Positions 1-64,000 of a stretch of 64,000 nt of DNA are shown here, piece after piece. Origin of the DNA: Ensifer sp. WSM1721. GTDB taxonomy: Bacteria; Pseudomonadota; Alphaproteobacteria; Rhizobiales; Rhizobiaceae. Where the stretch lies: assembly GCF_000513895.2 (NCBI RefSeq), contig NZ_CP165783.1, positions 620,001 through 684,000 on the forward strand, in the 5' to 3' direction. Every line of letters starts with the position of its first letter. The stretch's first letter is position 1. The notes under the pieces are model-generated. The model was given only the letters and a program-made list of their open reading frames with translations, had not been told where the DNA came from and searched no databases. A program made the position numbers and the translations under genes.

Positions 1-387
1 AACCGCGAGGAGATTCAGGTCGTGGCCGACCAATGGGGCAATCCGTCCTCGGCGCTCGACATCGCGGAGGCCGTGCTCGAGGTGGCGGCGCGAATGATCC
101 AAGCCAGAGATGACAGCGTTTTCGGCGTCTATCACCTCGTCGGCACGGGCGTCACCAACCGTGCGGATCTGGCGCGCCATGTCCTGGCGGTGAGCCGCAC
201 CCGCGGCGGCCCCTGGTCCATTGTCCGAGACGTCACGACAGCCCATTTCCCGACGCCGGCGCGCCGTCCTGCCAATTCAAGCCTGTCGACAGCGAGGTTC
301 GCGGCGACGTTCGGCTGCGTCATGCCCGCCTGGCAGCACTCGGTTGAGACGGCGGTGGAGCGGCTCCTCCGAGACGGACGGCGCTGA
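1..387 (+). CDS. rfbD: dTDP-4-dehydrorhamnose reductase, C-terminal part (5' truncated by window edge)
   Basis: The reading frame is open from the first base and ends at a TGA, so only the last ~128 residues are present. The stretch VVADQWGNPSSALDIAEAVL is the conserved RmlD/RfbD segment (V-x-D-Q-x-G-x-P-[TS]-x-A-x-D-[IL]-A) that follows the NADPH and sugar-binding core. The family reduces dTDP-4-keto-L-rhamnose to dTDP-L-rhamnose, the donor for rhamnose in LPS and O-antigen. The rest of a probable rfbABCD operon would lie to the left. Nothing downstream is related, so this is probably the last gene of its unit. Family call is secure; the internal start shown by a GTG at 22 is not a real start. 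Confidence 0.85.
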   Translation, partial: NREEIQVVADQWGNPSSALDIAEAVLEVAARMIQARDDSVFGVYHLVGTGVTNRADLARHVLAVSRTRGGPWSIVRDVTTAHFPTPARRPANSSLSTARFAATFGCVMPAWQHSVETAVERLLRDGRR

Positions 388-619
388 ATCTTTACAGGGG
401 TGCGCCCTCCGTTCCGAACCAGCGGCCAGGCGTTCGTCTCAGGAGAATGCGGCGGCAGAGCCTATAGCTGCCATCACGAATCCGCATGGTTTCATCATTT
501 CGTTTCATGGACGGAGCGACGATCCCGCCTTGACACGAGGATCGTTCGATTTACAGTTTATGTTGTCAGACATCTTACAGGAACGGGAACCCACGGCTAA
601 CGAAAAACAGGAGGAATGC

Positions 620-1447
620 GTGAAAAGACTGTTTACACAGCTTGCCATCGGCGTCGCCGCGCTGGCCTTTGCGACTGCGGCACAGGCGGGTGAAACGCTC
701 GACCGGGTCATGGGCAAGAAGGCCATGGTGGTCGCCACCAATAGCGGCTGGCCGCCCCAGAGCTACCTCGACGACAGCAATCAACTCGTCGGCTTTGACA
801 TCGACGTCTCCAAGGAAATCGCCAAGCGGCTCGGGGTCGAGGTCAGCTTCGAGACGCCCGACTGGGCCACGCTGACCGGCGGTCGCTGGCAGGGACGCTA
901 CGATCTCGGCGTCGGCTCGGTCACCCCGACAAAGGCGCGCGCCCAGGTGATCGACTTCGCCGGCATTTATTACTACAGCCCTTATGTCTATGTCCTGCAC
1001 AAGGACAGCCAGGCGAAGGCCGTTGCCGACCTCAACGGCAAGATCATCGGAGTCGAGACGGCGACGACGTCGGAAGACTACATCCGCCGCCAGTTGGAAA
1101 TCGATGCACCCGGCCTACCGCCGGTCGAGTACAAGCTGGAGCCGGGCGAAATCCGCACCTTCGCCGACTCCATGCTGCCTTTCGACGATCTGCGTCTCGG
1201 CGACGGCGTGCGCTTGGACGCGGTCATTGCGCCGGAGCAGACCGCGCTCAACGCGATCAAGAATGGCTACCCGCTGCGCGTTCTCAATGGCGAATATGCC
1301 TTCAAGGAGCCGTTGGTGGTGATTGCCGAGAAGGTCGACGCGGACTGGACGAAGAAGGTCGGCGACATCATCGCCGAGATGAAGAAGGACGGTACGCTCG
1401 CGGCCCTGACCACCAAGTGGTACGGCAAGGATTATAGCGCCGACTGA
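620..1447 (+). CDS. amino-acid-type ABC transporter, periplasmic solute-binding protein (family 3)
   Basis: 275 residues starting at a GTG preceded by AGGAGG (positions 610-615). An upstream extension of the same frame lacks a ribosome site and would bury the signal peptide. Residues 1-22 form a cleavable signal peptide (KRLFTQLAIGVAALAFATAAQA, split here after the lysine-arginine start). The mature part has the SBP_bac_3 pattern: a first strand MVVATNSGWPP, LVGFDIDVSKEIAKRLG, a WATLTGGRWQGRYDLGVGSVT loop, and a C-terminal GTLAALTTKWYG. The family binds polar amino acids, opines or similar. It is followed by an oxidase, the membrane permease and the ATPase, so it supplies this transporter. 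The ligand is not readable from sequence; the linked sugar-kinase and FrlB-like genes suggest a fructosyl-amino acid. Confidence 0.85.
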   Translation: MKRLFTQLAIGVAALAFATAAQAGETLDRVMGKKAMVVATNSGWPPQSYLDDSNQLVGFDIDVSKEIAKRLGVEVSFETPDWATLTGGRWQGRYDLGVGSVTPTKARAQVIDFAGIYYYSPYVYVLHKDSQAKAVADLNGKIIGVETATTSEDYIRRQLEIDAPGLPPVEYKLEPGEIRTFADSMLPFDDLRLGDGVRLDAVIAPEQTALNAIKNGYPLRVLNGEYAFKEPLVVIAEKVDADWTKKVGDIIAEMKKDGTLAALTTKWYGKDYSAD

Positions 1448-1607
1448 TGTCGCCGGATCGTGATTTGGACCTCACCGGCCAGATCGCGATCCTGATCCGA
1501 CCCGGCGACGTGTGGGCGCGGCATGCGGCGGGCACCGCCCGCTACGCCTTGTGCCGCGCCGGCACCGCTCCAGAATCCACCGTCAAGCGACCTTTGCACG
1601 AGAGAAG

Positions 1608-2888
1608 ATGTCCTATCCCGAGACCTATTACACACAGACTTTGGCCGACGCGAAGGTCAGACCAGTCCTGTCAGAAGTGATCGAATGCGACACCGTTATC
1701 GTCGGAGGAGGGCTTGCAGGTCTGACAACCGCGCTGCAGCTCGCGCGCGCCGGCCAATCGGTTGTCGTGCTCGAGGCGGAAAGCGTCGGCTTCGGCGCTT
1801 CCGGCCGCAATGGCGGCTTCGTCAGCCCCGGCTTTGCTACCGGCAGCGCCGAGATCGCCCGCAGGGCGGGAGATGGGGCCGCCCGGCAATTGCATCTTCT
1901 TTCGATCGAAGGCGTCGATTTCGTGCGCGAAACGATCGAGGCGCTGCAGATCGACAGCGCCCGGCCGCAGCCCGGAATTATGGGCGTCGTGCGCTATGAT
2001 GACGGGAACAGCCTGAAGGCCCATGCGGATGAGTTGAAGCGGGCCTATGGCTACGAAATCGACTATCTCGACACGGAGCAGGTCCGCTCGGTGCTCAAGT
2101 CGAAGCGCTACTTCCATGGGCTGCGCGACCGACGGGCCTTCCATATGCATCCGCTCAATTATCTGCGCGGGCTTGCCGACGAAGTGGAGCGTCTCGGCGG
2201 GCGAATTTATGAGGGATCGGCTGCGACGGGAAGCGCGGTCGGCGGCGCCGAAAAGGTGGTGTCCACCGCCCGCGGCCGGGTCAAGGGGCGCCAGGTTGTC
2301 TTCACCACCGGCGGCTATACAGGATCTCTCAACGGCCGGCTGAAGCGCTCTTTCCTGCCGATCGCGACCTACGTGATGGTGAGCGAGGAGGCATCGGAAA
2401 TCCTGCGTAACGCCATCGCCACCACGGACGCGGTGGGCGACAACCGGCGTGCCGGCGATTACTACCGGCTGGTCGACGGCGGAAGGCGACTGTTGTGGGG
2501 AGGAAGAATCACCACGCGCTCAGCCTCGCCGGCCACGCTTGCGAGGGAATTGCGGCGCGAGATCGTCGGCACATATCCACAGTTGAAGGATCTGAAGACG
2601 GAACTCGCCTGGTCGGGCCTCATGTCCTATGCGCGCCACCTGATGCCACAGATTGGTGAGCTGCAGCCGGGTGTCTGGTATTGCACGGCTTTCGGCGGCC
2701 ATGGCCTCAACACCACGGCAATCGGCGGGAAGCTGGTGGCCGAAGGCATTTTGGGACAGTCCGATCGCTACAAGCTTTTTAAGCCCTTCGGACTCGTCTG
2801 GGCCGGCGGCTATGCAGGGCTCGCCGTCGCCCAGCTCACCTATTGGAAATTGCAGGCACAGGACTGGTGGCGCGAGCGCGCGGCCTGA
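1608..2888 (+). CDS. FAD-dependent oxidoreductase, DAO family (PuuB/SocD-like amine or Amadori-compound oxidase)
   Basis: 426 residues from ATG 1608. The dinucleotide-binding motif is GGGLAGLTTALQLARAG (about residue 31 onward), followed by VVVLEAESVGFGASGRNGG, the FAD contact block of gamma-glutamylputrescine oxidase-type enzymes. The C-terminal half has the usual PQIGEL...YCTAFGGHGLNTTAIGG flavin-closing segment. These enzymes oxidise a secondary or primary amine to an imine and release hydrogen peroxide. Related DAO members include PuuB and the fructosyl-amino-acid oxidase SocD of Agrobacterium. The gene sits inside an amino-acid ABC transporter operon (17 bp before the permease) and opposite FrlB/FrlD-like genes, so an imported fructosyl-amino acid or polyamine derivative is a reasonable substrate. 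Exact substrate is unknown. Confidence 0.8.
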   Translation: MSYPETYYTQTLADAKVRPVLSEVIECDTVIVGGGLAGLTTALQLARAGQSVVVLEAESVGFGASGRNGGFVSPGFATGSAEIARRAGDGAARQLHLLSIEGVDFVRETIEALQIDSARPQPGIMGVVRYDDGNSLKAHADELKRAYGYEIDYLDTEQVRSVLKSKRYFHGLRDRRAFHMHPLNYLRGLADEVERLGGRIYEGSAATGSAVGGAEKVVSTARGRVKGRQVVFTTGGYTGSLNGRLKRSFLPIATYVMVSEEASEILRNAIATTDAVGDNRRAGDYYRLVDGGRRLLWGGRITTRSASPATLARELRREIVGTYPQLKDLKTELAWSGLMSYARHLMPQIGELQPGVWYCTAFGGHGLNTTAIGGKLVAEGILGQSDRYKLFKPFGLVWAGGYAGLAVAQLTYWKLQAQDWWRERAA

Positions 2889-2904
2889 ACGCCGGAGGGA
2901 ACGA

Positions 2905-3876
2905 ATGATTGGTCGCCTGATACTGACTTATCCGGATACCGCGCGACGCACGGGGGTTTTCGTCATCCTCGCGCTCATCACTCTCGCAATCTACGGACTC
3001 GGGGTGAGCCCGGCCTGGATCGGGCACGTGCTGCCGACGGCATCGGACTGGCTCGCCGCCAACCCTGCACTTGCAAGGCTGATCGGCGCGATGATGATCG
3101 CCTCGATCGCGGCCGTGAACTGGAAGGCGCTGCGGCAACTGCCGCGCAGCTTCCAGGTAGTCGGCGTCTGGATAGAGCTTTTCGTGCTCCTGATGCTGTT
3201 TTTCTATTCCTTCGATCTTTCCTTTGCTTTCATTGCGAAAAAGGTCGGCTTTCTGATCTCGCAGGGCGTGGTAACGACACTCTATATCTCGGTGATCTCG
3301 ATTGCGGTCGCGACCGTCATCGCGCTTGTCGGGGCGATCGCGAAGCTTTCCAAGAACGGCGTCATCTACGGACTTGCGACCTTCTATACTTCCCTCTTCC
3401 GCGGCCTGCCGCTCTTGATGCAGATCTACATCATCTATCTCGGGCTGCCGCAGGTCGGCTATGTGATCAGTGCGGTTCCGGCGGGCATCCTCGCTCTTTC
3501 GCTCTGTTACGGCGCCTACATGACGGAGATTTTCCGCGCGGGCATAGAGAGCATTCCGCGGGGGCAGACGGAAGGGGCGACCGCGCTCGGCTTGAGTCCG
3601 AGTCAGACGATGGGGCTTGTGATCCTGCCACAGGCGATGCGCGTCATCATCCCGCCGACCGGCAACCAGTTCATCGCGATGCTGAAGGACTCCTCGCTCG
3701 TTTCCGTCGTTGGCGTCTGGGAGCTCATGTATCTCGCCCGCACGCAAGGGCAGACCGAATTCCGTCACATCGAAATGCTGATCACCGCCTCGATGATCTA
3801 CTGGATCCTTTCGGTCGGGCTGGAATTCCTGCAATCCCGCATCGAAGCCCGGTTCGGACGCTTCAATGTCCGCTGA
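2905..3876 (+). CDS. amino-acid ABC transporter permease (HisM/GlnP type)
   Basis: 323 residues from ATG 2905, preceded by GGAGGGA. The first ~125 residues are an extra hydrophobic N-terminal region with three to four likely membrane segments, longer than the ~220-residue norm for this family. The core begins near VVTTLYISVISIAVATVIAL, and the cytoplasmic EAA loop is EGATALGLSPSQTMGLVILP with the following IPPTGNQFIAMLKDSSL, which is typical of polar amino acid permeases. It docks the ATPase encoded at 4764. The last 11 bases overlap the next gene, indicating translational coupling. A single permease gene implies a homodimeric channel. Confidence 0.88.
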   Translation: MIGRLILTYPDTARRTGVFVILALITLAIYGLGVSPAWIGHVLPTASDWLAANPALARLIGAMMIASIAAVNWKALRQLPRSFQVVGVWIELFVLLMLFFYSFDLSFAFIAKKVGFLISQGVVTTLYISVISIAVATVIALVGAIAKLSKNGVIYGLATFYTSLFRGLPLLMQIYIIYLGLPQVGYVISAVPAGILALSLCYGAYMTEIFRAGIESIPRGQTEGATALGLSPSQTMGLVILPQAMRVIIPPTGNQFIAMLKDSSLVSVVGVWELMYLARTQGQTEFRHIEMLITASMIYWILSVGLEFLQSRIEARFGRFNVR

Positions 3877-4747
3877 TGCGAAAATCGCGCCGGCAAGGGC
3901 CGGCATGCGGCGGAACCTACGTGCCGCCACGCTAGGCTTCATGGCCTTCGCGGTGTTCTCCGGCGCCGATGTGCTGGTGAAGCTGATGGCGGAGCGCTTT
4001 CAGGTGCCGCAGGTGACTTTCATGATCACGATTGCGGCCCTAGTGCTCCTTGGCGTTTATGCCGGCGCAACCGGCAACATCGGATCGTTCCTGCCGCGCC
4101 ACCCGCGTTTGGCCCTCATACGCGCGCTCCTGCTTGCCGTCGATACGCTGCTCATCCATTACGCGTTTTCGATGCTGCCGCTCGCCGAAGCCTACCTGCT
4201 GGCGTTCCTAACGCCGCTTCTGGTGGCGATACTCGCCTTTGTGCTGCTTGGCGAAAGATTGTCGCCGCTGGCCTGGAGCGGAGTGATGATCGGTTTCGCC
4301 GGCGTTGCCATTGCGCTCCGGCCGGGAATTGCGCCGCTCAATCTCGGCCATGCCGCGGCTGCGGCCTCGGCTCTCGCCTTTGCTCTTTCCCTTGTTCTCT
4401 TGCGGCGCGCGAAGGCGAGCGAGAGCGACCTGGCTCTGGTCGCGACGTTGCTCGTGGTGCTTGCCGCCACCGCCTTGAGCGCCTCCATGATCAGCGGCGG
4501 GCTAGAGGCGGCGACGGCAACCGATCTTCTAGGCGCCGGCGCGGCCGGTCTCTTGCTGCTGGGCGGCCATTTCCTCCTGGTGCGCGCCTTTCGCGTCGGC
4601 AATGCATCGGTCGTGGCGCCGTTCCAATACAGTCAGATCATCTGGGGCGGCCTCTATGGGGCTCTCCTATTTTCCGCTCCGATCGAGCTGCACACGATTA
4701 TCGGCGCCCTCGTCATCGTGCTCTCCGCATGGCTCGTCCTGAAATAA
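3866..4747 (+). CDS. EamA/DMT family membrane transporter
   Basis: 293 residues with about ten hydrophobic segments and the two-repeat layout of EamA proteins. The first repeat ends in [27 protein letters not shown] and the second in [22 protein letters not shown]; both are the hallmark helices of this family. Members are proton- or metabolite-driven exporters or, less often, importers of amino acids, purines or related compounds. It starts inside the preceding permease gene (11-bp overlap) and is followed 16 bp later by the ABC ATPase, so it is co-transcribed with the uptake system. It may export a catabolic by-product such as the freed amino acid. That role is inference. Confidence 0.82.
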
Positions 4748-4763
4748 AATTCTGGAGGTAAGA

Positions 4764-5519
4764 ATGCCCACTTCGATCGACATGGCCACCTCGGAGATCG
4801 CGCTGCGCGGTGTCCACAAGTGGTACGGCCGCTATCACGCGCTCGACGACATCAACCTCTTGATCGCGCCGCGTGAGAAGGTGGTCATTTGCGGCCCGTC
4901 AGGCTCGGGAAAGTCGACGTTGATCCGCTGCATCAACCGCCTCGAGGCGCACGAGCAGGGCGACATCACCGTCGGCGGCGTCGAACTGGGCGAGGACGAG
5001 CGCAAGGTGGACGCCGTCCGGCGTGAGGTCGGCATGGTCTTTCAGCAGTTCAACTTGTTTCCGCACCTGACCATCCTCGAGAATTGCATCCTCGCGCCGA
5101 TGTGGGTGAAGAAGATGCCGCGCAAGCAAGCGATCGAGATCGCCATGCACTATCTCGGCCGGGTGCGCATTCCGGAGCAGGCGAACAAATATCCGGGCCA
5201 GCTTTCGGGCGGTCAGCAGCAGCGGGTTGCGATCGCCAGGGCGCTCTGCATGAACCCAAAGGTCATGCTCTTCGACGAGCCGACATCCGCCCTCGATCCG
5301 GAAATGGTCAAGGAAGTGCTCGACACGATGGTGGCGCTGGCGAATGATGGCATGACCATGATCTGCGTGACGCACGAGATGGGTTTTGCACGTCAGGTGG
5401 CGGACCGGGTGATCTTCATGGACCGCGGCCGCATCGTCGAAGAGGGCGAGCCGGAAGAATTCTTCGCGCGCCCGAAGACGGAGCGCGCCAGTCTGTTTCT
5501 GAGCCAGTTGCTGCATTGA
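4764..5519 (+). CDS. amino-acid ABC transporter ATP-binding protein
   Basis: 251 residues; ATG preceded by TGGAGGTAAG. Walker A is [10 protein letters not shown], the Q-loop is [12 protein letters not shown], the signature is [15 protein letters not shown], and Walker B is [14 protein letters not shown]. The H-loop follows in [15 protein letters not shown]. The [15 protein letters not shown] wording places it in the polar amino acid (GlnQ/HisP) group. It energises the permease at 2905 with the binding protein at 620. Last gene of the five-gene plus-strand operon; a G+C-rich inverted repeat follows. Confidence 0.92.
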
Positions 5520-5525
5520 CGGAAA

Positions 5526-5556
5526 GCCGCGCGGCCGAGCAGCGAGCCGCGCGGCC
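5526..5556. terminator. G+C-rich inverted repeat between converging operons
   Basis: Two copies of GCCGCGCGGCC separated by nine bases. Each copy is itself nearly palindromic, so the pair can form a strong stem in either strand. It lies between the stop of the ABC ATPase and the stop of the minus-strand kinase gene. There is no T-run, so it may only stall or protect RNA ends; call as a terminator is tentative. Confidence 0.35.
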
Positions 5557-5602
5557 CCTGTACGCCTCCAGCGCCTAGCGAGGCGGGGGTTTAGCCGGTA
5601 CG

Positions 5603-6415
5603 TCAGATCGGCTGCGGATCCTGCGGAAACCCGCCAATATGGGTGCAGGTCAGTGCCGCCAGATCGCGCCCGGCGTGCAGGCTTTCGGCGAGCGGCCGAC
5701 CCGCAATATGGGCGGCTATGAAACCGGCGATGAAACTGTCGCCGGCGCCGGTCGTGTCGACCACCTGCACCGGCCGGATGCCGGCCGCGGCGCATGTCGC
5801 GCCATCGCTTGCAAGCGAGCCGCGGCCGCCGCGCGTCACTACGGCGAGGCGCGCGCCGCCGGTCAGAAAATCATGGATAAGGTGTTCGGCCCTGGAGTCG
5901 TCCTCGCCGGCCGAGCCGAAGGCGATCGATAGCCCCTCGACGCCGACATTGGCGGCAGCGGCATTCACCGAGACATCCTGCGAGACGCGGACGCCTGCCA
6001 TCGAAAGCGCTCGACGGAGCGCGCCGCCGTCGTCGAGCCAGCCGATGTGCACATGGTCCATCGTTTTCAGCGCCTCGAAATCGGCTGGCTCCGGCCGGTA
6101 TCCTGCACAGACCCCGAAATCCTCGTAAACGAAAATCCGGTCGCCCGCGGGCGTGACGTCGATGTTGGTATAGGCGGTATTGCCGTCGCGCTCGCGCAAG
6201 TAGTTGACATGCACACCATTGTCACGCAGTCCGCCGCGGACCTTTGCGCCGTCGTCATCGCGGCCTATGGCGCCGAAGTAGAAGGCCTGATGGCCGAGCC
6301 GCGCGAGTTGAACGGCGACATTGATCGCATTACCGCCGACGTAGGATCGTGTCGGGGGAGGGAGGAAGCGATCGATGCAATTGTCGCCGACGGCGGCGAA
6401 ACGGAAAGAGGCCAT
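5603..6415 (-). CDS. PfkB-family sugar kinase (fructoselysine 6-kinase-like)
   Basis: 270 residues. The start at 6415 (MASFRFAAVGDN) has GGAG eight bases upstream; a longer in-frame extension has no support. The N-terminal ribokinase motif is VGGNAINVAVQLARLG and the C-terminal PfkB signature is VVDTTGAGDSFIAGFIAAH with the catalytic Asp in GAGDS. The short length and AVGDNCIDRF start resemble FrlD, which phosphorylates fructoselysine at O6. It lies 78 bp downstream of the FrlB-like SIS gene on the same strand, an arrangement that matches the frl pathway (kinase then deglycase). Sugar specificity is inferred from this pairing. Confidence 0.8.
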   Translation of the reverse strand: MASFRFAAVGDNCIDRFLPPPTRSYVGGNAINVAVQLARLGHQAFYFGAIGRDDDGAKVRGGLRDNGVHVNYLRERDGNTAYTNIDVTPAGDRIFVYEDFGVCAGYRPEPADFEALKTMDHVHIGWLDDGGALRRALSMAGVRVSQDVSVNAAAANVGVEGLSIAFGSAGEDDSRAEHLIHDFLTGGARLAVVTRGGRGSLASDGATCAAAGIRPVQVVDTTGAGDSFIAGFIAAHIAGRPLAESLHAGRDLAALTCTHIGGFPQDPQPI

Positions 6416-6493
6416 GACTGTCTCCGGGCGTGGTGACGAGCCCGCGGACGCGAGGGGGCGTTCCGCGGCCTTCATGCTTTGCCGTCTGTCCTG

Positions 6494-7507
6494 TCAGTAT
6501 GCAACGCGCTTGTAGTAGCGCCGCGTCGTCAGCGGATGATTGCGCATGACTTCGAGATGCGCGCTGATGCGTTCGAGCACGGTGGCAAGAACGATCGGCG
6601 AGACGGAACCGCGCACCTCAGGGGAAATGCCGGGCAGGGCAAATTCCGCGGTGTCGAGCACCGTCAGCTTGTCGGTGTAGTTACGAGCGAAATTCTCTAG
6701 GCGATCGGCGAGCGGCCGCAGGCTGTCCTCGCCCTTGAAGAGAACCACGCTGACGTCCTTCTCGACGAGCTCCAGCGTACCGTGGAAGAAATCGGAGGCG
6801 TGGACGGGACGGGTGCGGATCCATTGCATTTCTTCGAGAATGCACATGCCGTAATAGAAGGCCTCGGGCCAGACATTCCCTGCGCCGGTGATGATATGAT
6901 AATCCGAGCCGGCAAGGATTCTGGCGAAGTCCTCGGCCTTTTTCTCGTAGCTGCGCTTCACCTCGAGCAGGAGTCGCGGAAGCGCCTCGAGCTCGCGGAC
7001 GACCTGGTCGTAGTTCTCGATTTCCCCGCGATGGCGCATGATCGAAAGCGCGATGAAGAGCGATTGCAAGTAGAAGGACTCGCAGGACGTGTCGTCCTCG
7101 GCGAAATTGACGAAAGCGTGATCGCCACCTTTGCCGAGCGGGGTTTCTTCATGCCCGACCAGCGTCAGCACGGTTGCGCCAACCTCCTTCGCCTTGGCGA
7201 GGAAAGCTACGCTCTCCTTCGTCGTGCCGGAAAGGGAGGGGATGACGACGATCGACTTCGCCGTGAGGTTTGCCGATCCGGTGACGACAAGTTCCGCGGG
7301 CAGGTCGATGAAGACGGGGAAGCGCGACTGGCGCTGCAGCAGTTGGGCCGCAGGCTGCATCAGAATGGCGGCGCCGCCGGTTCCGAGAAAGAAGATGTTC
7401 TCCGCGCCCTTTTCAAGGCAGGACGCAATGACTTCGTCCAGGCGCTGTCTGAGGGCGACCGCGCCCGACTGGATACGAAGGAATCTCTGTTCGTCAAAGT
7501 TCAGCAT
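6494..7507 (-). CDS. SIS-domain sugar isomerase/deglycase (FrlB-like)
   Basis: 337 residues from ATG 7507 (MLNFDEQRF), with GAGAGA upstream. Two SIS domains are visible: the first has IFFLGTGGAAILMQPAAQLLQ and VVIPSLSGTTKESVAFLAKAKEVGA; the second begins near YHIITGAGNVWPEAFYYGMCILEEMQ. The EEMQW plus ASDFFHGTLELVEKD block matches fructoselysine-6-phosphate deglycase FrlB and related AgaS-type enzymes. FrlB releases lysine and glucose 6-phosphate from the phosphorylated Amadori compound. First gene of the minus-strand pair, divergent from the GntR regulator, with candidate operators in the gap. Confidence 0.82.
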   Translation of the reverse strand: MLNFDEQRFLRIQSGAVALRQRLDEVIASCLEKGAENIFFLGTGGAAILMQPAAQLLQRQSRFPVFIDLPAELVVTGSANLTAKSIVVIPSLSGTTKESVAFLAKAKEVGATVLTLVGHEETPLGKGGDHAFVNFAEDDTSCESFYLQSLFIALSIMRHRGEIENYDQVVRELEALPRLLLEVKRSYEKKAEDFARILAGSDYHIITGAGNVWPEAFYYGMCILEEMQWIRTRPVHASDFFHGTLELVEKDVSVVLFKGEDSLRPLADRLENFARNYTDKLTVLDTAEFALPGISPEVRGSVSPIVLATVLERISAHLEVMRNHPLTTRRYYKRVAY

Positions 7508-7555
7508 GGTTTTCTCTCGATTGGCGCTGCAATTGCCCGCTCGTTGCGCAGCAAT

Positions 7556-7568
7556 GTTGTAAGACAAC
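7556..7568. promoter_or_regulatory. palindromic candidate operator for the divergent GntR regulator (site 1)
   Basis: GTTGT-AAG-ACAAC is a perfect inverted repeat 49 bp upstream of the SIS gene start. Its core TTGTAAGACAA matches the site at 7683 in 10 of 11 positions. A further half site TGACAA follows directly. Position between the two divergent genes suits autoregulation plus control of the catabolic pair. Confidence 0.5.
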
Positions 7569-7682
7569 TGACAACAATGCCCATGTGTGTCAAGGGAGAT
7601 ATCTTGCGCAATCCGGATAAGGTGATGCCCGAAACGGATTGCGGCCTGCACGGCAGTTGGCGAAGCCTTGACCTGTCTGGAT

Positions 7683-7693
7683 TTGTCAGACAA
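7683..7693. promoter_or_regulatory. palindromic candidate operator for the divergent GntR regulator (site 2)
   Basis: TTGTC-A-GACAA is a perfect odd-length palindrome 37 bp before the TTG start of the GntR gene and is nearly identical to the site at 7556. GTCTG a few bases earlier could extend it. The two-site layout in a 222-bp divergent gap is typical of HutC-type regulators, but no binding is shown. Confidence 0.5.
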
Positions 7694-7729
7694 GAAGAAT
7701 TTCATCTGCTTTCATTCGGAGAGAGGAAA

Positions 7730-8461
7730 TTGGACGAGCCCCTTCGCGACACGCGCACTCTGGTGATCCAGCTTCGCGACCGTATTGCCGACCTGATCCG
7801 CGACGAAGGGCTCAATCCAGGCGACAAGCTGCCGACCGAGGCCCAGCTTACGCAACGCTTCAAGATCTCACGACCGGCGTTGCGCGAGGCGCTGAAACTG
7901 CTCGAGCAGGATGGAATCATTTATGTCGAGCACGGCCGGGGCAGGTTTGTTTCCCCGATGTCGGCCGTCCAGGTGGATCGACCGATCACCGTATTCGAAA
8001 GCGTCACCGATATGACGCGACACTACGGCTATGAGACGGTCAGCAAGGTGCTGTCGATCGCCGAGGAGATGCCCGATGCGGCCACGGCCGAACAATTGCG
8101 GCTTGGGCGAGGCGAGCGGGTCATCCGCCTTGAGCGGCTGCGGCTGCAGGAGGACGAACCGATCCTCTACTCCGTCGACTACATACCGCGCAGCATTATC
8201 CCCTCGCGGCTTTACGATATCGATTGGAGCGGTTCGCTGCTGGAGCTGCTCGATAAATACAAGCATCGGCCGCGCATGTCCGCAGCGACCGTCTCGGCGG
8301 TAATGCTGCCGGAAGAGGTGGTCGAGCGACATGATCTGAGGGATTTCGGACCGGCACTGCTTATCCGCGAAACCTGCTACAGTCCCTCCGGCATGCCCGT
8401 TATCTACGCGATCGATTACCATCGCGGCAGCCACTTCACCTTCAGCTTCGCGCGCAAATAG
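7730..8461 (+). CDS. GntR-family transcriptional regulator, HutC subfamily (UTRA domain)
   Basis: 243 residues from TTG 7730, which has GGAGAGAGG nine bases upstream; no ATG fits. Residues ~10-75 form the winged helix (LIRDEGLNPGDKLPTEAQL, then SRPALREALKLLEQDGIIYVEHGRGRFV). Residues ~85-240 form a UTRA ligand domain (RVIRLERLRLQEDEPILYS, ALLIRETCY, AIDYHRGSHFTF). UTRA domains bind sugar phosphates or amino compounds. It is divergent from the SIS/kinase pair and probably controls it, and perhaps the transporter operon, like FrlR. The effector may be a phosphorylated fructosamine (inference). Confidence 0.85.
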   Translation: MDEPLRDTRTLVIQLRDRIADLIRDEGLNPGDKLPTEAQLTQRFKISRPALREALKLLEQDGIIYVEHGRGRFVSPMSAVQVDRPITVFESVTDMTRHYGYETVSKVLSIAEEMPDAATAEQLRLGRGERVIRLERLRLQEDEPILYSVDYIPRSIIPSRLYDIDWSGSLLELLDKYKHRPRMSAATVSAVMLPEEVVERHDLRDFGPALLIRETCYSPSGMPVIYAIDYHRGSHFTFSFARK

Positions 8462-8652
8462 CCGCAAAGACGGCTCGAGACTGGATCTTGCACTCGGCAA
8501 GACACCGTCGCACCCATGCATCTGACGCATGGGAGCGCTGAAGTCTCAGCGCTGCAGTCTGCGAAGGGTCTGCATTATATCCTGCTCATCGAAGCGAGCG
8601 AGGCGCCGCAGATTGGCAGCCAGGCTCGAACAGCCCAAGAAAGGGGATCAAA

Positions 8653-8799
8653 ATGAACGTAGCACGCTCTTTCAACAACTGGCGCAGGTATCGTCAGACG
8701 GTTGCCGAACTGGGCCGCATGTCGACCCGCGAACTACACGACCTCGGCATCGATCGCGCCGATATCCATCGTGTTGCCCGGGCTGCCGTTGGCCGCTAA
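8653..8799 (+). CDS. DUF1127 small arginine-rich protein
   Basis: 48 residues, preceded by AAAGGGGATCAAA. The N-terminal NVARSFNNWRRYRQTVAEL and the C-terminal STRELHDLGIDRADIHRVA form the DUF1127 (YjiS-like) pattern, in which LxDIGIxRxDI is the conserved core. Alphaproteobacteria carry several such peptides; some bind RNA and affect phosphate and carbon metabolism. It is monocistronic, with a clear intrinsic terminator 33 bp downstream. Confidence 0.85.
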   Translation: MNVARSFNNWRRYRQTVAELGRMSTRELHDLGIDRADIHRVARAAVGR

Positions 8800-8831
8800 A
8801 GCCCCCGCTACGATATAGCTCAGATCTGTTG

Positions 8832-8869
8832 AAGCGCCCGCATCCTCTTGAGCGGGCGCTTTTGTTTTT
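8832..8869 (+). terminator. intrinsic terminator after the DUF1127 gene
   Basis: AAGCGCCCGC and GCGGGCGCTT form a perfect 10-bp stem with a ten-base loop, followed by TTTTGTTTTT. Strong plus-strand Rho-independent terminator. Confidence 0.9.
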
Positions 8870-9057
8870 CCCGAATATCACCGGCACTATCTCGGTGGCG
8901 GACGGACGCTCGTAGCTAATTTCTCCTCCGCGCACCCGGCAGCGTCATCCGTAAAGATTGGATTCAATCTTTCTTGGTAATTTCCCGTTAGCAAGTCACG
9001 TCAGTGGGTCCTGACGGCGCCGAACCTCGCCGTCATTTGTTTCGCGTGCGGGTTCCT

Positions 9058-10092
9058 ATGCGTCGTCTATCGAGTGTTTCTGCAATCTTCCTCGCCTGTG
9101 TGGCTCTGTCTGCCTGTGGATTCGGGGGCAGTCGGGATCGCGCCCAGCGGCCGTCGCGAGAGACGACGAGTTCGGTCGTCCGGCCGGCAAGCCCCGTGCC
9201 TTCCACGAATATCGTCGCCGGCGATGTGCAATCCGCTCCGCCGCAGGAGGCGTTGGCCTGGGCAGGGCCTCCCCCGGAGCCGCAGGCCTTCATGCCGGCA
9301 GAACGAGCCGCAGGCATGCCCGTGCCGTCTGAGCGGCCGATCGCCATGCTTGCCCCCGACAATCCCGCGATCGAGAGGGCGCCGCAAGGCGGCCGCGCAC
9401 GCATTTACAGCCACCGCTTCCGCGACGCTAAGCCGATCAATTTCGGCAAAAGGTCCCCCCGCAAGCTCGCCGTCCACGGCGTCGACGTCTCGCGCTGGCA
9501 GGGTGACATTGATTGGGTGAAGCTCAGGACGCAGGGCGCCAACTTTGCCTATATCAAGGCGACCGATGGCGGCGATCATCTTGATCCCATGTTCAAGAAG
9601 AACTGGCGAAGGGCGCAGGCAGCCGGGCTGAAGCGGGGTGCCTACCACTTCTTCTACTGGTGCCGCACCGCCGGCGAGCAGGCCGACTGGTTCATCCGCA
9701 ACGTGCCGCGGGAAGCGGACGCGCTGCCGCCGGTCATCGACGTCGAATGGAACGGCGAATCGAGCTGCAAGAGGCGGCCGTCGCCTGAGCGGGTGCGGGA
9801 GAAGATGCAGGTCTTCATGGACAAACTGGAGCGGCATTACGGCCAACGCCCGATCATCTATACCGCCCCGGATTTCTACCGCGACAACCTGAAAGGGGCG
9901 TTCCCGAATCATCCCTTCTGGCTGCGCTCCGTGGCCGCCCACCCGTCAAAAGTCTACCCCGGCCGCAAATGGCTCTTCTGGCAATATTCCGGCTCCGGCC
10001 TCTCGCACGGCGTCGATGGCAGGGTCGACCTCAATGTCTTCAACGGCGGCGAGGAGGACTGGCACAACTGGGTTGCGGCACGTTCGAGCTGA
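9058..10092 (+). CDS. GH25 family lysozyme-like lipoprotein
   Basis: 344 residues. ATG 9058 gives a lipoprotein signal (MRRLSSVSAIFLACVALSAC, lipobox LSAC with Cys20). A low-complexity Pro/Ala linker runs to about residue 120. The GH25 domain starts at HGVDVSRWQGDIDW, with the catalytic acidic pair in PVIDVEWNG and the barrel strands NFAYIKATDGG and GAYHFFYWC. GH25 enzymes cut the N-acetylmuramyl-glucosamine bond of peptidoglycan. Outer-membrane or periplasmic anchoring suggests envelope remodelling rather than defence. Stands alone; neighbours are unrelated. Confidence 0.88.
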   Translation: MRRLSSVSAIFLACVALSACGFGGSRDRAQRPSRETTSSVVRPASPVPSTNIVAGDVQSAPPQEALAWAGPPPEPQAFMPAERAAGMPVPSERPIAMLAPDNPAIERAPQGGRARIYSHRFRDAKPINFGKRSPRKLAVHGVDVSRWQGDIDWVKLRTQGANFAYIKATDGGDHLDPMFKKNWRRAQAAGLKRGAYHFFYWCRTAGEQADWFIRNVPREADALPPVIDVEWNGESSCKRRPSPERVREKMQVFMDKLERHYGQRPIIYTAPDFYRDNLKGAFPNHPFWLRSVAAHPSKVYPGRKWLFWQYSGSGLSHGVDGRVDLNVFNGGEEDWHNWVAARSS

Positions 10093-10196
10093 GGACGACC
10101 GCACGCGGGGATCAACCGCAACGAGCGAGCTTCACATCGTCGTGAGCGTTGCATGTGGTTGATGACTTGGCCGGCCATTCGCCCTAGGTCGATGGC

Positions 10197-11201
10197 ATGA
10201 GGCTGATCGTCGCTCTCCTGTCCTTCTTCGCCGTCCTGCCGCTTGTCGGCGCGCAGGAGCGACCCAACGTGTCCCTCCTGCTGGAGAGCCTCGCCGGCAG
10301 GGACGACCTCAAATCGCTGAAAACCATCATCGTCGCACAGGACGGCAGGACGGTAGCCGAAGAGGGCTATCGCGGCCACACGCCGTCCGAATCAACCAAC
10401 ATCAAGTCGGCATCGAAATCGATCGTCTCCGCGCTCGTCGGAATTGCGATCGACAAGGGCCTGCTTGATGGCCCGGAGCAGAAGATCGCACCACTCCTGA
10501 AGGACGATCTGCCTTCGTCGGCCGATCCGCGCATCAATGAAATTACCGTCGGCAATCTGCTATCGATGCAGGCGGGGTTGGGGCGGATGTCAGGACCGAA
10601 CTACGGTCGCTGGGTTTCGAGCCGCAACTGGGTTCGTTTCGCCCTTGCGCAGCCTTTCGACGACGAGCCGGGCGGGCGGATGCTTTATTCGACGGCCTCC
10701 ACGCACCTGCTTTCGGCGATCCTGACGAAAATCAGCGGCAAGTCGACCCTGGCGCTTGCGCGCGAGTGGCTCGGCCCGGTCGAGGGGTTCAGGATCGGTG
10801 CTTGGGACCGCGATCCGCAAGGCATCTATCTCGGCGGCAATCAGATGGCGATGAGTGCGCGGTCGCTGCTCGCCTTCGGCGAGCTCTATCGGAACCGCGG
10901 CCGGACTGAGGATGGGCAGCAGATCGTCCCGACCGACTGGGTCGATCTTTCCTGGCAGCCACGCACGGCCTCCCGCTTCACCGGCGATGGCTATGGTTAT
11001 GGCTGGTTCATGCGTCGCATCGGCGGCGATGATGTCTATTACGCCTGGGGCTATGGCGGCCAGATGCTCTACATCGTGCCGTCGCTGAGGCTGACCGTCG
11101 TGATGACTTCAGACGAAAGCGGGCCCTCGGCACGCAATGGCTATCGCGATGCCCTGCATGGCGTCCTGGCCGAGATCATGGCGGCTATGAAAGCCGGCTA
11201 G
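10197..11201 (+). CDS. serine hydrolase of the beta-lactamase / PBP4* family
   Basis: 334 residues with a short N-terminal signal peptide ending near LVGAQE. The acyl-serine motif is S-A-S-K in NIKSASKSIVSALVGIAID; the second motif is Y-S-T in MLYSTASTHLLSAIL; and a glycine-rich GYGYGWFMRR plus YYAWGYGGQM stands where the third motif is usual. This family covers esterases, D-amino-peptidases and class C-like enzymes, and the sequence does not define the substrate. No operon partner. A large palindrome and a RIME-like repeat follow its stop. Confidence 0.82.
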   Translation: MRLIVALLSFFAVLPLVGAQERPNVSLLLESLAGRDDLKSLKTIIVAQDGRTVAEEGYRGHTPSESTNIKSASKSIVSALVGIAIDKGLLDGPEQKIAPLLKDDLPSSADPRINEITVGNLLSMQAGLGRMSGPNYGRWVSSRNWVRFALAQPFDDEPGGRMLYSTASTHLLSAILTKISGKSTLALAREWLGPVEGFRIGAWDRDPQGIYLGGNQMAMSARSLLAFGELYRNRGRTEDGQQIVPTDWVDLSWQPRTASRFTGDGYGYGWFMRRIGGDDVYYAWGYGGQMLYIVPSLRLTVVMTSDESGPSARNGYRDALHGVLAEIMAAMKAG

Positions 11202-11243
11202 CGCAACGCCCGCCGGTTTGCGCGATACTTTAAGAACGCACGC

Positions 11244-11282
11244 CAGAGACGCGCAAAATCTCAAAGATTTCGCGCGTCTCTG
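11244..11282. terminator. large inverted repeat downstream of the serine hydrolase
   Basis: CAGAGACGCGCAAAATCT and AGATTTCGCGCGTCTCTG pair with one mismatch around a CAA loop. It lies 42 bp after the hydrolase stop and directly before the RIME-like element. It may end transcription from the left or belong to the repeat family; there is no T-run. Confidence 0.4.
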
Positions 11283-11283
11283 A

Positions 11284-11387
11284 CCTACGACGCCGTGCGT
11301 CTTTTCAGACGCACAGAGGACGCTGTAGCACTTCGAATAGCTGCATGTTTTTGTCCTTAAATCGGGTGCGATTTAAAAAACATGCAG
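11284..11387 (+). repeat. RIME-like intergenic mosaic element, copy 1
   Basis: About 104 bp made of two palindromes: GTGCGTC/GACGCAC around TTTTCA, and CTGCATGTTTTT...AAACATGCAG. A second copy lies in inverted orientation at 17232-17335 with the same order of parts. Size and two-palindrome design match the RIME1 family described for rhizobia. Assignment to RIME1 is from memory of that family, not a database match. Confidence 0.65.
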
Positions 11388-11409
11388 TGGCTTGCGAGCC
11401 AAGCCGCCC

Positions 11410-12069
11410 TCAGGCCGTCGGCTGCTTGGTCTTCCTGAGATAGGGAAGAACGGTGTCGAACGAGCCGAAGCGTTGGATTGCGTCCTCGTTGGACACGGCA
11501 GCCGTGATTATGACATCCTCGCCCTGCTGCCAATTGGCCGGTGTCGCCACCTGATGCTTGGCGGTGAGCTGGATCGAGTCGATCGCCCGCAGGATTTCGT
11601 TGAAGTTACGGCCCGTCGTCATCGGATAGGTGAGGATCAGCTTGATCTTCTTGTCGGGACCGATGACGTAGACGGAACGCACGGTAGCGTTATCGGCGGG
11701 TGTACGGCCCTCGGAGGTGTCGCCGGCGCCGGCCGGCAGCATGTCGTAAAGCTTGGCCACCTTCAGATCGCGGTCGCCGATCAGCGGATATTCGACGTCA
11801 AAGCCCGTTGCAGTCTTGATGTCGTTCTTCCATTTGGCGTGGCTTTCGACCGGATCGACGGAGATGCCGATGATCTTGACGCCGCGCTTGCGGAACTCGC
11901 CTTCGATCCCGGCCATGGCGCCGAGCTCGGTGGTGCAGACAGGCGTGAAATTCTTCGGGTGGGAAAAGAGTACAGCCCAGCCATCGCCGATCCACTCATG
12001 GAAATTGATCGTGCCCTGCGTCGTCTCGGCGGTGAAATCGGGTGCTGTGTCGTTTATGCGGAGGCCCAT
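11410..12069 (-). CDS. 1-Cys peroxiredoxin (AhpC/TSA, Prx6-type)
   Basis: 219 residues from ATG 12069, preceded by AAGGAG. The peroxidatic cysteine is in HPKNFTPVCTTELG, the Prx6 form of the PxxxTxxC motif; the conserved Arg lies in PADNATVRSVYVIGPDKKIK. The C-terminal dimer segment (WQQGEDVIITAAVSNEDA) is typical of 1-Cys members. Such enzymes reduce hydrogen peroxide and organic peroxides, including phospholipid peroxides. It is divergent from the thiD leader and single. The N-terminal extension in the same frame is rejected because the ribosome site sits just before Met at 12069. Confidence 0.92.
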   Translation of the reverse strand: MGLRINDTAPDFTAETTQGTINFHEWIGDGWAVLFSHPKNFTPVCTTELGAMAGIEGEFRKRGVKIIGISVDPVESHAKWKNDIKTATGFDVEYPLIGDRDLKVAKLYDMLPAGAGDTSEGRTPADNATVRSVYVIGPDKKIKLILTYPMTTGRNFNEILRAIDSIQLTAKHQVATPANWQQGEDVIITAAVSNEDAIQRFGSFDTVLPYLRKTKQPTA

Positions 12070-12305
12070 GGCTTGCTCCTTTCTGGTCGCAAAAATTCGG
12101 CTAAGGATAGCGCAATCGTGGCAGTTTTCGAGGAGGAAACGCGCGATCGTAAACGATAAGGGAAATGGCTGCATTGCGGTCTATCGAATTCCGGGAAATA
12201 TATCCTCAAGAAAGGCGCGACTGCAATCTCCGAGCGAGTCGGAGCCCGAGGACCGACGGGTTCCGCACGTTGACATCGCGGCGACGCCGACCATACATTC
12301 TTGCA

Positions 12306-12391
12306 TTCCGAGGGGTGCACCGGGCGGTGCTGAGACGGCGGTGAGCCGGACCCTTGAACCTGATCCGGGTCATGCCGGCGTAGGAACGGAA
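12306..12391 (+). promoter_or_regulatory. TPP riboswitch (THI element) controlling thiD
   Basis: Closing stem P1 is TTCCG (12306-12310) with CGGAA (12387-12391). The pyrimidine-sensor arm carries GGGGTGC and GCTGAGA; the pyrophosphate arm carries ACCCTTGAACCTGATC and GGTCATGCCGGCGTAGGAA (in part). All are near-consensus THI-box positions. It lies 79 bp upstream of thiD on the same strand. In this family TPP binding lowers expression of thiamine genes. Confidence 0.95.
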
Positions 12392-12436
12392 GGAGGCCGT
12401 GTCCGGCCAAACTAGCCACTTCTTCGCTTCTGCCTG

Positions 12437-12465
12437 GATCTCCGTGATGTGCCGTCAAGGAGGTC
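12437..12465 (+). promoter_or_regulatory. candidate Shine-Dalgarno-sequestering hairpin of the thiD leader
   Basis: GATCTCC (12437-12443) can pair with GGAGGTC (12459-12465), the strong ribosome site of thiD, leaving a 15-base loop. No T-run lies between the riboswitch and the gene, so control of translation start is more likely than termination. Pairing was found by eye. Confidence 0.45.
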
Positions 12466-12469
12466 GATT

Positions 12470-13303
12470 ATGACGTCTGTTCCCCCTTTCCCAAGCGTAA
12501 GCAAGACGCCGATCGCTCTCACCATCGCCGGATCGGACTCTGGCGGTGGAGCAGGCATCCAGGCGGACCTCAAGACCTTCTCGGCGCTCGGCGTCTACGG
12601 CGCCAGCGTCATCACCGCGATCACCGCCCAGAACACGAAAGGCGTCAGCGCGGTCGAAGATGTTTCACCAAACGTCGTCGCGGCGCAGATCGATGCGGTA
12701 CTTTCCGATCTCGACGTGGGCGCCGTTAAGATAGGCATGGTCTCGCGCCAGGAGACGATCACTACCATCGCCAACGGATTACGGCGCTTCGACAAGCGAG
12801 CTGTCGTCGATCCCGTCATGGTCGCGACCTCGGGCGACCCCCTGCTTCGGCCGGATGCGGTTGCCGCGCTGATGGAGGAACTGTTGCCGCTGGCCCTCGT
12901 CGCCACGCCCAACCTGCCCGAAGCGGCGCTGATCACGGGGCGCTCCGTTGCCGAGGATGAAACGGAGATGGCTCGGCAGGCGGAAGCTATCATTAGGGCT
13001 GGCGCGCATGCTGTGCTTATCAAGGGCGGGCACCGGAAGAACGGCGAGGCCACCGATCTATTCTTCGACGGGGGGGCCGTTGTCCGCCTTCCTGCACCTC
13101 GGATCAACACTCGCAACGACCACGGCACCGGTTGCACGCTTTCCGCCGCGATCGCGGCCGGACTCGCGCTGGGGCGGCCCTTGGGCGAAGCGGTCACCAT
13201 CGCCAAAGCCTATTTGCACGCCGCGCTCTCCGCGGGCGGCGGGTTGAAGGTTGGGGAGGGACGGGGACCCGTACACCATTTTCACGGTTGGTGGGGCGAG
13301 TGA
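12470..13303 (+). CDS. thiD: hydroxymethylpyrimidine/phosphomethylpyrimidine kinase
   Basis: 277 residues from ATG 12470, preceded by AAGGAGGTCGATT; this rules out the Met seven codons earlier. The N-terminal HMP-kinase motif is [21 protein letters not shown]; the anion-hole and catalytic segment is [18 protein letters not shown]; and [11 protein letters not shown] is also diagnostic. ThiD phosphorylates hydroxymethylpyrimidine twice to give HMP-PP for thiamine synthesis. It is a single gene under a TPP riboswitch, suggesting salvage of pyrimidine precursor. Confidence 0.95.
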
Positions 13304-13306
13304 TGC

Positions 13307-13334
13307 ACTGATCGGCATGCATGACAGGCACCCT
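13307..13334 (+). repeat. 28-bp direct repeat, left copy
   Basis: Starts four bases after the thiD stop. The core GATCGGCATGCATG followed by A-CAGGCACCCT recurs at 16728-16755 with one mismatch in 28 bases. The two copies frame the 3.4-kb block holding the fusion enzyme, GntR regulator, OsmC gene and transposase remnant. Confidence 0.7.
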
Positions 13335-13428
13335 CGACTGGATCCACGACGAGCAGCTTCGCAAGACCACGACCGCCGAACTGAACAAGGGCAAAAGCCG
13401 CAACAGCCTTGTGCCTGCCGGCAGGACT

Positions 13429-15000
13429 TTATGAAAATCTGCTACTCATCCTACCAAAATAGAATAATTCTTTCCCTGGCTCCGGTGCTGAATCTGGAAA
13501 TATGATGTATCCGGCGTCCGGTGCATTAATCTCTTCACCGGACGCTCTGTGGGCTATGATGTCGCCTGCGCCGACCTGATCGCCGGTTTTCCATGCCTTA
13601 GCCAAGCGATCATCAGGATCCTCGGCAAATATCACATCTACAAGCTCGATCGCCCACTTGACGGTCCGTTCCGGAAAAGGCGCATCGATGAGTTTCAAGG
13701 CGGCAAGGGCCCGGCGTATGGCGTTCGCTGCGATGACGGGCGCTTGTGAATCCAAGTGCGAACCACATTCGAGAGTGACGCCATAGCCACCGGCAAACCG
13801 CATGTATTCTGTCGTCCCCACACCGGACGACAGCGAGAGTGTCAACCCGCCATGGCTCCACTCTGCACGGCCAGTTCCTGCCATCAAGGCGTTCACATTG
13901 GTGGAAAGCCAACCGTGGAGGATCAGATCTGGTCCTAATACGGAAGCAAATGCTTCCTCTTCAGCAGCGCGCGCGAATGGTTCGATCAGGCTATCGTGGT
14001 CTCGCGGCCCGACAAACACGAAAGGAGATCCCTGAGATCGAAACGAGTGCAGGTCCAAAAGGACGTCGTGCTCCCGCATCATTGCGCAAATCTGGTTCGC
14101 GACGTAGTCTTCATACTGCTTCGGTACGGTTACTTCGCGCAGGTCTCGGTTGAAATTGCGATCCCCTTCGCGCTCGCCTTTCAAGAACGCTTTCAGGTTC
14201 ACGACGGGAACAAAGGTTACCAACCCGCGCTCAATCTTCAGCTTACGTCCTGTGCATTCGGCGATAATTGCCCGGATTGCCTGGGGGCCGCATATTTCAT
14301 TGCCATGCACCGCACCCAAAACGAGAAGGCGCGGTCCCGGCCGCAGGCCTCTGAATTGGTATATCTCGATCGGGCCCGGCTGAGACGGCTGCTTATCCGT
14401 TGGTTCGTCGAAATCGATGTCGATGATCATGCCCGGCACGAGCCGGGAAACAAGGCGTTGCAGATCGCTTTCCCGGACCGCGACGCATCCCGCAGTTCCC
14501 GACATGTCGGCTTTGGCAGCGTGAATGAAAAGCGCGCTTCCCCGATACGGCTCCACGCTGGCGTCATTGTAACCAATCGGCACGACGATATCGAACGGGA
14601 GCTCCGACCGTATCCTGTTGATGCGCTCTGCGTCCGGAGCGCCCCCGGGAGTAATCGTGAGGCGATTGTAAGTCGGGCTCTCGGCGTCCTCTTCCCAAAC
14701 CATTTCGTCAGTCATAGGAACGAGCGGGAACGACAATCCGGAGGACGGAGGCGTCCACCGGCTGGAATTGAATAAACCGTACCGAAGCGGAAATACGCCG
14801 ATGGGAGTGCAGCCATCGCCCTCCCGCTTCAGTGAGGCCACGATCAATCCACCGCGCCCGACAACACAAGGGACCGTCCATTCGCCGATAGACAGTGTTC
14901 CATGGTGCAATTTCGTCGAGTTGCGCGGAACACGAACCTTCACCGTTGGAAGATGACGTTCATGAGGAACGACTGAGGCCACAGGAAGAAACTCCACCAT
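13429..15000 (-). CDS. fusion of a YkuD-type L,D-transpeptidase domain and a succinylglutamate desuccinylase/aspartoacylase (M14) domain
   Basis: 523 residues from ATG 15000, preceded by AAAGGAGCCCGGC. Residues ~25-190 are YkuD-like: GTPIGVFPLRYGLF-type strand (here DGCTPIGVFPLRYG), LFIHAAKADMSG with the conserved His, and TAGCVAVRESDL with the catalytic Cys. Residues ~215-520 are an AstE/AspA zinc carboxypeptidase: GAVHGNEICGPQAI supplies His and Glu of the zinc site, LLDLHSF the second His, and VTLECGSHLD the catalytic Glu. No signal peptide is seen, so it may be cytoplasmic. Neighbours are a FadR-type regulator (80 bp upstream, same strand) and a divergent OsmC gene. I do not know a pathway for this combination; substrates could be N-acyl amino acids or small peptides. 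Confidence 0.8.
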   Translation of the reverse strand: MVEFLPVASVVPHERHLPTVKVRVPRNSTKLHHGTLSIGEWTVPCVVGRGGLIVASLKREGDGCTPIGVFPLRYGLFNSSRWTPPSSGLSFPLVPMTDEMVWEEDAESPTYNRLTITPGGAPDAERINRIRSELPFDIVVPIGYNDASVEPYRGSALFIHAAKADMSGTAGCVAVRESDLQRLVSRLVPGMIIDIDFDEPTDKQPSQPGPIEIYQFRGLRPGPRLLVLGAVHGNEICGPQAIRAIIAECTGRKLKIERGLVTFVPVVNLKAFLKGEREGDRNFNRDLREVTVPKQYEDYVANQICAMMREHDVLLDLHSFRSQGSPFVFVGPRDHDSLIEPFARAAEEEAFASVLGPDLILHGWLSTNVNALMAGTGRAEWSHGGLTLSLSSGVGTTEYMRFAGGYGVTLECGSHLDSQAPVIAANAIRRALAALKLIDAPFPERTVKWAIELVDVIFAEDPDDRLAKAWKTGDQVGAGDIIAHRASGEEINAPDAGYIIFPDSAPEPGKELFYFGRMSSRFS

Positions 15001-15081
15001 GCCGGGCTCCTTTGAGTGCTCATGAATTATCGCCGTAACCTGGGTCGGCCCGGCCGGCAAAGGCCACGCTCGTGTGGACGC

Positions 15082-15693
15082 TCACCCGGTTTGCGCTTCA
15101 AGCAAACACTTCCTTGCCCGTTCGATGTGGTCCTTTAGCAAATTCACGGCATCATCAGCCCGTTTTTCAATGTATGCGCAGGTAATCTTCTCGTGGTCGT
15201 CAAGCCAGGATGGCGTTTCATCGATCAGCTTGTCGTACTGCACCGAATACATGATGCAATTTCTGCGCAATTCCTCGACCATCGCAACCTGTCGGTGACG
15301 ACCCGCGGGCGCGTATAGCGTCGAATGGAAGAGCCAGTCACCTTCGATCCATCCCGATCTGCCAGCTTCAAGAGCTGATTTTTGAAGAGCGTACCTGACC
15401 TCGGCATAATGCGCCTCGGTGACCGACGCCATCGCATGCCGCAGCAGGTCGCCTTCCAAGAGAATTCTTAAATCGAAGACGTGCGAGAGCTCGTCCCGAT
15501 CGAGTTCGATCACCTGCGCCCCTTTGCCTGGCACGAGGGCGACCAATCTTTCCGAGGCAAGTTGCTGCAACGCGTCTCGCACCGGGATGCGGCTCACCCC
15601 AAATCGTGCAGCCAGGTCGGTTTGAGATAGCCAGGTCCCGGGCGGAAGTACGCCTTTGAGGATTTCCGATTTCAATTGTTCAGCAACCGACAT
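15082..15693 (-). CDS. GntR-family regulator, FadR/FCD subfamily
   Basis: 203 residues from ATG 15693; the longer in-frame extension runs antisense through the OsmC gene and is rejected. Residues ~1-65 are the winged helix (LKSEILKGVLPPGTWLSQTDLAARFGVSRIPVRDALQQL, shown here in parts). Residues ~75-195 form the all-helical FCD domain with metal-ligand type residues in FDLRILLEGDLLRHAM, DWLFHSTLY and DDHEKI. FCD regulators usually sense organic acids. It lies 80 bp upstream of the fusion gene on the same strand and divergent from OsmC, with a perfect palindrome between. Confidence 0.88.
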   Translation of the reverse strand: MSVAEQLKSEILKGVLPPGTWLSQTDLAARFGVSRIPVRDALQQLASERLVALVPGKGAQVIELDRDELSHVFDLRILLEGDLLRHAMASVTEAHYAEVRYALQKSALEAGRSGWIEGDWLFHSTLYAPAGRHRQVAMVEELRRNCIMYSVQYDKLIDETPSWLDDHEKITCAYIEKRADDAVNLLKDHIERARKCLLEAQTG

Positions 15694-15714
15694 CTTGCTT
15701 GCTCGTTCGTTTGC

Positions 15715-15728
15715 GTATACGCGTATAC
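15715..15728. promoter_or_regulatory. perfect palindromic operator in the GntR-OsmC gap
   Basis: GTATACGCGTATAC is a perfect 14-bp palindrome 22 bp upstream of the GntR start and 56 bp upstream of the OsmC start. FadR-type GntR operators are commonly built on a GTnnnAC or GTATAC core, so this is the likely binding site for the regulator at 15082. Confidence 0.6.
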
Positions 15729-15783
15729 ATACCAGAAATCGCGACGCGCACAAGGAGAGCGATATGCGTAAAGGGGGCCCGTC

Positions 15784-16233
15784 ATGGAAATGACCGTCGA
15801 GGTGCACTGGGAGCGAGAAGGGGCAGTCTTCACCGACAAGCGTTACAGCCGGGCGCACATCTGGCGCTTCGACGGCGGTCAGGTCGTGCCGGCGTCGGCT
15901 TCGCCACATATCGTTCCGCTTCCATATTCCGTCGAAGCCAACGTCGATCCAGAAGAGGCCTACATTGCGGCGATTTCCAGCTGCCATATGTTGACTTTTC
16001 TCTCGCTGGCAGCGCCCAAGCGGATCGTCGTCGAGAGCTATACCGACAAGGCGACCGGCGTGATGGAGAAGATCGACGGAAAATTGGTCGTCAGCCGCGT
16101 TGAGCTCAAACCGACCATCGTCTACGCCGGGGAGCAGCCAACCGCCGCACTGGAAGCGGAACTGCACCACCTGGCGCATGAACAGTGCTTCATCGCCAAT
16201 TCCGTCAAGACGGAAATCCAGGTGGTCACTTGA
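15784..16233 (+). CDS. OsmC-family protein
   Basis: 149 residues. The two redox cysteines are in AAISSCHMLTFLSLAA (first) and HEQCFIANSVKTEI (second), the standard OsmC/Ohr arrangement; the acidic residue is in VDPEEAYIAA. OsmC proteins reduce organic hydroperoxides or act on acylated or thiolated small molecules. The start has AAAGGGGG upstream. Divergent from the FadR-type regulator with a shared palindrome, so probably in the same regulon as the fusion enzyme. The pairing suggests either peroxide defence or a thiol/ester step in the same pathway. Confidence 0.85.
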   Translation: MEMTVEVHWEREGAVFTDKRYSRAHIWRFDGGQVVPASASPHIVPLPYSVEANVDPEEAYIAAISSCHMLTFLSLAAPKRIVVESYTDKATGVMEKIDGKLVVSRVELKPTIVYAGEQPTAALEAELHHLAHEQCFIANSVKTEIQVVT

Positions 16234-16384
16234 GAAATCTATCTCCGCCGCGATTGATCGGCAGATACCTGGGACCGAAGACAGGGTGGCCGTCGGACCC
16301 TATTCCATTGCCAATCTAGCCTTCAGCGCCTGTCTCAAGCTGGCGCTGAGGGCTGGACAAAACGACGAGGCACGGGGTCGTCGA

Positions 16385-16596
16385 TCACTTGAACCGTTCC
16401 CTGTCAAGCCCTTGCGCGATTACGTTGACATAACGAGCAGCGCCGCCCGAGCGTAGCATACCCATGATCCCCGAGATCACCCGCCAGTCATCGACACGCC
16501 GGCTCCCCGCCGGCCTTGCGGCAAATGCGGCTGGATTGCCTCCCATTCCGCATCCGACAGCCAATGCACCTCGCGAAACGATCCGGCCTTTTCCAT
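16385..16596 (-). pseudogene. IS5-family transposase N-terminal remnant, frameshifted
   Basis: On the minus strand one frame reads WLSDAEWEAIQPHLPQGRRGA, the opening of IS5-type transposases. After a one-base shift a second frame reads RRVDDWRVISGIMGMLRSGG, the expected next block. The sequence then loses similarity and stops at 16385. No DDE residues and no terminal inverted repeats are seen, so this is a dead fragment. It marks past transposition beside the fusion-enzyme block. Boundaries are approximate. Confidence 0.65.
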
Positions 16597-16727
16597 CATC
16601 GCGATACTAGGCTTCTTCCTGCGCGAAGGTGGCCCATCCACTGAGATATTATGCGGGGTTGGCGACGAAGATTCACGATCCATTCGGTCTTAGCGTGTCT
16701 GGAGGAACAAATCTTGCTCCGACCCCA

Positions 16728-16755
16728 ACTGATCGGCATGCATGGCAGGCACCCT
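16728..16755 (+). repeat. 28-bp direct repeat, right copy
   Basis: Differs from the copy at 13307 by one base (ATGG for ATGA after GATCGGCATGC). Both copies lie in the same orientation. It is 130 bp beyond the transposase remnant. Confidence 0.7.
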
Positions 16756-16852
16756 TTCCGACGGCTCGCGGAGGCGATGCCTCGCTGTCGCCACTGTTGA
16801 CCCGCAGCATGACGCCGTTGATGGTTAACGAACGGCAGTCGGTTGCAGCGAT

Positions 16853-17116
16853 ATGCACTTCTTTACCCGCAGACTTGAGGCCTTCAATCGCGACGACCTG
16901 CCGGATTGGCGGCAGTCGCCAAACGCTTTGCGGCGAGTCCTTCTGATCGTCCCGAGCCTTGCCGAGTATTTTCTCTTCTATATGCTGGCACTCGTAGCGC
17001 TTGCGGCGCTCGTAGTGCTGATGGTCGCCGGTTGGATTATCGGCGTTGATCGTCGCTCGACATGGGCGCGCGCCGAATCCCTGGCGTTGCATGAGCGGGC
17101 GCGGATACGCCGGTGA
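16853..17116 (+). CDS. possible small single-pass membrane protein
   Basis: 87 codons with an amphipathic N-terminus (LEAFNRDDLPDWRQSPNALRR) followed by a long hydrophobic stretch (SLAEYFLFYMLALVALAALV and on to WIIG), then a charged tail. The composition looks protein-like, but there is no convincing ribosome site before the ATG and no family I recognise. It lies in the repeat-rich gap between the OsmC and CapA genes. An overlapping minus-strand frame is equally open. Low confidence. Confidence 0.3.
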   Translation: MHFFTRRLEAFNRDDLPDWRQSPNALRRVLLIVPSLAEYFLFYMLALVALAALVVLMVAGWIIGVDRRSTWARAESLALHERARIRR

Positions 17117-17231
17117 GCCTTGTTGCGGATCGGTGCTCCGCGCGAGATTGAGCGGCGATACGCTACATGAGCTAACGCCCGCGTGATTGCGATTGCTCGC
17201 GGAACAGGCCTCTGGCGACCTGGCAAGGCTA

Positions 17232-17335
17232 CTGCATGTTTCCTTGAATCGCAGCCGGTTTAAGGACAAAAACATGCAGCAATTCAAAGTGCTACAGCGT
17301 GCTTGGTGCGGCTGAAAAGACGCACGGCGCTGTAG
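17232..17335 (-). repeat. RIME-like intergenic mosaic element, copy 2 (inverted)
   Basis: Reverse complement of the element at 11284-11387 with scattered substitutions: CTGCATGTTT...AAAAACATGCAG palindrome, GCTACAGCGTG, and the GTGCGTC-type arm. Ends 28 bp before the capA-like gene, so it may affect its mRNA start. Confidence 0.65.
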
Positions 17336-17363
17336 CGACTGCGATCCGATCCGGTGGGAACCG

Positions 17364-18455
17364 ATGCAGGTCTTCCTTTGCGGCGATGTCATGACCGGGC
17401 GGGGCATCGATCAGGTGCTGCCCGCTCCGTGCGATCCGGTTCTATACGAGAGCTATGTCAAGACGGCCCGCGGCTATGTTTATCTGGCGGAGAGGGTGCA
17501 CGGGCCGATCCCGCAGCCGGTGGACCCAAGCTATGTCTGGGGCGTGGCGCTGGATGAGTTTGCACGGACCCCACCCGATCTCCGCATCATCAATCTGGAG
17601 ACGGCGATCACCCGCAGCGAGGATTACCTTCCGAAAGGCATCAACTATCGGATGAGCCCCGAAAACGCCGCCTGCCTTGCCGCTGCCGAGGTGGATTGCT
17701 GTGTGCTCGCCAACAACCATGTTCTGGACTGGGGGCCGGCCGGCTTGCTCGATACGCTGGCGACCCTGGACCGGCTGCGAATAAAGAGGGTCGGCGCCGG
17801 AGTTGAGCTCGCCGAAGCGTCCGCACCTGCAGTCTTCGAGACAGGCGACGGAGGACGCGTGCTCGTCTTTGCGCTCGCTACGCCGACGAGCGGGACGCCC
17901 TTGAGTTGGGCTGCCGCGAGAGCAAGGCCTGGCGTGAACGTCCTAGCGGATCTCACGCCGGCCAGCGCCCGCCACGTCGCCGGCGATATCGCAAGAATGA
18001 AACGCCCTCAGGATGTCGCGGTCGTCTCGATACATTGGGGACCGAACTGGGGCGAGAGCATATCCGCCGCGGAACGGCAATTTGCGCATGCGCTCATAGA
18101 GGATGCCGGTGTCTCGGTCGTGCACGGGCATTCCTCGCATCATGCCAAAGCCGTCGAGATCCATCGCGGTCGCCTCATTCTCTATGGCTGCGGCGATTTC
18201 CTGAACGACTACGAGGGCATACGCGGGCACGAGGCGTTTCGCGGCGATCTGCGCCTGATGTATTTCGCCAATATCGATCCTGCCAATGGCGAGGTGACGG
18301 CACTGGAAATCGTGCCGCTGCAGGCGCGTCGTTTCAGCCTAGTCTACCCCTCTGGAGAGGACATCGAGTGGCTCTGCGCAGCGCTAGGCCGGCAAAGCCG
18401 GCGGTTCGGAGCCAGCCTGCGGCAGGGCAGCCAGGGGCGGCTGGTACTGGCGTGA
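17364..18455 (+). CDS. CapA-family (PGA_cap) metallophosphatase-like protein
   Basis: 363 residues. Metal-site motifs of the family are present in order: CGDVMTGRG near the start, INLETAIT, LANNHVLDWG, SIHWGPNWG and VHGHSSHHAKAVE, then GCGDFLNDY. CapA proteins are linked to poly-gamma-glutamate capsule, but most family members, including this type without a signal peptide or membrane anchor, have no proven function. It converges with exoP (44 bp between stops), so it is not part of the exo operon. Some CapA-like enzymes act as phosphatases or cyclases on small peptides. Confidence 0.85.
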   Translation: MQVFLCGDVMTGRGIDQVLPAPCDPVLYESYVKTARGYVYLAERVHGPIPQPVDPSYVWGVALDEFARTPPDLRIINLETAITRSEDYLPKGINYRMSPENAACLAAAEVDCCVLANNHVLDWGPAGLLDTLATLDRLRIKRVGAGVELAEASAPAVFETGDGGRVLVFALATPTSGTPLSWAAARARPGVNVLADLTPASARHVAGDIARMKRPQDVAVVSIHWGPNWGESISAAERQFAHALIEDAGVSVVHGHSSHHAKAVEIHRGRLILYGCGDFLNDYEGIRGHEAFRGDLRLMYFANIDPANGEVTALEIVPLQARRFSLVYPSGEDIEWLCAALGRQSRRFGASLRQGSQGRLVLA

Positions 18456-18499
18456 TCGAGGCCGGCGGCCATTTGAGACCGCCGGATGCCTGCATGGGT

Positions 18500-20857
18500 T
18501 CAGGCGGCCGTGTTCTCGGTGTGCTCGATGTAATATTTGCCGTAGCGGTGCCGGTATTTTTCCGCGCCGCCAAAGTCACTGTACTTGCCGAGCTCGTTCA
18601 TGTCGGTCTTGTTGAGAATGACGCCGAGCACCTTCGAGCTGATCAGCGGTTCCGAATTGAGCAGGTCGCGCACGAGCCGCGAAGGGGTTCGCCCCCATTC
18701 GACGACAAAAAGAATGCCGTCGGCAAGCGGCGCAAAGGCCTTGCCGTCGACGACCGGCGCGAGCGCGGCAAGATCGACGACGACATAGTCGAAGGAGTTG
18801 CGCGCGTTCTCGATGAGGTTCGCCATGGCTGGCGAGGCGAGCAGTTCGTTGCTCTGATGCCGCTGGTCCGATGCTCCGCCGCCGGCCGGAAGGATGGCAA
18901 GCTTCGAGCGCTGGTCGACCTTGATGCCGGCGGGCCAGGTGGCCTCTCCCGTCAGCACCTCGACGAGGCCCGAGCGCGGAGCTGGCGTGATCATCGAAGT
19001 CAGCCCCGGTTTGCGGATATCGGCGTCGATCAGCAGGGTGCGCTTGCCGCTTCCGGCAAGGAGGGCTGCGAAATTGGCAGCGACGATCGATTTTCCTTCG
19101 TCCGGCAGGGCCGAAGCGATTGCGATGACGCGGCTTTCGCTGCCAGGCAGCATCTGGTCGCAGGCGAGCTTCGCGTTGCGGAAGGTCTCTGCAAAAGTCG
19201 ACCGAGGCGCGTCGAGAACGATGCGCGAAAGACGCTGAAATGGCATCGTGCCGTCCGCAGGGTCGTCCGGCCGCCTCTCCGAACCGAAATGCGCGCGGAC
19301 GAGCTGCGTCTTCTTCTTCGGCCGCGAACCGATGAGCGGAACATAGCCGAACGAGCGCTGACCGAGGATCGAGCGCACGTCGTCCTCCACGCGGAACGTC
19401 CGTTCGCGGAACTCCAGGAATGCGGCGTAAGCGCCGCCCGCCATCAGGCCAAGCACCGCGGAAAGCGCCAGAGCCATGGTCTTCTTGGGGCTCGACGGCG
19501 AAACGGGAACGCCCGCCTGGGAGATCACGCGCGCCTTGGCGATCGGGAAGGATTGCTGCTGCGTTGCCTGCTCATAACGGCCGAGGTAGGACTCATAGAG
19601 CGTTTTGAGCGCGGCCGCCTTCTGTTCGAGCTCCCGCAACTGCACGAGTGACTTGCTGGCCTCCGAGTTCTTGCCGGCAATGCCCTGGATGCTCTTGCGC
19701 AGCGAGGCCTCGCGCGAGCGGGCGACCTCGTATTCGTTCTTATAGCTCGCCGTAAGTTGCTGCAGTTCCTGATAGATCTGCCGGCCGATGTCGGCGTGCT
19801 CGGCTCTCAGCGACACGGCCTGCGGATGGTCCTCGCCGAAATCCTGGGTCACTTCCCGCTCGCGTTTGCCGACAGCGATATAGCGTGTTCTCAAGTCGCG
19901 GATCACCGAGTTGTCGCCTTCCTTTGGCGAGATCGTGGCGTTGTCGACCGCATTCTCCGGCCCTTGGTCGATAATAGACTTATATTGACTGTAGCGGGCT
20001 GAAGCGCTGGCCGTATCGGCCTGGGCGACGATGAGCTGGCTGTTGAGATCGGAAAGCTGCTGCTCGGACATGAGTTCGCCGCGAGCTGCGGTGAGACCGT
20101 TTTCGCTTCTGAACCGCTCGACCTCGAGCGCGGCCGACTGCGAGCGCTGCTGCAGATCGGCAAGCCTTTCCTGCAGCCACACGGAGGCGCGTTCGGTCGC
20201 CTCGAAATTGGCATTCAATTGATCGGTCAGATAGGCATTGGCGTATGCGCGGGTGACAGTCGCCGCAAGCACCGGGTCGCTCGAGCGAAAGGCCACGGAC
20301 ACGACAGAGCTTCGCGAAACGCGCTCGACGAAGAGCGACTGCTGGAGGAGGGCTGCCGCCTTCTGTCGCCGGCCGTTGCGCATCTCATCGTCAGTCAAGT
20401 CAGGGCCGCCGGAAAAAAGGCCGGTCGCCGTCTTCACCCAACCCTTGACGATCGCGACCGGCGATTGCGGCGGATTGAGGATCGTATCGTTCTCGGAGAG
20501 ATTGAGCTTGTCGACGACGCGCAGCGCGAGTTCGCCGGATTTAAGGATCTCGACCGCGCTCGCGATCTGCATGTCCAACAGCTGACTGTTTGCGGGAGCC
20601 GGCTCCTCCTCGGCGAACTTGGACAGGTTTTCGTCGAGCAGAATCTGCGTCATCGAGGTGTAATAGGGGGTCGCGAACAGGAGATAGACGACCCCCAGTG
20701 CAATGAAGAGCACGACGAAAGCGGCCACCAGCCTCGCCCGCCGCACGACGACAGCCAGAAGCCGATCGAGATCGATGAAACCGTCTGACTGTTCTTCGCG
20801 CGGCATGACGCTGCTCAAGGGGACGCCTCTCTGTTTCATGGGGGCCGCTCTGTTCAT
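18500..20857 (-). CDS. exoP: exopolysaccharide polymerisation/chain-length protein with BY-kinase domain
   Basis: 785 residues, within one of the usual ExoP length. Start ATG 20857 has GGAGAATAAG upstream; the longer frame overlaps exoN. A Wzz domain spans ~45-455 with membrane segments at LVAAFVVLFIALGVVYLLF and KTMALALSAVLGLMAGGAYA, the latter preceded by a proline-rich motif (GVPVSPSSPKK). The cytoplasmic tyrosine kinase domain has Walker A ALPDEGKSIVAANFA, Walker A' LLIDADIRKPG and a C-terminal tyrosine cluster (KYSDFG, YRHRYGKYYIEH). ExoP sets the ratio of high to low molecular weight EPS with ExoQ and, in S. meliloti, ExoT, which is absent here. Follows exoN by 55 bp. Confidence 0.96.
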   Translation of the reverse strand: MNRAAPMKQRGVPLSSVMPREEQSDGFIDLDRLLAVVVRRARLVAAFVVLFIALGVVYLLFATPYYTSMTQILLDENLSKFAEEEPAPANSQLLDMQIASAVEILKSGELALRVVDKLNLSENDTILNPPQSPVAIVKGWVKTATGLFSGGPDLTDDEMRNGRRQKAAALLQQSLFVERVSRSSVVSVAFRSSDPVLAATVTRAYANAYLTDQLNANFEATERASVWLQERLADLQQRSQSAALEVERFRSENGLTAARGELMSEQQLSDLNSQLIVAQADTASASARYSQYKSIIDQGPENAVDNATISPKEGDNSVIRDLRTRYIAVGKREREVTQDFGEDHPQAVSLRAEHADIGRQIYQELQQLTASYKNEYEVARSREASLRKSIQGIAGKNSEASKSLVQLRELEQKAAALKTLYESYLGRYEQATQQQSFPIAKARVISQAGVPVSPSSPKKTMALALSAVLGLMAGGAYAAFLEFRERTFRVEDDVRSILGQRSFGYVPLIGSRPKKKTQLVRAHFGSERRPDDPADGTMPFQRLSRIVLDAPRSTFAETFRNAKLACDQMLPGSESRVIAIASALPDEGKSIVAANFAALLAGSGKRTLLIDADIRKPGLTSMITPAPRSGLVEVLTGEATWPAGIKVDQRSKLAILPAGGGASDQRHQSNELLASPAMANLIENARNSFDYVVVDLAALAPVVDGKAFAPLADGILFVVEWGRTPSRLVRDLLNSEPLISSKVLGVILNKTDMNELGKYSDFGGAEKYRHRYGKYYIEHTENTAA

Positions 20858-20880
20858 CTTATTCTCCGGTCCTTGGTCCA

Positions 20881-20900
20881 GGCGGCCTCGCTCGGCCGCC
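20881..20900 (-). other. intercistronic hairpin between exoN and exoP
   Basis: GGCGGCC and GGCCGCC pair around a six-base loop in the 55-bp gap. It has no T-run and may protect or attenuate the mRNA between exoN and exoP. Confidence 0.4.
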
Positions 20901-20912
20901 CGAAACATTCGC

Positions 20913-21818
20913 TTATGCCGCTCGGATGCGGCTTTCGTAAGACAGAACGATCTCGCGAACGGATTCGAATACGCCGTCGCCGATGTCCGGCCGGTCAAGC
21001 GCGAAGGCAACGTTCGCCTCGATGAAACCCTGCTTCGAACCGCAGTCGAACGTGCGGCCTTGGTAGGGGTGCGCGTGGAACGTTTGGGTCGCCGACAGCT
21101 TCAGCATGCCGTCAGTCAGCTGGATCTCGTTGCCCGCGCCGCGCGGCTGATGTGCGAGGATCGAAAAGATCTCCGGCTGAAGGATGTAGCGGCCGTTGAG
21201 GTAGTAGTTGGACGGAGCCCGGCCCGCAGCGGGCTTTTCGACCATCTCGGTGACGGCAAAGCCGTGTCGCACCGTCTCGCCTTTGCCGACGATGCCGTAT
21301 TTCGATGCCTCCTCGGGCGCGCATTGCTCGACGCCCACAACGTTGCCGCCGACCTCCCGATAGAGGTCCATGAGGCCCGCCAGGCAGCCGTGCTCACCGA
21401 AGGAGACCATGTCCGGGAGCAGGAGTGCGAACGGCTCGTCACCGATCAGGTCACGGGCGCACCATACGGCATGGCCGAGGCCGAGAGGGGCCTGCTGGCG
21501 CGTGAAGCTCACTGAGCCTGCCTTCGGCAGCATTGCTTCGAGTTCGGAGATCTGCGCCTCCTTGCCCGAGCGCGAAAGCGACGAGATGAGCTCCGGCGTG
21601 TCGTCGAAATGATCCTCGATCGCCTGCTTGTTGCGGCTGGTCACGAAGACGATATGCTCGATCCCGGCCTGGCGCGCCTCGTCGACCGCGTATTGGACCA
21701 CGGGCCGGTCGACGATCGTCAACATCTCCTTCGGCACGGCCTTCGTCGCCGGAAGGAATCTCGTTCCATTCCCGGCAACCGGGATCACTGCTTTCCTGAC
21801 GGTCCTGTTACGGTCCAT
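20913..21818 (-). CDS. exoN: UTP-glucose-1-phosphate uridylyltransferase
   Basis: 301 residues from ATG 21818 (AAAGGATAG upstream). The GalU nucleotide-binding block is [23 protein letters not shown] (in parts), with later [19 protein letters not shown] and [21 protein letters not shown]. It makes UDP-glucose from UTP and glucose 1-phosphate, the donor for all glucosyl steps of the EPS repeat and, through ExoB, for UDP-galactose. Lies in the exoH-K-L-A-M-O-N-P direction between exoO and exoP. Confidence 0.95.
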
Positions 21819-21873
21819 TGCACTATCCTTTATTTGTCATTAGGGGGGCGCACCCGGGGTCGTTCGGCCGCCG

Positions 21874-22854
21874 TCATGGGGGCGGAACGGAGGGGGCGGA
21901 GTGTGCAGATGGCGCCACAAGGCGGCGCAATCTGGCGGCGATCGGCATCCGGAGATGCTGAAGCGCGAGCGGGTCGGCGAGCGCGGTCTTCAGTGCGCCG
22001 GCCAACGATCTCGTTTTCAGTTGCTCCACGAGAACGAGAAAGGAGCGTGCATGGCGAAAGCCGCGCGTGCGTTTGCGCTGCATGCTCCGCGACCGGGGAT
22101 CGAGTGTGTAGCGGCTGAGAAATACCTTGTCGGCCGCAATCATCGCGTCGATGTGTTCGAGCTTCAGCACACGCGAGATCGATCCCTCACGGATATGATA
22201 GACATAGCCGGCAGACGGCTCGATCGCGCAGCGTCCGCCGCAGGCAAGGGCGGATGCCAGCAGGATGTAATCCTCGCCGATACGGAGCGTCTCGTCGAAG
22301 CGCAACCCGTGGTCTTCGAGGAAGCGCCGCAGGAAGACGGGTTTCATGTAGCCGTAATTGTGCTCCGATCGGAAAAGCACATTCGACCCGATGAAGGCCG
22401 GGAGCGTGAGCAGGGGCTGCCGGGCGAGCTGCGCCTCCTGAAACATTCTAATGCTGCGGCCGTCGAGCGAGAGGATGTCAAGGTTGTCGACGACGATCTC
22501 GGCGCCGCAGACCCCAGCCCGCTCTATCATTCGCCTGAGCCGGGCGGGGTGCACTGTATCGTCCGAGTCGAGAATGGCGATCCACTCGCCCTGCGCCGCA
22601 TCGAAGCCGGCGTTGCGGGCCCCGCCCGGTCCGCGGTTGGATTCAAGAGCGATGAGGCGGACGCGCGGATCTTGGATTGCCGCCACAAGGGCCGCGGTGG
22701 CATCGGAGGAACAATCGTCGACAACGACGACTTCGACAGTTACCCCCTCCTGGGCCAGCGCGCTGTCGATGGCTCGCGTGATCGTATCCGCGGCGTTGAA
22801 GGCGGCGATAACGAAGGTAACGTCGGGCGTGGAATCGGTCACAGAACTGGTCAC
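21874..22854 (-). CDS. exoO: EPS glucosyltransferase (GT2)
   Basis: 326 residues. Start is the GTG at 22854, which overlaps the TGA of exoM; the much longer open frame upstream is antisense-free but overlaps exoM. GT-A fold motifs: VTFVIAAFNAADTITRAIDS, VVVVDDCSSDAT, GPGGARNAGFDAA and the DxD in AILDSDD. ED and acceptor region LRIGEDYILLASAL. In S. meliloti ExoO adds the fourth glucose (beta-1,6) of the repeat unit together with ExoM at the third. Co-translated with exoM. Confidence 0.92.
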   Translation of the reverse strand: MTSSVTDSTPDVTFVIAAFNAADTITRAIDSALAQEGVTVEVVVVDDCSSDATAALVAAIQDPRVRLIALESNRGPGGARNAGFDAAQGEWIAILDSDDTVHPARLRRMIERAGVCGAEIVVDNLDILSLDGRSIRMFQEAQLARQPLLTLPAFIGSNVLFRSEHNYGYMKPVFLRRFLEDHGLRFDETLRIGEDYILLASALACGGRCAIEPSAGYVYHIREGSISRVLKLEHIDAMIAADKVFLSRYTLDPRSRSMQRKRTRGFRHARSFLVLVEQLKTRSLAGALKTALADPLALQHLRMPIAARLRRLVAPSAHSAPSVPPP

Positions 22855-23780
22855 GGCGAGATCACCTCGCGAGCTCCGTATTGTTCGAGCTGCTCGTGCC
22901 CCAGGAGACCGCTGACGACGCCCGCGTGGAGAATTGCGCGCAGGCCGTAGCGGTATCGCCGCACGGGCGACGGGAAGAAGACCGCTGCTGCGAACCCGCA
23001 ATAGGCCGATTTGGCTGTGGCCAGCGCAATGTTCGAACATCGACGCAGACCGTTCGCCTTTTCCGCCAGCAGGCGTCCATGCGTCTGGCCCGAACGGAAG
23101 CGACGCTTTAGAAGCCATGAGAGCGAGGCCCGTTGTTGTGGCACCGGCTCATGCACCCATGCCTCAGGGGCAAAGGCGATGCTTCCGCCCGCGCCGTGCA
23201 TGCCGGTGAAGAAGTCCGTATCCTCCCCGCCGCTCTTGCCGAGCGTGAGCTTGAAGCGGCGGCCAAGGAGCGCCGGCGCTTCAAGCTTGAGCAGCGCATT
23301 GCATGTATAGCCGGTGCGGATTTCGCCCTTGACCCAGACGGGCAGTGTCGAGTGGAAATCGCCACGGCGCATCCAGGCGGGGGCGGATGGGCCGTAATGC
23401 GCCCTGACGGGGCCCAGCACCGCGTCGGCGCCGGTGGCATGCGCCGCTTCCAGGAGACGCAGCAGCCAGTCTTCCGACGCCGTCTCGTCGTCGTCGATGA
23501 AGGCGAGGAAATCGCCCGTGCTGTGGTCCAGACAGGCGTTGCGTGCGATCGAGATGTTTGATGCCGGGCAATGGACGTAGATGATCTCGAAAGGCATCTC
23601 CGGACGAAGCAACTCGACCAGAGCCCTGGCGCTCGGCGTCGCGTCGTTATCCGCGACGATGGCACGGATCGTGGCACTTGCGGGCACCGCCAACGACGCC
23701 AGAGAACGAAGCGTGTCGGCGAGTTCTGGACGGCGGAAGGTGCAGACGCCGATGTCGATCTGAAGGTTCGAGGCCATCAT
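22851..23780 (-). CDS. exoM: EPS glucosyltransferase (GT2)
   Basis: 309 residues; two adjacent ATG codons at 23780 and 23777, the second overlapping the exoA stop. GT-A motifs: IGVCTFRRPELADTLRSLA, VADND, SISIARNACLDHS-type block (NISIARNACLDHSTGDFLAF) with the metal-binding DDD in FIDDDE. C-terminal region carries GGEDTDFFTGMH. In S. meliloti ExoM adds the third glucose (beta-1,4). Overlaps exoA by 4 bp and exoO by 4 bp, so the three are translationally coupled. Confidence 0.93.
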   Translation of the reverse strand: MMASNLQIDIGVCTFRRPELADTLRSLASLAVPASATIRAIVADNDATPSARALVELLRPEMPFEIIYVHCPASNISIARNACLDHSTGDFLAFIDDDETASEDWLLRLLEAAHATGADAVLGPVRAHYGPSAPAWMRRGDFHSTLPVWVKGEIRTGYTCNALLKLEAPALLGRRFKLTLGKSGGEDTDFFTGMHGAGGSIAFAPEAWVHEPVPQQRASLSWLLKRRFRSGQTHGRLLAEKANGLRRCSNIALATAKSAYCGFAAAVFFPSPVRRYRYGLRAILHAGVVSGLLGHEQLEQYGAREVISP

Positions 23781-24772
23781 CTGGTCACCCGTCGGCGGAA
23801 ATCGAGTAGTTCCCGCCAGAAGCCGGCGGACCAGGCGAAATGCATGACCATGGCTGAGATCGCGGCGAGCGGCCCGTAAGGATTACGCTGCCCGAGCGCC
23901 ATCCAGACGCCATAGCCAAGGCAGGCTGCCGCCCAAAGGCCGACGGGAACCACTGCCATCCAGTTGACGATGGCGAGAAGCGCCCCGAACGCCAGAGGCG
24001 CCACCGCAAGCGGCAGAATCTGGCGCAGCCCCGGCATGGCGCGGTGCTTGAGGAAGTTCTTTGCCCGACCCCGACCGTAGCCGAAATATTGCCGGAACAG
24101 GGGGATGAGCCTCGCACGCGGATAGTAGACCATGCTCGTCTTGTCGGTCATCCAGATCCGGTAGCCAGCTTTCTTGAGGCGGTAGTCGAGCTCCGCGTCT
24201 TCGTTGTGGCTGAAGCTCTCGTCATAGCCGCCGACTGCCTTGAAAGCCTCGATGCGCATCAGCGCGTGGTGGCCGTGTTCGGTCCAGTGGCCGGCAGCAC
24301 CGGTACGGTGCTTCGAACCGCCATTACCGAGCTTGGAGTTCTGCGCAAAGGCGGTCGCCTTCTGGAACGTGCCGAAACCCTCGGTCTGCATGGCGACGAC
24401 GACGGAGTCGGCGTCGGTCGCCAGGGCATCCTCGACCAGGCGCTCGCAATAATCGTCCGGATAGGTGGCGTGCGCATCGATGCGAATGAGGTAATCGTAG
24501 CCCGCACCGAGCTCGGCGACCGCACGATTGACTGCGGCGCTCTGGATGCGCTTCGGGTTGTCGAGGAAAAGCACCCGCGGGTCTTCGGCGGCAAGACGCC
24601 GGGCGATCTCGCGCGTGCCATCCCTGCTGCCGCCGTCGGCGATCACGATCGCCGCATTCAAGGGCGTCAGCGATGGCCGCAGCTTTGCTACCAGAGCCTC
24701 GATATGCAATGCCTCGTTGAGGCAGGGTATGACGATGAGGCTGGATGCGGAGGTCACTTGATCCGAGCTCAT
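23777..24772 (-). CDS. exoA: EPS beta-1,3-glucosyltransferase
   Basis: 331 residues. N-terminal LIVIPCLNEALHIEALVAKL, IADGGSRDGTREIAR, VNRAVAELGAG and IRIDAHATYP (DxH form of the metal site) are the ExoA/GT2 signature. C-terminal hydrophobic segments (LPLAVAPLAFGALLAIVNW, GLWAAACLGYGVWMAL) place it at the inner membrane. In S. meliloti ExoA adds the first glucose to lipid-linked galactose. ATGA overlaps on both sides with exoL and exoM. Confidence 0.94.
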   Translation of the reverse strand: MSSDQVTSASSLIVIPCLNEALHIEALVAKLRPSLTPLNAAIVIADGGSRDGTREIARRLAAEDPRVLFLDNPKRIQSAAVNRAVAELGAGYDYLIRIDAHATYPDDYCERLVEDALATDADSVVVAMQTEGFGTFQKATAFAQNSKLGNGGSKHRTGAAGHWTEHGHHALMRIEAFKAVGGYDESFSHNEDAELDYRLKKAGYRIWMTDKTSMVYYPRARLIPLFRQYFGYGRGRAKNFLKHRAMPGLRQILPLAVAPLAFGALLAIVNWMAVVPVGLWAAACLGYGVWMALGQRNPYGPLAAISAMVMHFAWSAGFWRELLDFRRRVTR

Positions 24773-25977
24773 AAAGATCCACCTTCATTGTGGCGGGGTT
24801 CTGCTATCGCGACCGCCGGCAGGGGCCGCGGCGGCTCGACAATAAGTGTCGCCAGCCTCCGGACGAGCGCCTCGCAGTCGCTGCGGTCGAACACCCAGGT
24901 GCCTGGATTGCAGCGGCTGATGCGCTCGGCGTTATCGGCATAGGCATCCGGCGTCATGGAACCGACGAGTGCGGCAAGGCTCTCGGCATTGGCTTCCTCG
25001 AGGACGAGGCCGATCCCCCGCACGGCAAGGAAGCGCGCCGTCTCGGTGCCTTTCATCGCGATTGGGATTCGTCCGTGGCGGCAGCCTTCATAGAGCCGGT
25101 TCGGCAGGAGCCAGGCGGAATTCTGACCTTCCTCGAAGAAGTCGATCGCCCAGGTAAAGTGAACATCGCCGTAGATCTCTGCGAGATCCTCCGGATTGCG
25201 ATAAGCTCCCTCGAAACGCATGAACGGCTCGCTCCGCAGGGCGCCGTCGAAGTCCTCGAACTCGGAATAGGCGGGCCGGCCGCGCAGAACCACCTCGAAG
25301 CGACCCTCCATCATCCTCGAAAACTCGGCGAGGAGGGCGAGCGATTTGCGGCAGCGTAGCGCGCCGAACCAGCCGATCTTCCAAGGCGCGCCGGCAGGCG
25401 GGCATTCGGCCGCGCCGGCGACGTTCTCTGCCGTGCCGTCGATATCGAGCACCTTGTTTTCAAGCAGAATCGGCGGGGCATCGATTCCCGAGAGCGGTCG
25501 GAAATAATGCTCGATGAAGGCCGGCGAGCTGGTGATCAGCCAGCGTACATCCCTGCCAAGCTGGGCTTCGGCCGCACGCAGCGCCCGCCCGACCATGTCC
25601 TTGCGCAGCAGGAGCCGATGGATGTCGAGGCATTCATAGACGATCGGAATGTCCCCGCCGAAAAGCGCGACAGCTCTTCGCGCGACCGCCAGCATTTCGA
25701 GATTGCGGGCGATGATGATATCCGGCCTGCGAACATGCCGAAGCTTGTTCGCGAGACGCAGGCACGCGCCTGCGACCGCTCCGATGCGCTGCGCGAAGCG
25801 AGCATCAGCGGTCGTCCCGAGTTCGATCGGCTCGACGCCGTGAACTGCGGCCAGTGGATTGGCGCCGCGGCGGAAGCCGGCAAGCGTCACGCACGCGCCG
25901 CCGGCGACAAGCGTGAGGGTCCTGCGTCGCACCGCTGGATCGGCAAGATCCTGTGCCAAATAGAGTATCTGCAGCAT
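24769..25977 (-). CDS. exoL: EPS glucosyltransferase
   Basis: 402 residues starting MLQILYLAQDLADPAVRRR. Layout resembles GT-B enzymes: N-terminal LAQDL / VTLAGFRRGA, a central KIGWFGALRCRKSLALLAEF and a C-terminal ESLAALVGSMTPDAYADNA. In S. meliloti ExoL adds the second glucose (beta-1,4) to the growing unit. Has its own 94-bp upstream gap after exoK, which carries the TGCACTGCA motif; an own promoter is possible. Last codons overlap exoA. Confidence 0.93.
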   Translation of the reverse strand: MLQILYLAQDLADPAVRRRTLTLVAGGACVTLAGFRRGANPLAAVHGVEPIELGTTADARFAQRIGAVAGACLRLANKLRHVRRPDIIIARNLEMLAVARRAVALFGGDIPIVYECLDIHRLLLRKDMVGRALRAAEAQLGRDVRWLITSSPAFIEHYFRPLSGIDAPPILLENKVLDIDGTAENVAGAAECPPAGAPWKIGWFGALRCRKSLALLAEFSRMMEGRFEVVLRGRPAYSEFEDFDGALRSEPFMRFEGAYRNPEDLAEIYGDVHFTWAIDFFEEGQNSAWLLPNRLYEGCRHGRIPIAMKGTETARFLAVRGIGLVLEEANAESLAALVGSMTPDAYADNAERISRCNPGTWVFDRSDCEALVRRLATLIVEPPRPLPAVAIAEPRHNEGGSL

Positions 25978-26029
25978 GAAAACATCCGTTTCCGTGCTCA
26001 GCCCTGGCCGAGCTTAGTTCAATTCTGTG

Positions 26030-26038
26030 TGCACTGCA
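26030..26038. promoter_or_regulatory. TGCACTGCA motif upstream of exoL
   Basis: TGCACTGCA, nearly palindromic, 53 bp upstream of the exoL start. The same nine bases occur upstream of the exoH remnant (27264) and in the exoX-exoY gap (31000). Candidate shared regulator site. Confidence 0.4.
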
Positions 26039-26071
26039 ACAATGCGGATCAAATGCTCAACTAATGGAGAT

Positions 26072-26869
26072 TTACTCAGTCCTGGTCAGTTCCAGCCGGC
26101 AGGCAACCGACTCGGCGAACTGGCATTTGTCGCCAGCGGCGGTGAAGGCGACGCGATCGACCTGCAGCTTAGTCGGCTCTTTGTAGGAGAAGGTGCCCAT
26201 CCAGTCCGTGAGCGTATCCGTTCCCCAAAGGCTGAAGAAGATCTTCTGGGCATTCTCCGGTATCTTGGCGGGATCCGTTACCTCGTGAACCAGTTCGCCG
26301 TTGATGTAGTAGCGGATCCGGTTCTTCTGCCAGACAAAGGCGTAGTCGTTGAAGCCCTGGTTGGCGCCGCCCGGAACGTCGGCCAGGAACTCGTTGCCGC
26401 CTGTCGCCGATACGTACTGATTGAGCTGCACCTTCGCCGTGTTCTTGCCAAGCACCTCGAAATCGATCTCGTCATGCTGCTTCTTGTCGGCGGGACCGAT
26501 ATAGGTGAAGAAAGCGGAGTTGAGCCCGGAACCGTCGGCCGTCTTGATCCTTGCCTCGTAGGTGCCGTAGCCGAAACGTTTACGCGTCTGGATCTCACCA
26601 CACGCGAAATTGCGCTCGCCTTCCTTCCTCTCCTCGAAGGTCAGCTCGAGAATGCCGTTGACGGCCTTGGCCTGCTTCTTCGACCAGGTGCAGTTCTGGT
26701 GGGCGCCATTGTTCCAGCCGTCGGAGACGTACCAGACACGGCTGTCGAGGGTGTCGAAATCATCCATGAAAGAGCTGCCATTGGCGCCCTCTTGCGCTGC
26801 GGCTGCACCTGCAAGAGGAAGCATCGCAACGAGAGCGAGATACAGGCGGCTGTTGCGGTCGAGTTTCAT
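26072..26869 (-). CDS. exoK: secreted EPS beta-glucanase, GH16
   Basis: 265 residues from ATG 26869, ribosome site GGAAGG eight bases upstream inside the last codons of the exoH remnant. Signal peptide ends near LPLAGAAAAQ. GH16 catalytic motif HDEIDFEVLG has both active-site acids; CGEIQTRKRFGYGTYEARI and NGELVHEVTDP are also typical. ExoK cleaves nascent succinoglycan-type EPS to give low molecular weight chains. With ExoT absent, ExoK and ExsH may be the main source of short EPS here (inference). Confidence 0.95.
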   Translation of the reverse strand: MKLDRNSRLYLALVAMLPLAGAAAAQEGANGSSFMDDFDTLDSRVWYVSDGWNNGAHQNCTWSKKQAKAVNGILELTFEERKEGERNFACGEIQTRKRFGYGTYEARIKTADGSGLNSAFFTYIGPADKKQHDEIDFEVLGKNTAKVQLNQYVSATGGNEFLADVPGGANQGFNDYAFVWQKNRIRYYINGELVHEVTDPAKIPENAQKIFFSLWGTDTLTDWMGTFSYKEPTKLQVDRVAFTAAGDKCQFAESVACRLELTRTE

Positions 26870-26873
26870 TGTC

Positions 26874-27137
26874 TTATACCTTCCAATGGGCGAAGTTCGC
26901 GACCCCGCGCCGGAACAGGAGGTAGCCGGAGATCGCGCCCAGGCAGGGGACGCCGATCCGAATAAGGCCCTCGCAGAGGAAGACGCGAAGCCAGTTGACG
27001 AAACCATAGGTGCCGAGAAGGGGGCTCGACTGCGGCTTGTAGGGGATATGCGCAAAAACGATGCTCGAGATCAGCAGAATGCGCATCAGATCGATGCGCG
27101 AGGAGACATTCGCGTCCATACTCACGATTTCAGTCAC
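26874..27137 (-). pseudogene. exoH: truncated exoH (N-terminal remnant of the EPS succinyltransferase)
   Basis: 87 codons: MTEIVSMDANVSSRIDLMRI then LLISSIVFAHIPYK, WLRVFLCEGLIRIGVPCLG and AISGYLLFRRG. This is the start of an acyltransferase-3 protein, with the conserved R-x-D-x-x-R and a His in the first helices. A full ExoH is about 370 residues with ten membrane segments; here the frame ends at TAA four bases before the exoK start. About three quarters of the gene is missing, so O-succinylation should be absent. It keeps the exoK ribosome site and may still be translated as a leader for exoK. Confidence 0.85.
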
Positions 27138-27263
27138 TCCCGATCAGGCGGCGCCTCGGCGGCGACCGTTTCAACAGAGCAGACTTAGGCCCGCACCGAA
27201 GAGACTAGGGCATCCTCGAAGAAAAAATATGGCAGCGCAGCAGCAAAGTGAATGAAATCATGC

Positions 27264-27272
27264 TGCACTGCA
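27264..27272. promoter_or_regulatory. TGCACTGCA motif upstream of the exoH remnant
   Basis: Part of ATCATGCTGCACTGCA (27257-27272), which differs by one base from ATCATGATGCACTGCA in the exoX-exoY gap. Lies 127 bp upstream of the exoH start. Confidence 0.4.
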
Positions 27273-27672
27273 CCTAAGCGGCGAGCCGCCGCAAATCGAG
27301 CTGCTACCCTGCGCGCATGCTTTCTGGCAAAAAATCCCGGTTTCGTCGTATGTTGCAGAAATTGTTCCCCGTAAATTCCTGGGGCTACCGCCGGCTGAAT
27401 TCTGCGCCTGTGAATTTTTCGGTAGAAAGCTCTTCAGGTGAGGAAAAGAGGCGAATTTCAGCCTTCGCATGGAGGAAATGCGGCGACCATCGGGCGATCC
27501 TTTGTCGGCACTTTAGCTTCATGGCGCCAAAAGATTTTGCACTCGTTGAACGTGATAAGGACGCCAAACAGCGTGGCGCTCGATCTGGCAATCGCCCCTA
27601 AAATGTTACTGGAAAAGTGCTTCTCGCAGCGCGATATTGCTTTACATATTTTAATCGTTTCAGTACCAATCC

Positions 27673-27699
27673 AGGCCCGCCGAATCGGCGGGCCTTTTT
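27673..27699 (+). terminator. intrinsic terminator with no plus-strand gene before it
   Basis: AGGCCCGCCG and CGGCGGGCCT form a perfect 10-bp stem with an AAT loop, followed by TTTTT. The T-run is only on the plus strand. All nearby protein genes are on the minus strand, so it may end a small RNA starting within 27280-27640. Confidence 0.75.
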
Positions 27700-27737
27700 G
27701 ATGGCTCATGCGTGGCAGTCGGCCGCGCCTTCTCCGC

Positions 27738-27995
27738 TTACTGCTGTTTCGACTTTGCGGAAACGGTCTTCGTGTCGCTTCCTTGGAGCGGCTTTGTCAG
27801 TTCGTCGATTTCGCTCTGGCGCTTGGCGGCAACATCCGGCTCTTTCGATTTCAGCGAAGGCATGAAGATTGCCGCGAGAACTCCTACCGGTCCGAGAATG
27901 CAGCCGATCAGCAACCAGCGCAGACTATGACCGCCCCGGATCGCTGCGATGACAGCGGTACCAATAGCGCACAAGATCCAGAATTCGACGATCAT
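27738..27995 (-). CDS. small two-helix membrane protein of unknown function
   Basis: 85 residues, ACGAGG before the ATG. Two hydrophobic segments, VEFWILCAIGTAVIAAI and WLLIGCILGPVGVLAAIFMP, are joined by a short basic loop; the tail is charged and coiled-coil-like (AAKRQSEIDELTKPLQ). The GxxLGPxGxLAA pattern is common in small inner-membrane proteins. It lies just downstream of exoI (19 bp) in the same direction, so it is probably co-transcribed with it. A hypothetical gene in this place is also known in the S. meliloti cluster, from memory. No function can be assigned. Confidence 0.65.
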   Translation of the reverse strand: MIVEFWILCAIGTAVIAAIRGGHSLRWLLIGCILGPVGVLAAIFMPSLKSKEPDVAAKRQSEIDELTKPLQGSDTKTVSAKSKQQ

Positions 27996-28014
27996 AGAGC
28001 CTCGTTTGCAGCCT

Positions 28015-28545
28015 TCAGCAGGTTGGCCTTTGATTCACGCGTCCGGGGCGTGCCGCGCAGGTACGATCGGGCTGCCCGCGCCAGATTCCGGCACCTATCG
28101 ATCTCGCCATTTGCTGGGCGGAGGCGTAGAGACCACTGCCATATGCTCCCCGATCGATCGCGTTGCCGGTCTCGACGAGCCAGCGGTTCACATCCTTGCC
28201 GTCGGCCCGAAAACATGTGCCGACAAATCGGCCATAGCGATCGCGCGCGACGAACTCGCAGCGCGTCGGACGCGATGCCGAGAGAAATCTGTCCAAGGCC
28301 GAGGCCGATTCCTTGCCGCACCGGTAATCCGTTCCTTTTTCATCGAGGCAGACTTGCCACGCTTCCGGCGCATCCACGCCGTTAAGTTGGATGCGTTCGC
28401 CGGCAATTTCAATAGTATCGCCGTCGATCACGAAGGCGTAGCCGACGAGGGCTTCCGAAGCCGCGGCGCTCTGGCTCCACAAAAACCATGCCAGTGCGGC
28501 GCAGAGCGTTCGCATCGCTACGGCGAGCAAGCTTAGCGACGGCAT
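28015..28545 (-). CDS. exoI: ExoI, staphylococcal-nuclease-like exported protein
   Basis: 176 residues from ATG 28545, the choice that leaves a signal peptide (hydrophobic LLAVAMRTLCAALAWFLW, cleavage near AAASEA); other Met at 28587 or 28515 are possible. SNase fold motifs: FVIDGDTIEIAGERIQLNGV, then DAPE, and RDRYGRFVGTCF. Asp, Glu and the second Arg of the nuclease site are present, but the first catalytic Arg position appears to be Gln (RIQLNGVDAPE). In S. meliloti exoI mutants show little change in EPS, so its role is unclear. It ends 19 bp before the small membrane gene. Confidence 0.82.
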   Translation of the reverse strand: MPSLSLLAVAMRTLCAALAWFLWSQSAAASEALVGYAFVIDGDTIEIAGERIQLNGVDAPEAWQVCLDEKGTDYRCGKESASALDRFLSASRPTRCEFVARDRYGRFVGTCFRADGKDVNRWLVETGNAIDRGAYGSGLYASAQQMARSIGAGIWRGQPDRTCAARPGRVNQRPTC

Positions 28546-28723
28546 CTTCTTGCCGCAAATCTCTGCAGCGCTCCCGGTGCGATTCATGCCCCATTCCCGT
28601 TCAGCCCCGTCTCCCGTCAGGCTAACCCAGGTTGATCGCCCTTCGCATCCTTCAAAATTGTGGGTGAATGCCGGCCTCGGGGCCAGCCAACGGCGCCAAG
28701 AGGGATGCGACTCGCAAGGACGG

Positions 28724-28798
28724 TCAGAACACGAACATGTAAAGCAGGATAATGACGATAAGGGGGACACCCATCAGCCAGAGAATGATGCCTTTCAT
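28724..28798 (-). CDS. 24-residue hydrophobic peptide
   Basis: Reads MKGIILWLMGVPLIVIILLY then four more residues and TGA, with CGGAG nine bases before the ATG. It is one hydrophobic helix with a lysine start, a form seen repeatedly in alphaproteobacterial genomes as tiny membrane proteins of unknown role. It lies alone between exoI and exoU, just downstream of the exoU terminator, in the place where exoT, exoW and exoV would be expected. Confidence 0.55.
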   Translation of the reverse strand: MKGIILWLMGVPLIVIILLYMFVF

Positions 28799-28869
28799 CG
28801 CGCAACTCCGTGTTGTTGCCATCGAAGCGGTAACGCGAAGTGATGAAAACCGTTCCTGCCGGCCGCGGC

Positions 28870-28895
28870 ATGCGGGAAACAAAAAGGCCGGGCTG
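28870..28895 (-). terminator. intrinsic terminator downstream of exoU
   Basis: On the minus strand AAGGTCGGG pairs with CCCGGCCTT (one G-U pair), followed by TTTTGTTT. It would end transcripts from exoU and separates them from exoI. Confidence 0.7.
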
Positions 28896-29124
28896 CCCCG
28901 ACCTTTTCCTCTTCGGGGCTCTGCCCTGCCAGTACATCCGTGGTCAGCGGCCGGCCGCGAATCGTGCCCGCAAGGGTCGGACGTCACGCGCCGACGCGCC
29001 CTGCTAGGCAATTCCTGAGCGGTAGGTGGTGATCCTTAGGAGCGATTGCAAGCCCAAGTCGTCGCGTCGCCCTTAAAGGAGCTCGTCCGCTTCTGCGATT
29101 GGACGCGACGCGCTTAGCCGCCGC

Positions 29125-30147
29125 TCACTTCGGACGTTCCGCCGCGAACGCCTCCAGCAGATAGCGAACATCGCCCGTTCCACCGAGCGCAAGGGGCGCC
29201 GCCGACCGGCGGCGAAAGCGTTCGGTTTTGTCCGCAAGGATTCCGCCCGCAATTGCCGGTAGCGCTGCCGGATGATTAAAGACATAGGCAAGCGCGCTGC
29301 TGAAACCTTCCTGATTCTTGAGGTCGAGAAAATGCCGCAGCTCGTAGCGGTCGCGGATGTGGCGTTCGTGCCGGCGCAGGGCGGCCTCGGCAGCCCTGCT
29401 CAGCCGAGTTTCGGCGAGAATCGTCCGGTCGGCCTCGTATAGGCGTTTGAGGTCGATCGTCCGATGGCTGCCGCTTAGCGAATTGCCGCGGACGACAGCG
29501 GCATAGCCGCAGCTATGGATGATCTTGTAGCGTGCTCCCTTCGCCAGCGCCCGTGCGTAGAGATCGTAGTCTTCACCAAGGCGCAGGCTCTCGTTGTAGC
29601 GAAGCCGATGTTCGTCAAGGAAGGCGCGCCGCATCAGCGGCTTCAAAAACCCGATTTCACCGCGGCGCACACCGCGCCGCGAGATGTTCCCCTCTACAAA
29701 GCCGATAAGATCGATGAGGCGGGGGCTCGGCGCGAAACGGTCGATCTTGCCGTGAGCGCTCGCCGCTTGCGCCGCATCGATGAAGGCGATGTTGTCGGCG
29801 ATGAAGTCCCAGCCGTCCTCCGCGAGCAGTTGCCGCAGGCGGCCAGGAAAAAAGAAATCGTCCGCGTCGAGGATGCCGAGAAGCGGCGAGCGCGAGATCG
29901 AGATTGCGTGATTGCGTGCCGCGGCAGGGCCGCGGTTCTCGTCGAAGCGAACGACATTCAGCCGTCCGGTCCCGTCGTCGGCGCCCCGCGCTGCGGCCGC
30001 GGTATCATCGGTCGAACCGTCGTCGATGACGACGACTTCCGTCGCTTCCGGTTCGGCCAGCGCAGAGGCAATCGCTCTCGCTATGGTATCGGCGGCGTTC
30101 TTCGCGGCAATGATAATGCAGACGTTTGCGGGCGTGGATGCGGTCAT
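29125..30147 (-). CDS. exoU: EPS glucosyltransferase (GT2)
   Basis: 340 residues from ATG 30147 with GGAGGCCCGT upstream; ExoU is usually ~346. GT-A motifs: VCIIIAAKNAADTIARAIAS, VVVIDDGSTDDT, GPAAARNHAISIS, and DxD in ILDADDFFF, then LRLGEDYDLYARAL. Overall it resembles ExoO. In S. meliloti ExoU adds the fifth glucose (beta-1,6) before ExoW adds the sixth. With exoW absent here, the next sugars must come from other enzymes. Nearest neighbour downstream is 326 bp away; upstream exoX is 153 bp away in the same direction. Confidence 0.92.
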   Translation of the reverse strand: MTASTPANVCIIIAAKNAADTIARAIASALAEPEATEVVVIDDGSTDDTAAAARGADDGTGRLNVVRFDENRGPAAARNHAISISRSPLLGILDADDFFFPGRLRQLLAEDGWDFIADNIAFIDAAQAASAHGKIDRFAPSPRLIDLIGFVEGNISRRGVRRGEIGFLKPLMRRAFLDEHRLRYNESLRLGEDYDLYARALAKGARYKIIHSCGYAAVVRGNSLSGSHRTIDLKRLYEADRTILAETRLSRAAEAALRRHERHIRDRYELRHFLDLKNQEGFSSALAYVFNHPAALPAIAGGILADKTERFRRRSAAPLALGGTGDVRYLLEAFAAERPK

Positions 30148-30300
30148 ACGGGCCTCCAGCAGGTCATCGAATGCGCCGACGCGATCCATGTTCCCGCCGG
30201 GCACGCCGGACCATGCCGCGCGATCGTGTCGCAAACGCGTCAAACGACAACTTTTTTGCAGTTGCCACGGAAGCGCAAACCCGTCCGCGTCAGCGCGATT

Positions 30301-30591
30301 TCAGGGATTGAAATGATGCGGTCGATTGAGCCTGCGCAAGGAGACCTTGCCCGATTGCATCTCGTCATTCGCTGGCTCGACCGTCACCTTTTGCAAGGAC
30401 ATCCGGCGACGCTCGCGCGCCTCCTTCCAGATCAGGAACAGGACGGTGACGAAATAGCCTACCTGCATGAGTACGGCACAAATCAGCGTCTGAATCGCGG
30501 TTGAAGCAATTGAACCGCTGAGGAAATAGGTTGCGACGGCAAAAGCCGTCAAGGCGCCAATCATGCTCACAAAAAAGCGCGGTGCGAACAT
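30301..30591 (-). CDS. exoX: small inhibitor of EPS synthesis
   Basis: 96 residues with two membrane segments, VSMIGALTAFAVATYFLSG and IQTLICAVLMQVGYFVTVLFLIW, then a basic tail ending RRLNRPHHFNP. Length and layout match ExoX of S. meliloti (98 residues) and Psi of other rhizobia. ExoX lowers EPS output post-transcriptionally, in balance with ExoY. It is divergent from exoY across a 767-bp gap, so the ratio of the two can be set in one promoter region. Confidence 0.9.
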   Translation of the reverse strand: MFAPRFFVSMIGALTAFAVATYFLSGSIASTAIQTLICAVLMQVGYFVTVLFLIWKEARERRRMSLQKVTVEPANDEMQSGKVSLRRLNRPHHFNP

Positions 30592-31358
30592 GGCGCTAAC
30601 TTGCTCCCGGGTCTAAGACTGGAACGGTCATCGGACTTTCGTCCTCTCCTCCTGTACGGTCACTATATTGGTGCCCGCTTTTCTCTTCAACATGCAAAAG
30701 CTACTTTGTAGCCCTCGATGTTACGCCGGAAATCTTTCCGTCCTCTTTAACAGCCGGCTCATTGCGTGTGACTCTAATGGGTGTAATCACGAATATGTTC
30801 CTCTGAAATATATAGTTATTTCCGGGCGAAGTTTGAAGGCGGAGGGGACTCGACTGAAACCCCTAAAATTGCAGGGGAAAACGCGAACTCCTTCTGGTTG
30901 CTGCATCATTCGCGTCTGCTGCGCTGACTTTCCTTGATCAACTTTTGTTACAGCGTCTGACATAAAACGCCGCAGAAACTGTGCAGCGCAATATCATGAT
31001 GCACTGCAAAAAACCTGGGGAAATTGCCGGTCGTCAATTTGGCGCGACGATCGGCTTCGCGTCCTCCAATGCAAAAATGATCCGACAATTCCAATACTTT
31101 ATAATTCGAAATAATTAATCCGTGTCGATGCTTCCAGATGGCAGCCTTGTGACAAACTATCCTGGTTGTAATTTCCAATCATCATACTTAACTTTTCGTA
31201 ATATTTCGCGATGAATACGCCTCCGAAGCGCTTGGGGCAGAGGCGTCAGAAGGCTGCCATCATTCCGCCTTCAAAAGACAAAATCTCACCATACACTCGC
31301 GCTAGTGAGCCCGCGTCCCACGGGACCGACAATCGCCAACCTAAATGGAGTCACCTCT
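30592..31358. promoter_or_regulatory. 767-bp divergent exoX-exoY control region
   Basis: No supported gene. A+T content rises sharply in 31075-31215, with long A/T tracts of the kind bound by MucR/Ros-type zinc-finger regulators; MucR control of this gap is known in S. meliloti. It also holds TGTTACAGC-GTC-TGACATAAAACG at 30946-30969 (shared with the region before 46204) and ATCATGATGCACTGCA at 30993-31008 (shared with the exoH upstream region). Confidence 0.7.
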
Positions 31359-32039
31359 ATGAAGTCCGCGACTCGCTCGGCCAGTTCGCCGTTTTTCATC
31401 CCCGAGGAGACAGGAGCCGTCCGACCTATCGGGGGCATGGCAAAACGCAGCTTCGACATCGCTGCCGCGTCCCTGGCTCTTATCCTCTTCAGTCCCCTCT
31501 TCCTGCTTATCATGGCGCTCGTCAAATTTTCCGACGGCGGCAGTGTTTTCTATGGGCATCGCCGAATCGGCCACAATGGCCAGTCCTTCAAGTGCCTCAA
31601 ATTCCGCACGATGGTGGAAAATGGCGATCAGGTGCTGAGGAACTATTTCAAGGCCAATCCCGAAGCCCACGAGGAATGGCGTACCACTCGCAAGCTTCAG
31701 AACGATCCGCGTGTGACTGTCGTCGGAAGCGTTCTGCGCAAACTCAGCCTCGATGAGCTGCCGCAGCTCCTCAACATCATTCGCGGTGAAATGAGCATCG
31801 TCGGCCCCCGCCCGGTGGTCGAAGACGAGCTCGAGCTCTATGATTCGGCCGCCGTCTACTACCTGCGCTCGCGTCCGGGCCTGACAGGTCTTTGGCAAAT
31901 CAGCGGCCGCAACGATGTATCCTATGACGCCCGCGTGGCGTTCGACACACAATATGTCCAGAATTGGTCGCTTCTCGCCGACCTTGTCATTGTCTTCAAG
32001 ACTATCCCCGCCGTCTGCTTCTCCCGCGGCAGCTATTGA
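31359..32039 (+). CDS. exoY: undecaprenyl-phosphate galactose-1-phosphate transferase
   Basis: 226 residues, the exact ExoY length; ATG 31359 has GGAG 11 bases upstream. One membrane segment ([20 protein letters not shown]) and the bacterial sugar-transferase domain: [36 protein letters not shown] and [15 protein letters not shown]. It starts repeat-unit assembly by loading galactose 1-phosphate on the lipid carrier. First gene of exoY-F-Q-Z on the plus strand. Confidence 0.97.
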
Positions 32040-32092
32040 AATCTTGGCGCTGGCCCGGTTCGGGGCGACGTCAAGCAACGAGAAAATCCCAA

Positions 32093-33358
32093 ATGCAACT
32101 GATCAGAACTTCAGGGAAATCCGCTGGTTCCTGCACGCTTTCTTATATTACCCGCTTCGCGCTCATTGCGGCTCTCGCAACCGCTGGGGCGTCCATGGCG
32201 CGGGCCGACGAATATCGCCTCGGTGTGATGGACAAGCTCCGGATTCGCGTAGCCGAATGGCAGACCGCCGAAGGCACGGTCCGCGACTGGTCGGCCGTCA
32301 GCGGCGAGTACACGGTCGGTGCGTCCGGCAATGTTTCCTTGCCCTTCGTCGGTGATTTGCCCGCGAGCGGCCGCACGACGACAGAAGTCGCGGAAGAGAT
32401 CGGGATAAAGATGCAGAAGCTCTTCGGTCTCCGGGACCGCCCGTCCGCCTCAGTCGAGATGGCGCAGTACCGTCCGGTCTACCTTTCCGGCGAGGTGGAA
32501 ACGCCCGGCGAATATCCCTATGCCCCGAACATGACGGTATTGAAGGCGATCAGCCTAGGGGGAGGGCTGAAGCAGGCAGACAGTGGGCAGCGGTTTGCCC
32601 GCGACTTCATCAACGCTAGCGGAGAATCGGCAGTTCAGGTGGCAGAGCGCAGCCGGCTGCTTATTCGTCGTGCCCGCCTCCAGGCGGAAATCGCCAAGCG
32701 TAACAAGATCACACTGCCCGAGGAACTGACAAACGTCCCGGGCGCAGACAAGCTGCTTGAGAGCGAGACGGCGCTGATGGAATCGCGCGACAAGCGGCAG
32801 CAGCGCCAACTCGATGCACTCGCCGATCTCAGATCGCTTCTTCAAAGCGAGATCGAATCACTTGCGAAGAAATCCGAGACGCAGCAGCGCCAGCTCGAGC
32901 TCGCCATGGAGGACCGCGACAAGGTCGACAGCCTCGCCGAGAAGGGCCTGGCGCTCAGCCAGCGCAAGCTTTCGCTGGAGCAGCGGGTTGCGGACGTCCA
33001 GTCGCAGCTTCTCGATATCGACACGGCGTCGCTCAAGGCGAAGCAGGACGCGAGCAAGGCGGCGCAGGACGAGACCAATTTGCGCAACGATTGGGATGCC
33101 CAACTCGCCCAGGAGCTGCAGAATACCGAAGCCGAACTCGATACGCTGACGTTGAAGCTCGGCACGAGCCGGGATCTCATGACGGAGGCGCTGATGCAAT
33201 CGGCGGAAGCGGCGCAACTTGAAGAACAGGCCGCGACGATCACCTATACGATCGTGCGCGAAAAGGACGGCAAGCCGTCAGAGATCGCGGCGGACGAGAA
33301 CACCCCCGTGCTGCCCGGCGACGTCATCAAAGTGAACTCCGCATTAGCAATGCGATGA
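32093..33358 (+). CDS. exoF: outer-membrane-type polysaccharide export protein
   Basis: 421 residues from ATG 32093 (421 in S. meliloti). Signal peptide ends near GASMARADEY. A Poly_export domain (YRLGVMDKLRIRVAEWQ, GEYTVGASGNVSLPFVGDLP) and an SLBB-type domain (VYLSGEVETPGEYPYAPNMT) are followed by a long coiled coil (~210-370, rich in Gln/Glu/Leu). C-terminal segment returns to a soluble ILPGDVIKVN-like fold (VLPGDVIKVN). ExoF is needed with ExoY for the first galactose step and probably forms part of the export channel. Confidence 0.95.
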   Translation: MQLIRTSGKSAGSCTLSYITRFALIAALATAGASMARADEYRLGVMDKLRIRVAEWQTAEGTVRDWSAVSGEYTVGASGNVSLPFVGDLPASGRTTTEVAEEIGIKMQKLFGLRDRPSASVEMAQYRPVYLSGEVETPGEYPYAPNMTVLKAISLGGGLKQADSGQRFARDFINASGESAVQVAERSRLLIRRARLQAEIAKRNKITLPEELTNVPGADKLLESETALMESRDKRQQRQLDALADLRSLLQSEIESLAKKSETQQRQLELAMEDRDKVDSLAEKGLALSQRKLSLEQRVADVQSQLLDIDTASLKAKQDASKAAQDETNLRNDWDAQLAQELQNTEAELDTLTLKLGTSRDLMTEALMQSAEAAQLEEQAATITYTIVREKDGKPSEIAADENTPVLPGDVIKVNSALAMR

Positions 33359-33365
33359 GGCGGGT

Positions 33366-34646
33366 ATGAGGATCACCAAGGCGAGCCTCGTGAGCCCAGG
33401 AGCGAACGAGGGTTACGGCGCATGCGCCGTAGCCCTGTCGCTGTTCGTCTTCGCCTATTCGACCCGCTTCGGACAGGTTTCGATCCTATTTTATTATGGG
33501 CTGTGGCTGCCGCTCGTGCTGGTCGACTACCGCGCGGTTCTCGGCAACTACGGCAGATATCTCTGGATCATCGCCTTCACGATCTTCGCCTGTCTGACGG
33601 TTTTCTGGTCGGCCGCACCTAGCGTGACGATGCGCACGGGCATTCAGTACCTGAGCCATGTTGTCTGCGCGCTGATCGCCATGCGCACGATCGATATCCG
33701 CACCTTGACGCGCGGGATGACCGCCGGTGTCTCAATCGTCCTCGTCTATTCGCTGTTGTTCGGCATCTATCATTACGATCCGCTGGACGGCACCTACAGC
33801 TTCGTCGGCGCATTCGCATCGAAGAACCAGTTGGGCTTTTACGCCTCGCTCGGCATCTATTTCGCCCTCGTCGCGGTCTTCACGCTGGGCGAAAGGGGGC
33901 TATGGATGGGCGCGGCGGGGGCAGCAGGAGCGCTTTCTGCCTATTCGCTGTTCGCCTCCCAATCGGCGACTTCCGTCCTGACGACAGCCGCGGTCGTCGG
34001 ACTGTCGCTCGGCACGCGGGCGATCTTGGCGCTGAGGCCGGCGAGCCGCAAAGTCCTTTTCCTTGCCGCGGCGGTTTTTGGCAGCGTTGCCGCCGTCGCG
34101 ATGGTCTATGCCGGCGGCGTCGACCTGATCCTCGGCGCCTTCGGCAAGGATTCAACGCTTACCGGCCGTACCTACCTCTGGCAGCAGGGCATAGAGGCAG
34201 CGAAGGCGGCGCCTATCGTCGGCCTTGGTTACCAGGCCTATTGGGTGCAGGGCTTCTCCGAGGCCGAGCGTTTGTGGGAGGAGTTCTACATTACCGCGCG
34301 CGCCGGCTTCCATTTCCATAATACCTTCATCGAGGCCGCCGTAGAGACGGGCTTGATCGGGCTTGCACTCATAACCATGGTGCTGGTCGCAGCCGTTTTC
34401 GGACAGCTGAAGCGCGTGCTCTCGGAAGATCGCGATCCGGAAGCCATGGTGCTTTTCGGTGTCGCCATGCTGCTCCTCATACGGGCCTTCGTCGAGGTCG
34501 ACGTGCTCAATCCCTATCACGTCGGATCCTTCCTCCTTTATTTCACCGCAGGAAAGCTGACGATCGCGCGGCGCCGACCGGCCGCGGCGTGGCCTTGGCA
34601 ACCACAGGCACGGCCGTTGCATTACAGGTCCGGATTCAGCCGATGA
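33366..34646 (+). CDS. exoQ: EPS polymerase (Wzy-like)
   Basis: 426 residues, about eleven membrane segments, starting 8 bp after exoF. The O-antigen ligase/polymerase loop is visible in DSTLTGRTYLWQQGIEAAKAAPI (in part) and GFHFHNTFIEAAVETGLIGL, where the His pair and RTYLW are conserved. ExoQ makes high molecular weight EPS. In S. meliloti ExoT works beside it for short chains; no exoT is found here. Confidence 0.95.
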   Translation: MRITKASLVSPGANEGYGACAVALSLFVFAYSTRFGQVSILFYYGLWLPLVLVDYRAVLGNYGRYLWIIAFTIFACLTVFWSAAPSVTMRTGIQYLSHVVCALIAMRTIDIRTLTRGMTAGVSIVLVYSLLFGIYHYDPLDGTYSFVGAFASKNQLGFYASLGIYFALVAVFTLGERGLWMGAAGAAGALSAYSLFASQSATSVLTTAAVVGLSLGTRAILALRPASRKVLFLAAAVFGSVAAVAMVYAGGVDLILGAFGKDSTLTGRTYLWQQGIEAAKAAPIVGLGYQAYWVQGFSEAERLWEEFYITARAGFHFHNTFIEAAVETGLIGLALITMVLVAAVFGQLKRVLSEDRDPEAMVLFGVAMLLLIRAFVEVDVLNPYHVGSFLLYFTAGKLTIARRRPAAAWPWQPQARPLHYRSGFSR

Positions 34647-34662
34647 TGCCGGTGAACGGTCG

Positions 34663-35667
34663 ATGAAAACGATTCATGGTATCCAGTATCTCCGTGCTGC
34701 GGCGGCGCTCGCCGTCGTGGTCTTTCACGCGGCGGAGAAGACCGGACACCATTTCGCCATCGGAGCCGCGGGGGTCGACGTCTTTTTCGTCATCAGCGGC
34801 TTCATCATGTGGGTCATCAGCGATCGCCAGGCCGCAACGCCGGCAAAGTTCATCGTCGATCGCGTCCGCCGCATCGTGCCCGTCTACTGGCTCGCGACGG
34901 CGGTGATGGTTGCCGGAGCCATGGCGGGCCTCTTTCCCAACATGGTCCTGACACCTGAACACGTCCTGTCGTCACTGTTTTTCGTCCCGGCGCGTTCCCC
35001 GAGCAGCGGCGAAATCTGGCCGGTCCTTGTGCAGGGCTGGACCCTCAATTTCGAGATGCTCTTCTATGCGGTGTTCGCGTTCGCTCTGCTTTTGCCGCGC
35101 AACCGGCGCCTGCCGGCCATCACCGGCCTGTTCCTCGTGCTGGTGATCGCAGGCCTCTTATTCGGTTTCGACAATGCGGTGATGCTGACCTATACACGGC
35201 CGATCATTCTCGAGTTCGTTGCCGGCATGGGCATCGGCGAGTTCTGGCTGAAGGGCAGGGTGCCGCCGCGCGCCACCGGTTCCGCGCTGATCGCCTGTTC
35301 GTTGGGCGGCTTTGCCCTTATCGCTCTCTTGCGACTGCCCTTTGACGAGCTGACGATCGGCCCGCTGGCGGTTGCGCTCGTCCTTGGCATCCTTTCACTC
35401 GAGGCGCATGGTTGCATGCGAGCCGTGGGGTTGCCGACGCTCCTCGGCAACGCTTCCTATTCGATCTATCTCTGGCACACCTTCGCGATTCCGGTGGCCG
35501 CAAAGGCGGGTTCGGCGCTAGGCCTGGATCCCATGATATCGATGGTTGTTGCCGCGCTCTCGGGAGCGCTTCTCGGCGTCGTTGCCTATTTGACGCTGGA
35601 ACGACCGCTCATGCAGCGCCGGCGAGCCCGCCCGGTCCAAAGCCTTGCCGGCCGCGCAGGCGAATAA
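34663..35667 (+). CDS. exoZ: EPS O-acetyltransferase
   Basis: 334 residues, ten hydrophobic segments, acyltransferase-3 family. The start IQYLRAAAALAVVVFHAAEK has the conserved R and the catalytic-type His; GAAGVDVFFVISGFIMW and WTLNFEMLFYAVFA follow the family pattern. ExoZ adds acetyl groups to the EPS repeat unit. Ends the exoY-F-Q-Z run; 247 bp without a gene follow before the PilZ gene on the other strand. Confidence 0.95.
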   Translation: MKTIHGIQYLRAAAALAVVVFHAAEKTGHHFAIGAAGVDVFFVISGFIMWVISDRQAATPAKFIVDRVRRIVPVYWLATAVMVAGAMAGLFPNMVLTPEHVLSSLFFVPARSPSSGEIWPVLVQGWTLNFEMLFYAVFAFALLLPRNRRLPAITGLFLVLVIAGLLFGFDNAVMLTYTRPIILEFVAGMGIGEFWLKGRVPPRATGSALIACSLGGFALIALLRLPFDELTIGPLAVALVLGILSLEAHGCMRAVGLPTLLGNASYSIYLWHTFAIPVAAKAGSALGLDPMISMVVAALSGALLGVVAYLTLERPLMQRRRARPVQSLAGRAGE

Positions 35668-35914
35668 TGCAATGTCGCCAAAGGTCTGTGAACGTGGCGT
35701 TCAAACGCCTTCACTCGACGCGCTTAGGTTCTTGTTTTTATTCATGCCGTCGTTCAGCCTGCTGCACACGTTTCGGCGACATGCATTAAGCGAACATGGG
35801 GCGCTTAGAAAGTTGAATCGCAGCAAGGCATCGAGGCTCCTGGGCGGTCCAATCACATGCGATCGGCCCGTCCGATCTCTGTCGATTGTGGGCGACCCAC
35901 CTTACGCCGCTCAA

Positions 35915-36220
35915 TCAACGAAAGAATTTGTAGTATGAAGCAATCTGCGCCGCAGTGTTGGACGACAGCTTGAGCTTGATGCCTATCCGGTCGCCTCTGT
36001 TCCATCGGACAATACCGGTCAGCAGTCCGAGCTCATTGCTGCGTATAGTGACTTCCTGCCCTGTGCGGGCGCCAATGTCGAAGAAGAGCTGAAAGCAAAT
36101 ACCCTCGTCGGAAAGATCCTTTACGACGCCGTTGCTCGATCCCGTCTTGCAACTAACGTTCCCAGTTATCTTTGTTTGTGCTCGCGGAGAAATGCGCTCG
36201 ACGCTATCCTTGTACGCCAT
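35915..36220 (-). CDS. single-domain PilZ c-di-GMP-binding protein
   Basis: 101 residues from ATG 36220, GAGAGGAG upstream. Both PilZ motifs are intact: R-x-x-x-R in ERISPRAQTK and D-x-S-x-x-G in VKDLSDEGICFQL. The rest (GQEVTIRS, GIVRWNRGDRIGIKL) completes the barrel. Single-domain PilZ proteins act as c-di-GMP-dependent partners of other proteins, often polysaccharide synthases. Located between exoZ and a GGDEF-like gene, so control of EPS assembly is a fair guess. S. meliloti has no PilZ gene at this place, from memory. Confidence 0.85.
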   Translation of the reverse strand: MAYKDSVERISPRAQTKITGNVSCKTGSSNGVVKDLSDEGICFQLFFDIGARTGQEVTIRSNELGLLTGIVRWNRGDRIGIKLKLSSNTAAQIASYYKFFR

Positions 36221-36595
36221 ATCGCTCCTCTCGATAATCATCGATACCAATCACCGACAGTCCATTTTATTAGAATATGTGTAAATAATGTATAACATTT
36301 CGCATAGGAGACCATACTGTATATCTACTTTCCAAAGTAACATTCATGAAAACCTGCATAACTGATCTCAGAAATTTAGCGGCATTCTTGCCGCTCTACG
36401 CGGTGCTCGATATCCACAACGCTGTTGTTTTTGACTATCGCAAGTCAGTGATGTCTCGCGCTGTTGCAGTTCTCGCCTTCAGTTAAACTCCATGAAAAGA
36501 TGCACGCGCTTCTGCGAGTTGGCCAATCATCCAATGCGAATATAAGTCGTCTCAAAACCTGCCGTATCGATCGCAATCGTCGCGATCTCTTCACG
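36221..36595. other. 375-bp gap upstream of the PilZ gene
   Basis: A+T-rich in 36255-36345 (ATTAGAATATGTGTAAATAA and following), probably the PilZ promoter region. No gene is supported. The right part receives the 3' end of the GGDEF-like gene; no clear terminator is seen. Confidence 0.5.
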
Positions 36596-37672
36596 TCAAT
36601 TGCGGTAGAGCATCCAGTCTTTGCGGGCGCCAGCAGCAGCGCCGCCTGAAAAGAACACGACCCTATCGCTTGTGGTCTCTGTGGCGATCTGCAGGGCCTT
36701 TTCCGCTTGCCCGACCAGTTCCGATGCCGTGCCGGCATCATAACTGGCGCTGCAGCCGAAGCGTCCAGTGACAACGGGCATTTTTGCCTGCCGGCTATCG
36801 AACGCCGCAAGGCAGCTCTTTCTGATATGGTCCGCGATCTTTTGGATTTCCCCCTCTGCCGTCGTCCCGACAAGAATGCCGATCTGCGGTCGGTCAAGCC
36901 AGGCGGCGAAGTCTGTGGTCTGCACCGTTCGCGCCACAACGAACCCGAGACGCTCGAGAACCGCTTCTTTCACCTTGATGAGCTCTTTGGCATCGAACGG
37001 CTCCAGCGCCAAAAGGTTGCAGAGAAGGAGCGACATTCCGTCGGGATAACGTTCGCCGCCATAGAGTTCGGCGAGCTTCTTGTTGAACCCACGCCGATTG
37101 GCGAGATTGGTGGCTAGATGGGTAAATTTCGTGCGCTCGAATTCCTCCACATCGTTCGCAATGGCCGCGACGGTCGATATTTGAGTCGAGACCCGATCGA
37201 GAATCTGCGTGCTCGCCGACTGCTGCGCCTCGGTCATATGACGGATCGCCTGAAGCTGCGATTGGATGGTTTTCACATCCCGCGGATCGGCGGACGAGAT
37301 CTTGCCCGTCGCCCGGCCAAGCATGTTGGAGTAGCTTGAGAGCGAATTCTGGCCAGATAGCAAAGACTCTTTCAGAGTCGTCAATTCGCTCTGCAATCGA
37401 TTTGCGGACTCGTCGTGTATCGAGTTTCCGAAGTGATGCGGCAGATAGATGCGTGCCAGCGCACCGAGATCTTCCTCGGAGATTGGCTTGTTCAGCCGTG
37501 CAAATTTCTCACGAAGTTCCGGATTGTTGCCACTGACAATGTCGTACATCAGTTCGTAGTTCACCGGCGACGCGTCGATTTCTAACCGGCACAAAGTAGA
37601 AAAAACTGTGTAATAAAGTTCCTTGCGGCTCTGCTCCGCAAGCTGTTTCGGAGAGGGATTGATAATTGCCAT
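36596..37672 (-). CDS. degenerate GGDEF-domain protein
   Basis: 358 residues. Residues ~1-165 are a mostly helical N-terminal region without membrane segments (ELYYTVFSTLCRLEIDASPV, then LTTLKESLLSGQNSLSSYSN). Residues ~175-345 follow the GGDEF fold: FTHLATNLANRRGFNKKLAEL corresponds to the LTGLxNRRxF start, and VTGRFGCSASYD to the later strand. At the active loop the sequence is WLDRPQIGILVG, so GGDEF and its I-site are both lost. It should bind or sense rather than make c-di-GMP. Same direction as the PilZ gene 376 bp downstream. Confidence 0.8.
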   Translation of the reverse strand: MAIINPSPKQLAEQSRKELYYTVFSTLCRLEIDASPVNYELMYDIVSGNNPELREKFARLNKPISEEDLGALARIYLPHHFGNSIHDESANRLQSELTTLKESLLSGQNSLSSYSNMLGRATGKISSADPRDVKTIQSQLQAIRHMTEAQQSASTQILDRVSTQISTVAAIANDVEEFERTKFTHLATNLANRRGFNKKLAELYGGERYPDGMSLLLCNLLALEPFDAKELIKVKEAVLERLGFVVARTVQTTDFAAWLDRPQIGILVGTTAEGEIQKIADHIRKSCLAAFDSRQAKMPVVTGRFGCSASYDAGTASELVGQAEKALQIATETTSDRVVFFSGGAAAGARKDWMLYRN

Positions 37673-38060
37673 GATGCAGCGCCCTTCATGGAAGCATTCG
37701 CAGGCAAAAACACCTGCGACAACGTCGGACAGGTAGGCGTGAGGCTAATACCTCATATAAAATTGCTGGCGGCAAAAGTTTGTCGCGTCCGACCCGCGTT
37801 CATGCGGTTGTATTGACGCGAGTGCATCCGATCGGACAGCTCAGAGTATAGCCATATATATTAACAAGCGATAAAAAATACTTCAAAACTACGCACGGTC
37901 CTCGAAGAGGGCCGAGACGGCACCACCGGAATGTCGAGGAAAGCACCCTCGCATGAATGCGTTTTGAATGCGACGCGTGAGGTGCCTCGCGAGCGCATTG
38001 GAAAACCGAAATCGGGCCGCCTCCCTTCTCGAGAGGCAGCCGCTGTCGTTGCTCGGAAAA
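37673..38060. other. 388-bp gap between exoB and the GGDEF-like gene
   Basis: No gene supported. It contains GAGGCTAATACCTC (37730-37743), a short imperfect inverted repeat 58 bp upstream of the GGDEF-like start, and an A+T-rich segment near 37850-37885. The left part should be the GGDEF gene promoter, the right part the exoB 3' end. Confidence 0.5.
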
Positions 38061-39047
38061 TCAGCCGCCGTGATTCTGGCGCGAATGCCAGTTCCAGGCG
38101 GATTCGGTGATCGCCGCGAGATCGTATTGCGGCTCCCAGCCAAGCACCTGACGGGCCTTGTCGTTGTTGGCGACCAGCGTTGTCGAGTCGCCTTCGCGGC
38201 GCGCGGCATAGCCGACATTGAACGGCCGCTTGGCAACCTTCTCGATCGCGCTCACGAGCTCCTTGACCGTCGTACCGGTGCCGGTCCCAAGATTGAGCGC
38301 GACGCTCTCGCCGCCTTCGAGCAGATAGTCGACCGCACGCACATGCGCATCCGCCAGATCGAGCACGTGGATATAATCGCGCACACAGGTACCGTCGCGC
38401 GTGTCGTAGTCCGTCCCGAACACCTTGAAGCCATCGCGTCGCCCGAGTGCCGCCTCGATTGCGAGCGGGATGGCGTGAGTCTCCGGCTCGTGCCATTCGC
38501 CGATGCGTCCCTCGAAATCGGCGCCGGCGGCGTTGAAATAACGCAGGATAACCGAGCGCAGGCCTTTGTAGAGGCCATAGTCCTTCAGCGCCTGTTCGCA
38601 GATCCATTTGGTGCGGCCATAGGGATTGATCGGCGCCTGTTTGTGGCTTTCGTCCATCGGGACGCTGTCCGGCAGGCCGTAGGTCGCGCAGGTCGACGAA
38701 AAGACGAAGGCGTCGATGCCGGCGGCAAGCGCCGCCGACAAGAGAGTGAGCGTGCCAATGACGTTGTTATCGTAGAAGGCGGCCGGGTCCTTGACCGATT
38801 CGCCGACCTCGATCATCGCCGCGAAGTGCAGGATCGCGCGCGGCTTGTAGCGCGCGAGAACTTCATCGAGGCGCTGCCGGTCGCGGATGTCGCCCTTTTC
38901 CAAAGAACCCCATTTGACGAATTCCTCGTGGCCGTTGGAGAGGTTGTCGTAGACGACGGGTTGGTAACCTTTGGCGGCGAGCTGGAGGCAGGTGTGGGAG
39001 CCGATATAGCCGGCGCCGCCGACGACGAGAATGTAGTTGTTGTGCAC
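38061..39047 (-). CDS. exoB: UDP-glucose 4-epimerase
   Basis: 328 residues when started at GTG 39047, which has AGAGG upstream and matches the known ExoB length; the ATG eight codons earlier lacks a ribosome site. NAD site is VVGGAGYIGSHTCLQL; catalytic S-x(n)-YxxxK is in FSSTCATYG and NPYGRTKWICEQ. It interconverts UDP-glucose and UDP-galactose for EPS, LPS and galactose use. Opposite in direction to exoY-F-Q-Z. Confidence 0.95.
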   Translation of the reverse strand: MHNNYILVVGGAGYIGSHTCLQLAAKGYQPVVYDNLSNGHEEFVKWGSLEKGDIRDRQRLDEVLARYKPRAILHFAAMIEVGESVKDPAAFYDNNVIGTLTLLSAALAAGIDAFVFSSTCATYGLPDSVPMDESHKQAPINPYGRTKWICEQALKDYGLYKGLRSVILRYFNAAGADFEGRIGEWHEPETHAIPLAIEAALGRRDGFKVFGTDYDTRDGTCVRDYIHVLDLADAHVRAVDYLLEGGESVALNLGTGTGTTVKELVSAIEKVAKRPFNVGYAARREGDSTTLVANNDKARQVLGWEPQYDLAAITESAWNWHSRQNHGG

Positions 39048-39554
39048 GGGCAACCTCTTGGGGAATGACATCTGAACGACAGGAATGGGACACGCCTGCC
39101 AAGGAATAGCGGCGAAATTTCCAACACATTGTGAAAGTTCTGCAAAACGGCGGCCTTTTCAACAGCTTCGCCGGACTAACTGCACTCGCGTATCGGGGAG
39201 GGCCCCCGTCGTGGGCAACTGTTGCAAACATGCAGCATCGCGGCGGAGGTCGCCGCAGGCACAACAATCGCGCTTGGCGTGTACAGCCGCTTCAACTATA
39301 AGCAGTCATCCGGCAATCAGATTAGGGAGGTTACGATGGCAGATTTTTCCTACTCCCTACGGGGCGGGCCACGATCCTGACCCTGTGACGGGAGCGCTTG
39401 CTGCTCCTTGCCACAGCCTAAAAATCGTCATCGCCCGACCGCTTCTCCCAGAAGAAGCCGATGCTTCGATGATGCCGTACTGATCCCTTTCCTCGACGGC
39501 ATTTCCACGCTCACCCGATATTGAGGCCGGTGCCTTCGCCACCGGGCAGTTCAT
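39048..39554. other. 507-bp divergent gap exoB-exsA
   Basis: Holds the exoB and exsA promoters and a short 15-codon frame at 39336 with a strong ribosome site. No longer gene is supported. Low-complexity pyrimidine-rich runs lie near 39480-39520. Confidence 0.5.
39336..39380 (+). CDS. possible 14-residue leader peptide upstream of exsA
   Basis: GGGAGGTTACG precedes ATG at ideal spacing; the frame reads MADFSYSLRGGPRS and stops. It is 175 bp before exsA on the same strand. It may be a translated leader or the start of a gene disrupted by a frameshift. Weak evidence beyond the ribosome site. Confidence 0.25.
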   Translation: MADFSYSLRGGPRS

Positions 39555-41369
39555 ATGGTCTTTGTTCGTTCCGTGGCGCGCAACCGCGCCTTCCGCAGCG
39601 TTTTCCGCTTTTCCTGGGCCCACTGGAAGCGCCAGCCCGTACGACTGGCCGCCATTCTCGGCGCTGTCCTGCTCTCGACGCTCGCCGATGTGCTGACGCC
39701 GCTCTATTCCGGCCGGCTCGTCGATGCAGTCGTGTCAGGTGCGGCAAGCGACGCCGCCTCCTGGAACGCGGCGATCACGGCTTTCCTGATGCTGATGGTC
39801 TTATCGCTCGGCGCCATAGTCTTGAGACACATCACCTTCATGAGCATTGTCAGTCTCACCTTGAAGATGATGTCCGACATTGCCGCGGCCGCCTTCCACC
39901 ACATTCAGCGGTTTTCCAGCGACTGGCACGCCAACAGCTTCGCCGGCTCGACGGTGCGCAAGGTGACGCGCGGCATGTGGGCGCTCGACCTGCTGAACGA
40001 TACGCTGCTTATCGCGCTCTTTCCTTCGGTGGTCATGCTCGTGGGTTCGACGGCGCTGATGGCTTGGTATTGGCCGATGATGGGGGTGATCATCGGTCTC
40101 GGCTCCGTGGTCTTCATCGCGGTAACCGTTGCCCTGTCGCTCGGCTATGTGGCGCCGATGGCAAGTCTTGCCAATAGCTGGGATACGCGGCTTGGCGGCG
40201 CGCTTGCCGACGCGGTCAGCTGCAACATCGTCGTCAAGGGCTTCGGTGCGGAGAACCGCGAGGACGCTCGTCTCGCCAGAGTGCTTCGCAAATGGGAGAG
40301 CCGCACGCGGCGCACCTGGTCGCGAGGCACGCTCAACGGCACGGCTCAAGGTGCGATGCTGCTCGGGCTGCGCGCCGCGGTCATCGGTTTCGCCCTCCTG
40401 CTCTGGGCGCGGGGGGAGGCAAGCGCCGGCGACATCACCTTCGTGCTCACCTCCTTCTTCATCCTGCAGGGCTATCTCAGGGAAGTGGGGATGCATATCC
40501 GCAACCTGCAGCGTTCGATCAACGACATGGAGGAGCTTGTCGACATCCATGGTCAGCCGCTCGGCGTCGAAGACCGGGCAGGCGCAAGGCCGATCCGGAT
40601 CACCGACGGCAAGATCGAGTTCCGCAACGTGACCTTCCACTACGGGGCGCATCGGGCGCCGCTCTATGACGCGTTCTCGGTGACGATCCGGGCCGGCGAG
40701 CGCGTCGGTCTCGTCGGCCACTCCGGTTCGGGCAAGACGACGTTCGTCAAGCTGATCCAGCGCCTCCACGACGTCAGGGCCGGCGAAATCCGGATCGACG
40801 GGCAGAACATCGCCGAAGTCACGCAGGCATCGTTGCGCCAGCAGATCGCCATCGTGCAGCAGGAGCCGATCCTCTTCCACCGCTCGCTTGCGGAGAACAT
40901 CGCCTATGCACGACCCGGGGCGACGCAGCGCGACATAGAGGAGGCGGCAAGGCTCGCGAGCGCGCATGACTTCATCACGGCACTGCCGAAAGGCTATGGG
41001 ACGCTGGTCGGGGAACGGGGCGTGAAACTCTCTGGCGGCGAGCGCCAGCGCGTCGCCATCGCCAGAGCCTTCCTGGCGGATGCGCCGATCCTCATCCTCG
41101 ATGAGGCAACCTCGAGCCTCGATTCCGAATCCGAGGTGCTGATCCAGCAGGCGATGGAGCGGCTGATGATGGGGCGCACCACGCTGGTCGTCGCGCACCG
41201 GCTCTCGACGGTGCGCGCGCTCGACCGCCTCCTTGTCTTCGATCGCGGCCGCATCGCCGAGGAGGGCGACCATGCCGCCCTCATCCGGGTGAAGGGCGGT
41301 ATCTACCGCAGCCTCTTCGAAAGGCAGGCGCTGGAACTGACCAAGGGGCTCGTCCTCAACGACGGCTGA
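39555..41369 (+). CDS. exsA: ABC exporter, fused membrane and ATPase domains
   Basis: 604 residues. Six membrane segments in residues ~25-310, then an ATPase domain: Walker A GHSGSGKTTFVKLI, Q-loop VQQEPILFH, signature [16 protein letters not shown], Walker B ILILDEATSSLDSE, H-loop VAHRLSTVRA. It is of the MsbA/lipid-exporter class, as described for S. meliloti ExsA. Substrate unknown; linkage to EPS genes is positional. First of the plus-strand run leading into queCDE, 139 bp apart. Confidence 0.92.
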   Translation: MVFVRSVARNRAFRSVFRFSWAHWKRQPVRLAAILGAVLLSTLADVLTPLYSGRLVDAVVSGAASDAASWNAAITAFLMLMVLSLGAIVLRHITFMSIVSLTLKMMSDIAAAAFHHIQRFSSDWHANSFAGSTVRKVTRGMWALDLLNDTLLIALFPSVVMLVGSTALMAWYWPMMGVIIGLGSVVFIAVTVALSLGYVAPMASLANSWDTRLGGALADAVSCNIVVKGFGAENREDARLARVLRKWESRTRRTWSRGTLNGTAQGAMLLGLRAAVIGFALLLWARGEASAGDITFVLTSFFILQGYLREVGMHIRNLQRSINDMEELVDIHGQPLGVEDRAGARPIRITDGKIEFRNVTFHYGAHRAPLYDAFSVTIRAGERVGLVGHSGSGKTTFVKLIQRLHDVRAGEIRIDGQNIAEVTQASLRQQIAIVQQEPILFHRSLAENIAYARPGATQRDIEEAARLASAHDFITALPKGYGTLVGERGVKLSGGERQRVAIARAFLADAPILILDEATSSLDSESEVLIQQAMERLMMGRTTLVVAHRLSTVRALDRLLVFDRGRIAEEGDHAALIRVKGGIYRSLFERQALELTKGLVLNDG

Positions 41370-41508
41370 GCGAAAGGGCTGGCCGGGGCGTGGGAATTTT
41401 GTCTCATCTGCAACCGGCCGGCCATTCACAAACGGTTCTTTTTGGCCTAGAAGGCCCGCAGGTAAAACTCCGGTCGCAGCCTACCCGGTCAAAACAAGGA
41501 CACCTATC

Positions 41509-42219
41509 ATGAAAACGATCGTAATCTGCTCCGGCGGATTGGATTCCGTTTCGCTTGCGCACAAAATCGCGGCGGAACACGAACTTCTCGGCCTTCTGTC
41601 GTTCGACTACGGCCAGCGGCATCGCAAGGAACTGGACTTCGCCGCCGCCTGTGCCAGGCGGCTTCGCGTTCCGCACCAGGTCATCGACATCCGCGAGATC
41701 GGCCGCCACCTAACCGGTTCGGCCCTGACGGACGACGTCGACGTGCCGGACGGTCACTATGCGGAAGAGACGATGAAGGCGACGGTGGTGCCGAACCGCA
41801 ACGCCATCATGCTCGCGATCGCCTTCGGCGTCGCGGCCGCCCGCAAAGCGGACGCGGTGGCCACCGCCGTGCATGGCGGCGACCACTTCATCTATCCCGA
41901 TTGTCGGCCAGGCTTCATCGATGCTTTCCAGGCGATGCAGAGCCACGCCCTCGAAGGTTACGCGGACGTCCTGCTCTATGCGCCCTACGTCAATGTCTCC
42001 AAGGCGGATATCGTCGCCGACGGGGCGAAGCATGGAACGCCGTTTGCCGAGACCTGGTCCTGCTACAAGGGCGGTGAACGCCATTGCGGGCGTTGCGGCA
42101 CCTGCGTCGAGCGGCGGGAGGCCTTCCATCTTGCCGGTGTCGCAGACCCGACGGAGTACGACGACCCGGATTTCTGGGTCTCCGCCACCGGTGCATTTGC
42201 CGCTGAGGAGGTCAGATGA
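41509..42219 (+). CDS. queC: 7-cyano-7-deazaguanine synthase
   Basis: 236 residues. PP-loop ICSGGLDSVSLAHK at the N-terminus and zinc cysteines in the C-terminal ERHCGRCGTCVERREAF mark QueC. It converts 7-carboxy-7-deazaguanine to preQ0 with ATP and ammonia. Known as exsB in S. meliloti, where it was first noted for an effect on EPS levels. Overlaps queD by 4 bp. Confidence 0.96.
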   Translation: MKTIVICSGGLDSVSLAHKIAAEHELLGLLSFDYGQRHRKELDFAAACARRLRVPHQVIDIREIGRHLTGSALTDDVDVPDGHYAEETMKATVVPNRNAIMLAIAFGVAAARKADAVATAVHGGDHFIYPDCRPGFIDAFQAMQSHALEGYADVLLYAPYVNVSKADIVADGAKHGTPFAETWSCYKGGERHCGRCGTCVERREAFHLAGVADPTEYDDPDFWVSATGAFAAEEVR

Positions 42220-42575
42220 TGTTCCGCATCACCAAGGAATTTCACTTCTCCGCCTCGCACCAATTGAAGAGCTTGCCGCCTGAGCATCAATGCGCGCGCC
42301 TGCACGGGCACAACTACATCGTCGAAGTCGAGCTTACCGCCGAGACACTTAACGAGCACGGTTTCGTGCGCGACTATCACGAGCTTGCGCCTTTGAAGCA
42401 CTATATCGACGAGACCTTCGATCACCGCCACCTGAACGACGTGCTCGGCCACGACCGGGTGACGGCGGAATGCCTGGCGCAGCATTTTTACGAATGGTGC
42501 AAGGCTCGCCTTCCCGAGACGACGGCCGTGCGTGTCAGCGAAACGGCAAAGACCTGGGCGGAATATCGGCCATGA
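42216..42575 (+). CDS. queD: 6-carboxy-tetrahydropterin synthase
   Basis: 119 residues; start ATG 42216 overlaps the queC stop with GAGGAGG upstream. Zinc histidines are in FHFSASHQL and [12 protein letters not shown]; the catalytic Cys in [15 protein letters not shown] is also conserved. Makes 6-carboxytetrahydropterin from dihydroneopterin triphosphate. exsC of S. meliloti. ATGA overlap with queE. Confidence 0.95.
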
Positions 42576-43309
42576 CCGTCACCCGACCGACCGAAATCCG
42601 CGTCAGCGAGATCTTCGGGCCGACGATCCAGGGCGAGGGGGTGCTGATCGGACTGCCGACCGTGTTCGTCAGGGCCGGCGGCTGTGATTATCGCTGTTCC
42701 TGGTGCGACAGCCTCCACGCGGTCGAAAGCCGCTACCGGGACGAATGGCAGGCCATGTCGACGGAGGAGGTCTGGCGGGAAGTCACGCGGCTATCCCGCG
42801 GAAAGCCCCTGATGGTTTCGTTGTCAGGCGGCAACCCGGCGATCCAGCCCTTCGGCGATTTGATCGGCCGCGGCCACGGTGAAGGCTATCGCTTTGCGCT
42901 GGAGACGCAAGGCTCCGTCGCCCGCGACTGGTTCGCCGATCTCGACGTGCTGGTCTTGAGCCCGAAGCCGCCCTCGAGCGGAATGGAGGCGGACTGGGGG
43001 ATCTTCGACGCCTGCCTGCAGGCATCTGAAGGCAGGCCGCAGACCGTGCTGAAGATCGTGGTGTTCGACGAGGCGGACTATGACTATGCGAGATCGACCG
43101 CCGCGCGCTACCCGCATCTTCCGGTCTATCTGCAGCCGGGCAACCATACGCCGCCGCCCGCAGACGCGGCCGACGCGCCGATCGACATAGACGGGATCAT
43201 CGAGCGCATGCGCTGGCTTGTCGACAAGGTCGCGGAGGACCGATGGTTTGAGGCGCGCGTGCTGCCGCAATTGCATGTTCTGATATGGGGCAACAGGCGC
43301 GGCGTGTAG
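42572..43309 (+). CDS. queE: 7-carboxy-7-deazaguanine synthase (radical SAM)
   Basis: 245 residues from ATG 42572. N-terminal [20 protein letters not shown] and the cluster C-x3-C-x2-C in [12 protein letters not shown] define Que[12 protein letters not shown] is the SAM-binding GGxP-type motif. Performs the ring contraction that forms the 7-deazapurine. exsD of S. meliloti. Last gene of the coupled queC-D-E operon; converges with exsE 19 bp away. Confidence 0.94.
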
Positions 43310-43328
43310 ATCGGTCTGACCGTGCCTC

Positions 43329-45149
43329 TCAAGGCGCTCCGCGCACGGCAACTTCCATCTCGTGGATGCCTCCTCCGAGGCGGACTGGTTTCAGCGCCGG
43401 AGCTTCGGCATCCTTGACCAGGCGGATCACGCGCGAGAAGAGCGCGCCGTTCCGCGGGCTCGGACCGATTTTGATGACCGCCGTTTCCCGCAGGTCCGTC
43501 TCGAAGATCGAAAGGGCCCGCTTCAGCGCGTCGCTTTCCATTGTTTCAAGCGCTTCGTCGATGATCACCCAGCGGGGCTTTTGCACGAGCAGCCGGGCGA
43601 AGGCCAGGAGGCGCTGTTCGTCGTCACCGAGTTCGCGCTCCCAGCGAGCTTCCCGATCGAGGGAGGTCGCAAGGTGGTCAAGGCCGACTTTGGAGAGCGC
43701 GCTCACGAGCGCCGCATCGGAGAAATCATTGGCATGGGGATAGGCGAGGGCCTCGCGCAGTCGGCCGCGCGGGAAGTAAGGTGCGCGCGGGATGAAGACG
43801 ACGTGGTCGCCGGCTGGCATTCCCACTCGGCCGCTTCCCCAAGGCCAGAGCCCCGCAAGAGCTCGAAAGAGTAGCGTCTTTCCGGCACGCGGATCGCCGA
43901 CGATGTTGACCCGCTGCCCTGGGGCGATCTCGATATGGGATTCGGCGAGCCTTGTTCGCCCCGAGGGAGAGGCGACCTCAAGGTTATCGAATGTCATGCT
44001 GGCGCTGTCATTCTCGACGAATTCGATCCGCTTCTCTTCGTCGTGTAGGGCGTCTGCCGTGATCAGCGCACGGCGGAAGGCGGCGACGCGCAGGAGGGTC
44101 GCACGCCAGTCTGTAATGGCGCTGACATTGGCAACGAACCATTTGAGCGACGTATGCACCTGGTTGAAGGCGCCGACCGCCATCATGAGGCCGCCGAAGC
44201 TGATGTTGCCGGCGAAATAGACGGGCGCGGCGACGAGAATGGGTGCCACCACCGTGACCCAACCGTAGCCGTCCTGTACCCAAGCAAGATTGATCTCGGC
44301 GCGGAATATGTTGCGCATGGCGCCGAGGACGGAGGAGAGATCGAGTTGCAGGCGCCGGCGCTCGCCGGCCTCACCGCCTGCAAGCGAGATGCCGTCGATA
44401 TGTTCGTTGGCGTACATCATCGAGAAGCGCAAATCCGCCTCGCGGGCATAACGCTCGCCGTTCAAGGCGATCATCCGCCGTCCGACGAGCCAACTCAGCC
44501 AGGACGCGGAGCCTGCGTACAGGATCGCCGCCCACACCATATAGCCGGGAATCGCCAGCGATCTGTCGCCTATCTGGAAGGCAAAGCCGGCTGAGAGAGA
44601 CCAGAGGACGCCGACGAACGAAATGAGCAGGATCGACGATTGCACAAGCCCGAAGCCGAGGCTGGTGGTGAGGTCGGCGAGGTGGCCGGCGTCCTCCTGC
44701 ATCCGCTGATCCGGATTAACGCCAATGGTGCCGGCATTTGCGAGCCGAAAGGCGCGGCGAGGCCGCATCCATTCTCCGATCAGATCCAATGTCAGCCCTT
44801 CGCGCAGCTTCAGCCGTACCATTTGGTTGAGCCATTGCTGCGCGACGTTGAACACCAGGAGAACGCCGGCGATGATGAGGAAAACCATGAGCTGATAGAA
44901 GAAGGCATTAAGGTCGCGCCGCTCGATCGCGTCGAAGAATGGCCGGTACCAGCGATTGAGAACGATCTGTCCGACCGCCGTTGCGACGATGACGCCAAAA
45001 CTGCCGGCCGTTAGCCACAGGATCGGCTTGAGCAAAGGCGAGGCGACAAAAGCTCGGCGCATCATGTCGAACTGCTGCCAGAGAGTGCTTCCCTCCGCTG
45101 GCATAGTCGCCGGTCGAGGCGCAGTCTTGTTGCCCATACGCTTCTTCAT
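43329..45149 (-). CDS. exsE: ABC transporter, SbmA/BacA-like membrane domain fused to ATPase (YddA/ABCD type)
   Basis: 606 residues from ATG 45149, with GGAGGAACTGACG upstream. The membrane part has the SbmA_BacA pattern (FGVIVATAVGQIVLNRWYRPF, FFDAIERRDLNAFFYQLMVF, NPDQRMQEDAGHL). ATPase domain: Walker A GDPRAGKTLLFRALAGLWP, signature-like LGDDEQRLLAFARLL in place of LSGGQ, and Walker B WVIIDEALETMES. Such proteins move very-long-chain fatty acids or peptides; BacA relatives affect symbiosis. Substrate here unknown. Confidence 0.92.
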   Translation of the reverse strand: MKKRMGNKTAPRPATMPAEGSTLWQQFDMMRRAFVASPLLKPILWLTAGSFGVIVATAVGQIVLNRWYRPFFDAIERRDLNAFFYQLMVFLIIAGVLLVFNVAQQWLNQMVRLKLREGLTLDLIGEWMRPRRAFRLANAGTIGVNPDQRMQEDAGHLADLTTSLGFGLVQSSILLISFVGVLWSLSAGFAFQIGDRSLAIPGYMVWAAILYAGSASWLSWLVGRRMIALNGERYAREADLRFSMMYANEHIDGISLAGGEAGERRRLQLDLSSVLGAMRNIFRAEINLAWVQDGYGWVTVVAPILVAAPVYFAGNISFGGLMMAVGAFNQVHTSLKWFVANVSAITDWRATLLRVAAFRRALITADALHDEEKRIEFVENDSASMTFDNLEVASPSGRTRLAESHIEIAPGQRVNIVGDPRAGKTLLFRALAGLWPWGSGRVGMPAGDHVVFIPRAPYFPRGRLREALAYPHANDFSDAALVSALSKVGLDHLATSLDREARWERELGDDEQRLLAFARLLVQKPRWVIIDEALETMESDALKRALSIFETDLRETAVIKIGPSPRNGALFSRVIRLVKDAEAPALKPVRLGGGIHEMEVAVRGAP

Positions 45150-46203
45150 CGTCAGTTCCTCCGTCTCGGCGGGCACGGCCTGCCGACCTAATCCGACGGT
45201 CGGTGCACCAGGCCCATCAGCCAGCATGGCGCACGAACAGACGGATTAGGGATTTTGCGATCTCCGTCGGTTCTGCGGCTGAAACACTTTCGCAGTGATT
45301 CCGAGAGACTGGCAGGGCGGTGCCCGGCTTCAGGAACGGCGGCCATTGTCCATCCGGCGGAGATCGGAAAACGTCCGACTTCAGGACTGCCGTCGTAATA
45401 CCCAAATTCAGTGCCGAGCCGCAGCCCGTCCAAAGCAAATATGCCACTGAAAATCTGTAAGTGCTGAAATGCAGCCAATTTAAAAACATCCATGAGATGT
45501 AGTGTATGGCTAATGGTGCCCACTGGAAATAAATTTTGACGCGTAGTGCGGGCCGTTCTCAATCGGGCGCATAGAGAATACCCCGGGGCCGGCGTGCCGC
45601 TGTGTAACGCGGAGCCTTGATTGCATTCATGATTTTGCCTGCATAGGGCGCCCGCCGAGAATCGTTGGCGCTTCGCGGGCCTTTCCGATGAAACTCAGGT
45701 ATTTCCCCAATTTTGACGCCTATACAGTCATGGGCATGGCTGACTTGAGAGAAAGCTTGGCAGGGGGACTCGATCGCCGCTTCCGATTCGACAAGATGAA
45801 GCGATTCGGAAGACGAGCGCTTTTTGGTTTGCCCTCCGGTTTCATTGCGGCTGTTGGCGATCCCCACTCCGGATGCGGCGCGGCCTGCCGGACCGCGTTT
45901 CATATCCCTCGGCTGAACGGTTCACCGCGAGAACCGCCCCAAGGTGCAGACGGAGGCTAATAAGTGTGTCGCGCCCAGTCCGATCACAAATCGCGGGGCT
46001 CGATTGTGCATCTCAACGCTGCACTTTGCGGTTGCGGCAGCCGCATCCTCAGGTGGTCGAGCGCAGGTAACGGTGCACAGGCGCAATTTCGGCTTGTTCA
46101 TGTTACAGCTATGACATAAAACGTTACCGCCGCCCTGAGGCGCGTGTCACCCGCACTCAACAGCAAATTCGAAAAGAATTTCGGCCAAGAGAAGGAGACA
46201 TTT
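45150..46203. other. 1.05-kb gap without a supported gene
   Basis: Several open frames of 80-125 codons exist on both strands but none has a ribosome site, family motif or matching composition. The right end carries TGTTACAGC-TA-TGACATAAAACG (46101-46123), a motif shared with the exoX-exoY gap, 81 bp upstream of the XRE gene. The segment may be a decayed gene region. Confidence 0.5.
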
Positions 46204-46458
46204 ATGTCTATTTCACCCTCCAATATTGGCGATAAGCAAGCCTCTCCAATGGCCGGCGGCGACATTGCCGCACGCGTCAAGGCCGCACGCGAGGCCGTTG
46301 GCTACAGCATCGAGGACCTTGCCGTCACTTGCGGCCTCGCCAATGTTGAAATCAGCGCAATTGAAAGCGGCAGGGATTTCAGTCCAGCGAAACTCAAACG
46401 CATCGCCGGCGCCCTGCAGGTGCCGCTTTCGGACTTCCTGCCTACTGAGATGCAATGA
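46204..46458 (+). CDS. XRE-family helix-turn-helix regulator
   Basis: 84 residues from ATG 46204, with AAGGAGACATTT upstream. HTH_3 fold: AARVKAAREAVGYSIEDLAV, TCGLANVEISAIESGRDFSP, LKRIAGALQVPLSDFL. No second domain. Monocistronic with a strong terminator directly after the stop. A shared motif with the exoX-exoY gap lies upstream, so it could belong to an EPS-linked regulon; this is speculation. Confidence 0.85.
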   Translation: MSISPSNIGDKQASPMAGGDIAARVKAAREAVGYSIEDLAVTCGLANVEISAIESGRDFSPAKLKRIAGALQVPLSDFLPTEMQ

Positions 46459-46464
46459 CAAAGC

Positions 46465-46500
46465 CGGCCGGCCGCAGCTCGCGGCCGGCCGATCTTTTTT
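46465..46500 (+). terminator. intrinsic terminator after the XRE gene
   Basis: CGGCCGGCCGC and GCGGCCGGCCG form a perfect 11-bp stem with an AGCTC loop, followed by ATCTTTTTT. The T-run also supplies the stop codon of exsF on the other strand. Confidence 0.88.
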
Positions 46501-46903
46501 AGCGCCCCGTCGAGCGCGAAGGGGCAACTCCATGCATTTCACCCGCTCGTAGAAGGCTCTGGACTTTTTCAACGAGCTGAGTGCCGTCAAACGGCTTCGC
46601 CAGTCGAGGCAGCGAGCGAAACCGTTCCGGTAAGTCGGCTGCGGTATAACCGGTCAACAAGAGAACGGGTATCTTGCGTTCGAGGAGTTCGTCGATGAGG
46701 GGATAGACGAATTCACCTCGCAGATTAAGATCGAGTGTCGCCATTTCGAAGCGCTCTGTCCGCGAGGCGGCGATCGATGCGCTGAGGCTCGTGAACGGAC
46801 CTACCACCACATAGCCGGCGGCGAGTAGATCGTCCTCTATTTGCAACGCCACCAGAAACTCGTCTTCGACGACGAGAACCCGGCATCCCTCGGCCGACGT
46901 CAT
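46499..46903 (-). CDS. exsF: single-domain response regulator
   Basis: 134 residues, one receiver domain: VLVVEDEFLVALQIEDDL (acidic pocket), phosphoryl Asp in ATLDLNLRGE, Thr/Ser in VLLLTGYT, and Lys in RLAKPF. No DNA-binding output. It overlaps the 3' end of the histidine kinase gene by 4 bp (ATGA), so it is the cognate partner. Such receivers often act as phosphate sinks or CheY-like adaptors, or feed a PhyR-type stress pathway. Confidence 0.92.
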   Translation of the reverse strand: MTSAEGCRVLVVEDEFLVALQIEDDLLAAGYVVVGPFTSLSASIAASRTERFEMATLDLNLRGEFVYPLIDELLERKIPVLLLTGYTAADLPERFRSLPRLAKPFDGTQLVEKVQSLLRAGEMHGVAPSRSTGR

Positions 46904-49626
46904 GGGGAGGCTCCCCGCGGGTAGGGGATGTCGATCATGCATATCAGCCCCTCGGGCGCGAATTCGAGGTGGACGTCGCCGCCAAGGTCGGAGGCCAAGA
47001 CCCGCTCCAGCAGCAAACGACCGAAACCGTTGTGTGTCGGCACTGGAACAGGCGGCCCGCCGGTCTCGCTCCAACGGATCCGCAAGCGATCGCCTGCGAC
47101 GTCGATCGTCCATCCGACGTCGACAATGCCGTTCTTCACCGACAGCGCACCGTGCTTGGCCGCGTTCGTTGCAAGCTCATGCGCGGCCATGCCGAGCGTC
47201 AGCGCATGTTTGGGGGGCAGCATCGCCGGCGGCCCCGCAAGGCGCACATTGTTCCTGTTTCTGTCGTGATAGGGGGCCAGCTCGTCGAAGAGTACCGTTT
47301 CCAGCGACACGCCGGACCAGCTTGCCTCTGCGAGGCGCGTGTGTGTTTGGGCCAGCGCCCTGATGCGGGCATCGAACGACCGGTGCGCTCCCTGTGCGTC
47401 CGGATTGGTCGAAAAGGACTGGCGCGCGATCGAAGTGACGATTGCTAGCGTGTTTTTCACCCGGTGGCTGAGCTCGGCAACGAGAAGATTGCGCTGCGCC
47501 TCGGCCTCTTTCCGCTCGGTGATGTCCATGCAGACTCCGGCCAATTTTGCCGGCCTTCCCGCACCTTGCCGCGATAACTGCCCGAAGGCCTCCATCCATC
47601 GGACGGTTTCGTCGGCAAGCCTGATGCGATACGTGATGTGGTAATTTTCGCGGGTCTCGATCGCCTTGGCGATTTCCAGTTCGACCATGGCGAGATCTTC
47701 GGGGTGAATGTCTCGCTTGAAGTCCGCAAGCGTTCCTCCGAATGTGCCGGGCTCCAAATGATGAATCGCTTCGAGACCCGGTGACCAGATGACTTCGCCG
47801 GTATCGATGTTCCACTCCCAGGCCCCCATCCGCCCCGCTTCCAGCGCGATCTGCAGCCGGCGCTCGCTCTCCTGCAATGCTTCTTCCGCTTGCTTCCGCT
47901 CGGTTATGTCCACCGATGCGGCAACCGCGCCGACCACGTCCCCGGCGGCGTCTCGCAAGGGTGTCGCATTGCCGAAGAGGAAGCGCGAGGTACCGTCGTC
48001 GAATCGGATCTCCTGCTCGAAATTCTCTACCTCCTCCCCGCGTGCCGCGCGCTGCACGGGCAGTTCCTCGGGCGCTAGCATTTGCCCCGAAGAAAAGACG
48101 CGGAAATTGCTGGGACGTTCGCCGGGCGGGGCGGATAATGAGAGGTTCGTGTTGGACGCCTGGCGCAGCAGTTCGTAGGCGCTCCGGTTGCCATCGATGA
48201 CCCGGCAATCGGGTGAGCGGGCGATCCAGATCGAGGCCGGCACGGCTTCCATGATCGCCATCAACTCCGCCGCCCGCGCCCTCTCCTTCGCCTCGTTGCG
48301 GCGCAACTGCTCCTCCGCGAGTTGCCTCGCCTCTTCGGCCCGCAAGCGCTGGACACTAAAGCCTAGCTGCCGCGCGATCGTCAGTGCCACGCTGATCTCG
48401 GCATCAGCGAAAACGTGCGGCAAGTCATAATACGTCATGAATTTCCCGATCAGCCGTCCTTCCGCGACCAGCGGAATGAAGCCGAGCGCGCTGATGCCTT
48501 CCGCTGCGATAGTCGCTTTCAGATCATCGGAAACGTCGGCGCGCGAGATGTCTTCAAGGAAGATCGGATCGGGGTCTTTCTGATCGGAGCGCCAGGGAGA
48601 GTGCCCGTCGACGGCCTGGCGATAACGCTCGGAGAGGCCGCGCCAGGCCACAAAGCGCATTGTTCCGGCTTTGTCGAAGAGCAGAATTGAAGCGCGGTGG
48701 CAATTGAGGGCATCCTGTATGGCATCCAGCGCTGCCTCGTAGACTTCCTCTATATCCTTCGCACGCTGAAGCCTTTCGGTGAGGCGATAGAGCGAGGCCT
48801 GTTCGCGCAGGCGCATGGCCAGCGCCGCGCCAGCCCGCCTCCGTTCGGTGATGTCGCGAGCGATCTTGGAAGCGCCAATTATGCGCCCCGTGGCGTCGCG
48901 CACAGGCGAAATCGTAAGGGAGATGTCGATGAGACTGCCGTCCTTGCGTTGTCGCCTCGTCTCATAATGATCGATACGCTCGCCGCTGCGGATGCGCCGC
49001 AAGATCTGCGGCTCCTCCTCATCGTGCCCCGGCGGCATCAGAACCGTGATGGATCTGCCGATCATTTCATCGGCGGTATACCCGAACAGCCGCTCGGCGC
49101 CCTTGTTCCAACTCGTGACGATGCCGTTCAGGTCCTTGGCGACAATGGCATCCGAGGAAGACTCGACGATTGCGGCGAGATAGCGGGAGTCTCGCTCGGC
49201 GCCAGCGCGATCGCTGATGTCGACAAGCAGGTTGATGCCGCCTTGAAGTACGCCGGAGCCGTCGAAGATCGGCGTCGAGTAGGTGAGCAGCAGCGCCGTC
49301 GTCCCGTCCGGGCGAACCGCTACGACCTCCTGTCCGCCGGCGGGCCGCTTTTCCCTCAGCGCCTCGGCCATCGGACATTCGTCGGGCGGCAAAATAGACC
49401 CGTCCGTGCGGCGCAGTTCTGCGCTCACGTACCATCGGTCTGTTCCCAATACAGGCTGTCGTCCGACAAGAGTTGCGGTGGCGCGGTTGCAATAGGTTAC
49501 GATCCCCTCGGCATCCGTGACGTAGACGGCAACCGGCAGCGCATCGAGTGTTGTTTGAAGATCGTCAGCCCCCGTACCCCCGATTTCAACTTGAGAGATT
49601 TCGTCCGAAACTTCCGCGCTGCACAT
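46900..49626 (-). CDS. exsG: multi-PAS/GAF sensor histidine kinase, HWE family
   Basis: 908 residues from ATG 49626 (GGAGGGAACT upstream). Order: PAS ~25-135; PAS ~150-265 (VESSSDAIVAKDLNGIVTSW, ending DITERRRAG); GAF ~285-435 (RASILLFDKAGTMRFVAW); PAS ~455-575; PAS ~585-705 (ending MDITERKEAE); kinase to the end. The H-box is ELSHRVKNTLAIVTS, the N-box HELATNAAKHGALS, and the W-x-E of the HWE class is in IRWSETGG. No membrane segment, so it senses a cytoplasmic cue, perhaps redox, light or a small ligand. Operon with exsF. Confidence 0.93.
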   Translation of the reverse strand: MCSAEVSDEISQVEIGGTGADDLQTTLDALPVAVYVTDAEGIVTYCNRATATLVGRQPVLGTDRWYVSAELRRTDGSILPPDECPMAEALREKRPAGGQEVVAVRPDGTTALLLTYSTPIFDGSGVLQGGINLLVDISDRAGAERDSRYLAAIVESSSDAIVAKDLNGIVTSWNKGAERLFGYTADEMIGRSITVLMPPGHDEEEPQILRRIRSGERIDHYETRRQRKDGSLIDISLTISPVRDATGRIIGASKIARDITERRRAGAALAMRLREQASLYRLTERLQRAKDIEEVYEAALDAIQDALNCHRASILLFDKAGTMRFVAWRGLSERYRQAVDGHSPWRSDQKDPDPIFLEDISRADVSDDLKATIAAEGISALGFIPLVAEGRLIGKFMTYYDLPHVFADAEISVALTIARQLGFSVQRLRAEEARQLAEEQLRRNEAKERARAAELMAIMEAVPASIWIARSPDCRVIDGNRSAYELLRQASNTNLSLSAPPGERPSNFRVFSSGQMLAPEELPVQRAARGEEVENFEQEIRFDDGTSRFLFGNATPLRDAAGDVVGAVAASVDITERKQAEEALQESERRLQIALEAGRMGAWEWNIDTGEVIWSPGLEAIHHLEPGTFGGTLADFKRDIHPEDLAMVELEIAKAIETRENYHITYRIRLADETVRWMEAFGQLSRQGAGRPAKLAGVCMDITERKEAEAQRNLLVAELSHRVKNTLAIVTSIARQSFSTNPDAQGAHRSFDARIRALAQTHTRLAEASWSGVSLETVLFDELAPYHDRNRNNVRLAGPPAMLPPKHALTLGMAAHELATNAAKHGALSVKNGIVDVGWTIDVAGDRLRIRWSETGGPPVPVPTHNGFGRLLLERVLASDLGGDVHLEFAPEGLICMIDIPYPRGASP

Positions 49627-49839
49627 AGTTCCCTCCGCAGGCGCCGCATGACGCCGGAAAACGCGGGCGGTGGAGGATTGTTCCGGATGGGCAGCCAGGG
49701 AGCCGTCGTCAGCGATGGGTCACAGTGACAACACAGGCTTGCGGTAGACCTTCGTCATCCCCGATGTAAGCTTACCGAGGAGGGGAATCAGCACCGGGGT
49801 CTGCGGAGGAGATCACCCAATCACGCTGGAGACATTTCG

Positions 49840-51237
49840 ATGAGCAGAACTGTGATGAATGCCGTGGGAAAGCCGCTTTACTACAGCGGGAGCTCGACGG
49901 CATGGTTTTCCGCCACCGGATCCGGGCCTGAGCTTTATGGAACCGCCGGCAACGATTCGATCTGGGGCGACAGTTCCGTCAACGTCACCATGTTCGGCGG
50001 CAGAGGCGACGACATCTACTATCTTTATTCGTCGATCAACCGGGCCTATGAGGCGCCGGGCGAGGGCGTGGACACGATAAATACCTGGATGAGCTACACG
50101 CTGCCGGCGAATTTCGAGAATCTGACGGTTACGGGAAATGGCCGGTTCGCTTTCGGTAATGACGCCGACAATATCATCAAAGGCGGCTCCGGCAGCCAGA
50201 CGCTCGACGGCCGTGCAGGCAATGATGTCTTGATCGGGGCGGGTGGCGCCGACACCTTCGTGTTCGAGCGAGGCAACGGCAGCGATCTGATCACCGATTT
50301 CAACTTCGACGATACTATTCGCCTCGACGGCTACGGCTTCACGTCGTTCCAGCAGATTCTTGCCAATGTGGCCCAGGAGGGCACTGATCTCCGGCTTCAT
50401 CTCGCCGGCGGCGAGAGCCTGGTATTCGCGAATACCACGGCAGACGAGCTGCAGGCGACGCAGTTCAGATTGAGCTTGGACCGCTCCGCCCTCACTCAGA
50501 CCTTCTCGGATGAGTTCAATAGCCTTCAGCTGCGCAGCGGCACGGGCGGTATTTGGGATGCAAAATTCTGGTGGGCGCCGGAAAAAGGCGCCTCGCTGTC
50601 CGGAAACGGCGAGCTGCAGTGGTATATCAATCCGAGTTACCAGCCGACCGCTTCTGTCAATCCGTTTTCCGTAAAGGACGGCGTTCTGACGATCACCGCA
50701 GCGCCGGCGTCGGCGGCAATTCAGCAAGAGATCAACGGCTACGATTACACCTCAGGGATGCTGACGACCCATTCGTCCTTCGCCCAGACCTACGGCTATT
50801 TCGAAATGCGGGCTGATATGCCGGACGATCAGGGCGTCTGGCCGGCCTTCTGGCTGCTGCCTGCGGACGGTTCGTGGCCGCCGGAACTCGACGTTGTGGA
50901 GATGCGCGGGCAGGACCCGAACACCGTCATTGCCACGGTGCATTCGAACGAGACCGGGTCGCAGACGAGCATTGCGAGCGCCGTAAAGGTTGCCGATACG
51001 AGCGGGTTTCACAAATACGGTGTGCTTTGGACCGAGGACGAGATCGTCTGGTATTTCGATGACGCGGCGATAGCACGCGCGGATACCCCCTCGGACATGC
51101 ACGAGCCCATGTACATGCTCGTCAATCTGGCAGTCGGCGGCATCGCCGGCACCCCGAGCGACGGCCTTCTCGACGGGTCCGAAATGAAGATCGACTACAT
51201 CAAGGCCTATTCGCTCGATGCGGGTTGGCAAATCTGA
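49840..51237 (+). CDS. exsH: secreted RTX-type EPS glycanase, GH16
   Basis: 465 residues without a signal peptide. The N-terminal half has calcium-binding nonapeptide repeats (GTAGNDSIWGD, GGRGDDIYY, GRAGNDVLIGAGGADTF), the type I secretion feature. The C-terminal half is GH16 with active-site PPELDVVEMRG and WPAFWLLPADG. In S. meliloti ExsH leaves by PrsDE and cuts nascent succinoglycan. Divergent from exsG; ribosome site GGAG. Confidence 0.95.
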   Translation: MSRTVMNAVGKPLYYSGSSTAWFSATGSGPELYGTAGNDSIWGDSSVNVTMFGGRGDDIYYLYSSINRAYEAPGEGVDTINTWMSYTLPANFENLTVTGNGRFAFGNDADNIIKGGSGSQTLDGRAGNDVLIGAGGADTFVFERGNGSDLITDFNFDDTIRLDGYGFTSFQQILANVAQEGTDLRLHLAGGESLVFANTTADELQATQFRLSLDRSALTQTFSDEFNSLQLRSGTGGIWDAKFWWAPEKGASLSGNGELQWYINPSYQPTASVNPFSVKDGVLTITAAPASAAIQQEINGYDYTSGMLTTHSSFAQTYGYFEMRADMPDDQGVWPAFWLLPADGSWPPELDVVEMRGQDPNTVIATVHSNETGSQTSIASAVKVADTSGFHKYGVLWTEDEIVWYFDDAAIARADTPSDMHEPMYMLVNLAVGGIAGTPSDGLLDGSEMKIDYIKAYSLDAGWQI

Positions 51238-51256
51238 GAACGACAGTTGCAAGAAG

Positions 51257-51280
51257 GCCGGCAGCGCCATGGCTGCCGGC
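51257..51280. terminator. stem-loop between converging exsH and sugar-binding protein genes
   Basis: GCCGGCAGC and GCTGCCGGC form a 9-bp stem with a six-base loop midway between the two stops. Short T content follows on the plus strand (TTATAG). Probable two-way terminator. Confidence 0.6.
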
Positions 51281-51292
51281 TTATAGCAAAGC

Positions 51293-52282
51293 TTATTTCT
51301 GAATGCAGGTATCGGCCGTGTCCTTGGTGCATTCGTCGAGACCGGTAAAGACCGGATCCTCGACCGGCTTGCCGGCAATCAGGTCGAGCATGACGGCGGG
51401 TGCTTTGTAGCCCATCTCGAAAGGTCGCTGACCGACAAGAGCGGTCACCAGTCCCTCTTTGGCGATTGCCACCTCCTCGCCGATCGTATCGGCCGCGCCG
51501 ATGACGAATTCGTTCTTGGCAATCTTGTCGGCCATCGGCTTGAACAGGTCGCGATAGGGCTGCGGTGCGCCGAACAGTGGCCAGCCGCCCATGATGCCGA
51601 AGGCATCGAGGTCGGGATTGGCAGCAAGAATATCGGTCATCGCCTGAACGCCCTTGGCGCCGTCGTCATTGGTGAAGACCGGGCAGCCGGCGACTTCTGT
51701 CCAACCGCCTTCTCCCTTGAGTTCGGTGAGACCCTTCTGGCCGGTCAATGCGTCCCGCATTCCCTGAGCGCGACGCAGGATGTTGTCGGCGCCGGGATTG
51801 CCCTCGATGGTGCAGATCTTGCCGCCGTTCGGCTTGCCCTTTTTGATATATTCACCGATGCGATAGCCCATCAGGTAGTTGTCGGTTCCGAGATAGGTCT
51901 TGCGCAGCGCCGAATCTTCGGCCGCGAGATCCGCGTCCAAGGTCATGACCGGCACGCTCGGGTTTGCCGTCTTCAGGGTCTGTGCAATGAGCTTGGCGTT
52001 CGAGGGCGAGATGGCAATGGCCGCGGTTTCAGCCTTTCCCAGCATATCCTGGACGATCTGCGCTTCTCCGGCCTCATCGGATGTCGATGCCGGCCCGGTA
52101 TAGAAGCACTCGTATTCCGAGTCCGGATTTTCCTTGTTCCACTTCTGACAACCCTGGTTGATCGCCTCGAAGAAGGGGTTGTCGAGCCCCTTGACGACGA
52201 TGACGAGCTGTTTCTTCTGGGCCATGGCCGTTCCGGCGCTGAATGCCAAGACGGCGGCGGCAAGCAATAGTGCCTTCCTCAT
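51293..52282 (-). CDS. sugar ABC transporter periplasmic binding protein (ribose type)
   Basis: 329 residues, ATG 52282 with GGGAGGAAGGA. Signal peptide ends AGTAMAQKK. Peripla_BP_4 pattern: VIVKGLDNPFFEAINQGCQK-like opening (IVVKGLDNPFFEAINQGCQ), AIAISPSNAKLIAQTL, VMTLDADLA, ICTIEGNPGADN. Ends with a Cys pair (LDECTKDTADTC) that may form a disulfide. Works with the divergent ATPase and permease. Ligand unknown; the neighbouring epimerase suggests a sugar or sugar acid. Confidence 0.9.
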   Translation of the reverse strand: MRKALLLAAAVLAFSAGTAMAQKKQLVIVVKGLDNPFFEAINQGCQKWNKENPDSEYECFYTGPASTSDEAGEAQIVQDMLGKAETAAIAISPSNAKLIAQTLKTANPSVPVMTLDADLAAEDSALRKTYLGTDNYLMGYRIGEYIKKGKPNGGKICTIEGNPGADNILRRAQGMRDALTGQKGLTELKGEGGWTEVAGCPVFTNDDGAKGVQAMTDILAANPDLDAFGIMGGWPLFGAPQPYRDLFKPMADKIAKNEFVIGAADTIGEEVAIAKEGLVTALVGQRPFEMGYKAPAVMLDLIAGKPVEDPVFTGLDECTKDTADTCIQK

Positions 52283-52329
52283 TCCTTCCTCCCTTGAAAC
52301 AACGGACACCCATGTGCCCGCCATGCAAT

Positions 52330-53310
52330 TTAGCCCGGATACCAGACGGTGCGCGGATCATCCGGGGAGCGCTCGTAGCGCCAGGCCGATTCGATGAGCT
52401 TTTCCAGGTCATAGGCCGGTCGCCAATCCAGGAAGTACTTGGCCTTGCTGTTGTCCATCCAATTGGAGTGGAACCGGCTCGGTATGTCGACCGAGCCGAG
52501 GCCGCGTGTGCGGGCAAGATAGGCGGCGACCTCGCCGTAGTCGACCGGTCGATCCATCGAAATATTGAAGAGTTCGCGGCTCGCGCGCGGATTGTCGAGC
52601 GCCGCGAGGATCGCCGAGACCAGGTCATCGACATGCACGAAGTTGCGCTTCAGCGGCCGCCCGTCGGCATCGCGCAAGAGCGGCACGGTGCCTTCCCGCG
52701 CATGGCGCTTCGCATCGGCTTCGGGAACGAGCGTCTTCCAGTCCGGCCCACCGAACACGTCCTCGCCGAAAGACAGCGAATATTTGAAGTCGTCCTTCTC
52801 CATGATCCAGGGGGCGCGCAGGCAGCAGGCATTGATGCCGTATTGGATGCCGTATTGCGTGAGCATGACCTCTTCCAGCACCTTCGACAGCGCGTAACAA
52901 CCCGGATAGGCGCGGTGCGGAACCGCCTCGGTAATGGGCGCGTCGTAGCGATAGTGGAAATGGCCGATGCCGGCATCGCCGCCGATGAGGATGAACTGCC
53001 GGGCCGCGGCACTCGTGCGGAACCCTTCGAGCAGCCAGAAGAGACCCTTGACCGTGACGTCCATGACGTCGTCGGGCGTTTCCTTGCATGTGGCGAGATG
53101 CACGACATGGCTTACACCGGAAAGCGCCCGGTCGACGACATCGCGGTCCGCAATCGAGCCGCGCGCCACTTCGATCCGGTCGGTTTCGGCGCACGCGCGA
53201 TTGTGGCACAGCGCGCGAATGCGCGCCTGCGAAAAACGCGGATCGTCAAGCAGCCCCGCGATGAAGTGCCGCCCGACCTTGCCGGTTGCCCCGGTGACAA
53301 GGATCAGCAT
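52330..53310 (-). CDS. NAD-dependent epimerase/dehydratase (extended SDR)
   Basis: 326 residues, GGGAGGAGAGC before ATG. Rossmann motif VTGATGKVGRHF and active-site Tyr-Lys in YALSKVLEE; FVHVDDLVSAILAAL and FNISMDRPVDYGEV are common to extended SDRs. Reaction not defined; could be an epimerase, or a sugar-lactone forming dehydrogenase for the imported compound. It lies 47 bp upstream of the binding-protein gene in the same operon. Confidence 0.82.
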   Translation of the reverse strand: MLILVTGATGKVGRHFIAGLLDDPRFSQARIRALCHNRACAETDRIEVARGSIADRDVVDRALSGVSHVVHLATCKETPDDVMDVTVKGLFWLLEGFRTSAAARQFILIGGDAGIGHFHYRYDAPITEAVPHRAYPGCYALSKVLEEVMLTQYGIQYGINACCLRAPWIMEKDDFKYSLSFGEDVFGGPDWKTLVPEADAKRHAREGTVPLLRDADGRPLKRNFVHVDDLVSAILAALDNPRASRELFNISMDRPVDYGEVAAYLARTRGLGSVDIPSRFHSNWMDNSKAKYFLDWRPAYDLEKLIESAWRYERSPDDPRTVWYPG

Positions 53311-53363
53311 GCTCTCCTCCCACCAATAGCTAATATCCGCTTTTCTCGAACGTCAACGACTAT

Positions 53364-53415
53364 TTGTATTACAATATGGTTTCGCGCGTACATGCGCCCA
53401 ATATTTGTAGGACAA
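53364..53415. promoter_or_regulatory. pair of palindromic candidate operators in the divergent sugar-transport promoter
   Basis: TTGTATTACAA (53364-53374, perfect) and TTGTAGGACAA (53405-53415) are in the same orientation 41 bp apart, close to four helical turns. They lie between the epimerase and ATPase genes. No regulator gene is adjacent. Confidence 0.5.
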
Positions 53416-53530
53416 TTGATTGACGCTCTCATGCGCTTTTGCGTAAATGGACATCAATTGTTTCCGGGGAGGAGACTTGGGAAACGATCCAAGCGGCGGC
53501 AGGCACGCCGGTTTCGGGAGGCAGACGGCT

Positions 53531-54271
53531 GTGGCGGTCCTCGAACTCGCCAATATTTCCAAACATTTCGGCGCCATACAGGCCGTCAGCGATGTTTCGC
53601 TTTCGCTGCATGCGGGTGAGGTGGTCGGGCTCATGGGCGACAATGGCGCCGGCAAGTCCACCCTGGTCAAGATGATAGCCGGCAACTTCCGGCCGAGCCA
53701 CGGCACGATGCGGCTAGAGGGCTCGGAACTCGTTCTGCATCGTCCGGTCGAGGCGCGGCAGCACGGCATCGAGATCGTCTATCAGGACCTGGCGCTCTGC
53801 GACAATCTGACGGCGGCCGCGAATGTTTTCCTTGGGCGCGAGCTCAGACGCGGCGTCGGACCGCTGCGTGTCCTCGACCATAAATCGATGTACCGGCGCG
53901 CTGGCGAGATCTTCAAGGAGTTGAAGTCGGAAACCCGAGCCCGCGATCTCGTCAAGCAGATGTCTGGCGGGCAGCGGCAGGCGGTCGCCATTGCCCGCAC
54001 GATGCTTTCGCGGGCGAAGATCGTTCTGATGGACGAGCCGACGGCCGCGATCTCCGTGCGGCAGGTGGCGGAGGTCCTGAACCTCATCCGGCACTTGCGC
54101 GACAGCGGTATCGCCGTCGTGCTGATCAGCCACCGCATGCCCGACGTGTTCGACGTCGCAGACCGCGTCATCGTGATGCGGCGGGGCAGGAAGGTCGCGG
54201 ACAAGCCGATCGCGGCAACGTCGCCGGAAGAAGTGACGGGCCTGATTACCGGCGCCATCGAACAGGTGTGA
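53531..54271 (+). CDS. sugar ABC transporter ATP-binding protein (single domain)
   Basis: 246 residues when started at GTG 53531 (GGGAGG upstream); a TTG at 53477 with GGGGAGGAG is an alternative. Walker A GDNGAGKSTLVKMIAG, signature MSGGQRQAVAIARTML, Walker B IVLMDEPTAAISVRQ, H-loop VLISHRMPDVF. Unlike RbsA it has one ATPase domain, the form found in FrcA-type transporters. Partner of the permease at 54355 and the binding protein at 51293. Confidence 0.9.
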   Translation: MAVLELANISKHFGAIQAVSDVSLSLHAGEVVGLMGDNGAGKSTLVKMIAGNFRPSHGTMRLEGSELVLHRPVEARQHGIEIVYQDLALCDNLTAAANVFLGRELRRGVGPLRVLDHKSMYRRAGEIFKELKSETRARDLVKQMSGGQRQAVAIARTMLSRAKIVLMDEPTAAISVRQVAEVLNLIRHLRDSGIAVVLISHRMPDVFDVADRVIVMRRGRKVADKPIAATSPEEVTGLITGAIEQV

Positions 54272-54354
54272 GCGGGTCCATAAGTTGCGGCGGGATGCGG
54301 GCGGAAAACCGCACGCACTTTCCTCATCTCGCTGAAGGAAAGCGAAGGTCGACC

Positions 54355-55353
54355 ATGGCAATTACGCTCGATCGGGCAATCGAACATAAACAGCGGGGTT
54401 GGCTGGCGTCGATTCTGGGGAGCCAGACCTTCTGGGTACTGGTCGCCGTCATCCTCGCCTGCATCTTCCTGTCGGTCACCACCGACTCCTTCGCCACGCC
54501 GAAAAACCTTTACAACATCACCCGCAACTTCACTTTCGTCGCGATCATCGCCCTCGGCATGACGCTGGTGATCATCACCGGCGGCATCGACCTTTCCGTC
54601 GGATCGGTGCTTTGCCTCTGCAGCATGGTGCTCGCCGTCGTCATGAATGCGGGCTACAGCATCGAGGTAGGCATTGCCGCCTCGATCGGCACGGCACTCG
54701 TGATCGGGGCGTTCAACGGTGCCATGATCGCCTATCTCGGCTTTCCGCCCTTCGTGATCACGCTCGGCATGCTGTCGATCGCGCGCAGCCTCGCGATGGT
54801 CGCCTCCAACAACACCGTCGTTTTCCAGTTCGGGCCGGATCACGACACGCTGCTCGCGATTGGTGGCGGCGCCTGGTTCTTCGGGATCGCCAATCCCGTG
54901 CTTTACATGATCGTCCTGGCACTGCTGACCGGCTTTGTGCTGCGCTGGACCCGGTTCGGCCGCTACGTCTTCGCGATCGGCGGCAACGAGCACGCGGCGA
55001 CGCTGACCGGCGTTCCGGTCAGAAGGATCAAGCTCGCCGTGTACATGGTCTCGGCGCTTGCGGCCGGCATCGCCGGTATCATCCAGACCGGCTGGCTCGG
55101 TGCCGTCACCACCAATATCGGTGCGGGGATGGAGCTTCAGGTCATCGCCGCCGCCGTCATCGGCGGAGCCAACCTGGCAGGCGGTGTTGGCACGGCCTCC
55201 GGGGCCCTGATCGGAGCAGCGCTGATCGAGGTGATCCGCAACAGCCTTGGGCTGCTGGGCATCAACGCATTCTGGCAGGGGACCTTCATCGGCGGCGCCA
55301 TAGTGTTTGCCGTCCTCTTCGACCGGATTCGCAACTTCCGGCAAAGCGAGTAG
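54355..55353 (+). CDS. sugar ABC transporter permease (ribose type)
   Basis: 332 residues from ATG 54355. About nine membrane segments; BPD_transp_2 features include ALGMTLVIITGGIDLSVGSVL and the loop GRYVFAIGGNEHAATLTGVP, plus VIGGANLAGGVGTASGALIG. Starts 83 bp after the ATPase gene. Completes the CUT2 system whose other two genes are on the divergent arm. Confidence 0.92.
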   Translation: MAITLDRAIEHKQRGWLASILGSQTFWVLVAVILACIFLSVTTDSFATPKNLYNITRNFTFVAIIALGMTLVIITGGIDLSVGSVLCLCSMVLAVVMNAGYSIEVGIAASIGTALVIGAFNGAMIAYLGFPPFVITLGMLSIARSLAMVASNNTVVFQFGPDHDTLLAIGGGAWFFGIANPVLYMIVLALLTGFVLRWTRFGRYVFAIGGNEHAATLTGVPVRRIKLAVYMVSALAAGIAGIIQTGWLGAVTTNIGAGMELQVIAAAVIGGANLAGGVGTASGALIGAALIEVIRNSLGLLGINAFWQGTFIGGAIVFAVLFDRIRNFRQSE

Positions 55354-55422
55354 CGGATCGGCTCGAGGCGATATGTGAGGGCCTTCCCGTACCCATGTAA
55401 AACGCAGGGGAATCGAACGCAG

Positions 55423-56670
55423 TCAGCCCTTGGCGAGGATGCGCCGCATCTCTTTCATGGCTGCGTCGCGTTGCGGGTCGCGGCCGGCTGCATAGGGCAG
55501 GGTGAAGGGGACGGTAACGTCGGGCTCGACACCGTGGCCCTCCAGCCGGACGCCATCGTCGATGACGGCATCCGAGACCGCCACCTCCAGCAGGCTGTCG
55601 TCGGGCAGGAGGTAGGCGCGTCCGGCGAGCAGCGCGCCTGCCGTGCGCGTTCCGACGAGAGGTATGCCATTTGCCTTCAGCGCGTAGGCGAAGAGTTCGA
55701 GGCCGCTTCTCGCACCCTCGTCGATGATGGCGACCACCGGCCGGCGCCAGCGGACATTGGCGAGGATGTCCTTGCCGCTGCGCGGGACCAGCCGGAAGGA
55801 CGGGGTGTCGCCGACGAAAAGCTCGGCAGCGTCAGGTGGGCCGCCGCCCCAACGGCCGCGCAGGTCGACGATGACGCCATCAGTATCCCTGAGACGGCCG
55901 GTGGCAAGCTCGCGGGCGACGATCTCCAGGCCATCCGGAGCGGACAGCGTCCAGAGACGCAGGTAACCGATCCGACGCCCCTCGCTTTCGCTCACCGCTA
56001 TGCTCTCCTCGATCGCCTTCTCGAACGTGCGCAGCGGTCTTAGCCGTTCGACGGCGGCGTTCACGGTGAAAGGTTGCGCGCCCGCATCGCGGCGCAGCGC
56101 TATTTCCACGCTTCGACCGCGCTTGTTGCGGAAGGATTCGATCTCACGATAGGGCGCTCCATCGACCGAAAGGATCTCGTCGCCGACCCGGATGCCAGCG
56201 CGGTCCGCCGGTGAGCCGTCATAGACGTCGCTGACGAACCGCAGGCCGTTTTCGATCCGCGTGACCATGCCGATGCCGACATAATTGGCGTCGCCGTCCG
56301 GGGGGAACAGCCTCTTCATATCGTTGCGGATGGCATAGCGGAAAATATCGGCGAGTTCGTAATAATCGATCGTGTCCGGCTTGAAGCGCGCCGTGTGCGA
56401 CGCGTCCAGGCTGGCGAGGACGCGCTCGATCGCGGCATCCACCCGAGCGTCCGGGCTTTTCGCCGTTACCGGATCATTCTCCAGTTCCCGTCTGACGGCC
56501 GCGCCGAAGCGGTCGAGCGCGGAGGCATCATGAAAGTTGTCGATGACAAGCGCGACGGCGCGGTCGAACACCGGCTCGCCAGAACGCGGCAGATCACGGC
56601 CTAAGCCGTGGCTGGGCATGGCGAGAAGCAGGAATGCCGTCAGGAGGGTAGCGGACGTCTTCACGTGCAT
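55423..56670 (-). CDS. S41-family C-terminal-processing-type peptidase with PDZ domain
   Basis: 415 residues, signal peptide (VKTSATLLTAFLLLAMPSHG), CGGAG upstream. PDZ domain ~150-235 (VSDVYDGSPADRAGIRVGDE, ILSVDGAPY). Peptidase core: GRRIGYLRLWTLSAPDGLEI, VIVDLRGRWGGGP, then the serine region VVAIIDEGARSGLELFAYAL and VGTRTAGALLAG. The Ser in RSGLE lies where S41 catalytic Ser is found. Periplasmic; target unknown. Stands alone and converges with the permease gene. Confidence 0.85.
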   Translation of the reverse strand: MHVKTSATLLTAFLLLAMPSHGLGRDLPRSGEPVFDRAVALVIDNFHDASALDRFGAAVRRELENDPVTAKSPDARVDAAIERVLASLDASHTARFKPDTIDYYELADIFRYAIRNDMKRLFPPDGDANYVGIGMVTRIENGLRFVSDVYDGSPADRAGIRVGDEILSVDGAPYREIESFRNKRGRSVEIALRRDAGAQPFTVNAAVERLRPLRTFEKAIEESIAVSESEGRRIGYLRLWTLSAPDGLEIVARELATGRLRDTDGVIVDLRGRWGGGPPDAAELFVGDTPSFRLVPRSGKDILANVRWRRPVVAIIDEGARSGLELFAYALKANGIPLVGTRTAGALLAGRAYLLPDDSLLEVAVSDAVIDDGVRLEGHGVEPDVTVPFTLPYAAGRDPQRDAAMKEMRRILAKG

Positions 56671-56877
56671 GAACCGATCTCCGTTCACCGAGAGATCAAT
56701 ATCGGGGTAATAGCGGCCGCAATGAAGACGGGGTTCAACAACATTCCGTGAGCCATGGCCGCGGATGTCCGCACCGCCGGGTTGAGGAGAGCCGCATGGC
56801 ACGAGACGTTCCCCGGAACAATGGACGAGTATTGCGGTTGTAGGTGCCTGCTACCGCAGGTCGCGAAGGAAGGAGCA

Positions 56878-57363
56878 ATGGTCGTTTACCTGACAGGTCT
56901 GGTATCGCTGCTGCTTGCCGCCCTCAGTCTCGGACCGTCCTTTGCCCATGTTCTGGAGGCACCGCCGCGACTGTTCGCTTGGTCGCCGGAATTGTGGCGT
57001 GAGGCCACGGTCTTCAACGGCCAGTTCGCACTCTTTGCGAAGGTCGGCGCTCCGCTCGATGTGGGAGCCATATTGGCGGCGTTCCTTCTCTCCTATCTGC
57101 TCGCCAGCGAGAGGCCCGCTTTCTGGTTCGCCCTTGCCGGCGCAGGTCTCTTGGCTGCCGGACTGGCGGCATGGGTGACGCTTGTCGCGCCTGCAAACGC
57201 GGTGCTGGCGACCTGGAAACCAGGCCCGATACCGCCCGATTTCGAAGCCGTGCGCCTCAGATGGGAAACCGGCCACATGGTGGTCGCGGCGGCGAAGGTC
57301 ATGGGTTTCGCGTCGATCGCGCTCGCCCTCCTGGCGCCGCGCCTGGCAAGCGGGTCGTCTTAG
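56878..57363 (+). CDS. DUF1772 family membrane protein
   Basis: 161 residues from ATG 56878 with GGAAGGAG; the longer frame is not supported. Four membrane segments: YLTGLVSLLLAALSLGPSFA, GAILAAFLLSYLL, FWFALAGAGLLAAGLAAW, and a last one after HMVVAAAKVMGFASIALAL. The FEAVRLRWETGH block (Arg-x-x-W-E-x-x-H) is typical of DUF1772. Function unknown. Converges with a second DUF1772-like gene. Confidence 0.75.
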   Translation: MVVYLTGLVSLLLAALSLGPSFAHVLEAPPRLFAWSPELWREATVFNGQFALFAKVGAPLDVGAILAAFLLSYLLASERPAFWFALAGAGLLAAGLAAWVTLVAPANAVLATWKPGPIPPDFEAVRLRWETGHMVVAAAKVMGFASIALALLAPRLASGSS

Positions 57364-57482
57364 CACTATCGGGATTTTCCTGCCTCTGCGAGTCCGCGAT
57401 ATGGTGGCAGAGAGCGGGGATTTCGGGATTGGTCAGTCTTCATGGTTCCTGGCGTATCGATCATGGCGGCCGAGGGTTCCCC

Positions 57483-57983
57483 TCAGAGCGCTATGGCCGT
57501 CGCGATCAGGATGAGGCTGATCAGGCCGAGCGCCGCCCGCACGACATGCGACCACTCCCAGCGATCACGCAATGCGGTCCAGTCCTCGCCCATCTTTTCC
57601 TCAGAGCCGCGCGAGGCGCCGACGGCAAAGAAACGCGCGCCCGCCCCTTCGAGCCTCCTGTCCTTGAGCCAGAAATTGTTCACCGGATGCGTCAGTATCC
57701 AATAGGTCGCATGCATAGCCAGCATTCCGACGAGAGCGGCTGCGATCAGCCAGGAAGCGGGCGTACCTGCCGGGGTCAAAAGGAGAAGGATGGCCGTCAG
57801 GAGCAGCGCAGCCGGCTCCGCGGCGCCGCCGATCGTGAAACCCGGGTAGTAGATCGCCTGAACCGCCAGGTACTGGTCCTTCTGCAATCGCAATTTGCCC
57901 GGCCATTCGAGCGCATGGGCAAGGGCGAGCGCCGTTGCGGTCGCGACCAGTACGATCGTGAGAACTTCCACCGTCACGAGCAT
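57483..57983 (-). CDS. second DUF1772-like membrane protein
   Basis: 166 residues, four membrane segments. Conserved positions: LEWPGKLRLQKDQYLAVQAI, HPVNNFWL and DWTALRDRWEWSH followed by VVRAALGLISLILIATAIAL, the same Arg-x-x-W-E-x-x-H pattern as its neighbour. The two genes converge with 119 bp between stops and are diverged in sequence. No function known. Confidence 0.7.
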   Translation of the reverse strand: MLVTVEVLTIVLVATATALALAHALEWPGKLRLQKDQYLAVQAIYYPGFTIGGAAEPAALLLTAILLLLTPAGTPASWLIAAALVGMLAMHATYWILTHPVNNFWLKDRRLEGAGARFFAVGASRGSEEKMGEDWTALRDRWEWSHVVRAALGLISLILIATAIAL

Positions 57984-58056
57984 GATGTCGATCCGATTTT
58001 GCTTCAGCTATCGGCCGAACTCCACAATGCGGATTCGGTTCCCTCCGCCTTCGCGC

Positions 58057-59178
58057 TCAGCCGCGTCTGCCGGTCTGGCGCAAATGACCGAAGCGGAAGC
58101 CGCCCGCGGCGGCGGCGCGCACCATCATCATCTCGCCGATCGTCTCATGGGTCATCAGCCCGATGAGGCGGTCCGCACTGTCGAGAACCGCGACGGCCGG
58201 TGAACTGGACTCCTGCATGAGCCGCAGGCTCTCCTCGAGGCGCTTGCGGTGATAGATCGTCGGTATGTCGCGGCGCATGGCGGAGACGACCGGCGTTGTC
58301 GGGCCTTTCTCCTTCAACGTACGGATCATATCGTCGCGCGTCAGCAGACCCTCGAAGTGGCCGGCGGCATCGACGACCGGGAACTCGCGCTGCGTGGTCG
58401 CCAGCAACGTTTCGATCGCATCGTCGATAGTCGCGGATCGGTCGAGACTCGCGAACTCGGTGACCATCACATCGGCGATCATGACGCTGCCGGAGATCTC
58501 GCGGATCTGCGCGTTCTGTGCCTCGGCCGTCGCGGCGAGATAGACGAAGATGGCGATGAAGATCAGCAATGGATTGTAGAACAGGCCGACGAAGCCGAAG
58601 ACGAAGGCAAGGCCCTGGCCGATCATGGCCGCGATCTGTGTGGCGCGCGACCAGGAGAGCCACGAAGCGAGCGCCGCCCTGAGCACTCGGCCACCGTCCA
58701 TCGGAAAGGCCGGGATCATGTTGAACAGGACGAGGAATACGTTGACCCCGGCAAGCCTTCCGAGGAAGCTCCTTTGCGGATCTTCGACCCCTTCCATCTG
58801 CTCCATCCCGACCGAGCTGCCGAGCATGACGAACAGCACCCCGGCGATGGCGACGTTCACTAGCGGGCCGGCGATGGCGATCACGAATTCCTCGCCGGGC
58901 TTTTCCGGCATGCGTTCGAGCCGGGCGACTCCGCCGATCGGCAGAAGCGTGATATCCGGCGTCTTGATGCCGAAACGGCGGGCGGCGGCGATATGGCCGA
59001 ATTCGTGCAGCACCACGCAGACGAACACGGCGATCACGAAGGCGATGCCCTCGATTGCCGCCGGCGTGCCTCCGATCCGGTAGTGCATCAGCCAGATCCA
59101 GACGAGCAGCAGCGCAAATGTCACGTGCACGCGCAGCGCCGTGCCGGCGATCGTTCCAATTCTGAAGGACCAAGCCAT
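58057..59178 (-). CDS. site-2 protease (M50) with two CBS domains
   Basis: 373 residues, GGGAG upstream. Zinc motif is VVLHEFGHIAAARRFG and the third ligand is in NMIPAFPMDGGRVLRA. Membrane core covers residues ~1-225; CBS domains follow at ~245-300 and ~310-365 (REFPVVDAAGHFEGLLTRDD, PAVAVLDSADRLIGLMTHE). CBS pairs bind adenosine nucleotides, so activity may follow energy state. Such proteases cut membrane-bound anti-sigma factors or signal remnants. Substrate not known. Confidence 0.9.
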   Translation of the reverse strand: MAWSFRIGTIAGTALRVHVTFALLLVWIWLMHYRIGGTPAAIEGIAFVIAVFVCVVLHEFGHIAAARRFGIKTPDITLLPIGGVARLERMPEKPGEEFVIAIAGPLVNVAIAGVLFVMLGSSVGMEQMEGVEDPQRSFLGRLAGVNVFLVLFNMIPAFPMDGGRVLRAALASWLSWSRATQIAAMIGQGLAFVFGFVGLFYNPLLIFIAIFVYLAATAEAQNAQIREISGSVMIADVMVTEFASLDRSATIDDAIETLLATTQREFPVVDAAGHFEGLLTRDDMIRTLKEKGPTTPVVSAMRRDIPTIYHRKRLEESLRLMQESSSPAVAVLDSADRLIGLMTHETIGEMMMVRAAAAGGFRFGHLRQTGRRG

Positions 59179-59536
59179 GAGCGATATGCTCCCGTCATGC
59201 TGCGACGTCCCGAGGTTCCTTGGCAGGCGGCAATCGCCATCTTCGCGACAGGTCGCGGCCCATGATGACAGGCGCGGCCGCCATAGACAATCGGCCGTTG
59301 GAAGCCGGACCTGCTGCCTAATCGACGAGGTGAAGGATCGTTCCGCGCCATGAAAGGCGGGGCGACCGAGGCGGGGCGGGTGCGAAAAACGCGACCATCT
59401 GTAACGGCTCGGAATATCCCTTCACGCGTGCATACGGCATTCATATCGGTTTTTATGATATTAAACAAAATCGTTGAAATAAAAAATCATCCAGTTTAGC
59501 TTCAGCCAAAATCGAATTCAATAAACGAGGAAACCC
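59179..59536. promoter_or_regulatory. 358-bp divergent gap M50 protease - arabinofuranosidase
   Basis: No gene. The right third (59440-59530) is A+T-rich with TTTTTATGATATTAAACAAA followed by AATAAAAAATC, the likely promoter of the GH51 operon. The GH51 start has GAGGAAACCC upstream. Confidence 0.55.
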
Positions 59537-61057
59537 ATGCGAGCGAAAGCGACCCTCAACCGGGAATACACCATCTCGACCGTCGACAAGCGGGTTTATG
59601 GCTCCTTCCTGGAGCATATGGGCCGTGCGGTCTACACCGGCATCTACGAGCCCGGCCACGAGAAAGCGGATAAGGACGGCTTTCGTACAGATGTGCTCGA
59701 GATGGTGCGCGACCTCGACATGCCGATCGTGCGCTATCCCGGCGGCAACTTCGTTTCCGCCTATCGTTGGGAGGACGGCATTGGGCCGCGGTCGGAACGC
59801 CCGGTACGGCTCGATCTTGCCTGGCGTACGCGGGAGACAAACCAGATCGGCGTCAACGAATTTGCCGATTGGGCGAAGCTCGCCCGCACCGAGATGATGC
59901 TGGCGATGAATCTGGGCTCGCGCGGCCTCGATGATGCCCGTAACTTCCTGGAATACTGCAACCATCCGGGTGGCACTTACTGGAGCGATCTGCGCGCCAA
60001 GCACGGCTACAAGGAGCCGCATAATGTGCGCATCTGGTGCCTCGGCAACGAGATGGACGGACCATGGCAGGTGGGCCATAAGAGTGCCGCCGAATACGGC
60101 CACCTCGCAAACGAGGTCAGCAAGGCTTTCAAGTACTTCGACAAGACGCTGGAGACCGTGGTTTGCGGCTCCTCGAATGACAAGATGAAGACCTATCCGG
60201 AATGGGAGGCGACCGTCCTCGAAGCGAGCTATGACAGCGTCGACTACATCTCGCTGCACAAATATTTCGGCAATGAAGAGCAGGACACGCTCAACTACTA
60301 CGCCAAGGCCATCGATCTCGACCGCTACATCGTCACGATCGGCGGCGTCATCGACTACATCAAGGCCAAGAAGCGCTCGAAGCGCGACGTGAAAATCTGC
60401 TTCGATGAGTGGAACGTCTGGTACCACGACCGCAAGGAGGACGGCGAGCGCATCGCTAATTGGGACTGGCCGGAAGCGCCACCGCTGCTCGAAGAACTCT
60501 ACAATCTCGAGGACGCGATCTTTGTCGGGTCGCTGCTGAACGTCTTCATCCGCCGCTCCGACCGGGTCAAGATCGCCTGCATGGCGCAGCTGGTCAACGT
60601 CATCGCGCCCATCCTGACCAAGGCCGGCGGACCCGCCTGGCGCCAGTCGATCTACTATCCGCTGCAATATGCCTCGAAATATGGGCGCGGCACGGCTCTC
60701 ACGGTAGCGCAGTCGGGCCCCACCTATGATTGCGACGTCGCTCAGGACGTGCCCTATCTCGACCTCTCGGCGGTGCTGCAGGAGGACGGCAAGTCGATCG
60801 CCGTCTTCGCCGTCAACCGGAGCCTCGACGAGCCGCTCGGCGTGACGATCGACCTCCAGGGCTTCAAGGGGGCGAAGATCGTACACCATCAGATGCTCGC
60901 GGGCGAAGACCTCCAGGCGCGCAACTCGGTCGAGGACCAGAACCGCATCGTGCCGAAGTCGGGAAGGGAGCTGACGATCGACGATGCGGGCGCGCTCGTC
61001 GGCTCGTTGCCGCCGAAGTCCTATCACTTCGTCCTCATTTCCGTCGCTTCCGCTTGA
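59537..61057 (+). CDS. alpha-L-arabinofuranosidase, GH51
   Basis: 506 residues, no signal peptide, so it acts on imported arabino-oligosaccharides. Catalytic acid/base in IWCLGNEMDGPW and nucleophile in KICFDEWNVWYHD. Opening VYGSFLEHMGRAVYTGIYEP and VRYPGGNFVSAYRWEDGIGP are GH51 hallmarks; the C-terminal ~140 residues form the beta-sandwich. Operon with an ABC transporter of oligosaccharides, suggesting use of plant cell-wall arabinan fragments. Confidence 0.95.
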   Translation: MRAKATLNREYTISTVDKRVYGSFLEHMGRAVYTGIYEPGHEKADKDGFRTDVLEMVRDLDMPIVRYPGGNFVSAYRWEDGIGPRSERPVRLDLAWRTRETNQIGVNEFADWAKLARTEMMLAMNLGSRGLDDARNFLEYCNHPGGTYWSDLRAKHGYKEPHNVRIWCLGNEMDGPWQVGHKSAAEYGHLANEVSKAFKYFDKTLETVVCGSSNDKMKTYPEWEATVLEASYDSVDYISLHKYFGNEEQDTLNYYAKAIDLDRYIVTIGGVIDYIKAKKRSKRDVKICFDEWNVWYHDRKEDGERIANWDWPEAPPLLEELYNLEDAIFVGSLLNVFIRRSDRVKIACMAQLVNVIAPILTKAGGPAWRQSIYYPLQYASKYGRGTALTVAQSGPTYDCDVAQDVPYLDLSAVLQEDGKSIAVFAVNRSLDEPLGVTIDLQGFKGAKIVHHQMLAGEDLQARNSVEDQNRIVPKSGRELTIDDAGALVGSLPPKSYHFVLISVASA

Positions 61058-61120
61058 GCGGCTCGGTCCGAGGCCGCTGGAGGAGCGGCCCCGGACCGGC
61101 ATTACCATCGGGGAGGTCTA

Positions 61121-62209
61121 ATGTCCGGAATCAAATTGACCGGCGTCAGCAAGTCGTTCGGCGCCGTGAAGGTGATCCACGACGTCGGCATCGAAATCGA
61201 GCAGGGTGAGTTCGCCGTCTTCGTCGGCCCGTCCGGCTGCGGGAAATCCACGCTGCTCCGCATGATCGCCGGGCTTGAGGAGACGACCGGCGGCGAGATC
61301 AGGATCGATGCCGAGGACGTCACCCACAGGGAAGCCTCGAAGCGCGGCGTCGCCATGGTCTTCCAGTCCTATGCCCTTTATCCGCATCTCTCCGTTTTCG
61401 ACAACATGGCCTTCAGCCTCTCCATTGCGAGGCGGCCGAAGGCGGAAATCGAGAAGAAGGTCAGGGCGGCCGCGGAGATTCTCCGGCTCTCGGACTATCT
61501 GGCCCACAAGCCGAGCCAGCTTTCCGGCGGTCAGCGTCAACGCGTGGCGATCGGGCGGGCGATCGTTCGTGAGCCGCGCGTCTTCCTCTTCGACGAGCCG
61601 CTTTCCAATCTCGACGCCGAGCTCAGGGTGAAGATGCGCATGGAAATCGCCCGCCTGCACCGGCAGATCGGCGCCACCATGGTCTACGTCACCCACGATC
61701 AGGTCGAAGCGATGACGCTCGCCGACAAGATTGTCGTCCTGAAGTCGGGCGTGGTCCAGCAGGTCGGCGCGCCTCTCGAGCTCTATCGCAACCCCGACAA
61801 TATGTTCGTTGCGGGTTTCATCGGCTCGCCGGCGATGAATTTCCTCAAGGCTCGGGTTGCCGCCGGCGCGAGCGGCAGGCTCACGATCGAGCTCGAGGAC
61901 GCGCCCGGTATTCCATTCGAAATCCCGGCAAAGGCCGGCCTGCCCGCCGGTGAACGGATATTTGTCGGCGCCCGGCCAGAGCATATCGCGCTCGGCGCGC
62001 GGGAAGAGGGAATCCCTTTGAACGCCACGGCCGAGTTCATCGAGGAATTGGGCGGGACCGGCTATCTGCACGCGCTGACAGCGACGGGCGAGGAGATGAC
62101 GATCGAATGCCGCGGCGAGGAAAGGCCGCAACCCAAGCAGCCGATCCGTCTCACCCTAGCACCCGAAGAGCTGTTCGCTTTCGGCGATCGAGGTGGCCGG
62201 CTGCGTTGA
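61121..62209 (+). CDS. CUT1 sugar ABC transporter ATP-binding protein (UgpC/MalK type)
   Basis: 362 residues, GGGGAGGTCTA before ATG. Walker [19 protein letters not shown]-loop [16 protein letters not shown], signature [15 protein letters not shown], Walker [17 protein letters not shown]-loop [14 protein letters not shown]-terminal TOBE region ([16 protein letters not shown]) is present. Placed between the GH51 gene and the binding protein, so it serves arabino-oligosaccharide uptake. Confidence 0.94.
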
Positions 62210-62346
62210 TATCCGAAATTCGGGTTCAGAGCGCAATTCAGGCCACCGGAAGCATACCCTGGCTTCGGACGAGAGGACGTTCCGGGCAGGGGAGGAATGC
62301 GGCGCGAGCCGCTGGACTTGGAGCGTCACGACAGGAGGAGAGAGAC

Positions 62347-63615
62347 GTGAAGAAGCTACTAAGACTTGCCTTTGCGAGTGCGCTGGCGATCCTGCCTTCG
62401 GCAGCCGCCTATGCGCAAACCGATATCACCTGGTGGGACTTCTTGAGCGGCGGCGACGGTGTCCGCATGAAGGCCCTCATCAAGGAGTTCAACGATACCC
62501 ATCCGGACATCCGCATCAACGCGACCACGCTCGAGTGGGGTGTCCCCTTCTATAGCAAGGTTCAGACGGCGGCGGCCGTCGGCCAGCAGCCCGACATCAT
62601 GACCTATCATTTGTCGCGCTTCCCGCTCGCGATTCCATCGGGCGTTCTGCGGCCGCTCGCACCTGAAGAGCTCGCCGCGGCCGGCATCAAGAAGGAGAAC
62701 TATGTCGAAGCGAGCTGGAATTCGGCCTCGGCCGACGGCAAGGTCTACGGCATTCCCTTCGACGTCCATTCCATAGTGCTCTACTACAACAAGAACATCC
62801 TCAAGGAAGCGGGTCTGCTCGGCGACGACGGTCTGCCGAAGGAGCTGGATGGCGTGGACAATTTCAACGCCGCGCTTGAGAAGATCAAGGCGACAGGCAA
62901 GGCCCAGTACCCGCTTTCGCTGCACACCGACGAAGGCGGCTCGATGTGGCGGGTCTTCTACACACTCATTTCCCAGCAGGGCGGGAAATTCATCGAAGGC
63001 GAGGATATCCTGCCTGGAGACACCGGCGTCAAAGCGCTGACGACGATGGCGAATTGGGTATCATCCGGCTATTCGCCGCAACTCATCTCCTATGAGGCTT
63101 CGATCGCGCTCTTCACCTCGGGCAAGGCGGCGATGCACATCAACGGGGTGTGGGAAGTGCCGACGATGGTGGATCTTGAGAAGAACGGCAATCTCGGTTT
63201 CGAGTGGGGCGCCATTCAGATCCCCGTGCTGATGGGTCAGGCGGCCACGTGGGCGGACTCGCACGCCTTTGCCGTACCGCACAGCGAGGCGAAGCCGATC
63301 ACGCCCGAGAAGCTGAAGGCAGTGCTTCAGATCATTGCCTGGATGAACGAGCATAGCCTCTCCTGGGCCGGCGCCGGTCACATCCCGGCCTACAAGCCGG
63401 TGACCGAAAGCGCCGAGTTCAAGGCGATGCAGCCGAATGCGACCTACGTCAAGCTCGCCGACACGGCCGTCTTCGATCCCGTCTCGCCGCTCGCCGGGGT
63501 CGGTGGAGCGATTTACGAGGCAACGCAGAACTTCGTCGTCCCCGCCCTGAACGGTCAGCTTGATCCCGCGGATGCCATCGAGCAGATGCGCGAGGAACTG
63601 CAGGGCCAGATGTAG
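62347..63615 (+). CDS. CUT1 sugar ABC transporter substrate-binding protein
   Basis: 422 residues from GTG 62347, with AGGAGGAGAGAC upstream. Signal peptide ends SAAAYAQT. SBP_bac_1 pattern: ITWWDFLSGGDGVRMKALIK, EFNDTHPDI, and GKAAMHINGVWEVPTMVD. Likely binds arabinose-containing oligosaccharides given its GH51 neighbour. 137 bp after the ATPase gene, and followed by a hairpin. Confidence 0.92.
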   Translation: MKKLLRLAFASALAILPSAAAYAQTDITWWDFLSGGDGVRMKALIKEFNDTHPDIRINATTLEWGVPFYSKVQTAAAVGQQPDIMTYHLSRFPLAIPSGVLRPLAPEELAAAGIKKENYVEASWNSASADGKVYGIPFDVHSIVLYYNKNILKEAGLLGDDGLPKELDGVDNFNAALEKIKATGKAQYPLSLHTDEGGSMWRVFYTLISQQGGKFIEGEDILPGDTGVKALTTMANWVSSGYSPQLISYEASIALFTSGKAAMHINGVWEVPTMVDLEKNGNLGFEWGAIQIPVLMGQAATWADSHAFAVPHSEAKPITPEKLKAVLQIIAWMNEHSLSWAGAGHIPAYKPVTESAEFKAMQPNATYVKLADTAVFDPVSPLAGVGGAIYEATQNFVVPALNGQLDPADAIEQMREELQGQM

Positions 63616-63624
63616 TGACACTCC

Positions 63625-63656
63625 ATGGACCGGTTGGCCTCCGCCGGCCGGTCCAT
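63625..63656 (+). other. intercistronic hairpin after the substrate-binding protein gene
   Basis: ATGGACCGG and CCGGTCCAT form a perfect 9-bp stem. No T-run follows, so read-through to the permease is expected; such hairpins raise binding-protein mRNA over permease mRNA. Confidence 0.6.
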
Positions 63657-63684
63657 CCGCACGCCAAATGGGAGGACTATTGCG

Positions 63685-64000
63685 GTGCTGACGAGCGAGA
63701 GACGGACCAAGACGCTGACCGCCGTTTTGATGATCGCGCCATTCGTGATCACCTACCTGACGGTTTTCGCCTATCCCGTCTACAAGATGTTCGCCTTGAG
63801 CTTCACCGACGCGCCGCTGATCGGCGACGGCCGGTGGATCGGTTTCGCCAATTATCTGAAGCTGCTCAATCAGAAGCTCTTCTTCACCTCGGTGTGGAAC
63901 ACCGGCTACTTCGTCCTTCTGACGGTGGTGCCGAACACGTTGGTCGGCCTCGGCCTGGCGCTGATGGTCGTGCGCCTCAAAGGCTGGCTGCAAAGCCTCG
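63685..64000 (+). CDS. CUT1 sugar ABC transporter permease, N-terminal part (cut by window edge)
   Basis: Open from GTG 63685, preceded by GGGAGGACTATTGC, to the window end (105 codons). First membrane segment LTAVLMIAPFVITYLTVFAY, then a periplasmic PVYKMFALSFTDAPL, RWIGFANYLKLL and a second segment TGYFVLLTVVPNTLVGLGL-like helix. This is the MalF/UgpA-type opening. The second permease should follow outside the window. Confidence 0.88.
   Translation, partial: MLTSERRTKTLTAVLMIAPFVITYLTVFAYPVYKMFALSFTDAPLIGDGRWIGFANYLKLLNQKLFFTSVWNTGYFVLLTVVPNTLVGLGLALMVVRLKGWLQSL

Follow-up and report, generated by a model that had tools for sequence, protein, structure and literature searches.

The gene at 13429..15000 (minus strand) of the window, the 64-kb stretch of Ensifer sp. 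WSM1721 DNA analysed here as a whole, encodes a protein of 523 amino acids which is a true, selected fusion of two known enzyme families with a coherent catabolic context. To judge from its sequence, a YkuD cysteine domain and an AstE/AspA zinc-hydrolase domain are both intact in one chain. The fusion is undescribed as far as our literature search reaches. Full-text queries combining 'YkuD' with 'aspartoacylase' and 'YkuD' with 'succinylglutamate desuccinylase' retrieved no paper from a collection in which subscription papers are mostly outside coverage, so that a mention elsewhere is possible, and among the matches listed by a looser search no title is evidently devoted to a YkuD-AstE fusion. 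This agrees with the original prediction, made from the DNA alone, that no described pathway contains such a protein.

Two intact domains in one reading frame

The reading frame extends from an ATG at 15000-14998, which has AAAGGAG shortly before it as a plausible ribosome-binding site, to a stop codon at 13431-13429 and contains no internal stop. The claim that it joins two families is borne out by Pfam, since both matches lie above the curated cut-offs and the domain search did not reduce the protein to a single family. YkuD (PF03734; 4.9e-11, 43.9 bits versus a cut-off of 23.4) covers residues ~41-195 (14416..14880, minus strand), while AstE_AspA_cat (PF24827; 2.8e-13, 50.3 bits versus 25) covers residues ~221-333 (14002..14340, minus strand). 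According to the structural match, the AstE half reaches approximately residue 520 and takes in Glu411. Both domains are detected in all 32 fusion proteins subjected to a Pfam scan at E 0.001.

Alignment of these 32 proteins reveals that His160, Gly171 and Cys172 of the YkuD half are invariant, as they are in a 22-row alignment including stand-alone relatives. Likewise, His232, Glu235, His318 and Glu411 of the AstE half vary neither among the 32 fusions nor in a 46-row alignment. We take His160 and Cys172 (YkuD) as well as His232, Glu235 and His318 (AstE) to be the putative catalytic or zinc-site residues, and Glu411, whose counterpart in DoeB lies in the TEL-G-G region, presumably acts as general base. 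The active-site residues proposed to be kept in both halves are, in the fusion alignments, indeed invariant.

Both halves are under purifying selection with a dN/dS of about 0.1. Calculated according to NG86, the ratio for the whole fusion is 0.12 against the copy of Agrobacterium arsenijevicii (L033) and 0.10 against that of L080. Considered separately, the YkuD and AstE halves give 0.10 and 0.11 against L033 and 0.10 each against L080, with dS near saturation.

Location and relatives of the YkuD half

In 41 of 51 stand-alone YkuD relatives the match begins no more than 40 residues from the first start codon; the other ten have longer, mechanically delimited reading frames. In the fusion protein itself, YkuD begins within about 20 residues, and a crude test, with an N-terminal hydropathy of 1.63 versus 2.31 for a solute-binding protein, makes no export signal visible. 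Since its YkuD group is mostly leaderless, the fusion protein is probably cytoplasmic. Short, mostly leaderless YkuDs with the motif K-x-EGDG-x-TP (L004-L032 and L093-L113) are widespread in Alphaproteobacteria.

L,D-transpeptidases make up the majority of the YkuD proteins characterised so far; in the classical YkuD motifs an Arg follows the catalytic Cys. Fused and stand-alone members of the present group share the motif G-C-[VI]-[AGV] with no Arg after the Cys. A PDB profile search at E 0.01 matched the group to none of 177,635 solved-structure sequences. The structural model of residues ~17-198 (mean pLDDT 81.8) gave no Foldseek match at E 0.001 or better; its fold matches are mostly L,D-transpeptidases, with carboxypeptidases and transpeptidases tied. 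As far as ORF lists of the surroundings tell, neither L093 (wide locus L134), which among the stand-alone YkuDs comes closest to the fused clade, nor two single-domain paralogues of the window's own genome (L135, L136) provided a functional lead.

The OsmC/GntR/fusion unit and its insertion

Upstream of the fusion gene and in the same direction lies a gene for a GntR-family regulator with an FCD domain (15082..15693, minus strand; Pfam GntR 4.4e-17, FCD 3.5e-16), from which the gene of an OsmC-family protein diverges (15784..16233, plus strand; Pfam OsmC 3.7e-13). The compact unit described previously is thereby confirmed. The regulator is 82% identical to its copy in L080 and 93% to that in L081, and OsmC 86% and 93%, respectively. 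Between gntR and osmC the perfect 14-bp palindrome GTATACGCGTATAC is found (15715..15728), which occurs only once in the 64 kb of the window and is kept in all three OsmC-GntR intergenic regions compared. It is probably the operator of GntR, which makes the earlier assumption that the unit possesses an operator of its own a likely one.

The same arrangement is present on plasmid pT173a of Ensifer canadensis, whose fusion protein is 73% identical. On pRCCGE525c of Rhizobium jaguaris (L081:5944-6651) OsmC, GntR and the palindrome are kept, while the fusion is shortened to a 235-residue YkuD half. As it is seen only in the window and in these two species, the OsmC/GntR neighbourhood does not represent the general setting of the fusion. 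In Agrobacterium arsenijevicii (L033:7772-9581; fusion 84% identical) the DNA match continues as far as the 3' portion of gntR and resumes only with 31 bp of osmC, which suggests that most of gntR and the operator have been deleted there; the deletion seems to have taken most of osmC as well.

The whole unit resides on a 3.4 kb insertion (13328..16771). In G024 (L152), the congener with the most similar thiD (95%), the site is empty and the flanks, which are 94.9% and 97.0% identical, abut. The GC content is about 0.57 across the unit versus 0.59-0.64 around it. A 28-bp direct repeat marks the edges of the insertion (13307..13334 and 16728..16755, both plus strand; 27 of 28 positions identical), and a short remnant resembling a Tn3-family transposase (13324..13431, plus strand; PF01526, E 2.1e-4), whose match is weak with 20.6 bits against a cut-off of 24, sits at its left edge. 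For 16235-16456 and 16629-16943 the Pfam scan found no family.

Distribution and origin of the fusion

All distribution figures rest on genome scans. The main survey, which comprised one genome per species among named genome records and reaches fairly close relatives only, yielded 47 loci: 29 with an intact fusion, one split, one broken and 16 matching the AstE half only. The possibility of an assembly join or a frameshift artefact was rejected in view of these 29 intact copies and of the presence of both domains in 32 of 32 fusion proteins; a split of the window's gene by a sequencing frameshift, considered beforehand as a potential objection, was not seen. In Paenochrobactrum gallinarii (L057:7959-9524) YkuD and AstE are encoded by two neighbouring frames with an in-frame stop between them, at a site outside the transporter operon. 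The broken copy (L078) was excluded from alignments, trees and context tally. All intact fusions of the survey which carry a credible label belong to Hyphomicrobiales or Rhodobacterales. One locus labelled Bacillus subtilis SK6B4 (L052) is near-identical to Pseudochrobactrum; the assembly is probably mislabelled or contaminated.

The fusion recurs but is rare. The window's genome harbours one copy in addition to two matches to single-domain paralogues. Counting this genome in each case, a fusion is present in one of 33 genomes of the genus and in 4 of 397 of an order sample, in which five genomes contain AstE only. In a class sample, with up to three candidates scored per genome, the window's own genome is the only one of 385 with a fusion and the remaining matches are single-domain; among 100 relatives, too, the sole full-length match is to the own genome. 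Of 19 matching plasmid records, four cover at least 80% of the fusion protein.

In the YkuD tree the fused YkuDs, together with the split and the shortened copy, are separated from the 51 stand-alone relatives by a branch with an SH-aLRT value of 100, and this single clade indicates that the fusion probably arose once. The AstE tree, whose 37 fusion rows include the identical pairs L116/L124 and L122/L047, requires at least four changes between the labels "fusion" and "AstE-only", with Bosea-type AstE-only copies and one of Microvirga brassicacearum grouping with Microvirga fusions. Taken together, both trees suggest one fusion event with later loss of YkuD in some lines, a polarity which we infer, as the AstE root is not fixed.

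Peptide transporter operons around the fusion

Genes of a dipeptide/oligopeptide ABC transporter are located directly upstream of the fusion gene, on the same strand, in 25 of 34 distinct loci. This tally includes the window, counts one duplicate a single time and omits L084 and L114-L116, which are short or duplicate; L122 is a duplicate of L047. Families of the neighbours were assigned by Pfam on representatives. Nine of the 25 transporter loci, all from Microvirga, additionally contain genes for an MlrC-type M81 peptidase and an Amidohydro_3 protein, and 15 a LysR gene and a gene for a beta-lactamase-like hydrolase; L054 ends at a contig edge. None of the fusion loci listed combines MlrC with the beta-lactamase-like gene. 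The loci with no such transporter nearby are the window, L033-L036, L047, L080, L123 and L124. An identical MlrC/amidohydrolase/Dpp operon type characterises 14 AstE-only loci, and in the sister operons of Bosea and its relatives the AstE half stands alone at the end with no YkuD.

The solute-binding proteins of the transporter operons resemble general peptide binders more than they do the murein-peptide binder. The beta-lactamase-like protein, which has no sequence match in the PDB at E 0.1, displays SxxK and SSN motifs in all 15 copies. Its activity is not assured, however, as a KTG-like triad is recognised by pattern in only six of them.

On a plasmid of Sulfuriferula nivalis (L083:1-10921) the gene of a more distant AstE relative (44%) closes a series of genes for ATP-grasp, argininosuccinate-lyase, cysteine-synthase-like and MFS proteins, which adjoins an acyl-homoserine-lactone synthase gene. 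This locus looks like a small-molecule biosynthetic cluster, which implies that the AstE group of the fusion may occur in such clusters.

Possible functions of the fusion protein

We consider the chances even that the fusion works in the cytoplasm as a peptide hydrolase with two catalytic sites and belongs to a pathway of peptide uptake. Small peptides containing D-residues would be imported via the dipeptide/oligopeptide ABC transporter. The YkuD half, acting as an L,D-carboxypeptidase like ElsL, would remove a C-terminal D-amino acid, whereupon the AstE half would cut a second amide or isopeptide bond in the manner of CphZ or of Pgp1 in the Pgp2-Pgp1 sequence. The neighbouring MlrC-type M81 peptidase, amidohydrolase or beta-lactamase-like serine hydrolase would complete the breakdown. 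In the window, the fusion would be controlled by its own FCD-type GntR, with OsmC divergent; the 3.4 kb insertion around them would be mobile, and the transporter would have to lie elsewhere in the genome. The original prediction was open-ended and suggested that the protein may process acylated amino acids or peptides, such as an N-acyl or a cross-linked substrate. Since in 25 of 34 loci the fusion directly follows the transporter, one side of this guess, the hydrolysis of imported peptides inside the cytoplasm, gains ground, whereas a role in cross-linking the cell wall is unlikely because no export signal is visible.

The assumption of two-site trimming is based on three precedents, a leaderless carboxypeptidase, isoaspartyl dipeptidases among AstE proteins and the Pgp2-Pgp1 pair. 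In the accessible text of PMC8649774, ElsL of Acinetobacter baumannii is a leaderless, cytoplasmic L,D-carboxypeptidase; like the fused YkuD it is a YkuD cysteine domain with no evident signal peptide, but it consists of a single domain, and the two are likened by description. AstE-annotated proteins, as far as the accessible source material tells, include isoaspartyl dipeptidases. CphZ (PDB 8ein/8eip), which hydrolyses a cyanophycin isopeptide dipeptide, exhibits an AstE-type fold but, according to the part of PMC10206079 available, no YkuD domain. It shares ~17-19% identity with the AstE half in the structural alignment, and no cyanophycin genes were noticed at fusion loci. A functional analogy is offered by Pgp2/Csd6 and Pgp1/Csd4, in which, as the accessible part of PMC3961634 describes, a YkuD L,D-carboxypeptidase and a zinc peptidase (D,L-carboxypeptidase) act in succession on one stem peptide, converting tetra- to tri- to dipeptide; unlike the fusion, however, these are separate proteins working on the cell wall outside the cytoplasm. 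The structural matches include Pgp2, Csd6 and Csd4. Of these, Pgp2 and Csd6 are tied with transpeptidases, and DoeB, rather than Csd4, is the nearer neighbour of the AstE half.

The Glu of the Adda-Glu bond cut by MlrC is D-configured and iso-linked. In the accessible portion of PMC4810221, MlrC is the enzyme which cuts this bond of microcystin, and MlrB belongs to a penicillin-recognising family. Relatives of one or the other, an M81 peptidase or a beta-lactamase-like hydrolase, also belong to the fusion's transporter operons, a hint that the peptides contain D-residues. For the mlr system itself, that portion describes neither a transporter nor a YkuD-AstE protein (PMC4810221). A two-site hydrolase is opposed by the facts that the activities of all members are predicted, that nine of 34 loci including the window lack the transporter, that Bosea-type operons manage without YkuD and that a deacetylase is the nearest structural neighbour of the AstE half. 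The absence of L,D-carboxypeptidase activity reported for the cytoplasm of A. tumefaciens (PMC9790009, accessible text) and the resemblance of the binding proteins to general peptide binders count against it as well.

Chemically, a murein stem peptide would be the most attractive substrate, as one candidate among others. We tentatively envisage, as a rather unlikely special case, that the YkuD half takes D-Ala off L-Ala-gamma-D-Glu-mDAP-D-Ala, that the AstE half then cleaves gamma-D-Glu-mDAP and that L-Ala-D-Glu is left to the MlrC-type peptidase; with the same reserve we regard the idea that this degradation takes the place of LdcA and Mpl in bacteria lacking AmpG. The credibly labelled intact fusions all fall into Hyphomicrobiales and Rhodobacterales, and the accessible text of PMC9790009 reports Rhizobiales and Rhodobacterales to be without AmpG. 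This fit may, however, reflect sampling, as the survey reaches only fairly close relatives, and even in those orders the fusion is rare (4 of the 397 genomes in the order sample, one of 33 in the genus). The window's genome has no LdcA match and no Mpl match above the cut-off, and A. tumefaciens is reported to lack both in the same text, whose authors propose that released peptides are degraded by enzymes which that text does not name (PMC9790009). The cleavage of the Adda-Glu bond by MlrC (PMC4810221, accessible portion) would conform to this chemistry. Conversely, the cytoplasm of A. tumefaciens is described in the text on this species as devoid of L,D-carboxypeptidase activity (PMC9790009, accessible text), although the organism has two YkuDs with no signal peptide, and the murein-peptide binder is not the closest relative of the operon binding proteins. 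Slightly more doubtful still is the complete scenario in which a one-chain cytoplasmic dismantler of murein peptides, aided by a dedicated ABC importer and by a peptidase of the MlrC-like or beta-lactamase-like kind, would allow Hyphomicrobiales and Rhodobacterales to eat stem peptides, bypassing LdcA and Mpl, and would spread among rhizobia as a GntR-controlled mobile cassette.

The AstE half might instead be a DoeB-like N-acyl-amino-acid deacylase, a specific form of the original guess, in which case YkuD would strip or transfer a D-residue or an amide carried by that N-acyl compound. DoeB and its relatives are its best fold matches, the N-acetyl-diaminobutyrate deacetylase DoeB/EutE (PDB 6twl, 6twm) being nearest, and weak profile matches point in this direction. 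These profile matches, the only ones in NCBIfam and all on the AstE side, are, however, far below the cut-offs (DoeB equivalog TIGR02994, 21.1 versus 402.7 bits; aspartoacylase NF002601, 28.1 versus 180 bits). As, moreover, fold alone shows no substrate, the context in 25 of 34 loci is one of peptide uptake and no ectoine genes were noticed beside the fusion, we judge this improbable. A synthetic or exchange role, in which a cytoplasmic YkuD transpeptidase exchanges a D-amino acid or forms an amide, with AstE editing what it makes, would suit the prevalence of L,D-transpeptidases among characterised YkuDs and fold matches as well as the biosynthetic-type surroundings of the Sulfuriferula relative; it conflicts with the transporter and hydrolase context of most loci and the lack of a visible export signal, and appears quite remote. 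Finally, a functionless passenger on a mobile fragment or an assembly join, for which the sporadic occurrence (1 of 33 congeners) and the shortened copy in Rhizobium jaguaris might speak, is hardly credible in the face of 29 intact copies among 47 independent loci, a dN/dS of about 0.1 in both halves and a conserved operator.

Implications

A two-site hydrolase in one chain and linked to a peptide importer, the reading we prefer, would provide a concrete single-gene test of the idea that stem peptides are degraded, as put forward in the accessible text of PMC9790009. It offers an entry point to the short YkuDs, a widespread group which has no sequence-level match among solved structures, and it may reveal a YkuD domain which serves catabolism rather than wall building.
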